Shown: positions 1 to 35,245 of the stretch, one piece after another
Layout of the letters: every line of letters begins with the position of its first letter
Position numbering within the stretch: position 1 is the stretch's first letter
The notes under the pieces: generated by a model
Databases searched by the model: none
Told to the model about the DNA's origin: nothing
The model's input: only the letters and a program-made list of their open reading frames with translations
Assembly: GCA_919902675.1 (NCBI GenBank)
Contig: CAKKRH010000022.1
Location: 1 to 35,245, forward strand
Length of the DNA stretch: 35,245 nt
Direction of reading: 5' to 3'
From: Omnitrophica bacterium GWA2_41_15
Lineage (GTDB): Bacteria > Omnitrophota > Gorgyraeia > Gygaellales > UBA12090
Position numbers and translations under genes: made by a program

Positions 1-1536
1 CTCAAGGATAAACCCGGCCTCATTAAGATAGGGCAAAAGGATTCTATTTACCAGGAAGCCACAGGAATCCTTGACCACAATCGGGGTCTTGCCTAATCGT
101 TTAGAGAATTCCACCATTGTAGCTATAGTCTCATCGCTGGTATGGGGGGTGCGAATCAGCTCAACCAAAGGCATCCGGTGCACCGGGTTAAAAAAGTGCA
201 TCCCGATCACCCGCTCTTTATTTCGCGCTTCCACCGACATCCGCTCAACCGATAAACAAGAGGTGTTAGAGGCAATAATAGCCTGGGGACTAACCTCAGA
301 ATCAAGCTGGCTAAAAACCGCCTGTTTTATCTTCATATCCTCAACCACCGCCTCCACCACCAAATCCGTATTAGCAAATCCGCTGTAATCCAAAGTTGTA
401 GAAATCAGCCCCATCCCAGATATAGCCTGATTTTTTTTAAGCTTTTTCTTTTTTACCGCGTAATCATAAACCTCCCTGGCCTGCCTTAAGCCCCGGCCTA
501 AAGCCTGATAACTCAAATCCTTCATCCTCACCGGCAAGCCGTAATAGCTAAAAAGCTGGGCAATGCCTCCGCCCATTGCTCCCGCCCCCAAAACCGCGCA
601 CTTACCAATCTTACCGGGCTGGGCCTGGCTCCATTTGGTTTTCTTATATTTCTCAGTTAAATAAAATAGCGAAATCAGATTCTTGGAGATTTCCCCGACT
701 ACCAATTCCCCAAATACCTGAGCCTCTCTTTCTAAGGACCTCTCTAAAGAAGAGCTATAATTTTCAACAACTACCTCCAGGGCCTTTAAGGGCGCGGGAT
801 ATTGGCCTTTGGTAGTTTTTAAGACCAATTTTCGGGCTTGATCTTTTAAGATAGACCGCCCAAGAGAATTCCGGTCTAAAAATTTATTCAGCCAGCCTTT
901 AAGCCTGGGCCTGTAACTGTAGCGTTTAGAATGATTTCTCAAGAATTCCAGGCCTTGCTCAAACAGACGGTTTTGGCTGGTTAATTCGTCAACCAACCCG
1001 ATTTTTAAAGCCTCGGCAGCGGAAACCATTTCTCCGGCCAGGATTAACTGCAGGCCTTTACGCAAACCCACCAAACGCGGCAGGCGCTTGGTGCCGCCAA
1101 AACCCGGAATTATCCCTAGCTTCACCTCCGGCAGGCCAATCTTGACCTTATCCCCAAAACAGGCTAAACGGTAGTCGCAGGCCAGGGCCAGCTCTAATCC
1201 TCCGCCTAAACAAGCGCCGTTGATTAAGGCAAGAGAGGGAATAGAAAGCCTTTCCAAGGCATTAAGTATCTTCTGTCCCCCTTGAGCCTTAAGCTCAGCC
1301 TCAGGGCTGGAGGTGATATTCTCAATCTCTTTAATATCCGCCCCAGCAATAAAAATATCCGGTTTCTTGCTTACCACGAGCAGCCCTTTTAAATCCTGCC
1401 TGGAGCCCAATTGCCCGATGATCCCTTCCAACTCCTTAATCACCGCCGCGGACAACACATTCACCCTAGACTCCGGCTGGTCAAATTCTATGACCGCGAA
1501 TTCTTTATCTATTATTAGCTTTAGAGCTTTATCCAT
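1..1536 (-). CDS. fadB: Fatty-acid oxidation complex alpha subunit: enoyl-CoA hydratase/3-hydroxyacyl-CoA dehydrogenase (3'-partial)
   Basis: Not in the ORF track because it runs off the left edge; 512 residues are visible and the C-terminal dehydrogenase domain is missing. Expected activities are hydration of enoyl-CoA and NAD-dependent oxidation of 3-hydroxyacyl-CoA in beta-oxidation (or in reverse). The N-terminal crotonase domain has the oxyanion-hole segment IAGADIKEI near residue 65 and INGACLGGGLELALACDYR near 105-125. A Rossmann domain begins at about residue 310 (VLGAGAMGGGIAQL), followed by ASNTSCLS and the catalytic-His motif MHFFNPVHRMPLVE. This order matches FadB/FadJ (about 715-730 aa). 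I chose the ATG at 1536 because it follows AGGGGTGA and gives the family N-terminus. An 18-codon upstream ORF and a palindrome lie just before it. The partner thiolase is about 3 kb upstream on the same strand, separated by small inserted genes. FadB versus FadJ cannot be decided here. Confidence 0.93.
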   Translation of the reverse strand, partial: MDKALKLIIDKEFAVIEFDQPESRVNVLSAAVIKELEGIIGQLGSRQDLKGLLVVSKKPDIFIAGADIKEIENITSSPEAELKAQGGQKILNALERLSIPSLALINGACLGGGLELALACDYRLACFGDKVKIGLPEVKLGIIPGFGGTKRLPRLVGLRKGLQLILAGEMVSAAEALKIGLVDELTSQNRLFEQGLEFLRNHSKRYSYRPRLKGWLNKFLDRNSLGRSILKDQARKLVLKTTKGQYPAPLKALEVVVENYSSSLERSLEREAQVFGELVVGEISKNLISLFYLTEKYKKTKWSQAQPGKIGKCAVLGAGAMGGGIAQLFSYYGLPVRMKDLSYQALGRGLRQAREVYDYAVKKKKLKKNQAISGMGLISTTLDYSGFANTDLVVEAVVEDMKIKQAVFSQLDSEVSPQAIIASNTSCLSVERMSVEARNKERVIGMHFFNPVHRMPLVELIRTPHTSDETIATMVEFSKRLGKTPIVVKDSCGFLVNRILLPYLNEAGFILE

Positions 1537-1585
1537 CTTCACCCCTGAAGCGATTAACCCGGATAACCGCTTCAATATCTGACAT
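1529..1585 (-). other. Possible 18-codon leader ORF overlapping the fadB start
   Basis: An ATG at 1585, preceded by AAGGA at good spacing, opens an 18-residue frame (MSDIEAVIRVNRFRGEDG). Its stop lies a few bases past the fadB start codon, an arrangement typical of translational coupling. It may be chance; only position and ribosome-binding site support it. Confidence 0.3.
1547..1573. promoter_or_regulatory. Imperfect 27-bp palindrome upstream of fadB
   Basis: The half-sites gaagcgattaa and ataaccgcttc match at 9 of 11 positions around a 5-bp centre, 11-37 nt upstream of the fadB start. It could be a repressor operator or an RNA hairpin near the ribosome-binding site. No regulator gene is adjacent. 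Confidence 0.4.
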
Positions 1586-1669
1586 AATTATCCTTACATA
1601 CCCATCTTTAATAAGGGCATTTTATCCGGATATATTTCCCTTATCAAGCAATTTGTCTAACCCAGGATT

Positions 1670-1699
1670 CGTAATCACCGCCGCGCCCTGGCCATTGCT
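1670..1699 (-). pseudogene. Remnant A of a thiolase 3' end (short, tentative)
   Basis: Read on the minus strand this encodes NGQGAAVIT. It matches the GGQGAAVVV segment at the very end of the intact thiolase (4622-5872), with 18 identical consecutive bases (GGCCAGGGCGCGGCGGTG). It lies just downstream of the zeta/50-aa module and upstream of fadB. Alone it is too short to be convincing; it gains weight from two longer remnants with the same orientation and placement. Confidence 0.45.
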
Positions 1700-1709
1700 T
1701 CTATTCCCC

Positions 1710-1862
1710 TCACTTAACCGTGTAAGGTGAAATGCGGACTGTCTTGCCATTCTCCCACACCGCCAGAGGACGGCCTGTCTTTTTATGCTGCTGGACCACC
1801 TGCCGCACCGCCTTCTTCAATGCCGCTTCAGCCTTATCCTGTAAAGACATCCTCTTTTTCAT
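1710..1862 (-). CDS. 50-aa protein paired with zeta-type kinase (putative antitoxin or partner)
   Basis: Too short for the ORF track. The product is 50 aa, with a helical, charged N-terminus (MSLQDKAEAALKKAV) and a compact C-terminal part (TGRPLAVWENGKTVRISP). I recall small proteins of this form (Ala/Lys-rich helix, then GxPxAxWxDGKVV) beside zeta-toxin genes in many genomes. Its start lies 3 nt after the zeta stop, with GAGG upstream, so the two are surely co-translated. A role as antitoxin or accessory factor is inferred from pairing. The initiator could instead be the internal ATG four codons later. Confidence 0.72.
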   Translation of the reverse strand: MKKRMSLQDKAEAALKKAVRQVVQQHKKTGRPLAVWENGKTVRISPYTVK

Positions 1863-1865
1863 TCA

Positions 1866-2441
1866 TTACCTCGCGCTTCTTTGAACTGCGGCAAACAATC
1901 CTTCATTAACTACTTCTCTATGGCCATTGCGTCTTTTTGAAATCAATACAGGCTTAGCCTTTGAATTGTCAAATAGCATCCAGGAATTAAGCAACGGCTC
2001 ATACAAGGAGAAAAAATTACTGACCCCCCGGACAAAGCGCCGGCGAACATCTTCAGCCGGCACATAATGCCCGCCTTCCGCGACCCTGTCTTTAATACGG
2101 GCGATTGCTAATTCTGGAGTAGGAATCCAGAGAAAAAAGAGATGAAGCGAATAACCTTTAGCCTTTAACTTAGCGAGTAAGCCCACATAAGATTTACCGG
2201 ACAAGGTTGTCTCAAAGGCAAAATCAACGCCGCGCCTGGCGTATTCGTAGATTTGCTCAAGAACAAGCTTACCAGCTTTAATGGCGGCGGCCTGGGGCCC
2301 AAACGGAGCCAACCCTTGGGCAATAAGGTCCGCGTTCACAAAATTCACGCATTTCACATATTCAGGGAGAAACTCCCCGGCAAAAGTCGTCTTCCCCGAC
2401 CCATTAGGCCCTGCGATTATATAAACATTCTTATTTTTCAT
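1866..2441 (-). CDS. Zeta-toxin-family P-loop kinase
   Basis: The product is about 191 aa with an N-terminal Walker A, IIAGPNGSGKTTFAGEF (residues 8-24), then VNADLIAQGLAP and the FAFETTLSGKSY segment typical of zeta/PezT-like kinases, and an AIARIKDRVAEGGHYVP lid-like region. Family members phosphorylate UDP-N-acetylglucosamine or related substrates and poison cell-wall synthesis, but this lineage also includes kinases without shown toxicity. The ORF track extends the start to a TTG at 2483. I reject that because the extra Gly-rich residues are an out-of-frame thiolase remnant. The true ATG at 2441 overlaps the remnant's TGA stop (ATGA). The 50-aa partner follows rather than precedes it, unlike epsilon-zeta operons. 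Confidence 0.85.
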   Translation of the reverse strand: MKNKNVYIIAGPNGSGKTTFAGEFLPEYVKCVNFVNADLIAQGLAPFGPQAAAIKAGKLVLEQIYEYARRGVDFAFETTLSGKSYVGLLAKLKAKGYSLHLFFLWIPTPELAIARIKDRVAEGGHYVPAEDVRRRFVRGVSNFFSLYEPLLNSWMLFDNSKAKPVLISKRRNGHREVVNEGLFAAVQRSAR

Positions 2442-2509
2442 CTCTCCGCAACTACCCCCGCCCCCTGACCTGCGCCCACACAAAGCTAAGTTAAACCGAG
2501 CCTCTTCTT
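2439..2509 (-). pseudogene. Remnant B of a thiolase 3' end, frameshifted
   Basis: Allowing two small indels, the minus strand reads KKRLGLT...LALC[V]GAGQGAGVVAER followed by TGA, the layout of a thiolase C-terminus (compare LASLCVGGGQGAAVVVER at 4622). Its stop codon overlaps the start of the zeta-type gene. It differs from the intact copy at many bases, so it derives from a diverged thiolase rather than a fresh duplication. Confidence 0.6.
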
Positions 2510-2511
2510 AA

Positions 2512-2556
2512 AATGGTCGCTGTCCCTATTTACCTATTTACCTATTACCTATTTTT
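2512..2556. repeat. Short tandem repeat next to a repeat-like motif
   Basis: Three consecutive units tatttacc/tatttacc/tattacc follow ggtcgctgtccc. The motif resembles dispersed palindromic-repeat ends common in genomes of this kind. It separates remnant B from the XRE/RelE module. Confidence 0.5.
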
Positions 2557-2596
2557 CAATCCGCGTATAGGAAAAATAAAACCGCCGCTTTTTGCG

Positions 2597-2926
2597 CTAA
2601 GCTACTTTTAAATACGTAGAATTACTTTTAGAAAGCCGAGGAAAAGAAATGCTCACGCCTCTGCCTAAAGATTTAGCTATTCTTACCAAAGTTTCAATAG
2701 TTAGATTTTTCTCCTCCCCTGTTTCTATTTGAGAGACAAACTGTTGGGAAACGCCTAATCTCTTGGCAAGGTCAATTTGCCGAATATGTTTATTCTGCCT
2801 TAATTCCGCTATTTTCTGGGCTAAAGCCACCTTAGCGCACTCAATTTCATAGAACTGCTTAAATTCCTTATTTTTTAGCCTCTCTTTTAAATCAATCTCA
2901 ACATTCTCCAACCTAACCTTTTTCAT
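2597..2926 (-). CDS. XRE-family helix-turn-helix antitoxin
   Basis: About 109 aa. A C-terminal HTH_3 domain (about residues 36-95) contains LRQNKHIRQIDLAKRLGVSQ and FVSQIETGEEKNLTIETL, the standard Cro/C1-type fold. The N-terminal 35 residues look like the toxin-binding tail of HigA/RelB-like antitoxins. I prefer the ATG at 2926, behind GAGGTG, over the GTG nine bases upstream. It follows the RelE-like toxin by 13 nt in toxin-first order, as in higBA. It probably binds the palindrome in the promoter at 3310-3338 and represses the pair. Confidence 0.88.
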   Translation of the reverse strand: MKKVRLENVEIDLKERLKNKEFKQFYEIECAKVALAQKIAELRQNKHIRQIDLAKRLGVSQQFVSQIETGEEKNLTIETLVRIAKSLGRGVSISFPRLSKSNSTYLKVA

Positions 2927-2939
2927 TAAAATCACCTCA

Positions 2940-3305
2940 CTATTCCAATCTTTCTATATGCCTGCCCTCTGCTTCAACTTCGCATTTCCTTTTAAAACAT
3001 AATCTTAACACAACTTCAGGTATTTCGCTTGTTCTCTTCTTGATAGCATTAACCAATACCGCGCTATCCCGCAGATAAAAGAAATAAAATATCCTGTTAT
3101 CCTTTGGACGCAGTTCATAAATTCCGTCCTTTAGATAATCCGCCATAGGCCTGCGGAGATTATTACCCTGCTTCTTTAATTCGCGAATATACGCGAATAT
3201 CTTTGCCTGTTCCTTTAGAGTCAAGGAGGTAATAAACTCCTTAACCGGCACTTTCCCTGTTTTATCAACAAAATAATATACGGCTGAAAGCCTATCTTCT
3301 CCCAT
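2940..3305 (-). CDS. RelE/HigB-like (Gp49-type) toxin
   Basis: 121 aa, fitting the phage-derived Gp49/HigB-like RelE superfamily: VYYFVDKTGKVPVKEFITSL at the N-terminus, a helical middle, then LKDGIYELRPKDNRIFYFFY and a final hydrophobic strand (SAVLVNAIKKRT). Toxins of this family cleave ribosome-bound mRNA. The YELRPKDNRIFYFF segment corresponds to the usual LRxxxxxxRxxY core. It has its own canonical promoter with an inverted repeat, and the ATG sits only 4 nt after the -10 box, so the transcript is probably leaderless. The XRE antitoxin follows in the same transcript. Confidence 0.86.
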   Translation of the reverse strand: MGEDRLSAVYYFVDKTGKVPVKEFITSLTLKEQAKIFAYIRELKKQGNNLRRPMADYLKDGIYELRPKDNRIFYFFYLRDSAVLVNAIKKRTSEIPEVVLRLCFKRKCEVEAEGRHIERLE

Positions 3306-3309
3306 TCAA

Positions 3310-3338
3310 AGTATACAAGCTTTAACTTGTATTGTCAA
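3310..3338 (-). promoter_or_regulatory. relE/xre promoter with internal operator
   Basis: On the minus strand TTGACA, a 17-bp spacer and TATACT form a near-consensus sigma70-type promoter. Between the boxes lies the perfect inverted repeat ATACAAG-N6-CTTGTAT, ideally placed for autorepression by the XRE protein. The toxin ATG begins 5 nt after the -10 box. Confidence 0.8.
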
Positions 3339-3410
3339 GGTGAATTTTAGGAGCACATCACTAATCATAAGATTAGCAGGAATTAAGTTAACCGTCCCTA
3401 CAATTCCCAT

Positions 3411-3446
3411 CGTCAAGGACTATTTTGTAATTTTGAGGTTGACCCC
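3411..3446. repeat. 36-bp dispersed repeat, copy 1
   Basis: Begins cgtcaaggac and ends ttttgaggttgacccc; 30 of 36 bases match copy 2 at 3518-3553. The two copies are direct and flank thiolase remnant C. The ggggtcaacctcaaaat core resembles REP-like ends often seen beside IS200/IS605-type (Y1) transposases, but none is present here. Confidence 0.7.
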
Positions 3447-3453
3447 TTACCGC

Positions 3454-3510
3454 TCTTATCACAATCACCGCCGCGCCTTGGCCGCCGCCGACACAAAGCG
3501 AGGCCAGATC
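3454..3510 (-). pseudogene. Remnant C of a thiolase 3' end
   Basis: Nineteen codons without interruption read DLASLCVGGGQGAAVIVIR on the minus strand, against GLASLCVGGGQGAAVVVER at the end of the intact thiolase. Most base differences are synonymous (for example CTC/CTT, TGC/TGT, GTA/GTC, CAG/CAA). The source was therefore a thiolase that diverged under selection before it was lost. It has no upstream body: a 36-bp repeat abuts it on each side. Confidence 0.8.
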
Positions 3511-3517
3511 TAAACAA

Positions 3518-3553
3518 CGTCAATGATTATCTTGGAATTTTGAGGTTTGCCCC
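3518..3553. repeat. 36-bp dispersed repeat, copy 2
   Basis: Begins cgtcaatgat and ends ttttgaggtttgcccc; direct copy of 3411-3446 at 30 of 36 positions, offset 107 bp. Confidence 0.7.
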
Positions 3554-3562
3554 ATTTTCACC

Positions 3563-3601
3563 ATTAGAATCCGGCTGGTCAAATTCGATTGCCGTTACAT
3601 T
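3563..3601 (-). pseudogene. Remnant resembling the fadB N-terminus
   Basis: Thirteen codons read NVTAIEFDQPDSN, closely matching FAVIEFDQPESRV of the intact FadB (residues about 14-26), including the shared bases GAATTTGACCAGCCG. It lies upstream of thiolase remnant C on the same strand, which suggests that a second thiolase-fadB unit once existed here. Confidence 0.55.
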
Positions 3602-3623
3602 TGCGCGGTGCTCTATGCTAAAA

Positions 3624-3661
3624 GGCGGCGCAAAGCAGTCTTCTGGAGCGAATTGTTAGAT
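3624..3661 (-). other. attC-like half-site after the nucleotidyltransferase gene
   Basis: On the minus strand ATCTAAC fits the integron R'' consensus RYYYAAC. It runs on as AATTCGCTCCAG, very like the left ends of many cassette attC sites, and it uses the TAA stop of the upstream gene, as cassettes often do. A proper L'-R' partner (GTTRRRY) does not follow, so this is at best a degenerate or truncated site. Confidence 0.35.
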
Positions 3662-4108
3662 GTCTTTATTCTCTCTTAAATAATTGGCGTCTAATTTATC
3701 TTTTTCTCTGCCTGTGGATTGTTTATTCTTAATGAGGTTTTCTTTTGAAAGGAATGGTATTCGCAGGCCTTCAATCTCTATGATTTCTTTTGTTTTGTAA
3801 GCTTCTTTAAAAGTTACGCCATCAATAAGTGTCATTATGTCGATACGGCGAGGCGCTACGCCTATTTGAAAAATTATCCCTTTCTCCGCGAAAGTCTTTT
3901 TCGTGACGCCAGACAACGGGGCGCCGAATTCAGAGATTGATTTATAAATCTTTTTTGAGTTTTCGCTAGACGACTCTACCCATATATCAAAATCTCCCGT
4001 GGCGCGGGGATAACCATACGCTCCCATGGCATACGCGCCGACAACAAGAAATTTCACCTTATTGTTTAATAAGATTTGTGATATTTCTTTGTAGTCTTCG
4101 TTCAACAT
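3656..4108 (-). CDS. Minimal nucleotidyltransferase-fold protein (MNT-type, probable TA or cassette component)
   Basis: 150 aa. The nucleotidyltransferase core shows FLVVGAYAMGAYGYPRATGD followed by FDIWV: the glycine-rich helix and the D-x-D metal pair. RRIDIMTLIDGV supplies a third acidic strand. The C-terminal GREKDKLDANYLRE matches the GRxKDxxDxxxL motif of DUF6036/AbiEii-like nucleotidyltransferases. Family members transfer nucleotides to proteins or tRNA, often in toxin-antitoxin pairs. The start overlaps the 62-aa partner gene by about 50 nt, so translation is coupled. The TAA stop forms part of an attC-like motif. Substrate unknown. Confidence 0.8.
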   Translation of the reverse strand: MLNEDYKEISQILLNNKVKFLVVGAYAMGAYGYPRATGDFDIWVESSSENSKKIYKSISEFGAPLSGVTKKTFAEKGIIFQIGVAPRRIDIMTLIDGVTFKEAYKTKEIIEIEGLRIPFLSKENLIKNKQSTGREKDKLDANYLRENKDI

Positions 4109-4247
4109 AAGGTAATTTTCTCAATGACCATAATTCTGCCGTGAGCTCCCACATAAAGGAAACTCTTTCTGCTGGGGACGCTCCCACAAAATCTTCATCG
4201 TTCTCCGATATTTTACCTATATATACTTTACCCCGATTTACTTTCAT
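4059..4247 (-). CDS. 62-aa partner of the nucleotidyltransferase
   Basis: Sequence MKVNRGKVYIGKISENDEDF, then VGASPAERVSFMWELTAELW and ERRLQRNITNLIKQ. I recall short proteins with a V-G-A-(S/T)-P-x-E/A-R-...-W-x-L-T signature and an RLxRxxxxxxR tail encoded directly upstream of such nucleotidyltransferases, so I take it as real despite its size. Function unknown; antitoxin or adaptor is inferred from pairing. An extended -10 box (TGGTATAAT) ends 5 nt before its ATG, so it is first in its transcript and probably leaderless. Confidence 0.75.
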   Translation of the reverse strand: MKVNRGKVYIGKISENDEDFVGASPAERVSFMWELTAELWSLRKLPYVERRLQRNITNLIKQ

Positions 4248-4252
4248 AAAAT

Positions 4253-4260
4253 ATTATACC
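4253..4260 (-). promoter_or_regulatory. Extended -10 promoter of the 62-aa/nucleotidyltransferase pair
   Basis: The minus strand reads TGGTATAAT ending 5 nt before the ATG at 4247. No good -35 box is visible, which is acceptable for an extended -10 promoter. Confidence 0.6.
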
Positions 4261-4294
4261 ATAATTTTCTGATTTTTTGCTCATATAACGGCGT

Positions 4295-4361
4295 AGGGTC
4301 AAACGGTGAAACTTGAAATTACAGATTTTTAAATCATTTCACATTTCAAGGGCTGACCCCT
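4295..4361. repeat. 67-bp imperfect palindromic (REP/MITE-like) element
   Basis: The ends agggtcaaac and ggctgacccct are near-inverted, and the interior pairs gaaacttgaaat with atttcacatttcaag imperfectly. It shares the ggtcaA...TgACCcc end style with the 36-bp repeats at 3411 and 3518. It sits between the orphan antitoxin gene and the nucleotidyltransferase pair. Confidence 0.55.
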
Positions 4362-4369
4362 TCTTCATA

Positions 4370-4588
4370 TTATTTTCTTTTTTCTATCCGAGTTTGCAGT
4401 TCTTTTAAAGAAAGCAGACGTCCGCCATGGGTTTGATATTTTGTTGATCGACGATCCAGTTCAGCCTTGTGCGATTCAGACACAGGGACACACTCTTTAG
4501 AAGCAATAGAATCCCACATATCCTCAACGAACAGGATTTTTTCTGCCGTACTTAAACGGGAAATCTTAGGAATATCCGCTACTTTCAT
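4370..4588 (-). CDS. Orphan addiction-module antitoxin (TIGR02574/PF09720-like)
   Basis: 72 aa with the signature ISRLSTAEKILFVEDMWDSI near the start and SESHKAELDRRSTKY in the middle, as in the putative addiction-module component family. These small proteins normally precede a RelE/ParE toxin gene. Here no toxin follows; a palindromic repeat does. The gene starts 33 nt after the thiolase stop with GGAGGTGA at good spacing, and its promoter/operator overlaps the thiolase stop codon. It may be a relic that lost its toxin, or it may be a solitary regulator. Confidence 0.85.
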   Translation of the reverse strand: MKVADIPKISRLSTAEKILFVEDMWDSIASKECVPVSESHKAELDRRSTKYQTHGGRLLSLKELQTRIEKRK

Positions 4589-4606
4589 AATCTCACCTCC
4601 GCTTCA

Positions 4607-4624
4607 ATTATAACATACATGTTA
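4607..4624 (-). promoter_or_regulatory. Promoter/operator overlapping the thiolase stop codon
   Basis: The near-perfect inverted repeat TAACAT-gt-ATGTTA overlaps a TATAAT -10 box and includes the TAA stop of the thiolase. The position suits autorepression of the addiction-module gene. Confidence 0.6.
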
Positions 4625-5872
4625 TCTCTCCACCACCACCGCCGCGCCCTGGCCGCCGCCTACGCAGAGCGAGGCCAGGCCTAAGTGCAGGCTTCGCCGC
4701 TTCATCTCCTTAAGCAAGGTCAAAATCAAGCGACTTCCGGTTACCCCTACAGGGTGCCCCAGGGCAATAGCTCCCCCATTCACATTAAGTATCTCGCGAT
4801 TGAGCTTTCCTATATTATCCTTCTCTAACTGCCTTTCGCAGGCAATTACTTGAGCGGCAAAGGCCTCGTTGATCTCAATCAGTTCTATGTCGCTTAATTT
4901 CAGGCCGGCCTTCTTTAAGACTTCCGGGATGGCAAAGGCTGGGCCAATCCCCATCTTGCTGGGCTCAACCCCTACATAATCATATGCGCGAATAAAACCT
5001 AAAGGCGTAAAACCCAACTCCTTGGCCTTTTCCTCTTTCATCAAGAGCAGGGCGCAGGCCCCGTCAGTAACCTGGCAGGCATTGCCTACGGTTACGCTTC
5101 CGGAATAGCGGTCAAAAAAAGGCTTAAGCTTAGCCAAATCCTCTAAGGCAATCTTCTCCCGCACCCCATTATCATCAGTAATTGTCTTTTCGTATTTCGG
5201 AGGAACAAATACCGGGACGATTTCCTCTTTTAGTTTTTCCCTGGCACTGGTCGCCTTCTTGTGGCTGGTTAAGGCAAACTCATCCTGCTCTTTGCGGGTT
5301 ATCCCGTATTCTTTAGCCAATATCTCGGCGGTCTGGCCCATATTCAAGCCGCAGACCGGATCCGTCAAGCCTAACTGCAGGCCAATCACCGGCTTTAGTA
5401 GGCGGCTGGGTTTAAGCAGCTCCCAGAATATGGCAATTCTTTCCAGGGGATTCTTGGCCTTAGATAACTTCAAAAACAGCTTAGCGGTCTTGGAAGGATA
5501 ATACATCGGGATATTGGACATTGACTCCGCCCCGCCAGCAATCACCACCTCATCTATACCCAGCATTATCTTCTCTGCCGCGCTGGTAATAGCCTCAAAT
5601 CCCGAGGCGCAGTTGCGGGAGACGGTATAGGCCCGTTTTTCTTTGGGTATCCCGGCAAGCAGTGAAATCACCCGGGCGATATTGGCCGCCTCCGGAGGAT
5701 TGGCCACTGAACCGAAAATCACCTCATCCACCAGCATCGGGTCTAAATTCGTTCTCTCCAGCAATTCCCGCGCCGCTATGCTGCCCAATTCCTGGGCCGG
5801 GATATCCCCGAAATCCGTCCAGGCCCGGGTAAAAGGAGTACGTATCCCGCTGACTATGGCTATCCTTGGCAT
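4622..5872 (-). CDS. Thiolase (acetyl-CoA C-acyltransferase)
   Basis: 416 aa, full length for the family. The acylated cysteine lies in VSRNCASGFEAI (about residue 88), the catalytic His in NVNGGAIALGHPVGVTGSR (about 367), and the second Cys in LASLCVGGGQGAAV at the C-terminus. It should cleave 3-ketoacyl-CoA (or condense acetyl-CoA) and partner the FadB-type enzyme; overall it resembles FadI/FadA-type thiolases. AGGAG precedes the ATG. The gene starts 9 nt after the RelE toxin stop, so it may be read from the Phd/RelE promoter. Its 3' end is echoed by three remnants downstream (1670, 2439, 3454). Confidence 0.95.
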   Translation of the reverse strand: MPRIAIVSGIRTPFTRAWTDFGDIPAQELGSIAARELLERTNLDPMLVDEVIFGSVANPPEAANIARVISLLAGIPKEKRAYTVSRNCASGFEAITSAAEKIMLGIDEVVIAGGAESMSNIPMYYPSKTAKLFLKLSKAKNPLERIAIFWELLKPSRLLKPVIGLQLGLTDPVCGLNMGQTAEILAKEYGITRKEQDEFALTSHKKATSAREKLKEEIVPVFVPPKYEKTITDDNGVREKIALEDLAKLKPFFDRYSGSVTVGNACQVTDGACALLLMKEEKAKELGFTPLGFIRAYDYVGVEPSKMGIGPAFAIPEVLKKAGLKLSDIELIEINEAFAAQVIACERQLEKDNIGKLNREILNVNGGAIALGHPVGVTGSRLILTLLKEMKRRSLHLGLASLCVGGGQGAAVVVER

Positions 5873-5881
5873 ATCTCTCCT

Positions 5882-6184
5882 CTACCTATAAGTGAATTCA
5901 TTGCGTTTTCTCAAAGCCAATATCCAGACAATCTTTTTCACGTCATCTATATCATAAAGAACCCGATAATCGCCTATTCGCAGGCGGTATTCAGCGGTAA
6001 ATTCATACAGGTAAACCGGCGGCCGGATAGCCTTAAATTTCTTACCCTCCGGACGCGGCTGATCCGCCAGCTTTTCCACCCCTTCCATTATCCTTAGACG
6101 CGTCACTTTTTGAGAAATCTTAGAAAGGACCTTATCAAACTTCTCTTCTATAGACTGAGAGGGAAACCTGACTTCGTATTTCAT
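5882..6184 (-). CDS. RelE/ParE-family toxin
   Basis: 100 aa of typical RelE type: two N-terminal helices, PEGKKFKAIRPP, then YRLRIGDYRVLYDIDDVKKI and a final strand with ILALRKRNEFTYR. The core LR-x-G-x-YRV-x-Y pattern supports ribosome-dependent mRNA cleavage. It follows the Phd-type antitoxin by 3 nt, so the two form a standard antitoxin-first module. The thiolase starts 9 nt downstream, which places the module inside the acyl-CoA operon. Confidence 0.92.
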   Translation of the reverse strand: MKYEVRFPSQSIEEKFDKVLSKISQKVTRLRIMEGVEKLADQPRPEGKKFKAIRPPVYLYEFTAEYRLRIGDYRVLYDIDDVKKIVWILALRKRNEFTYR

Positions 6185-6187
6185 TTA

Positions 6188-6475
6188 TTAAGCCGCTTTT
6201 TTATTTCTAAAAAGGCGGGAAACCGGGATACCTTTCGAACCAGACTTAACAGCTAAACGGCCTTCCCGGATAACTTCTAAAGTCTTAGGCTCAGAAAGCT
6301 CTTCTATAATATCCGCTAATTCCAGTATGTCCGAATAAGGCAGGATAACATTTATCGGAACCCCCCGGTCAGTCACAATAAAAGTCTTTTTTCTTTTTAA
6401 AACGCTGGAGATATGTTCCTTCAAATCCCTAATCCCGATATGCTCCGACTTTAACAAATCCATCGCTATACTCAT
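6188..6475 (-). CDS. Phd/YefM-family antitoxin
   Basis: 95 aa. The N-terminal half has the Phd/YefM DNA-binding layout: IGIRDLKEHISSVLKRKKTF followed by VTDRGVPINVILPYSD. The C-terminal half is the charged, toxin-wrapping tail. It is behind AAGGAGG and a dedicated promoter, with the perfect inverted repeat TGTAGAC-N8-GTCTACA in the leader as the likely autoregulatory operator. Confidence 0.92.
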   Translation of the reverse strand: MSIAMDLLKSEHIGIRDLKEHISSVLKRKKTFIVTDRGVPINVILPYSDILELADIIEELSEPKTLEVIREGRLAVKSGSKGIPVSRLFRNKKAA

Positions 6476-6490
6476 TGTTTATTTCCTCCT

Positions 6491-6546
6491 TGTAGACTCA
6501 ATCGTGTCTACATTGTAAGTATATCACAATTTAGGCCGATTGTCCA
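6491..6546 (-). promoter_or_regulatory. phd/relE promoter and operator
   Basis: Minus strand: TGGACA (6541-6546), 17-bp spacer and TATACT (6518-6523), then TGTAGAC-N8-GTCTACA (6491-6512) starting about at the transcription start. The -35 box lies inside the 3' end of the ligase gene. The layout fits conditional cooperativity-type autorepression known for Phd-like modules. Confidence 0.8.
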
Positions 6547-8008
6547 CAAAGCGCTTGACCTTATGCGAGACCTCCATCTCTACTTGCTTCAATATCTCAT
6601 CGTGCGCCAGGATGATTATCTCATTGGGGGTTAGCTCGGTTAAAGATAAGATTTTATCAGAGAGGCTTCTCTTTAAATTCTGTTGGTCAATGTTAGGGCT
6701 GAGGCTTAAATACAACACCAACTCATCCACCTCAAAAGGGTCATCATCCTTCTTTCTAATCTCAACCTGCCACTCTTCTATCCCTTTTTCAGCCTCTAAG
6801 ATTGTCCCGAAGGTATTCAGATTTACCAGGGTGCCTTTGACTTTGGAAAGCTGAAGGTTTTTGATATTGGAAGCCCGGTAAATAGTGCTGGACACGCGCG
6901 GGGCGCTGCGCCGGCAATAAGGACAGGGAGAATAAGCTATCCCGCCCTTGACTAAGTCTCCGGTGCGATAGCGCAGGACAGAACTGCCCCGGGAGTCAAT
7001 GCTGGTATACACCAATTCTCCGTCTTCACCCTCGCCTTTGGCCTCGCCGGTTTCAGGGTCAATCACTTCAAATATCTCTTTATCCGGATAACTGTGGTAG
7101 CCGCTGGAGACCCCGATATCCGTAGGACATTCTCCCCAGGCGCATTTGGCCTCGGTAAAACCGTAAGTACCGAACACCTGAACCCCGACAGCGCTCATCT
7201 CCGTGAGCATACCGCTTAGTTTTTCCTTAAATCCCGGAGGAACCGCGGAGGCCCCCAGAATCACTTTTTTAATAAAACTAAAATCTTTATTCATCTGCTT
7301 GGCTGAACGCACCAAATGATAGAGATAGCCCGGAACTCCAATCACAATATCCGGCTTAACCTTTAATATAGCCTCAATATTTCCCTGGGTGCCCATCACC
7401 TTACCCCCTCCGGTGGAGAGCATAAAGACATTGTGGGAAAAGGCCGCGAAGACCGTCTGCCAGAAGGCCAGATGCGGGGCGTAAGGAAAAAGATTCACCG
7501 CCCGGGAATCCTGCTTCACCCCAAAGACATCCAGCAGGCGGTATCCTGAAATATGCAGATTATCAATATCAAACTTTGTATACAAAAAAGAAACCGGCTG
7601 TTTGGTGGTACCGGTGGTAGCGGTAAGAAAGATAGGACGGTATTCTTTGCTTAGCCGCTCCTTGACCTCTTCATGGCCTTTTAATATTTTAAGCAAGGCC
7701 AGATAAATCAGCTTATTCTTTGGCCAATATTTCTTGATTAAGGCCTCATCCGGCTGGAGGATAAAATCCCGGAAGCGGTTAGGAAGGTCTTCCGAAGGCA
7801 AGAAATCCTCTTTCCTGGTAAAAGGAATGAGTTTTAAGTCTTCAACGGTCCGGATGTAGCGCGGCTTGATCTTATGCCGATCAAATAACTTACGGTAATA
7901 AGGACTGAAGGGATATAACTGGCGGGAGATAAAATCACGGAGTTTTCTATTCTGGAGTTCTCTTAATTCCTGGCGCGGCAGAAAGCTTATTTTTTTCCAA
8001 TGCTCCAT
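6524..8008 (-). CDS. PaaK-like adenylate-forming acyl/aryl-CoA ligase
   Basis: 494 aa. The start (PFSPYYRKLFDRHKI) is typical of the phenylacetate-CoA ligase/coenzyme F390 synthetase branch. The P-loop is TATTGTTKQPVSF (about 129-141). GVQVFGTYGFTEAK is the adenylate-binding A5-like motif and LRYRTGDLV the A7/A8 motif. A CPYCRR segment suggests the small zinc site seen in some PaaK relatives. It should activate a carboxylic acid as acyl-AMP and then as a CoA thioester. With the thioesterase, thiolase and FadB beside it, a fatty or aromatic acid is likely, but the substrate cannot be told from sequence. No clear ribosome-binding site precedes the ATG. Confidence 0.88.
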   Translation of the reverse strand: MEHWKKISFLPRQELRELQNRKLRDFISRQLYPFSPYYRKLFDRHKIKPRYIRTVEDLKLIPFTRKEDFLPSEDLPNRFRDFILQPDEALIKKYWPKNKLIYLALLKILKGHEEVKERLSKEYRPIFLTATTGTTKQPVSFLYTKFDIDNLHISGYRLLDVFGVKQDSRAVNLFPYAPHLAFWQTVFAAFSHNVFMLSTGGGKVMGTQGNIEAILKVKPDIVIGVPGYLYHLVRSAKQMNKDFSFIKKVILGASAVPPGFKEKLSGMLTEMSAVGVQVFGTYGFTEAKCAWGECPTDIGVSSGYHSYPDKEIFEVIDPETGEAKGEGEDGELVYTSIDSRGSSVLRYRTGDLVKGGIAYSPCPYCRRSAPRVSSTIYRASNIKNLQLSKVKGTLVNLNTFGTILEAEKGIEEWQVEIRKKDDDPFEVDELVLYLSLSPNIDQQNLKRSLSDKILSLTELTPNEIIILAHDEILKQVEMEVSHKVKRFVDNRPKL

Positions 8009-8143
8009 CTGGAAGTTATGAGTTAGAAGTGATAAGATAAAAGGATGCGGCTAAGGTCAAGGTCAAATTAATTATATAGATTATTTCAATAAATTTTAAC
8101 CTAAGCCTCGGCCTAAACCTCTACAAATTTATAATTTAACTTC
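8009..8143. repeat. Low-complexity imperfect inverted repeat between ligase and thioesterase
   Basis: The left arm (gttagaagtgataag...ggctaaggtcaaggtc) and right arm (taagcctcggcctaaacc...aacttctcacttataa) are loosely inverted, built of short runs such as aaggtc and cctaagcc. It looks like the degenerate A/T-rich repeats also seen at 20521-20714 and 24475-24515. Confidence 0.4.
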
Positions 8144-8620
8144 TCACTTATAATTTCTTGAAAAACGCGCCAGGCGTTCTTGCCTTTTTAACTTTATCCG
8201 CTTATTTTTCTGAATTTCCTCTTTGGTCTTTAGAATCAGGCAGGGAACCTTCGCGGGCTTTCCTTTTTTATCCAGGGCCACCATAGTTAAATAGGCCGAA
8301 CCTACCTTGAGAATCTTTCCCCGCTTAATCTTTTCCGTTTCAATCTCTACTTCCACATCCATAGAGGTCCGGCCCACATGATAGACCGAAGCCCTGAGGG
8401 TAAGCACATCCCCTACGCCCACCGGATGTCTGAATTCAATATTATCCATGGAGGCCACCACCACATTCTTGCGGGCGTGTTTGGTCGCGGCCACGAACGC
8501 CGCCTCATCAACCAACTTTAAAATCGTCCCGCCATGCACACTGCCATAATGGTTGGCGTGCAGGGGCATCATTACTTCGGACAAAATCGCCGTGGAATCG
8601 GCAACGGTCTTCTTTAGCAT
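8144..8620 (-). CDS. Hotdog-fold acyl-CoA thioesterase
   Basis: About 158 aa from the ATG at 8620. The hotdog signature is PLHANHYGSVHGGTILKLVD followed by EAAFVAATKHARK, then SMDNIEFRHPVGVGDVL and a YLTMVALDKKGKPAKVP strand, which matches the cytosolic YciA/BFIT-like acyl-CoA hydrolase group. It hydrolyses acyl-CoA to free acid and CoA. The ORF track begins 12 codons earlier, but that extension overlaps the promoter. A TTGGCA/TATAAT promoter ends 7 nt before this ATG, so transcription should start at or next to the start codon. The basic C-terminal tail (KRIKLKRQERLARF) is unusual but fits a soluble enzyme. Confidence 0.9.
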   Translation of the reverse strand: MLKKTVADSTAILSEVMMPLHANHYGSVHGGTILKLVDEAAFVAATKHARKNVVVASMDNIEFRHPVGVGDVLTLRASVYHVGRTSMDVEVEIETEKIKRGKILKVGSAYLTMVALDKKGKPAKVPCLILKTKEEIQKNKRIKLKRQERLARFSRNYK

Positions 8621-8627
8621 AAATAAA

Positions 8628-8678
8628 ATTATAACATTTATTTTAGCTATTGCCAATGAAATAATTACTTGCTATCAT
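8628..8678. promoter_or_regulatory. Divergent, overlapping promoters of the thioesterase gene and ispH
   Basis: Minus strand: TTGGCA (8651-8656), 17 bp, TATAAT (8628-8633). Plus strand: TTGCCA (8650-8655), 17 bp, TATCAT (8673-8678). The two -35 boxes share five bases, so one polymerase should exclude the other. Both -10 boxes end 7 nt before their ATG. Confidence 0.82.
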
Positions 8679-8685
8679 AGAGGTT

Positions 8686-9531
8686 ATGAAAATTACGGTG
8701 GCTAAAAACGCGGGGTTCTGTTTCGGGGTAAAGCGGGCGATTGATATTGCCAGGGCCAGCTCAAAGAAAAAAGAGCCGGTGTATATGCTGGGCGATATCG
8801 TGCATAATGAAAATGTGGTCAGGGATATTGAAGGCGCCGGGATAAAAAAGATAAAAAACATCTCCCGGATACAAGGCGGCTCATCCTTGCTCATCCGCGC
8901 CCACGGCAGTTCCCAAAAGACGATAGAAAAAGCCAACAACTTGAAATTAGAAGTAATAGATGCCACCTGCCCGATGGTCAAAGAAATCCATAAAGTAGTC
9001 AGGGATATGGATAAGAAAGGATACCGGATCGCGGTTATCGGTGATTATAATCACGACGAGGTTCAGGGCATCGTCGGCCAGATCCAGCGCAAGGCAATCG
9101 TCTTAGAAAATATCGCGGATATTGAGAAAAAAATACCCCCGAACCTAAAGAAACTGGCGGTAGTGGTACAGTCTACTCAAAATTTAGAGAAAGTGCTCCG
9201 TATGCAGGATATCCTGAAAAAACGTGTCCCGGACTTAAAATTTCACAACACCATCTGTTCACCCACCCGCCTAAAGCAGGATGAAATAAAAACCCTGCCT
9301 AAGAAAAATGACTGTATCGTCGTTATCGGCTCAAAGACCAGCGCGAATACCAAAAGACTCTATGAAATCGCTAAATCTATCAACCAAAACTCTTACTGGG
9401 TAAAATCCAGCGCTGATATTAAAAAAAATTGGTTCAAAGGCGTAGAATCCGTGGGAATAACTGCCGGGGCCTCCACTCCGGATGAAACCATTCAAGAAGT
9501 AAAAGAGCATATTCAAAAAATAAGAGCGTAA
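8686..9531 (+). CDS. ispH: 4-hydroxy-3-methylbut-2-enyl diphosphate reductase
   Basis: 281 aa, normal length. It performs the last step of the MEP pathway, reducing HMBPP to IPP and DMAPP through a 4Fe-4S cluster. The cluster cysteines are at NAGFCFGVKRA (Cys12), IDATCPMVKEIH (about 94) and NTICSPTRLKQDEI (about 194). RAHGSS and GDYNHDEVQG carry the substrate-binding histidines, and SKTSANTKRL and TAGASTPDE are also conserved. The -10 box lies just upstream and leaves room for at most one leader base, so AGAGG before the ATG may not be transcribed. A perfect hairpin follows the stop. Confidence 0.97.
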   Translation: MKITVAKNAGFCFGVKRAIDIARASSKKKEPVYMLGDIVHNENVVRDIEGAGIKKIKNISRIQGGSSLLIRAHGSSQKTIEKANNLKLEVIDATCPMVKEIHKVVRDMDKKGYRIAVIGDYNHDEVQGIVGQIQRKAIVLENIADIEKKIPPNLKKLAVVVQSTQNLEKVLRMQDILKKRVPDLKFHNTICSPTRLKQDEIKTLPKKNDCIVVIGSKTSANTKRLYEIAKSINQNSYWVKSSADIKKNWFKGVESVGITAGASTPDETIQEVKEHIQKIRA

Positions 9532-9535
9532 AATT

Positions 9536-9570
9536 GAGAGCGTTGAAAAACCCTGTTTTTCAACGCTCTC
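9536..9570 (+). terminator. Perfect 15-bp hairpin after ispH
   Basis: GAGAGCGTTGAAAAA pairs fully with TTTTTCAACGCTCTC around a 5-nt loop, 4 nt after the ispH stop. There is no T-tract after the stem, so it may act as an mRNA-stabilising or Rho-assisted end rather than a classic intrinsic terminator. Confidence 0.6.
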
Positions 9571-9713
9571 ATCCTGAGGAGGGACGCAAGTCCCGACGAA
9601 GGATCTTATACAGAAATGTCTCAAAATGAGAGTTTTTATGGTTTTCTAACGGTCTCAAATTAGTTTATAGTTGTTAGCTATCAGCTTTCCGCTTTCAGCC
9701 GACAACAAAACTG
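9571..9713. repeat. Dispersed palindrome and degenerate repeat upstream of the MITE
   Basis: Starts with atcct...gggac-gcaa-gtccc...aggat, a nested hairpin of a common bacterial intergenic repeat type. It continues into gctatcagctttccgctttcag, a degenerate run echoed in reverse near 23060-23075 (cagctgatagc). No ORF. With the flanking hairpin, the MITE and the promoter, this accounts for the whole 395-bp gap 9532-9926. Confidence 0.5.
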
Positions 9714-9850
9714 TAATGCGTCAGTCAAGATTATTACGAAATCCCGGATAGGCGGGGTTTTCCAACCCCACCTCCGACGCTGGCGGGACAAGAATGTCCC
9801 GCCTATCCAAAGTGTGAAAGAATAATACCCCCGTTCGCTGACGCATTACA
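9714..9850 (-). mobile_element. MITE-like element, copy 1 (about 137 bp)
   Basis: Outer inverted repeats TGTAATGCGTCAG/CTGACGCATTACA are perfect if the element is counted from 9712. The octamer CAAAACTG occurs directly on both sides (9706-9713 and 9851-9858), which suggests a target-site duplication of 6-8 bp. Inside are two hairpin-forming segments, aggcggggttttccaacccc and ggcgggacaagaatgtcccgcc. It encodes no protein. A homologous copy in opposite orientation lies at 24570-24716. Confidence 0.75.
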
Positions 9851-9868
9851 CAAAACTGCTGATTTCTC

Positions 9869-9920
9869 TTGACAAGTTTAAAAATTTTATTAAAATTTAC
9901 TTTAGCTGTTTAACTATACT
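9869..9920 (+). promoter_or_regulatory. Promoter region of the ABC/GldFG operon
   Basis: TTGACA (9869-9874), 16 bp and TAAAAT (9891-9896) form a good sigma70-type promoter. A second -10-like box, TATACT (9915-9920), ends 6 nt before the ATG but lacks a clear -35. No Shine-Dalgarno is visible. Confidence 0.6.
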
Positions 9921-9926
9921 ATCCAT

Positions 9927-10874
9927 ATGATAGAAGCCAAAAATCTTACTATGCATTACGGCGCCACCCGCGCCTTGAATAATGTTTCTTTCCGGACCAA
10001 TGAAAGAGAAATCATCGGCTTGCTTGGTCCTAACGGCGCGGGCAAGACCACCCTGATGCGCATCCTGACCACCTTTATCTACCCCACCAAAGGAACAGCC
10101 TCAATCTGCGGCTACGATATCACCGAAAACCCCCTGGCGGCAAGAAAGATACTTGGCTATCTTCCGGAAAATCCTCCTCTTTACATAGATATGCGGGTAG
10201 ATGAATACCTGGATTTCGTGGGGCGCTCGCGGGGACTTTACTCAACAGAACTTAAAAGAAGAAAAGAATGGGTAATCGAAGCCACCCAAATCCGCGAGGT
10301 CTACAAACATACGATTTTTGAATTATCTTTAGGTTACCGGCAAAGAGTTGGTTTGGCTCAGGCCCTTATCCATGACCCCCGGGTGATAATCCTGGATGAA
10401 CCCACCTCCGGCCTTGACCCAATGCAGATTATCGGTATCCGTAAACTCATCCGGGACTTAAGCAGGGAAAAAACCATAATCTTCTCCACCCACATCCTGC
10501 AAGAGGCATCGGCGGTTTCTGACCGGCTTTTAATAATTGACCAGGGACAGATTATTGCCCAGGGCACAACGAATGAGCTAAAAAAAGGCAAAAGCGTGAA
10601 TAATAACTTCCTGGTCTCCATCCAGGCAAATCGCCAGGAAATAGAATCCGCGTTTAAAACAATAGCCGCGCTGGAAAGCTTCAGTTTTATTGAAGAGGCC
10701 TTGCATACCTCAAGATTTCAATGCCTGGCAAAGTCAGGAGAAGAATTCCTCCGGGCAATTAATCAGGTGGTTAAAGAGAAGAACTGGACATTGAAAGAAC
10801 TCTCCCCTCAAGAGCCTTCCCTGGAGGAGGTTTTCCTGGGGCTTTTCAAAAAGGCAGAACCAAGGCAATCATGA
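9927..10874 (+). CDS. ABC transporter ATPase, GldA/NatA-like
   Basis: 315 aa. Walker A is GPNGAGKTTLM (about 34-44), the signature is LSLGYRQRVGLAQAL (variant of LSGGQ), Walker B is VIILDEPTSGLDP, and the H-loop is IIFSTHILQEA. The roughly 90-residue C-terminal extension is typical of ABC-2 exporter ATPases. It should energise the membrane protein encoded next, whose ATG overlaps this stop (ATGA). In gliding Bacteroidetes the homologue is GldA; elsewhere such operons occur with unknown substrates, so a motility role should not be assumed. Confidence 0.93.
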   Translation: MIEAKNLTMHYGATRALNNVSFRTNEREIIGLLGPNGAGKTTLMRILTTFIYPTKGTASICGYDITENPLAARKILGYLPENPPLYIDMRVDEYLDFVGRSRGLYSTELKRRKEWVIEATQIREVYKHTIFELSLGYRQRVGLAQALIHDPRVIILDEPTSGLDPMQIIGIRKLIRDLSREKTIIFSTHILQEASAVSDRLLIIDQGQIIAQGTTNELKKGKSVNNNFLVSIQANRQEIESAFKTIAALESFSFIEEALHTSRFQCLAKSGEEFLRAINQVVKEKNWTLKELSPQEPSLEEVFLGLFKKAEPRQS

Positions 10875-13345
10875 GAAACATCTGGACTATTCTTAAAAGA
10901 GAACTTAACTCATACTTTAACTCCGGTATCGCCTACATTTACCTGATTGTATTCCTGGCCATAAATAACGGGTTATTTATGACGCGCTTCTTTCTTATGG
11001 GAAGGGCCGATATGCGGCTTTATTTTGAAAGCCTGCCTGCCATCCTCTTTGTTTTTATCCCGGCCATTACTATGCGGCTGTGGGCTGAGGACAAGAAAGA
11101 AAATACCTTTGAGCTCCTGATGACCTTTCCGATGAAGCCGCGGGAATTGGTTTTAGGGAAATTCTTAGCCAGCCTGATATTTTATTCTCTGGCCCTTTTA
11201 AGCACTATAACCATCCCGATAATTTTATATGCCGCCGGCTCACCCGATAGCGGAGCGATTATCGGCGGCTATATAGGCTCATTCCTTACCGGAGCGCTTT
11301 TCCTTTCCATAGGAATATTCATTTCCGGGCTGACTAAAGAGCAAATTGTCGCCTTTGTGCTTACCACCTTAAGCTGTTTTCTCTTTTTCTTCTTAGGCAC
11401 AGACTTTTTTGCCGCCTTTATTGACGGATGGATTGGCGGCTTGGGGACATTTATCAAAAATTATATAGGCACCGCCAGCCATACAATCAGCTTCAGTAAG
11501 GGCGTTATCAGCATTAAAGACATCCTCTATTTTACAGCGGCAATATCCGTATTCCTGGCGCTCAATGGCTTTTATTTTGAGGGCAGGCTCAGGCCCAAGG
11601 CCAAGGCGGTATTCGGCTTGAGCGTAATTGTGTCTATTCTCGGCCTGATCGTCTTTAACTGGCTGATCCACGACCTGCGCTTAGGAAGATTTGATATTAC
11701 CGAGACTAAAATCTACACCACCTCTTCAGTTTCCCGGAAGATGCTCCGGGAACTGAAGGTGCCGGTTTACTTAAGCCTCTACATCAGCCCTCAGGACAAA
11801 ATGCCCACCGCGCTTAAAACCATAGAGCAGGATATTTCCGGGAAGCTCGAGGAGCTGAAAATCATCTCTAATAATAAGCTTAATTATAAAATCTTTCATA
11901 TCGAGGCCTCAAACCTGATAGAGCAAAACCAAAACCCGGGAGAATCTCCAGACACAACCGGCTCATTGGAGAAAAAACTCCAGGACAAAGGCGTGCTTCC
12001 TTTCCAGGTAGAAAGCATTGATAAGGATGAGGTCGGCCTCAAGCTGATTTACTCGGCCGTTACCATCGCCTATAAAGAAAAAAACGAAGAGATCCTCCCC
12101 CGGCTTACTCCCCGGGACATCCCGGATCTGGAGTATCTGATACTCTCCAGGATCGCTAAATTAACCCGGGAGAAGAAGCCCAATATCGCCCTTTTCTCTC
12201 CTCTTAAAAACGAGGGGCTAAGCCCGGAAATAAACCGCCTTATTCAAGGGATGGCAGAGACCGAAAGCCGCTACGAGGATGAATATAAAACCGTTATCCC
12301 CCTGATGCGCAATAACGGCTACAATGTGAAACGAATTAACCTGACTAAAGACGACCCGATTACCGATGACCTGAACACCCTGATAATTTTTAACCCCGGG
12401 AAGCTCAATGAAAGACAGCTTTATGAAATCAACAAATTCCTGGCTCAAGGAGGCGCGGTCCTGATCGCCGCCCAGGGCTTTGAATACGCGTTTCAAAGCG
12501 GAGGCACCCAAGGGATAGAGATCAGCCCTAAAAAGGCGGATTTAGATATCAACCGGCTGATTCAAAGATGGGGAGTCAAAATTAACGATGAAATGCTGAT
12601 GGATGAAAGCAGTCAGATAATTGAAGTTACCACCGGCCAGCGGGTCGGCCCCTTCGCCTTGTCCATGCCGATCAAGGTGCCTAATCAGATATTAATAACC
12701 AATGAAATGATGCGTAAAGATATGCCTCTGATGAACCGCCTGCCGTCGCTTTTCTTTATGTGGGGCTCGGCCCTGGAAATCTCTCAAGACGTCTTAAAAA
12801 CCGCGAATCTAAAAGAAACCCTGATGTTTAGCTCAAGCAAAAGAAGCTGGAAGGCGCCATCCGACGGCTCCAATCTAAAAAAAGAGCTCTTAACCTTCCC
12901 TAAAAACAATCCCGGGGGCGCGCTGCCATTAGCCGTAATGTTAGAAGGTAATTTCAACGATACCTTTCAATCTCTTCCCCAGTGGCCAAACCAGGACACT
13001 CAAGCCCCCACTCAAAATCAAGAAGCAGCCCCCTCACTTATTCCTAAACCCGGAAAGCTGATCATCGTCGGCTGTTCCAAGATGTTTACCGACCAGCTTA
13101 TAGGCGGCGCGGGGAACCTTAATCTCTTTGCCAATATCATTGACGGCCTTACCCTAGGGACCGATATCATCCAAATCCGCTCCAACACCCTCACCAGCCG
13201 CGAGTTGAAGAAATTGACTAACCCTCAGAAGGCCTGGTATAAATTCATCACGATATTCCTGGTGCCGATTTTATTGGTTTTTTACGGATCCTTGCGCTTG
13301 ATCTTACGCGGGAAAGAAAAACAATTCTATCTTGGGGAGCGCTAA
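10871..13345 (+). CDS. GldF-GldG fusion: ABC-2 permease joined to auxiliary periplasmic domain
   Basis: 824 aa. Residues 1 to about 262 form an ABC-2 permease with six or seven hydrophobic helices (for example FYSLALLSTITIPIILYAAG and FVLTTLSCFLFFFLG), like GldF. Residues about 265-785 form a large extracytoplasmic GldG-like region (ABC_transp_aux family), beginning LGRFDITETKIYTTSS, with FNPGKLNERQLYEINKFLAQ and GGAVLIAAQGF in the middle. A last membrane helix is at about 793-812 (FITIFLVPILLVFYGSLRLI). In many bacteria gldF and gldG are separate genes; here they are one reading frame. It is coupled to the ATPase upstream and directly adjoins the DUF4340 gene (TAAATG). Confidence 0.9.
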   Translation: MRNIWTILKRELNSYFNSGIAYIYLIVFLAINNGLFMTRFFLMGRADMRLYFESLPAILFVFIPAITMRLWAEDKKENTFELLMTFPMKPRELVLGKFLASLIFYSLALLSTITIPIILYAAGSPDSGAIIGGYIGSFLTGALFLSIGIFISGLTKEQIVAFVLTTLSCFLFFFLGTDFFAAFIDGWIGGLGTFIKNYIGTASHTISFSKGVISIKDILYFTAAISVFLALNGFYFEGRLRPKAKAVFGLSVIVSILGLIVFNWLIHDLRLGRFDITETKIYTTSSVSRKMLRELKVPVYLSLYISPQDKMPTALKTIEQDISGKLEELKIISNNKLNYKIFHIEASNLIEQNQNPGESPDTTGSLEKKLQDKGVLPFQVESIDKDEVGLKLIYSAVTIAYKEKNEEILPRLTPRDIPDLEYLILSRIAKLTREKKPNIALFSPLKNEGLSPEINRLIQGMAETESRYEDEYKTVIPLMRNNGYNVKRINLTKDDPITDDLNTLIIFNPGKLNERQLYEINKFLAQGGAVLIAAQGFEYAFQSGGTQGIEISPKKADLDINRLIQRWGVKINDEMLMDESSQIIEVTTGQRVGPFALSMPIKVPNQILITNEMMRKDMPLMNRLPSLFFMWGSALEISQDVLKTANLKETLMFSSSKRSWKAPSDGSNLKKELLTFPKNNPGGALPLAVMLEGNFNDTFQSLPQWPNQDTQAPTQNQEAAPSLIPKPGKLIIVGCSKMFTDQLIGGAGNLNLFANIIDGLTLGTDIIQIRSNTLTSRELKKLTNPQKAWYKFITIFLVPILLVFYGSLRLILRGKEKQFYLGER

Positions 13346-14359
13346 ATGAAATTAAAAAAACTTATTGTCCTCATAGCCATAGTATCGCTTCTTACAGCCC
13401 TGGCCCTGGTCAAAAGCAACGTCACAAAGAAACAGCTTGTTCAGGAGGAAATCGCGGCTTCCCGGCCGTTTACTCTGACGGAAGATTTGGCAGAAGGCTT
13501 TATCCGGAAAATAACCATTTACAGAGGCGATGATGAAAAGAATAAAATTATCCTGCTCAAAGACAACACTGACAACTGGAGGATAGAAAATAAGTTCAAT
13601 GTCAAGGCCAGGAAGGAAAATGTGGAAAACCTGCTCAAGGACTTATCCGGTTTAAAAGGGGAACTGCGCGCCGAATCAAAATCGGTATTCGGAGATTTTA
13701 ACCTGGAAGATGCCCAGGGCATCCATATCATCTTAGAGGCCCAGGACGCGAAGACTTTAGCCCATATCATCGTGTCTGCCGATAAGCCGGACTACAATAG
13801 CAGTTTCCTCAGGCTTAAAGATTCAGAGAAGATTATTCTCACCCCAAAGGACATCCCGGGCCGGCTTAATATCTATAATAAGGAGTCGAAATTAGACAAT
13901 AACTATTTCACTGACTTTAAATTGCTTTCTTTTGACCCTAAGAAGATAGAAAAAATAGCAACAGCGCGAAAGGGTAAAAATCTATTCACCCTGGTCAAAA
14001 AGAAGGAACCCGATAATAAATATATTTGGGATTTTGAACCGGCGGTAAAGAAAGCCGAAACTGATCCGGGCAAAATAGACAACTTCCTGCAAAATGCCTC
14101 AAATATCTTTGCCCAGGACGCGCTTGACCCCAGCATTACTGATTACGGCTTTGGAGAAGATAATTTCAGCCTCGCGCTTGAAACTGATGAGAAAAAGACT
14201 CTTGCTATTGAGGTGGGAAACTATTTAGAAAAAGAAAAGGCCTATTATGTGAAGATTGCTCCGGAAAATCAGGTGTTTAAAGTCCCGGAGCATGCCATCC
14301 AGAATATCAAAAAAGACAAAAATTACTTCCTGAAAGAGAAAACCCCGTCCAGGAAATAA
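13346..14359 (+). CDS. DUF4340 domain protein
   Basis: 337 aa with an N-terminal signal-anchor helix (LIVLIAIVSLLTALALVK), then repeated beta-rich segments characteristic of DUF4340: KNKIILLKDNTDNWRIENKF, VKARKENVENLLKDLSGLKG and DFKLLSFDPKKIEKIA. This domain is regularly encoded after GldG-like genes and is thought to be a periplasmic accessory of the ABC system; its exact role is unknown. The start codon immediately follows the previous stop. It converges with the helicase gene, leaving only 10 bp and no visible terminator. Confidence 0.88.
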   Translation: MKLKKLIVLIAIVSLLTALALVKSNVTKKQLVQEEIAASRPFTLTEDLAEGFIRKITIYRGDDEKNKIILLKDNTDNWRIENKFNVKARKENVENLLKDLSGLKGELRAESKSVFGDFNLEDAQGIHIILEAQDAKTLAHIIVSADKPDYNSSFLRLKDSEKIILTPKDIPGRLNIYNKESKLDNNYFTDFKLLSFDPKKIEKIATARKGKNLFTLVKKKEPDNKYIWDFEPAVKKAETDPGKIDNFLQNASNIFAQDALDPSITDYGFGEDNFSLALETDEKKTLAIEVGNYLEKEKAYYVKIAPENQVFKVPEHAIQNIKKDKNYFLKEKTPSRK

Positions 14360-14369
14360 GACCTATTCG

Positions 14370-16403
14370 TCATAAGTCAATCCCCTCAAAATCCTCAATT
14401 ATTTTCCAGAATTTTTTATCGCCGCGTCTATTCGAACCCGCCATTCCCAAGGAATCCGCTTCGTCTCCTTCCGTGGCCGCGTATTTATCTAAAATATCGC
14501 TTTCCTCCAGGAAACGCGAGGCCTGAGTAAACACGGGGCCCGCGCCGCTAGAATAACTTCTTGATGAGCGGTCTACGCGCGGCTTTAAGAGAAATAGATT
14601 CTCCCTGGCCCTGGTGGCGGCCACATAAAATAACCTGCGCTCCTCTTCTATCGCCGCGCTGTCTTCTAAAGACCGGTAGCTCGGCAAGTGCCCTTCGGCC
14701 AGGTAAATGATAAAAACCGTATGCCACTCCAAGCCTTTGGCCGAATGGATAGTAGATAAACTGATCTTGGGCTCGTCCTTGTCGTGAAAACCGGTCCGCG
14801 CGATATTTTTTTCAGGCGGATCCAGGGCCATATCCGAAAGAAACTGTTCTAAAGAGTTATATCTTTCGGCAATCCTGAAAAGAGAATTCAAATCATTAAG
14901 GCGCTTATCCGCGTCGTCGTATTTATCCTTTAGCCAGGGCTGATAATATTCCATGCACAATTCCAGTATTTGATGCGGCAATTGAATCTTGGTATCTATC
15001 TTTCTAAAAAGCTCAATCAAGGTTATCAGCATAGGATTCTTGGTAAAAAGCTTGCTTGAGGTATCTATGCCGGAAAACCCTTGGCCTTGTGAAATTATTT
15101 CTTCGATTACCAGCTCAGCTGTCTTAGGGCCGATTTTAGGAAGCAATAAAAGCAGCCTAAACCAGCTTACCTGGTCCGCGATATTATAAATAACCCTTAC
15201 ATAAGACAAGACGTCCTTGATATGGGCGGCCTCGATGAATTTCTGTCCGCCGTATTTGGCAAAAGGGATATTACATCTGGCTAATTCTATCTCCAGGTCG
15301 TTAGAATGCCAGCTGGAGCGAAAAAGCACCGCGATATCGGATAAATCAACGCCTTCCTCTCTTAAGGAAAGGATCTTCTCAATTATGTATTCCGACTGCC
15401 GGTGCTCATCGCGAAGCTCAATATACACAGGCAAAACGGAGGAGGATTTGCTGGTGAATAATCTTTTCTGAAAACCCTCTTCGCTGGATTCGATTATCCT
15501 GTTGGCCAGGTTTAATATCGGCTGGGTTGAACGGTAGTTTTCCTCCAGGGTAATAACTTTTGTCCCTTTGAATATCTTGGGAAAATCAATGATATTCCTG
15601 AAATTGGCTCCCCTGAAAGAATAGATGCTCTGGGAATCGTCCCCTACCACCATTATATTTTTGTTTTCCGAAGCCAAAAGATAGACAATCTCAGACTGGA
15701 GTTTATTGGTATCCTGATACTCATCCACCATGATATAGCGATACTTTTGAGATATCCGAAGGCGAACCTCCTCATGGCCGCTCAAAAGGTTTTTAAGATA
15801 CACCAGGAGGTCATCATAATCCAGAATAGATTTGGAATGTTTATAGTCAACGTATTCACGGGCTATCTTTTTTATTTCGTTAAGCCATTCACCAAACTGG
15901 GGATATTCGCTGTTAATGATTTTCTCCAAAGGCTCCGATTTATTCACGCTTTTTGAGATTATATCCAGAAGGGCGTCTTTTCTGGGAAAACGGCTTTTTG
16001 TTTTAGAAAACCCTAACTTGGTCCGGATAAGATTAACCGTGTCCTCGGCATCAGGACGGTCCAATATGGTAAAGTCTCTGGAGATACCCACTACATTCGC
16101 GTATCTCCTTAAGACCATATTGGAGAAAGAATGAAACGTCCCCCCGGATACCCGCTCACAGCGCTCATCCAGTATCAAGGACGCCCGCTTAAGCATCTCC
16201 TGAGATGCCTTGCGGGTAAAGGTTAAGAGAAGTATCTCCTCCGGCCTGACTGAGCGCTCGACTAAATAAGCCGTGCGATGAACCAAGACCCGGGTTTTTC
16301 CGCTTCCGGCTCCGGCTATTACCAGATACGGCCCTTCAGTTGAACGCACTGCTTCTAACTGGGCGGGATTAAGCTCTTTTTGGTAATCTATAATTTTGGA
16401 CAT
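14370..16403 (-). CDS. UvrD/PcrA-like superfamily 1 DNA helicase
   Basis: 677 aa. Motif I is VIAGAGSGKTRVLVHR (about 29-44), Ia LLLTFTRKASQEML, II IMVDEYQDTNKLQ, III VVGDDSQSIYSFRGA, IV ITLEENYRSTQPIL, V STIHSAKGLEWHTVFI and VI RLFYVAATRARENLFLL. It unwinds DNA 3' to 5' using ATP. UvrD/PcrA act in mismatch or excision repair and in clearing stalled complexes. The C-terminus lacks the long basic Tudor-like tail of PcrA. It is the last gene of the minus-strand run after pilC with a 48-bp gap, so shared transcription is possible but functional linkage is doubtful. Confidence 0.93.
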   Translation of the reverse strand: MSKIIDYQKELNPAQLEAVRSTEGPYLVIAGAGSGKTRVLVHRTAYLVERSVRPEEILLLTFTRKASQEMLKRASLILDERCERVSGGTFHSFSNMVLRRYANVVGISRDFTILDRPDAEDTVNLIRTKLGFSKTKSRFPRKDALLDIISKSVNKSEPLEKIINSEYPQFGEWLNEIKKIAREYVDYKHSKSILDYDDLLVYLKNLLSGHEEVRLRISQKYRYIMVDEYQDTNKLQSEIVYLLASENKNIMVVGDDSQSIYSFRGANFRNIIDFPKIFKGTKVITLEENYRSTQPILNLANRIIESSEEGFQKRLFTSKSSSVLPVYIELRDEHRQSEYIIEKILSLREEGVDLSDIAVLFRSSWHSNDLEIELARCNIPFAKYGGQKFIEAAHIKDVLSYVRVIYNIADQVSWFRLLLLLPKIGPKTAELVIEEIISQGQGFSGIDTSSKLFTKNPMLITLIELFRKIDTKIQLPHQILELCMEYYQPWLKDKYDDADKRLNDLNSLFRIAERYNSLEQFLSDMALDPPEKNIARTGFHDKDEPKISLSTIHSAKGLEWHTVFIIYLAEGHLPSYRSLEDSAAIEEERRLFYVAATRARENLFLLKPRVDRSSRSYSSGAGPVFTQASRFLEESDILDKYAATEGDEADSLGMAGSNRRGDKKFWKIIEDFEGIDL

Positions 16404-16451
16404 AAAAGATCCGCCCGAGGAACGAACAGCCGGCGGGCGCGGCTAATATTA

Positions 16452-17654
16452 CTAACCTATCAACGTGGTTATTTTAAATATAGGAAGGAAAAGGGCCAGG
16501 ACAATTCCGCCGATAAGCATACCCAAAACGGCAATCACTAAAGGCTCAATCAGACTGGTCATACTGCTTACCGCGACATCCACCTGCTCTTCATAAAAAT
16601 CAGCTATCTTAGAAAGCATCTTCTCCAGCTCTCCGGCCTGCTCGCCGACCTTAATCATCCTGATTACCATTGCCGGAAAAACATTGGCCTTATCTAAAGG
16701 CTGATACAAAGGCTCTCCCTGGCGGATTGCCTGCCGGGCGTTTTCCACCGCCTGTTCGATTATTTTATTCCCGGCGGTCTTGGAAACAATCTCTAAGGTA
16801 TTCAAGATAGGCACGCCGCTTTTCACCAAAGTAGAGAAAGTCCGGGCGAATCTGGCCACCGCCGCCTTAAGAAAAAGCGGCCCGAATATGGGAACTTTTA
16901 AAGTAAGCTTATCGAACTTTTGTCTTCCGGAAGGAGTCTTGATGTAACGCCGCAGCAAAAATGATAACACGCCCAGGGCGATCAGAATGTACAAAAAATA
17001 ATTTTTTAAAGTATCGCTGGCAAGAATCAATATCTGCGTCGGAACCGGCAATTCGCCCCCTAAGGTAGCAAAAATACCCTTAAAAGTAGGGACAACCTTT
17101 ACCATCAAAAATACGGTTATGGAAATAGCCATAGTTATTATAACCGCCGGATACACCAAACTTGACTGCACCTTTCTGATCAGGGCGGCGGTCTTCTCCA
17201 GAAACACCGCCAGCCTTTCCAGGACCTCATCCAGCCTTCCGGAGGCCTCTCCGGCCTTAATCATATTGATATAAAAATCAGAAAAAGCGGCGGGGTATTT
17301 TGCCGTGGAATCGCAAAAGCTTTTTCCCTCCTGCACATCGCGGTATATCTTGGAAATTATAGCGGAGAGCGCGCGGTCATCTATCTGGTCCTTAAGTATC
17401 TCTAAGGCCGCCACCAGGGTTATTCCGCTGTCAATCATAGTGGCCAGCTGGCGGGAAAAAATCACCAGGGCATCAAGAGAAACTTTCCTATCCCGGGTTT
17501 TCTTTAACTGCCTGTCCGGGATATTTTTTAAAGAAACAATCATCAAGCCTTTAGAGTGCAGGATATTCTCCGCTTCGGCCTGAGATCCGGCCTCTAATGT
17601 TCCCTCTACGCTTTCAGAGTTTTTATTCTTGGCGTTATATTTATAGAATGACAT
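16452..17654 (-). CDS. pilC: Type IV pilus/type II secretion inner-membrane platform protein
   Basis: 400 aa with the standard two-repeat GspF/PilC design. The cytoplasmic N-domain (FSRQLATMIDSGITLVAALE near 68) is followed by helices around 165-190 and 215-235, then the second repeat (FARTFSTLVKSGVPILNTLE near 270) and a C-terminal helix (LIEPLVIAVLGMLIGGIVLA). It anchors the assembly ATPase at the membrane. It is the only platform gene in the cluster although two ATPases are encoded upstream. It starts 1 nt after the HD-GYP gene. Confidence 0.94.
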   Translation of the reverse strand: MSFYKYNAKNKNSESVEGTLEAGSQAEAENILHSKGLMIVSLKNIPDRQLKKTRDRKVSLDALVIFSRQLATMIDSGITLVAALEILKDQIDDRALSAIISKIYRDVQEGKSFCDSTAKYPAAFSDFYINMIKAGEASGRLDEVLERLAVFLEKTAALIRKVQSSLVYPAVIITMAISITVFLMVKVVPTFKGIFATLGGELPVPTQILILASDTLKNYFLYILIALGVLSFLLRRYIKTPSGRQKFDKLTLKVPIFGPLFLKAAVARFARTFSTLVKSGVPILNTLEIVSKTAGNKIIEQAVENARQAIRQGEPLYQPLDKANVFPAMVIRMIKVGEQAGELEKMLSKIADFYEEQVDVAVSSMTSLIEPLVIAVLGMLIGGIVLALFLPIFKITTLIG

Positions 17655-17655
17655 T

Positions 17656-18720
17656 TTAGAATTTATCCGCTATCCTTAAAAATGTCTCAACCACTTTAGG
17701 ATCAAATTGTTTTCCCGAATTACGTTTTATTTCTTCAATTGCCTGCTCTTTGCTAAAAACCTCCTTACGGTAACTTCTTATTGAAGTCATAACATCATAG
17801 GCGTCGGCAAGGCTGATTATCCTCGCCCCCAGGGCAATCTCTTCGCCTTTGAGGCCGTCAGGATAACCGCCGCCGCCGTAACGTTCATGATTCTGGCGGA
17901 CAATCGAAGCTACATCACCCAAAAAGGTAAGCGGCTCCAGAATTTGGGCGCCCTTGATTGAATGTAATCTCATCTTCACCCATTCCTCATCGTTAAGCGC
18001 TCCGGGTTTAGTTAAAATACTATCCTCTATGCCGATTTTGCCCACATCGTGCAATTCGCCTGCCTGGCGTATCGTCTCTATTTCTTTTACCGATAACCCC
18101 ATCTCCTCGGCAATCAAAACCGCGCGGCGGGACACCTTCTCGGAGTGGCTTCGGGTATAATGGTCCCGGGCGTCAATCGCCTCAATTAAAGATTTAACCG
18201 TATGCACGTAGGTTTTACGCAGATCTTCATACATACGCCCTAAGTTTTTACTTGATTCCTCAACCCGGTTAGCCAAAAGCATATTCTGCTTCTGTAAAGA
18301 AGAGTTGCGCTCCTCCAAACTCAATAGTATCCTTTTATATGAAACGATTGAGGAATGCGCGTGAGAGGCCGTCTTTACCAGGAAAGCAAAGCTTTCGACA
18401 TTATGTATAGGGAACCTCACCGTCTCAAAAATGCCGCTGGTGGGAAATTCTCTGGTTAAATCAAAATCACTGTCCTCAACCATAAGCAGTATCACCAGCG
18501 ACGAATCCCTGACAATGAGATCCTGAACAAAATTCTTTATATCACAGCCGCTCAGGCCGCATCTTAAAATAACCAAATCAAAATCATTATCCAAATACCT
18601 TAGGGCAGAGTCGCTATCAAGAGAAATAACCGCTTCATAATCCCTATTGGATAGTATTTCTACCAAGGCCTTATTCATTAACTGACTGTCTGAAATTAAT
18701 AATATTCTGCCCTGGCTCAT
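17656..18720 (-). CDS. Pseudo-receiver HD-GYP protein (putative c-di-GMP phosphodiesterase)
   Basis: About 354 aa from the ATG at 18720, which follows AAAGGA; the track's start 8 codons upstream is possible. An N-terminal receiver-like domain (about 1-115) has LDNDFDLVILRCGLSG where the phospho-acceptor Asp should stand, with Arg instead, and RFPI in place of the usual KP. It is therefore probably not phosphorylated. After a coiled coil, the HD-GYP domain shows HTRSHSEKVS, AGELHDVGKIGI, MRLHSIKGAQIL and NHERYGGGGYPDGLKGEEI. The last block has N for the first H of the common HHE. It would hydrolyse c-di-GMP. Its place between pilB and pilC suggests it controls pilus assembly. Confidence 0.9.
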   Translation of the reverse strand: MSQGRILLISDSQLMNKALVEILSNRDYEAVISLDSDSALRYLDNDFDLVILRCGLSGCDIKNFVQDLIVRDSSLVILLMVEDSDFDLTREFPTSGIFETVRFPIHNVESFAFLVKTASHAHSSIVSYKRILLSLEERNSSLQKQNMLLANRVEESSKNLGRMYEDLRKTYVHTVKSLIEAIDARDHYTRSHSEKVSRRAVLIAEEMGLSVKEIETIRQAGELHDVGKIGIEDSILTKPGALNDEEWVKMRLHSIKGAQILEPLTFLGDVASIVRQNHERYGGGGYPDGLKGEEIALGARIISLADAYDVMTSIRSYRKEVFSKEQAIEEIKRNSGKQFDPKVVETFLRIADKF

Positions 18721-18750
18721 ATTTTCCTTTACGCCTCCTGGCATAATCTT

Positions 18751-18780
18751 CAGGTATAAATAATCTGAAGATTATACCTG
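18751..18780. promoter_or_regulatory. Inverted repeat with a -10-like box upstream of the HD-GYP gene
   Basis: CAGGTATAA-N12-TTATACCTG is a perfect 9-bp inverted repeat. On the minus strand it contains TATAAT with only a weak -35 (TTTAAT, 17 bp away). It could be an operator or an RNA hairpin. Confidence 0.45.
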
Positions 18781-18797
18781 ATTACTGCGATTAATTA

Positions 18798-18833
18798 AAG
18801 ACATCCTCTTTGTTTCTCTTTATAGGATGTCTT
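18798..18833 (-). terminator. Hairpin at the end of the second pilB gene
   Basis: AAGACATCCT pairs perfectly with AGGATGTCTT around a 16-nt loop and overlaps the pilB stop. Only a weak T-rich tail (CTTTAATTAAT) follows, so partial termination or attenuation before the HD-GYP gene is likelier than full termination. Confidence 0.5.
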
Positions 18834-20520
18834 ACTCCGCGGTAACCCTTATAACCTCAGCCAGTGTAGTTAAGCCTTCTTTAGCCTTATCTATGGCCTC
18901 CTGACGCAGGGTCTTCATACCCAGCCTGGAAACCGCGTAATCTTCAATCTGCTGGGAGGAAGAACCCTTTACCACCATTTCTTTTATTATATCATCGATC
19001 ATCAAAATTTCCAGCAAAGCGTTTCTGCCGTAAAATCCGGTATTGCCGCAAAGACGGCATCCCCGGCCGCGAAACAGCGCGATATCCGGGCTGAGGCCTA
19101 AACTCTTCAGGATTGGCCGCGAGACATCATTATCAGGCTCTTTACAATGAGCGCAGATAAGCCGTATCAGACGCTGGGCCGAACTCATAATTAAACTGGA
19201 AGCAACCAGAAAAGGCTCTAGGCCCATATCTACCAGCCTGGTGATAACCTGACTGGCGTTATTGGTATGCAAAGTGGACATGACCAGGTGCCCGGTAAGA
19301 GCGGCCTTGACCGCGATATCGGCAGTTTCTCCGTCTCTGATTTCACCGATTAAAATCACATCCGGGCTCTGCCTTAAAATAGAACGCAGACCCGATGCAA
19401 AGTCCAGGTTTATTTCAGAATTAACCTGAATCTGGCTAATTCCGGCAAGCTGATATTCAACCGGGTCTTCAATCGTGATTATATTTTTTTCCGGGGTGTT
19501 CAACTGGCTCAGAACAGAATACAGAGTTGTGGATTTACCGCTTCCGGTAGGGCCGGTTACCAGAATCATTCCATATGGCTTATGAACTATTTCATTAAAA
19601 GCTGACATGGCCCGGCTCGAGAATCCCAGGCGCTGAAGGCCCAAAGAGAGAGAAGATTTATCTAAAATGCGCAGCACCATCTTCTGGCCGAAGCTGGTGG
19701 GAAGAGAGGAAACCCTGAAATCAACCTCCTTATCCGCGGATTTGATTTTAAACCTGCCGTCTTGCGGCAGACGGGTCTCAGTGGTATCCAGCCCGGAGAT
19801 AATTTTGAGCCTGGCAATTATCGCATTCTGGTTGCTTTTGGGTATTCTAAAGGCGTCAGCCAACTCACCATCGATACGGTAGCGAATCCTGAGATCAGAC
19901 TCCTGCGGCTCTACATGTATATCCGAAGCCCTCTTCTTGAGCGCCTCCAATATCATTAGATTGATAATCTTGACAATCGGCGCGGCGTTAGTCTGATCCT
20001 TGAGATCATCCACCTTGACTACCGTATCTTTCGAGATGCCGCCTCCGGCTTCCTTTTCTTGCTCTAAGAAAGAAGTATTATGCTCCTTATGCCGGTAGAC
20101 ATTATTTATAGCCAAAAGGATGTCTTTCTCTAAAGCGATAACCGGCTCTATTTTATGCCCGGTAAAAAGCCTTAAATCATCCAAAGCGAAGATATTTAAA
20201 GGATCGGCCATGGCCACGGTAAGGTTATCGCCGATACGAGAGATCGGCACCAGGTGATATTGACGGGACATCCTTTCCGGAACGACTTCGGCTAAAGACG
20301 CGTCAATCCGGTAGTTGGATAAATTTAAGGTAGGTATATAAAGCGACTCGGACAATACGGAAATAAGCTTGGCCTCATCAACAAAACCCTCCTTTAGCAA
20401 GACTTCTCTTAAGGAAACGGCCTTTTTCTTCTGAATTTCAAAAGCCTCCTGGAGCCTCTCCTTAGAAAGGATGCCTTGAGTAACCAGCAATTCCGTCAAT
20501 CTTTCTTTAAAAACAGCCAT
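18832..20520 (-). CDS. pilB: Type IV pilus assembly/type II secretion ATPase (PilB/GspE), second copy
   Basis: 562 aa. The N-terminal MshEN-type domain (about 1-145) begins RLTELLVTQGILSKERLQEA; its first motif departs from the c-di-GMP-binding consensus RLGxxLxxxG. The ATPase core has GPTGSGKSTTLYS (about 323-335), the Asp box IITIEDPVEYQL, Walker B SPDVILIGEIRDGETADIA and the His box LVMSTLHTNNA. A tetracysteine zinc site is formed by CAHC and CRLC. It powers pilus or pseudopilus assembly. No ribosome-binding site is visible. Confidence 0.94.
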   Translation of the reverse strand: MAVFKERLTELLVTQGILSKERLQEAFEIQKKKAVSLREVLLKEGFVDEAKLISVLSESLYIPTLNLSNYRIDASLAEVVPERMSRQYHLVPISRIGDNLTVAMADPLNIFALDDLRLFTGHKIEPVIALEKDILLAINNVYRHKEHNTSFLEQEKEAGGGISKDTVVKVDDLKDQTNAAPIVKIINLMILEALKKRASDIHVEPQESDLRIRYRIDGELADAFRIPKSNQNAIIARLKIISGLDTTETRLPQDGRFKIKSADKEVDFRVSSLPTSFGQKMVLRILDKSSLSLGLQRLGFSSRAMSAFNEIVHKPYGMILVTGPTGSGKSTTLYSVLSQLNTPEKNIITIEDPVEYQLAGISQIQVNSEINLDFASGLRSILRQSPDVILIGEIRDGETADIAVKAALTGHLVMSTLHTNNASQVITRLVDMGLEPFLVASSLIMSSAQRLIRLICAHCKEPDNDVSRPILKSLGLSPDIALFRGRGCRLCGNTGFYGRNALLEILMIDDIIKEMVVKGSSSQQIEDYAVSRLGMKTLRQEAIDKAKEGLTTLAEVIRVTAE

Positions 20521-20714
20521 ATTTTTATCTAAACTCGAAACACTAAACCATAAACCCTAAACAAATCCCTGCCTGCCTGCCGCGGGCAGGCAAAACCCAA
20601 ATTTTTTAAACCTAAAACATTATATTTTGAGTTTTGGGTTTATGATTTTGAGTTTGTTTAGAATTTATGGCTTAGGATTTAGGGTTTTAGTTTTTATATA
20701 TAAGAGCCGATAAA
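20521..20714. repeat. Degenerate TTTAGGG-like repeats and a GC-rich palindrome between the two pilB genes
   Basis: Short runs such as aaaccctaaac, ttgggtttatg and atttagggtttt form a long imperfect inverted repeat around cctgcctgcctgccgcgggcaggc. The GC-rich core resembles the hairpin at 30560-30581. No ORF. Confidence 0.55.
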
Positions 20715-22436
20715 TTATTCATCCCCGGCGCTTACCCGAAGCATCTCTTCAAGTGAAATTAGTCCGCTTCGGACTTTAAACAAGCCGTCTTCCCTTAAGG
20801 TCTGCATTCCCTCTGCCCTGGCGGCCTCCTTTAGCGCGTGCTCCTGGGAGCGGCTAAAAATCAATTCCTTTATCTTAGGGTTCAAAACCAAAACCTCAGC
20901 CAAAACTACCCTACCGCGATATCCGCTGTGAAAACATTTTCCGCAGCCTTTGGGCCTGAAAAAAATATACGGCTCTTTTTTATCCCTGGCAGTGAGTTTA
21001 AGCTTAAGAGCTACATCTTCTTTAAGCTCATATTTCTCCTTACAGTCCGGGCAAAGAACCCGGGCCAATCTTTGGGCCGTAATACAGTTTATTGCCGAGT
21101 TGATCAAAAAAGGCTCGATCCCCATATTCATTAAGCGCACCACTGCCCCGCAGGCAGTCGTGGTATGTAGAGTGGATAAAACCAAATGTCCGGTTAGCGC
21201 GGACTTTATGGCAATATCTACCGTCTGAGAGTCTCTGATTTCACCGATCATAATCACATTGGGATCCTGTCTTAAGATGGAACGTAAGGCCGAGGCAAAA
21301 CTAAGCCCTATCTCCGGCTGGACATTCACCTGGTTTATCCCCGGAATCTGAAACTCAACCGGATCTTCAACGGTAACGATATTAATTTTGGGACGGTCAA
21401 TTAATTTTATCAGAGAATACAAAGTAGTGGTTTTTCCGCTTCCGGTCGGCCCGGTCGCCAGGACCATCCCGTAAGGCTTAAGAGCGCATTCTTTTAGCTT
21501 AGAAAGGGCTTTTTCCTGAAAACCAAGCCTTTCAATATCCAGGTTCAACTGGGATTTATCCAGGATCCTCAGCACCACCTTCTCACCTAAAACAGTAGGA
21601 AGCACCGAAACCCGGAAATCCACCTCGCCGGAGCCGATTTTCATCTTGAATCTTCCGTCTTGAGGAAGACGATGCTCAGCAATATTTAAGCCCGAGATAA
21701 CTTTAACCCGCGAAACGATAAGGGCGCTTATCTCTTTCGGACATTCAGGCTGTTCTTTAAGCATGCCGTCAATACGAAAGCGAATACGCAGTTTATTTTC
21801 CTGGGGCTCAAGCATAATATCCGAAGATTTAAAATTAACCGCCTGCTCAAATACCTTGTTGACAAAAGTAACGATCGGGGCCTCCTGGGCGAGGCGGCCT
21901 AATTCAATCGAAGAAATCGCTTCCTCTTCCTTATCTTCAATCAATTCTATATTCTCGGCTGAAATGCCCTGGATCAATTCTTCGATAACCGCTTTTGAGG
22001 AAGTCTCGCCATAACATTGGTTAATCGCCTGGGTTATCTTGCGAGAATCGGCAATAATGGGATTTATCTGATAACCGGTCAAGCTCTTTACGTCATCAAG
22101 GGCGAGGATATTCATAGGGTCAGCCATCGCCAGGGTGAGGGCGCTGCCGAATTTGGAAACCGGGATTACTTGATACTGCCGGCAGATATTAGGCGGGATT
22201 ATTTTTAAGACCTCGGGAGCAATCTGGAAACGAGTTATGTCAATACTTGGCTTAGAGAAGACTTTAGACATAGCCGCCAGAAGCTTGTTTTCATCAACAA
22301 ATTTCAGTTCCGCTAAAATTACGCTAAGCTGTCCTCCTTTTTCTTTCTGAACTTTTAAAGCGCGGTCAAGATTATCCTGAGTAATCAGCTCATCTTGAAT
22401 AAGTATCTGGATTATCCGGTCTTTTAAAGAAGACAT
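20715..22436 (-). CDS. pilB: Type IV pilus assembly/type II secretion ATPase (PilB/GspE), first copy
   Basis: 573 aa. The MshEN-type N-domain spans about 1-150, followed by a linker with VIEELIQGISAENIEL. The ATPase core shows GPTGSGKTTTLYS, VTVEDPVEFQIPG, DPNVIMIGEIRDSQTVDIA and LVLSTLHTTTACG. Zinc cysteines are CPDC and CGKC. It differs throughout from the second copy, so it is an old paralogue rather than a recent duplicate. The two may form mixed hexamers or serve different machines. GAGGGTAA precedes the ATG. Confidence 0.94.
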   Translation of the reverse strand: MSSLKDRIIQILIQDELITQDNLDRALKVQKEKGGQLSVILAELKFVDENKLLAAMSKVFSKPSIDITRFQIAPEVLKIIPPNICRQYQVIPVSKFGSALTLAMADPMNILALDDVKSLTGYQINPIIADSRKITQAINQCYGETSSKAVIEELIQGISAENIELIEDKEEEAISSIELGRLAQEAPIVTFVNKVFEQAVNFKSSDIMLEPQENKLRIRFRIDGMLKEQPECPKEISALIVSRVKVISGLNIAEHRLPQDGRFKMKIGSGEVDFRVSVLPTVLGEKVVLRILDKSQLNLDIERLGFQEKALSKLKECALKPYGMVLATGPTGSGKTTTLYSLIKLIDRPKINIVTVEDPVEFQIPGINQVNVQPEIGLSFASALRSILRQDPNVIMIGEIRDSQTVDIAIKSALTGHLVLSTLHTTTACGAVVRLMNMGIEPFLINSAINCITAQRLARVLCPDCKEKYELKEDVALKLKLTARDKKEPYIFFRPKGCGKCFHSGYRGRVVLAEVLVLNPKIKELIFSRSQEHALKEAARAEGMQTLREDGLFKVRSGLISLEEMLRVSAGDE

Positions 22437-22440
22437 TTAC

Positions 22441-22535
22441 CCTCGCTGCGCTCGGGCGCGGAATAATGCTGAACTCTACACGCCAACCACGCGCGATACA
22501 AGTTGTGCGTATTTCTGCGTGTTGTTCCGCGTATT
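22441..22535. repeat. Short tandem/inverted repeats (cgcggaa, cgtgt) between pilB and the MshEN gene
   Basis: Variants of gcgcggaataatgctgaa and its inverse (ttccgcgtatttcagcg) occupy the gap. They look like another degenerate intergenic repeat family. No ORF. Confidence 0.4.
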
Positions 22536-22991
22536 TCAGCGATTACTAGTTGCTTTATAATACCTCTCAATTGCATGCTTTATGTCAGAAGCGGTAGAAA
22601 CAAAGGTCTGCACACTGCAGGAAGTAAGTGTCTCCATATCTTCCACCGCCTGGGTGTTTAAGGGATTACTCATCGCTATGGTTAAATTATTACCTATTTT
22701 GTCAATAGGGATAAGGCAATACTGTCTGGCCACCCGCTCAGGAATTATGTTGATCAGGCTCTGGTCAATCTCATAATTGGAAAGCGGCAGATAAGCGAAA
22801 CCATACTGGGCGGTAAGCATTTTGGCGATATCATCCTCAGTGGTATATTTAAGCTCAACCAAAATCTCTCCAATAAGGCCGCCTTTATCCTTTTGCAATT
22901 CCAGGGCCTCGTCCAGCTGTTCCTGGGTAACCAGCGTTTTTTCAACTAACAATTCACCTAATTTTTTATTTACAATCTTCTTGCCAGACAT
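22536..22991 (-). CDS. Stand-alone MshEN (T2SSE_N) domain protein
   Basis: 151 aa: only the N-terminal domain of a PilB/GspE-type ATPase, with no Walker motifs. It contains KLGELLVEKTLVTQEQLDEA, close to the c-di-GMP-binding motif RLGxxLxxxGxLxxxxL, then IPERVARQYCLIPIDKIGNN and LTIAMSNPLN. It ends cleanly at an amphipathic helix (IKHAIERYY). The stop is genuine, as no ATPase coding continues after it. It could sense c-di-GMP or modulate the two full-length ATPases downstream. AAGGA lies upstream of the ATG at slightly long spacing. Confidence 0.88.
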   Translation of the reverse strand: MSGKKIVNKKLGELLVEKTLVTQEQLDEALELQKDKGGLIGEILVELKYTTEDDIAKMLTAQYGFAYLPLSNYEIDQSLINIIPERVARQYCLIPIDKIGNNLTIAMSNPLNTQAVEDMETLTSCSVQTFVSTASDIKHAIERYYKATSNR

Positions 22992-23081
22992 TAAGAATAA
23001 TCCTTTTTTTTAAGCCTCAAGCCATCAACATTCAACTTTCAGCAAAAAACAGAAAGCTAAAAAGCCGACAGCTGATAGCAA

Positions 23082-24446
23082 TTATTTATTATTCAGCAGG
23101 TTCCGGGCAATAGATATGAGCTCATTCGAATCCACTCCATCTAAAGGATTCTCAACTACCGCTACGGATATGCCCAGTCTTTTATCTTTAAGGGGCTCAT
23201 CCTGAAAAAGAGTTTCCACGTTTTTCTGAAGCTCCTCGGCTGTTTTTTGGGCTTGACGCTTGTTCTTTTCCGGCAGGATTACGGCAAAATCATAATCCGC
23301 GAACCTCCCCACCTTCTCTATGCCTGAGAATGAAGCGCTCAGGGAAGAAGCGATTTTCTTAAAAACAGCTTCTGAGGCAACCTGGCCATACAGCTTCTGG
23401 TAAGAAGTAAAATTTTGTATCCTGGCCAGGACAAAACCGCACGGGCGTTGATAAATTATCGCCCTCTTTATCTCCTCGTCTAAATGGTGGCGGACATAAC
23501 GCTCATTATACAAGCCCGTAAGCATATCTTTGATCTCCAGGCCTTCCACCTTAGCCGTCAGCCAATCGCTTTCAATGGCAATAGCCATTTGCTTGCCGAA
23601 AATATCCAGCAACTCCTGGTCATCGCGCTTATAGATAAAATCAGGGATATTGTTCCCTACCCCGGCTATAGCCGCCGGTTTATGCGCCAAATAAATAGGC
23701 AGACACAATAGATTTTTAATATTCAAGAGGGATAATAACTTAAGGCAGGAGGCATTAAAGTTCTTGGCATCAATAACGGTAAGAACGCCGCCCTGAAACA
23801 CCCGCGATACACATTCATCGCCTTCAGCCAGTAACGCGCCGCAATCCACGCTTAAGCCCGCCTGGGCCCTGATCACCAGCTTGCCGTTATTATCTAAAAA
23901 TAAAATAAACGCCGCGGATGAATCCGCCACGCTTTTAAGCTTCTCCACGCAAAGATGCAAGATATCATCCAGCTTGGCGCCCTTAGTGATTAAGCTTGAA
24001 ATCTGCAATAACCCCGACATAGTCACGACTCTCTTTTGGATATCTATATTTATCTGGGCGGTCTTTGAGCCATAATCTTCAAGTTCATTCATATTTTCCT
24101 TAATTCTGGAGGTAAGTTGATTTATGGCTGAGCCTAACTGGCCTATCTCATCTTCACTTTTGATTTCAATATATTTATCCGTATCACCCTCAGCTATAGA
24201 CTTAACCTCCCGGGCCATCCTGATAATATGCTCTATAATCTGTTTAATTAAGACAAAGCCGAGCAAAGAGATGGAAATCATTATTAAAATTATAAACTTA
24301 AAGCTCGTCTTGGAGAGGAAACTTATAAATAAGCTGGGAAAAGCAAAATTCAGGCAGACAAGAATAGGGATTACGGACATAAGGCAGACAGCGGTAAATA
24401 ATTTATGCCTGATTCCTTTTGAAGATAATGACGTGCTTTTAGTCAT
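23082..24446 (-). CDS. Membrane HAMP-GAF-degenerate GGDEF protein
   Basis: 454 aa. Two N-terminal membrane helices (about 15-38 and 45-67) are followed by a HAMP-like linker (EVKSIAEGDTDKYIEIKSED then EIGQLGSAINQL) and a GAF-like domain (about 130-290). The C-terminal GGDEF-family domain begins KDMLTGLYNERYVRHHLDEE, but its active-site loop reads VGRFADYDFAVILPE where active enzymes have GG(D/E)EF. Cyclase activity is therefore unlikely; it may bind GTP or act as a scaffold. It is the first gene of the pilus cluster, behind a good promoter and GGAGGG. Confidence 0.88.
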   Translation of the reverse strand: MTKSTSLSSKGIRHKLFTAVCLMSVIPILVCLNFAFPSLFISFLSKTSFKFIILIMISISLLGFVLIKQIIEHIIRMAREVKSIAEGDTDKYIEIKSEDEIGQLGSAINQLTSRIKENMNELEDYGSKTAQINIDIQKRVVTMSGLLQISSLITKGAKLDDILHLCVEKLKSVADSSAAFILFLDNNGKLVIRAQAGLSVDCGALLAEGDECVSRVFQGGVLTVIDAKNFNASCLKLLSLLNIKNLLCLPIYLAHKPAAIAGVGNNIPDFIYKRDDQELLDIFGKQMAIAIESDWLTAKVEGLEIKDMLTGLYNERYVRHHLDEEIKRAIIYQRPCGFVLARIQNFTSYQKLYGQVASEAVFKKIASSLSASFSGIEKVGRFADYDFAVILPEKNKRQAQKTAEELQKNVETLFQDEPLKDKRLGISVAVVENPLDGVDSNELISIARNLLNNK

Positions 24447-24521
24447 GAGTCCCTCCGGTATTGTTAAATAAAAAGGCTGAGGTCAAGGCTTAGATAAGCT
24501 TAACCTTAACCTTTTCTATAT

Positions 24522-24550
24522 ATACTATAACGCTTGCCCCCCAAAGTCAA
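24522..24550 (-). promoter_or_regulatory. Promoter of the pilus/c-di-GMP cluster
   Basis: Minus strand TTGACT (24545-24550), 17 bp, TAGTAT (24522-24527). The leader of about 75 nt contains aaggttaaggttaag repeats and ends with GGAGGG before the ATG at 24446. Confidence 0.75.
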
Positions 24551-24569
24551 GCTGACAATGAGCTCAAAA

Positions 24570-24716
24570 GTAACACGTCAGTCATCGGGGGTATTTTTCT
24601 TCTCTGATTCGGACTAGGCTGAGACATTCTTGTCGTGCCATCTTCTGAGGCGGGGCTGGAAAACCCCGCCTATCCATAATTTTACAATGATTTTACCCTA
24701 TTCACTGACCGGTTAC
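24570..24716 (+). mobile_element. MITE-like element, copy 2 (about 147 bp)
   Basis: Same architecture as the 9714-9850 element in reverse orientation: end GTAACACGTCAGTCATCGGGG, shared core gacattcttgtc, shared ggaaaaccccgcctatcc, and the inverted far end GGTCAGTG. Terminal repeats are more eroded than in copy 1, and no clear flanking direct repeat is seen, so this copy is probably older. Its right end abuts the stop codon of the radical SAM gene. Confidence 0.72.
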
Positions 24717-26447
24717 TTAAGCGCTGACATCAATATGCTGCCAGGGTAAAATTTCATCAGCGCTTCTTTCTCTAAGATAAAAATCAAAATCTTTCCCTGA
24801 TTCTTTAAAGGCCTTAAGCCAGAGTTCATGCTTAAAATGCTCCGGCCAGCCATCCAGCAGGCAGCCATTATTATAAGCCCGCGAGATAACCTCCCCCAAA
24901 GACCTGTCGGAGCGGGAAAGGACCGCCTCCAGGATGCTGGTCTCTAAATTATGGAAATCCAGGGTGATTTTCTTAGAGAGCTTTTTGGCCTTATCCTTTA
25001 GGTATAAAATACTTTCTTTTAATTTATCGCGATTCTCCATCTTTTCGCGCTCAAAAAAGGTATGCGGCTTAGGCACAAAAAATGATATGCTTAAGCGCAC
25101 CTGGGCCGGATGGCCCGCTGACTCTAATCTTAATTTAGAGACCTTTTGGGCAATCTCTAATATCCCATCCAAATCCTGGTTGGTTTCATCGGGAAGGCCG
25201 ATCATAAAATACAGTTTTATGGCCTGCCAGCCCGCCTTATAGGCTGAAGAAATAGCCGAATAGAATTCCTCCATTGAGAAATTTTTATTAATAGCCTCTC
25301 TTAGCCTTTCGCTTCCGGCCTCCGGGGCAAAAGTAAGGGTAGTCTTACGCACCTTGGCTAAGTATTCCGCTAAGGCGCCAAGATAACTCTTGGGCCTTAA
25401 GGAAGGCAGGGATATGGCAATGGCCTGTTTCTGGAATTTATCGCTTACGGAAACAACAATATCCCTTAAATAAGGATAACTGCTGGTAGACAGGCTCAAG
25501 AAAGAAAACTCCTCGTAGCCCGAGGAGCGGGATATTTTATCCACCAGCTCCAGGACCTTCTCCGGAGAGCGCGATCTTAGGCCGCTATAAACGCTTCTGG
25601 CCTGGCAGAAATTACAATTATAAGGACACCCGCGCATCAATTCTATTGCCGCCCGGTCATGGACTATCTGTATATACGGAACAATCCAATCAACAGGATA
25701 ATAAGCCTGATTTAAATCTTCTACGACGCGCTTTCTGATTCTAGCCGGGATATCCGGATATTTAGGCCGAAATTCCTTGATAACGCCGCGGGTGTCATAT
25801 TCAACCTCATACAAAGAGGGGACATAAACCCCTTTAATCCCGGCTAATTCTCTAAGGGCTTCTTCCTTGGTGATTTTTAATTTTTGATTTTTGATTTTTG
25901 ATTCCTTGTATCTTTCTATGACTTCCGGCAATGCCTCTTCCGCCTCACCGATCAAGAATAAATCCACAAAATCAGCCGCCGGCTCAGGATTACCTACCGA
26001 AGCTCCCCCGGCAATAATCAAAGGAAAGGCGGAATTCCTGTCTTTGGCCAATAAAGGTATTCCGGATAAATCTAAAACAGCCAGCATATTAGTATAAGAC
26101 AATTCACAGCTAAGACAAAACCCGATAAAATCAAATTCTGACAGCATCGTTTTTGATTCCAGAGAAAAAAGCGGGATTTTCCTGGTCCTTAAAATTTCCC
26201 GCATATCAACATCCGGAAGAAAAACCCTTTCACAGGATACCTCGGGTAAGCTGTTAAGCAGGCCGTAAATAATCCGCAGGCCCAAGTTGCTCATCCCTAT
26301 CTCGTAAAGGTCGGGAAAACAAATAGCGAATCTTACCTTTTGCGCGCGCGGGTCTTTTCTAACCGCGTTCAATTCATTACCCAGATACCTGGCCGGCTTT
26401 CTTACTAAAGGGAGAATCTCTTCCAATATCTCGTTTTTAATTTCCAT
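24717..26447 (-). CDS. B12-binding-type radical SAM protein (TIGR03960-like)
   Basis: 576 aa. The N-terminal domain begins KPARYLGNELNAV and FAICFPDLYEIGMSNLGLRI, the start of the TIGR03960 family. The radical SAM cluster motif is ELMRGCPYNCNFCQARS (CxxxCxxC, about residue 275), followed by TFAPEAGSERLREAINK and KLYFMIGLPDETNQDL. Substrate and reaction are not established for the family. It is often found near rod-shape or ribosomal L21/L27 genes. Here it follows rodA by 30 bp and is probably the last gene of the elongasome operon. A MITE-like element directly abuts its stop. Confidence 0.9.
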   Translation of the reverse strand: MEIKNEILEEILPLVRKPARYLGNELNAVRKDPRAQKVRFAICFPDLYEIGMSNLGLRIIYGLLNSLPEVSCERVFLPDVDMREILRTRKIPLFSLESKTMLSEFDFIGFCLSCELSYTNMLAVLDLSGIPLLAKDRNSAFPLIIAGGASVGNPEPAADFVDLFLIGEAEEALPEVIERYKESKIKNQKLKITKEEALRELAGIKGVYVPSLYEVEYDTRGVIKEFRPKYPDIPARIRKRVVEDLNQAYYPVDWIVPYIQIVHDRAAIELMRGCPYNCNFCQARSVYSGLRSRSPEKVLELVDKISRSSGYEEFSFLSLSTSSYPYLRDIVVSVSDKFQKQAIAISLPSLRPKSYLGALAEYLAKVRKTTLTFAPEAGSERLREAINKNFSMEEFYSAISSAYKAGWQAIKLYFMIGLPDETNQDLDGILEIAQKVSKLRLESAGHPAQVRLSISFFVPKPHTFFEREKMENRDKLKESILYLKDKAKKLSKKITLDFHNLETSILEAVLSRSDRSLGEVISRAYNNGCLLDGWPEHFKHELWLKAFKESGKDFDFYLRERSADEILPWQHIDVSA

Positions 26448-26477
26448 TGATAGAATCGCGCCTCCGGCAGCGCGTGT

Positions 26478-27566
26478 TTAAGTTCCGCGATTAATATTCT
26501 GAACTATTCCTAAGCTGATAAAAGTAACCAGCAAGCTTGAGCCTCCGTAGCTCATCAAAGGAAGCGGCAGTCCAACCACCGGAGATAATCCTATAGCCAT
26601 TGATATATTAATATACATCTGAAAAGCCAGCATAATTCCGGTTCCCAGAGAAAACATCTTCCCGAAATTATCATCGCTTTTCTCGGATATCCTAAAACAG
26701 GAATAGATTATAAAAAGATAAAGCCCCAGGAGAAATAGGCAGCCCAGGAATCCGGTCTCTTCCGAGAATATCCCGAAGATAAAATCCGTATGCGATTCGG
26801 GGAGAAAATTAAGCTGGCCCTGGGTCCCGGAAAGCCAACCCTTGCCAAAGAGCCGTCCCGAACCCACCGCTATTTTAGATTGAATAATGGTATATCCCGC
26901 CCCCAAAGGGTCAAAATCCGGATTCAAAAAAACCAACAGCCTGTCCCTCTGATAATCTTTTAAAAAATGCCAAAATACCGGGCTAATTATCGCCCCCAGG
27001 GCCAAAACTGAAATAATATAACGGAGCTTTACTCCGGAGAAATAAACCATGCTTAAAAAAATTAACATAAGCAACAGCCCGGTGCCCAAATCCGGCTGTT
27101 TCAATATCAGGCTAAAAGGCAGGGCTATAATCAAAAAAGGAAGCAGCATGCCCCGGAAGAAGGACAGCCGGCGGATATCTAATCTTATTTCACCCAGCCC
27201 TTTACGGCTAAAATAATGGCTCAGGACTAAGATTACAGCCAGCTTAACAAATTCCGAAGGCTGAAGATTAAACCACCATATCTTTATCCAGCGCTGAGCC
27301 CCCAGGCGCGCCCCCCCAAAAGCCAAAACCCAAGTTAGAAGGAATACGGCTAACGAGTAAAAAGGATAGATAAAATTTAACAGCCGGCGGTAATATATAC
27401 GGCTGAAGACAAAAAAAGCCGTCCAACCCAGCGCTATCCAGATTAGCTGACGCAGGAATACCGAGCTTTCGCCAAAGACATTCTTAGGATAAATATCACT
27501 ATAAAGCGTGGCCAGGCTAAGGCAGACAATCAAAAACGCCGCGGCGGGAATAGCGTATTTAGTCAT
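26478..27566 (-). CDS. rodA: Rod-shape SEDS peptidoglycan polymerase
   Basis: About 362 aa from the ATG at 27566, which follows GGAGGA and overlaps the mrdA stop (ATGA). The track's earlier start lies inside mrdA. About ten membrane helices; SEDS motifs include WWFNLQPSEFVKLAVILVLS, LKQPDLGTGLLLM, LSGTQGQLNFLPESHTDFIF and the C-terminal PLPLMSYGGSSLLVTF. It polymerises glycan strands together with the PBP2 encoded just upstream. Confidence 0.96.
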   Translation of the reverse strand: MTKYAIPAAAFLIVCLSLATLYSDIYPKNVFGESSVFLRQLIWIALGWTAFFVFSRIYYRRLLNFIYPFYSLAVFLLTWVLAFGGARLGAQRWIKIWWFNLQPSEFVKLAVILVLSHYFSRKGLGEIRLDIRRLSFFRGMLLPFLIIALPFSLILKQPDLGTGLLLMLIFLSMVYFSGVKLRYIISVLALGAIISPVFWHFLKDYQRDRLLVFLNPDFDPLGAGYTIIQSKIAVGSGRLFGKGWLSGTQGQLNFLPESHTDFIFGIFSEETGFLGCLFLLGLYLFIIYSCFRISEKSDDNFGKMFSLGTGIMLAFQMYINISMAIGLSPVVGLPLPLMSYGGSSLLVTFISLGIVQNINRGT

Positions 27567-29269
27567 ATCAACTTCTCCTCCCGCAAGCGGGAAAAAATCT
27601 GATTCGCCAGCACCACCGAATGAATGCTCATACCGGTATTTTCCAGAAAAACGCAAAAGGCTATCCTGGGCTTATCGTAAGGCAGGAAACCCACGAACCA
27701 GCCATGGGACAACTTGTTATACACCTGGGCGGTTCCGGTCTTACCGGCTACTTTAAGATTGCCCCAACTTCCGATGTTAGCGGTTCCGGTCTCAAAATTC
27801 ACCACCCCTCTCAAGCCTTCGTTAACCGCTTTTATCGCGCTTTGAGTTATTCCTAAATCCGCTCCCGCCTCAGGCTTAATATCCTCATCACCTATCCTAC
27901 TGACAATGTAAGGCTTGACTAATTTACCTCCATTGGCAAACACCGCCATAAGCCTGGCTGATTGTAAAGGCGTGACCAGAAGGTCTCCCTGGCCTATTCC
28001 AAAATTAGCGGTATCACCATCATACCATGACCTCAATTTCATTTTGCGTTTTGAAACCGAAGGCACATATCCTGAGGCCTCGTAAGGAAGATCAATCCCC
28101 GACTGCCTGCCCAAGGCGAATTTGAGAGCGTAATCGGTTAAAATATCCGGACCCAACAAAAGGGCAAGATGATAAAAATACACATTGCAGGAATGCGTCA
28201 TCGCCTCAATGAGATCCTGGGAATCGTGCCTGCTCCAGCAGTTAAATTCCTTTGTCCCCACGCTCAGCTTGCCGGGACAGAAAAACCTCCGCGCGGGGAT
28301 TATCTTTTTTTTCTCTAAGGCCGCCGCCGCAGAAACCGCCTTAAATACCGAACCCAGGGGATATTGCCCGGAAATCGAACGGTTAATCATCGGAGAATCG
28401 GGATTCGAAAAAACGTCCCGGACATAAGCGGAGTTATCCTCCTCCAGAAATGCCCCGGGATAAAAACCCGGAGAGCTGGCCATCGCGATTATTTTTCCGC
28501 TCTCCGGCTCCATCAGAACCGCCGCGCCCTTTTTATTGATCAGGGCCTCCTCAACTATTTTTTGGATCCGGATATCTATGGTCAAATAGACATCCTTGCC
28601 GTTTTGCGAAGGACGAAAACTTACAATTTTATTCATCCTGCCCCGATGGTCAACCTGAACCTGGGTTCCTCCTTCTTTTGAACGCAAGGCCGGCTCTAGG
28701 ATTTCCTCTATTCCCCCGAAACCCACGACATCCTTGCTCTTATATCCGTAATCTCTAAGCCGGGTTATCCTCCAGGAATCAATTTTACCCAGATAGCCTA
28801 TCACATGGCCGGCCAGGTCATAATAAGGGTATTCGCGTTTAGGTAATATCCGTACCGTAACTCCGGGAAGCCTGAATTTGTTCTCTTCAATAAGTATAGC
28901 TGTTTTCTTATCCGCGTCTTTGACGACAATAATCGGGCTGAATGAAGAAATAAAGCCTTTCTCAATTTCCTTTTTTATCCGGGGGACGCTTTTATTTAAA
29001 AGCCCGGCTAATTCCGATATTGTTTTGGGGTTTTTCTTCAATTCATAAGGAATAACCGCGATATTATAAGACATCTGATTATCCACCAGCACCCTGCCGG
29101 ATGAATCCATAATTCTTCCCCTTATTCCTTCCAGCGGCATAACCCGGATACAGTTTTTAACACTTAAAGAATAATAAAACCCACCCTTGACAATCTGCAG
29201 ATAAAACACGCCGCCTATCAGAATTAAAAACAGTATTCCGGTTAAAATCCTAATTTTATCTATGCGCAT
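27563..29269 (-). CDS. mrdA: Penicillin-binding protein 2 (elongasome transpeptidase)
   Basis: 568 aa. An N-terminal membrane anchor (ILTGILFLILIGGVFYLQIV) precedes the dimerisation/pedestal domain. Transpeptidase motifs are PLGSVFKAV (catalytic Ser, SxxK), THSCNVYF (SxN) and KVAGKTGTAQVY (KTG). It cross-links lateral-wall peptidoglycan in complex with RodA, MreC and MreD. Its start overlaps mreD by 14 nt and its stop overlaps rodA by 4 nt, which implies tight coupling. Confidence 0.96.
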   Translation of the reverse strand: MRIDKIRILTGILFLILIGGVFYLQIVKGGFYYSLSVKNCIRVMPLEGIRGRIMDSSGRVLVDNQMSYNIAVIPYELKKNPKTISELAGLLNKSVPRIKKEIEKGFISSFSPIIVVKDADKKTAILIEENKFRLPGVTVRILPKREYPYYDLAGHVIGYLGKIDSWRITRLRDYGYKSKDVVGFGGIEEILEPALRSKEGGTQVQVDHRGRMNKIVSFRPSQNGKDVYLTIDIRIQKIVEEALINKKGAAVLMEPESGKIIAMASSPGFYPGAFLEEDNSAYVRDVFSNPDSPMINRSISGQYPLGSVFKAVSAAAALEKKKIIPARRFFCPGKLSVGTKEFNCWSRHDSQDLIEAMTHSCNVYFYHLALLLGPDILTDYALKFALGRQSGIDLPYEASGYVPSVSKRKMKLRSWYDGDTANFGIGQGDLLVTPLQSARLMAVFANGGKLVKPYIVSRIGDEDIKPEAGADLGITQSAIKAVNEGLRGVVNFETGTANIGSWGNLKVAGKTGTAQVYNKLSHGWFVGFLPYDKPRIAFCVFLENTGMSIHSVVLANQIFSRLREEKLI

Positions 29270-29729
29270 AAGAGTTACCTGTCGCCGGCCGCCGGTCTGC
29301 AGAATAAAGTTTTTCTATTATGGGAAAAAACAGGCAGTTAATGGCCGCCTCAGCCAGGCCTATTACGATATAAGGCCGCTTAAGGATTACCGTCAAAATG
29401 AAATAATTCAACACACCGGCCGAGGCCAAAAAAATAAATCCAAACCAGGCCTTTTCCTGATAATACAAACGGCGGCAGATATAACCAACCAAAAAAGCCT
29501 CCAGGCTAAACAATAAAGAATTGAAACCAAACAATCTTAACGCGAAGGCATCCTTTAGTAATCCGCAGAATAACACATATCCGGCTATTTTCCTGAACTC
29601 TGAATTCATCGCCATAACTATCACCAGGATAAAAAGCAAATCCGGCTGGAGAGCGAATGGCCACAAAAAGTAAAGCATATTCAACTGGAATAAACCTGAT
29701 GCCAATATCAGAATTCCACGGCGGATCAT
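29256..29729 (-). CDS. mreD: Rod-shape determining membrane protein MreD
   Basis: About 157 aa with five or so hydrophobic helices, including QPDLLFILVIVMAMN (the conserved P-D-L of MreD) and AWFGFIFLASAGVLNYFILT. I prefer the ATG at 29729 (MIRRGILIL), since the track's start is a TTG overlapping mreC. No good ribosome-binding site precedes it, so coupling to mreC is likely. MreD is poorly conserved; position between mreC and mrdA supports the call. Confidence 0.85.
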   Translation of the reverse strand: MIRRGILILASGLFQLNMLYFLWPFALQPDLLFILVIVMAMNSEFRKIAGYVLFCGLLKDAFALRLFGFNSLLFSLEAFLVGYICRRLYYQEKAWFGFIFLASAGVLNYFILTVILKRPYIVIGLAEAAINCLFFPIIEKLYSADRRPATGNSYAHR

Positions 29730-29751
29730 AAGCTTCGGGAAGTAAAAATCT

Positions 29752-30528
29752 CTATTTACCAACAATAACCAGCACCTCCCTGATTCTCTTTAGATTCACT
29801 GCTGTTTTGACCACACAATATTTGCCCAAACCCTGGTCATCATCTTTAACCGCCTCAATACTGCCGATTAAGACTCCAGAGGGGAGATCCTGGTTAATCC
29901 CGGAAACCAACACTATATCCCCAGGGATAATATCGCTATCTTTCTCCAGATAGCGCATAGCCAGACCCCCTAAAAGCGTTCCTAAAACCAATCCTTCCTC
30001 TCTGGTTCTCTGAATAAAAGCCCCTACAGCGCTATCGGGGTCGTTAGCCAGCATTATCTTGGAGCTATTGTCTGAAACCTCTACTATCCTTCCCAACAAG
30101 CCTTCATCATTGATAACCAGATTTCCGGGCATTACACCTTGCTTTGAACCCTTACTAATAATAATACCGGCTGACCAGTTATTAGGGTCCCTGGCAATTA
30201 CCCTGGCGGCTATTGTCTTAAATTGATAGCTATCCTTTAAAGATAAAAACTTCTTCAGCCGCTGGTTTTCTAATTGTAGCTCCGTTACCCTAAGAGAATC
30301 ACTTCTAGACCCGGAGATTTCTTTTTTGAGCTTGATATTTTCTTCGAGGATGAATTTATAGGTGAGGACAGCCTTGGTATCGGCGATAAAGCTTGAGCTG
30401 ATTTCTAGAGGAAGGAGAAATAAAGAAAAAATACCCGACTTAAGAGGAAGCGAAAAAACAAAGAATACTATAATAACTATAAGGGCTATTAAGGGAGGGG
30501 GAAGTTTCGCTGGATTAAATTTAAACAC
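29752..30528 (-). CDS. mreC: Cell-shape protein MreC
   Basis: 258 aa. One membrane helix (LIALIVIIVFFVFSLP), a coiled coil (about 60-92, ending LQLENQRLKKFLSL), then the beta domain: IAARVIARDPNNWSAGIIIS, GVMPGNLVINDEGLLGRIVE, MLANDPDSAVGAF and LVSGINQDLPSGVLIGSIE. It activates the RodA-PBP2 complex from the periplasm. The start is apparently GTG, with no clear ribosome-binding site, so the exact start is uncertain. Confidence 0.95.
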   Translation of the reverse strand: MFKFNPAKLPPPLIALIVIIVFFVFSLPLKSGIFSLFLLPLEISSSFIADTKAVLTYKFILEENIKLKKEISGSRSDSLRVTELQLENQRLKKFLSLKDSYQFKTIAARVIARDPNNWSAGIIISKGSKQGVMPGNLVINDEGLLGRIVEVSDNSSKIMLANDPDSAVGAFIQRTREEGLVLGTLLGGLAMRYLEKDSDIIPGDIVLVSGINQDLPSGVLIGSIEAVKDDDQGLGKYCVVKTAVNLKRIREVLVIVGK

Positions 30529-30690
30529 ATTAGGGTAGAAGAATTTTATCCCAAAAACTGCCTGCCCGCCGTTAGGCAGGCGTTAGAACTTTTTTTTACG
30601 ACAATAACGATTACATAAAAACATACGGGCAGAATCTGAGATTAACCGAAATTTGCAATATGATTTCGGTAAAATGTCTCTAAATCCGGG
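30529..30690. other. mreB-mreC intergenic region with two hairpins
   Basis: ACCGAAAT-N10-ATTTCGGT (30645-30670) lies just after mreB, and GCCTGCC-N8-GGCAGGC (30560-30581) lies nearer mreC; on the minus strand the latter is followed by AGTTTTTGGG. They could reduce read-through from mreB into mreC, which would explain high MreB relative to MreC. The second belongs to the same GC-rich repeat type as 20568-20591. Confidence 0.5.
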
Positions 30691-31764
30691 TTAATGAATT
30701 TTGGTGGGGATAGTCAGCCTTTTAAAATAGCTGGTCTCATCCAGGACTTTTCCAGTGCCCATAGCCACCGCGATAAGGGGATCATCGGCTACATGCACCG
30801 GAAGGCCTGTTTCTTCGGATATTAACCTATCCATGCCGCGTAAAAGCGATCCGCCGCCGGCCATCATAATTCCATGCTCAATCAAATCAGCGGCCAATTC
30901 CGGAGGAGTTCTTTCTAATACTATTTTCGCCGATTCCAAGATTGCCCGGATAGGATCCTGCAGGGCATCGCGGATTTCCTCCGAGGTTATCTTGATAGCT
31001 TTAGGAAGGCCGGCCACCAGATCCCTGCCTCTTATCTCCATGCTGAGTTCTTCTTCTAAAGGATAACCTGAACCTATCTTAATCTTGATGTCTTCGGCGG
31101 TGCGCTCTCCAATCATCAGGTTATAAGTCTTCTTGAGGTATTCGGTTATGGTCTGGTCCATCTCGTCGCCGCCGATACGGATTGAGCGCGAGAAAACCAT
31201 TCCGCCCAAGGAAATAACCGCGATCTCGGTTGTGCCTCCTCCGATATCAATAATCATATTACCTATTGGCTCATTGATGGGAAGCCCCACCCCGATAGCC
31301 GCGGCCTTAGGCTCTTCTATCAAATAGATTGAACCTGCCCCGGCTCGCTCCGCGGATTCCCTGACCGCCCTCTTTTCCACCTCAGTAATCCCTGAAGGAA
31401 TGGCGATCACCATCCGCGGCTTGGCTAAAACCCGGCGGTGCTGGGCCTTACGGATGAAATAGCGCAGCATTGCCTCGGTAATCTCAAAATCCGCGATTAC
31501 CCCGTCCTTCATCGGCCGAATTGCCGAAATATCACCAGGAGTCCTTCCCAGCATCCGCTTGGCCTCAAGTCCGACAGCCAAAACTTTATTAGTACCTTTC
31601 TCCACAGCCACTACCGAAGGCTCGCACAAAACAATTCCTTCGCCTTTGACATAAACCAAAGTAGTGGCAGTACCTAAATCAATACCAAGGTCATTAGAAA
31701 AAAGGCCTAAAATATCATTAACCTTACGTCTGGCGCCATCAATAAATTTTGTGAATTTTGACAT
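30691..31764 (-). CDS. mreB: Rod-shape actin homologue MreB
   Basis: 357 aa. The actin-fold motifs are [17 protein letters not shown] (phosphate 1), [17 protein letters not shown] (phosphate 2) and [15 protein letters not shown] (adenosine). The about 20-residue N-terminus ([20 protein letters not shown]) is longer than usual and amphipathic, a likely membrane-binding helix. It polymerises on the inner membrane and positions the elongasome encoded downstream. It starts 9 nt after the coiled-coil gene, with only a weak ribosome-binding site. Confidence 0.97.
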
Positions 31765-31773
31765 TATAATTGA

Positions 31774-32664
31774 TTACCTGAGCAATACCACCCGGTCGTC
31801 TTCCTTAACCTGCTTAATCATATCCTTGGTAACCGGGGTAGCCACGGACATCGTGTCCCTGACCTCTTCCACTTTAGCCTGGCCGAGCTTTTTATCCTTG
31901 CGAAAAATCTCGATGGTCTGACCTATGCCTACATTTTCCTTCTGGCCTAAGTTCACTACTATAAAGTCGTATTCCTTATTAACCACCAGGACCTTCCCCT
32001 CTAAAGGCGCTACGGCCGGTTCGGAAGAACTAACCTGAGGAACATCCGCGGTAGAAGGCGCGGGGGCAACCGGCATTGCCGGGCTGATATCCCCAGCGGG
32101 AACCGCCGGCACATTGCCCGCGGCAGGAGTAACCACTATCTTATCCAACTGCTGGACATCCTTATCTTTAACTTTAGGGTTGACTTCAGATTCTTTCAGT
32201 TTCTGTTCTAAGCTCTGCTTGGCCGTCTCAATGGTTGTTAATTGATTTCTCAGATCATCCAAAGCCTCTTTGCTGGCTTTAAGCTCTGCTTCTAAAGCAG
32301 ACTTGGCGGAAGTCAAGCCCCCTATAGTACTTTTGACTCCGGAAAGCTCAGCCAGAGCGCTTTCCTTTGCCTCCTTTTCCAGGGTCAACTCATTATTTGC
32401 TAAGGTAAGCTGATTGTCAAAATCTTTAATCTTGGCCTGTTTCTGGGTTATATCCTGCTTCAGGTCATCAATCTGGCCTTTTAAGTCAGTAATCTGCTTC
32501 TCTGCTGAACGCTTCTGCACCTCTAAACGCTCTTTTTCTTCAGTTAAAATGACGTTTTTTTCTTTCTCCTTCTGCAGGCCCATAAAACATAGAGCCGCCG
32601 CCGCGATTGCCGCGATCAGAAGAATAACCAAAAGCATTACCGGACCCTTAGCCTTATCACCCAT
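31774..32664 (-). CDS. Membrane-anchored coiled-coil protein with C-terminal beta domain, upstream of mreB
   Basis: 296 aa. A single N-terminal helix (VMLLVILLIAAIAAAALCFM) is followed by a long coiled coil (about 28-165), a Pro/Ala/Val-rich linker (about 175-220) and a beta-rich end: EGKVLVVNKEYDFIVVNLGQ, NVGIGQTIEIFRKDKKLGQA and MSVATPVTKDM. The end resembles the FlgT C-terminal/SH3-like barrel seen in envelope proteins. The overall plan parallels MreC (helix, coiled coil, barrel), but the sequence is unrelated. As first gene of the mre operon, behind AAGGAGGG, it probably serves in envelope or shape control. Function not established. Confidence 0.88.
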   Translation of the reverse strand: MGDKAKGPVMLLVILLIAAIAAAALCFMGLQKEKEKNVILTEEKERLEVQKRSAEKQITDLKGQIDDLKQDITQKQAKIKDFDNQLTLANNELTLEKEAKESALAELSGVKSTIGGLTSAKSALEAELKASKEALDDLRNQLTTIETAKQSLEQKLKESEVNPKVKDKDVQQLDKIVVTPAAGNVPAVPAGDISPAMPVAPAPSTADVPQVSSSEPAVAPLEGKVLVVNKEYDFIVVNLGQKENVGIGQTIEIFRKDKKLGQAKVEEVRDTMSVATPVTKDMIKQVKEDDRVVLLR

Positions 32665-32858
32665 AATCCCTCCTTAATGAGCCCGCCCGCGGCGGGGTGA
32701 ATTAACCCCGCCAAGCCCCCCGCCCGCGGCGGAGTCATACGAAACGGGGTAAGTCCAAGCGCGCTGCCATAATTGTTTACGAAGAATAAAACCTTAAGCC
32801 ACTCAATAAATAACAAGTTTTTTTCGGCAGGCGCTTATGCCTATTAATCTTAAGTTCA
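32665..32858 (-). promoter_or_regulatory. Long 5' leader of the mre operon with GC-rich hairpins
   Basis: About 190 nt between the predicted start and the first ATG. It contains two direct copies of CCGCCGCGGGCGGG and the hairpin ggcgggg-N8-ccccgcc (32691-32712) close to the ribosome-binding site, plus GGCA-taagcgcc-TGCC further up. No known riboswitch class was recognised; it may simply host intergenic repeats. Confidence 0.5.
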
Positions 32859-32886
32859 ATTATAACAATGAGTTTTAAAAATGCAA
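32859..32886 (-). promoter_or_regulatory. Promoter of the mre operon
   Basis: Minus strand TTGCAT (32881-32886), 16 bp, TATAAT (32859-32864), directly after the T-tract of the upstream terminator. Confidence 0.75.
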
Positions 32887-32888
32887 GT

Positions 32889-32940
32889 TTTTTTTAAATA
32901 AAAAACCCCGTTAGTAATATCTGCTGTTTTCTAACGAGGT
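32889..32940 (-). terminator. Rho-independent terminator after the 409-aa ORF
   Basis: Minus strand ACCTCGTTAG pairs with CTAACGGGGT (one mismatch) and is followed by a run of six T plus further T-rich sequence. It separates the right-hand ORF pair from the mre operon. Confidence 0.75.
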
Positions 32941-32995
32941 AAAAAATAATGAATACTTGTTTTGTTTTTTGGTCTTTTTCGCTTTTGAGTTAGTG

Positions 32996-33025
32996 AAGCT
33001 CCCCCGGGCTTTAGCCCGGGGCTTC
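32996..33025. repeat. GC-rich palindrome ccccgggct-tt-agcccgggg
   Basis: A 9-bp perfect stem with outer gaagc/gcttc pairing. This is a dispersed-repeat style hairpin without a T-tract. With the terminator, promoter and leader it accounts for the non-coding stretch 32665-33091; nothing else is evident there. Confidence 0.6.
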
Positions 33026-33091
33026 CTCCTAAAGCAGAAAGCACAATACATTTATCCCACGGACTTGAAACCCGGGGACTTCTGCGAAGGA

Positions 33092-34321
33092 TTAATTTAA
33101 ACTATATGAATTATTTTTGCTTCCGTAAAATCTATCTTCCTTAATGATATACCTGCGGGTATCGGCAATGACTAAGGCCTCTTTGTATTCCGGAGATGCT
33201 TCCCTGGCCTCAAACTGTTGAAGTTCAAAGATATCCGCTAAGCAGAGGATAAAGCTGTCTATCTTATCTTTAGTCTCTCCCTTTTCAAAACAGGCGGCTA
33301 AGTATTCTTTGAGCCTTTGGCCGGAGGGAGCAATCCCTCTCCTCACCATATGCCGGATATCGGCTAATTCCTTCTCCAGGTCAAAAGACTCTATCTCGGC
33401 CCTGCTTAACATCGGCAGGCTAAAATCAAGGCCGGTGAAACTTCCCGCCGGTTGAACCAGCATATTCATTTGGCGAAAGTCAATACCACCGATGACTTCA
33501 GGCTTTTTTGTAATTGTAAGCGCGGAACTCGCGATTTCAGGCACCCAGCCAACCACTTCATCCGCGGAATCTTTATCCCTAGATAAATAATATAAATACT
33601 CTAATGCTTTTATGATGTCCACTGACAGATTTTGTAACTGCAGAATAGTGTATTCACCCGTTTCAAAATTAAGCTTCACTTCTCTTATGGTGCCGCCATT
33701 AACATAACTTTCAAAAGTAATGGTTAACGCAGGAGTAGCATCACTAATTTCCCTATAAAAGGTAATATCAACCATTGCCTTGACACTATTGACTTTTACA
33801 TACTTAAAAGTAGTTTTTCCAATTCTTATATTTGCTCCGGATTCAGAATATGATCTTTCAATAGATAAATCTATAAAGACAGATTTTTCTAACTCAAGCG
33901 CCTTGGCCATTATTTCTTCAGCGTTTATAGAATCGCAGAGACTCTCTACTTCTCCTATTGCTTTGGATGTTTTCGCGCTATCTCCCGGAGGCTGCTTAGT
34001 TTTATCAATTAACTTTTTTAAATTTCCGGGCAGTTCCTTGATTTCGCCTAACTTTAAATCCCCTAATCTTAAATTTCTTAAATAGCCTACGACCTTTATC
34101 TTATTTTCACTGCTCAATAAAGATGACAATCCTTCCAGAATTTTCTTGCTTATTACCTCGTATAATTTATCCAAAGATTCAGTTAGCAGCGCAGAGCCGG
34201 CACTCGCGGATGCTGATAAGACCCGCATAATAAGTTGGATCGCTAATACAGATTGACAGTTATCTGCCTCCAGCGGCTCTGAATTGAACAGCTTATTGAA
34301 TCCTTCTCTCTGCCTTTTCAT
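33092..34321 (-). CDS. Uncharacterised protein with Omnitrophota-type C-terminal tail
   Basis: 409 aa, no recognised catalytic domain. The N-terminal part is helical (SASASAGSALLTESLDKLYE), and the middle is beta-rich (about 155-235, for example YVKVNSVKAMVDITFYREIS). The last 130 residues begin GGIDFRQMNMLVQPAGSFTG and continue FDLEKELADIRHMVRRGIAP, SGQRLKEYLAACFEKGETKD and ILCLADIFELQQFEAREASP. From memory, this tail (GGIDFR...GIxPSxxRxKEYxxA...CxxDIxxLE) closes many very large Omnitrophota proteins; that is not searched here. The ATG overlaps the previous stop (ATGA), but the frame is open 39 nt further upstream through a slippery A8 tract, so the start may be by frameshift instead. Confidence 0.75.
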   Translation of the reverse strand: MKRQREGFNKLFNSEPLEADNCQSVLAIQLIMRVLSASASAGSALLTESLDKLYEVISKKILEGLSSLLSSENKIKVVGYLRNLRLGDLKLGEIKELPGNLKKLIDKTKQPPGDSAKTSKAIGEVESLCDSINAEEIMAKALELEKSVFIDLSIERSYSESGANIRIGKTTFKYVKVNSVKAMVDITFYREISDATPALTITFESYVNGGTIREVKLNFETGEYTILQLQNLSVDIIKALEYLYYLSRDKDSADEVVGWVPEIASSALTITKKPEVIGGIDFRQMNMLVQPAGSFTGLDFSLPMLSRAEIESFDLEKELADIRHMVRRGIAPSGQRLKEYLAACFEKGETKDKIDSFILCLADIFELQQFEAREASPEYKEALVIADTRRYIIKEDRFYGSKNNSYSLN

Positions 34322-35245
34322 ATAATATGGCTCTTCATGGCTGTCTTTTTTTTGGGCCCCTTATACCATCCATAGTTTATTATAGGCCTTATCTCGACAA
34401 CAACCCCCTTGTTATTATAATAAACACGCAGTTCTATCAAAGGCAAAAGCGTATTCTGGCCATCCTCAGGCACTAATTCCAGAATCATATATTTGTTCTG
34501 ATTCCGTTCCTTATAATAATCCTTATGTTCGCCAGCAATAACTTTAATACGATACTTAGCGCCTTCAATTAATAGGGAAGCCGGCAACAAATAATATTTA
34601 TCTTTGGTGAAGGCGTTGGTGGGCAGGCCCGCATATGAAACAGGATTTATAGTAAGCTCTTTTCCTAAGATAGCGTTTTCAATGACTGTTTTGGTCAAGG
34701 CTTTCCTCAAGACTTTCTCAGCAAATATATCCGCGTTCAAGTTGGCGTAGAATTCCTTCAGCTTTTCCAGCTCTGATTTTATGGTCTCTTTTGCGTCTTG
34801 AGAAAGTTTCTCTAACTCAACAAAAATAATTCCATAAACCGATTTCCTAAGGCTTGCCAAATCATGTTTAGATGTTATCATTTCTATTATATTTTTAAAA
34901 TAATCTATGTCGCTAAATTTAGCCTTATCTAATTTATTCTTCATCATATCTAATATGGCGCCAAGCTCGTCTTTCTTCTCTTCTAATAAGGGCGAGCCTG
35001 TGGTTTGCCGCGCGAAATCGCTTCCATCCCACAAAACTTCTCCACTGCTATCCCCATCTATCGCCGAGCTGACAATGTTTTCTGCTGGTGTAGTGTATCC
35101 ATTGCTTATCTGAGGTAATTTCGGCATCAAATCTGCTATTCCCCCGCTCATATACCTCCTGATTACCTGTCCGGTAGGGGTGTGCAGGGTTTCAGAGAGG
35201 TTGTATTCGCCTTCCTGGAATGATTTCTGGTAGGCCTTAAAGTAG
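34318..35245 (-). CDS. Uncharacterised Omnitrophota-type large-protein fragment (5'-partial)
   Basis: The track starts this at 35151 (277 aa), but the frame stays open to the right edge, adding about 31 residues (YFKAYQKSFQEGEYNLSETL, then HTPTGQVIRRY). A W/Y-x-K-x-F-x-x-G-x-(Y/F)-N...GQVIxRxYxSGG pattern occurs, as I recall, inside giant Omnitrophota proteins, so I treat it as the end of a longer gene. The codons for IRRY happen to form AGGAGG 5 nt before the ATG at 35151, so internal initiation there is possible. The rest has a helical centre and a beta-rich end (KDKYYLLPASLLIEGAKYRI). It stops 4 nt into the next ORF, just after an A8 slippery tract. No function is recognised. Confidence 0.7.
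   Translation of the reverse strand, partial: YFKAYQKSFQEGEYNLSETLHTPTGQVIRRYMSGGIADLMPKLPQISNGYTTPAENIVSSAIDGDSSGEVLWDGSDFARQTTGSPLLEEKKDELGAILDMMKNKLDKAKFSDIDYFKNIIEMITSKHDLASLRKSVYGIIFVELEKLSQDAKETIKSELEKLKEFYANLNADIFAEKVLRKALTKTVIENAILGKELTINPVSYAGLPTNAFTKDKYYLLPASLLIEGAKYRIKVIAGEHKDYYKERNQNKYMILELVPEDGQNTLLPLIELRVYYNNKGVVVEIRPIINYGWYKGPKKKTAMKSHII
34345..34351 (-). other. dnaX-type -1 slippery heptamer A-AAA-AAG
   Basis: In the frame of the upstream ORF the codons are CCC AAA AAA AAG. A -1 slip on A-AAA-AAG continues as GAC AGC CAT and enters the 409-aa ORF before its ATG, bypassing the stop 27 nt later. AAGGGG, a Shine-Dalgarno-like stimulator, lies 5 nt upstream of the heptamer. No strong downstream stem-loop is visible. 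Confidence 0.5.

Follow-up and report, generated by a model that had tools for sequence, protein, structure and literature searches.

An A8 run at a one-base, probably non-programmed frame break in a large Omnitrophota protein gene

Two open reading frames (ORFs) on the minus strand of this contig overlap around a phased slippery heptamer. Does the site direct programmed -1 frameshifting, as an earlier note on this DNA had proposed, or has a single gene been broken there by other means? The DNA analysed, referred to here as the window, is 35,245 nucleotides long and is the entire contig C22 of a 1.74-Mb metagenome-assembled genome (G000; 58 contigs, 80% complete); the upstream ORF is cut at the contig end, and its N-terminus is therefore missing. 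The nearest named relatives are Candidatus Omnitrophota assemblies. Genes for MreB, PBP2 and two GspE/PilB-like ATPases lie near the frame break within the window. The features discussed below, all on the minus strand, are as follows.

34318..35244: 308-aa upstream ORF, truncated by the contig end; 64% identical to the orthologue on G001:C21 over 303 aa
34357..34362: AAGGGG, Shine–Dalgarno (SD)-like; ends 5 nt ahead of the heptamer; AAGGCG in the orthologue
34345..34353: A8G run, the frame-break site; lacks one base relative to the lysine codons in the fused orthologue
34353-34346: the A8 itself, within the A8G run
34351-34345: in-phase heptamer A-AAA-AAG, inside the A8G run
34320-34318: TGA stop of the upstream ORF
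34318..34321: ATGA, the upstream stop overlapping the start codon assigned to the downstream ORF; the orthologue has no ATG here
33092..34360: -1-frame downstream part; 422 codons when counted from the preceding stop, a 409-aa ORF when begun at the ATG; by alignment, the remainder of the same protein
33095..33490: conserved C-terminal helical domain (GGIDFR...), common to 14 loci of G000 and to many Omnitrophota large proteins
28305..28312: internal control, A8 then G in the same phase, inside the intact PBP2-like penicillin-binding-protein gene 27563-29269

The upstream ORF starts at a conserved block (YFKAYQKSFxxGEYN...GQVIRRYMSGG), encodes the middle of a large protein of an Omnitrophota family, and closes with TAT AAG GGG CCC AAA AAA AAG ACA GCC ATG AAG AGC CAT ATT ATA TGA. 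The in-phase A-AAA-AAG (34351-34345) and the AAGGGG just before it (34362-34357) are where the earlier note had placed them, and its spacing of 27 nt from heptamer to stop is right if TGA is counted; the sense codons that separate AAG from TGA make up 24 nt. The -1 frame does enter the 409-aa ORF, as had been described; it is open from 34360, so that the overlap with the upstream ORF measures 43 nt and not 42 nt.

The evidence that bears most directly on the nature of the break is an orthologue from the same genus, on contig G001:C21 (JAUSCZ010000042.1), in which one 1007-aa open frame runs across the position. The downstream -1 frame is 72% identical to residues inside this frame, and the part that comes before these residues shares 64% identity with the upstream frame. 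The next gene is also orthologous between the two contigs, and the locus is therefore syntenic. In the DNA alignment, the window reads CCC AAA AAA AAG ACA and is one base short exactly there; the relative, of which the earlier note had asked whether it would be fused with A9 or split with A8, is fused but has no A9, reading instead CCC AAG AAG AAA GAC. It thus has neither an A-run nor a slippery heptamer. Nearly all the remaining indels are multiples of three, the exception being a stretch near the start that aligns poorly. In the orthologue, KKK-DSQEKPY.KERQRE corresponds to the -1-frame peptide KKK-DSHEEPY..KRQRE. By this comparison, the two ORFs are halves of one gene that forms a single frame in the sister species, which bears out two earlier suggestions: that both are pieces of one large protein, and that the two are linked through a one-base shift of frame on A8. 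G001:C21 is the one fused orthologue covering the site (n = 1); G002, a third species of the genus, covers the C-terminus alone owing to a contig break.

The ATGA at 34321-34318 might be taken as the stop–start overlap of two separate, translationally coupled genes. However, homology of the -1 frame with the orthologue sets in at the codon that follows KKK, ahead of the ATG, and the orthologue has no ATG at that position, so coupling is extremely improbable. Two wholly independent genes were rejected on account of the fused orthologue.

We consider it highly probable, on the alignments described, that this is an ordinary, non-programmed one-base frame break, either a real mutation or a sequence error, in a large Omnitrophota protein gene. 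Mutation and error were both among the explanations that the earlier note had listed beneath its headline of a programmed frameshift, and it is the headline that lacks support. What distinguishes an indel-disrupted gene or an error is present here: a fused homologue, an unconserved site and a one-base difference in a homopolymer. The locus shares a fused homologue, an unconserved site and a single occurrence with the singleton frameshifts and recent pseudogenes of the GeneTack survey, and differs from GeneTack singletons in that its site lies on a homopolymer doubling as a slippery heptamer (PMC3711429).

The sequence of events would be as follows. Between its conserved N-part and its conserved, helical C-terminal domain, the gene has a variable middle, and it is in a lysine-coding A-run of this middle that the single-base indel would sit; the run may have lost one base through replication slippage. 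Most translation would then stop at TGA 34320-34318 and the product would lack the C-terminal domain; slippage of RNA polymerase or of the ribosome on A8 may let through a small share of fused protein. The dN/dS ratio is 0.35 for the upstream part, 0.43 for the downstream part, 0.20 for the C-terminal domain and 0.09 for the neighbouring gene. Both halves are thus under similar, moderate purifying selection, and the break, if real, would therefore be recent.

Programmed -1 ribosomal frameshifting at A-AAA-AAG has its best-known parallel in E. coli dnaX (PMC5009743), with which the site shares a correctly phased heptamer and a purine-rich SD-like element upstream; AAGGGG is the sole SD-like match ahead of 34 scanned A8-or-longer runs in G000. 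It differs from dnaX in its lack of a stem-loop, its short spacing, the presence of tRNA-Lys(CUU) and the lack of conservation of the site, and also in that the long, ancestral frame is in this case the -1 frame. In pseudoknot-free folding, the sequence downstream of the site does no better than shuffled sequences (z 0.0 to 0.5). The upstream SD of a dnaX-type signal is expected about 10 nt from the heptamer, whereas AAGGGG stands merely 5 nt away and is replaced by AAGGCG in the orthologue. The heptamer itself is not conserved in the one orthologue compared. A dnaX-type signal also calls for AAG to be decoded by a tRNA-Lys(UUU) capable of re-pairing in the -1 frame. In E. coli, the strong slipperiness of A-AAA-AAG has been discussed in terms of a sole tRNA-Lys (PMC5009743). 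By contrast, genes for both tRNA-Lys(UUU) and tRNA-Lys(CUU), the reader of AAG, are present in G000 and in the sister genome, and we infer that the CUU tRNA may lower slippage in this organism.

The frequency of such sites elsewhere in the genome also speaks against a dedicated signal. In a G000 sample of 0.71 Mb containing 488 ORFs (563 kb), the identical heptamer occurs in phase 82 times, and there are 34 coding runs of A8 or longer. Any coding A8 run holds an in-phase A-AAA-AAN heptamer, whatever its phase. Thus, the heptamer at the break is unremarkable, and the feature that cannot be put down to chance is the continuation of the same gene in the -1 frame. An A8 in the same phase and followed by G recurs in several other G000 ORFs, including the intact, essential PBP2 gene of the window, where it is decoded normally and is kept in the sister species (G001:C21 6662-8365). 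No dedicated frameshift device is indicated: with an unconserved site, stimulators that are absent or badly placed and the same A8G read normally in PBP2, the programmed frameshift put forward by the earlier note is very improbable.

Longer runs behave differently. Set against synonymously shuffled ORFs of 300 aa or more, coding runs of A9 or longer number 0 versus about 15 expected in G000 and 1 versus about 21 in G001, whereas A8 runs are near expectation (22 observed versus 32 in G000, 47 versus 40 in G001) and A7 runs are likewise not avoided in the coding sequences of either genome. By these counts, A9 is selected against and A8 tolerated, which suggests that reading through A8 involves no heavy slippage in this organism.

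Transcriptional slippage on A8 would add an A in some mRNAs and restore a useful level of fused protein, whether adventitiously or under selection. The closest parallel is Citrobacter rodentium tssM1, in which an A11 run 28 nt before the stop restores about 20% (PMC4256274). Both are large genes with an A-run frame error just before a premature stop (about 25 nt in this geometry) and a conserved C-terminal part left in the other frame (PMC4256274). Slippage by E. coli RNA polymerase is undetectable below eight A, which places A8 just within range (PMC6260861), and the downstream half is under purifying selection. However, such selection is equally expected from a recent break or from an error, the bacterial cases in one review concern runs of 9 (PMC5009743), 33 other A8-or-longer runs lie in ORFs with no apparent need of slippage, and the orthologue lacks the run. 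In tssM1 the run is A11, slippage has been demonstrated at about 20%, and the fused protein answers a functional need (PMC4256274), whereas the present case is an A8 whose orthologue is without an A-run. A8 falls short of the run length of about 9 or more A/T looked for in such cases and is borderline by PMC6260861. We therefore regard slippage rescue as unlikely.

A sequencing or assembly error, or a strain-mixed consensus, would mean that the true gene is intact with one more base. The source is a metagenome-assembled genome in 58 contigs and 80% complete, the site lies 900 nt from a contig end that is itself inside a block repeated in about 13 loci, and the GeneTack authors expect most singleton frameshifts that have a fused homologue to reflect sequencing error and not a genuine indel (PMC3711429). 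Against this, a screen of orthologous ORFs (0.71 Mb versus 0.75 Mb), which covered about 226 ORFs and about 78,000 residues in each direction, found this to be the sole internal frame break in G000, despite the 34 A8-or-longer runs in the 488 ORFs; at one break per about 226 orthologous ORFs, general assembly indel noise is unlikely and was rejected. Other candidates from the screen were extensions upstream of starts, adjacent genes or antisense ORFs, and were rejected. An error at this one site is a serious but lesser possibility, and within the ordinary one-base break a recent genuine mutation is somewhat favoured over sequencing or assembly error.

The window contig and its sister contig G001:C21 each terminate within the large-protein gene. 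The end of the window contig falls in the repeated block (window 34321-35244 and homologous blocks at about 13 loci), which is probably the reason for the assembly break.

The gene belongs to a paralogous family whose members begin with a stretch resembling a signal peptide, followed by a conserved N-part, a middle that varies, and a helical domain conserved at the C-terminus. The C-terminal domain occurs at 14 loci in G000 and an N-part motif at about 22 loci in G001. Omnitrophota are known to carry large, poorly annotated ORFs (PMC10066038), and no family in Pfam or NCBIfam matched the large protein above cut-off. The structure that AlphaFold predicts for the C-terminal domain (pLDDT 79) is helical and gave no significant match in the PDB. 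A weak sequence match to PPR proteins was limited to 39 residues and is not regarded as a sign of homology. Between the window (33095-35244) and the locus L017, dS falls from 0.72 in the upstream part to 0.46 in the variable stretch downstream, 0.26 across the C-terminal domain and 0.19 for the neighbouring gene, which suggests that recombination or diversification may act in the middle of the large-protein genes.

Roughly 5 of about 58 family members are broken, the window gene included (the denominator is approximate, a hand count from match lists). Three have one in-frame TAA in the variable middle: L099 (G000:C45, 244-3486), L100 (G005:C57, 1321-4512) and L101 (G006:C22, 2931-6641). These stops are at unrelated places in unrelated contexts, and a conserved read-through was rejected. 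A further member, in G001:C3 93353-96860 (L088 and neighbours; the broken member is 93353-96430), shows at least two frame changes relative to the intact homologue G000:C1 65280-69638, one of them at CGCCCCCCCTGAG, a C7 run. The positions of the breaks are unrelated across the family, so relaxed constraint or turnover fits better than a shared recoding signal.

Broken relatives, one of them at the C7 run in G001, and a family of 14 to 22 copies are also what might be seen if a secreted or surface protein were phase-variable through reversible changes in homopolymer length. However, the orthologue has an interrupted AAGAAGAAA and not a run, the remaining breaks are in-frame stops at unrelated positions, and A9 is avoided in coding sequence, making phase variation improbable. 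Equally little credence attaches to a broader proposal, in which the 14-22-copy family would be a contingency family, breaks in the variable middle (A8, C7 and in-frame stops) would switch the C-terminal domain on or off, and low-level slippage would give two product lengths.

If the break is an ordinary one-base indel or an error, as we think most probable, it illustrates how a textbook-looking slippery heptamer joining two ORFs can be the automatic by-product of an indel in an A-run. The uncharacterised family to which the gene belongs, with its many paralogues, conserved ends, variable middle and several broken copies, may be of more interest than the break itself.
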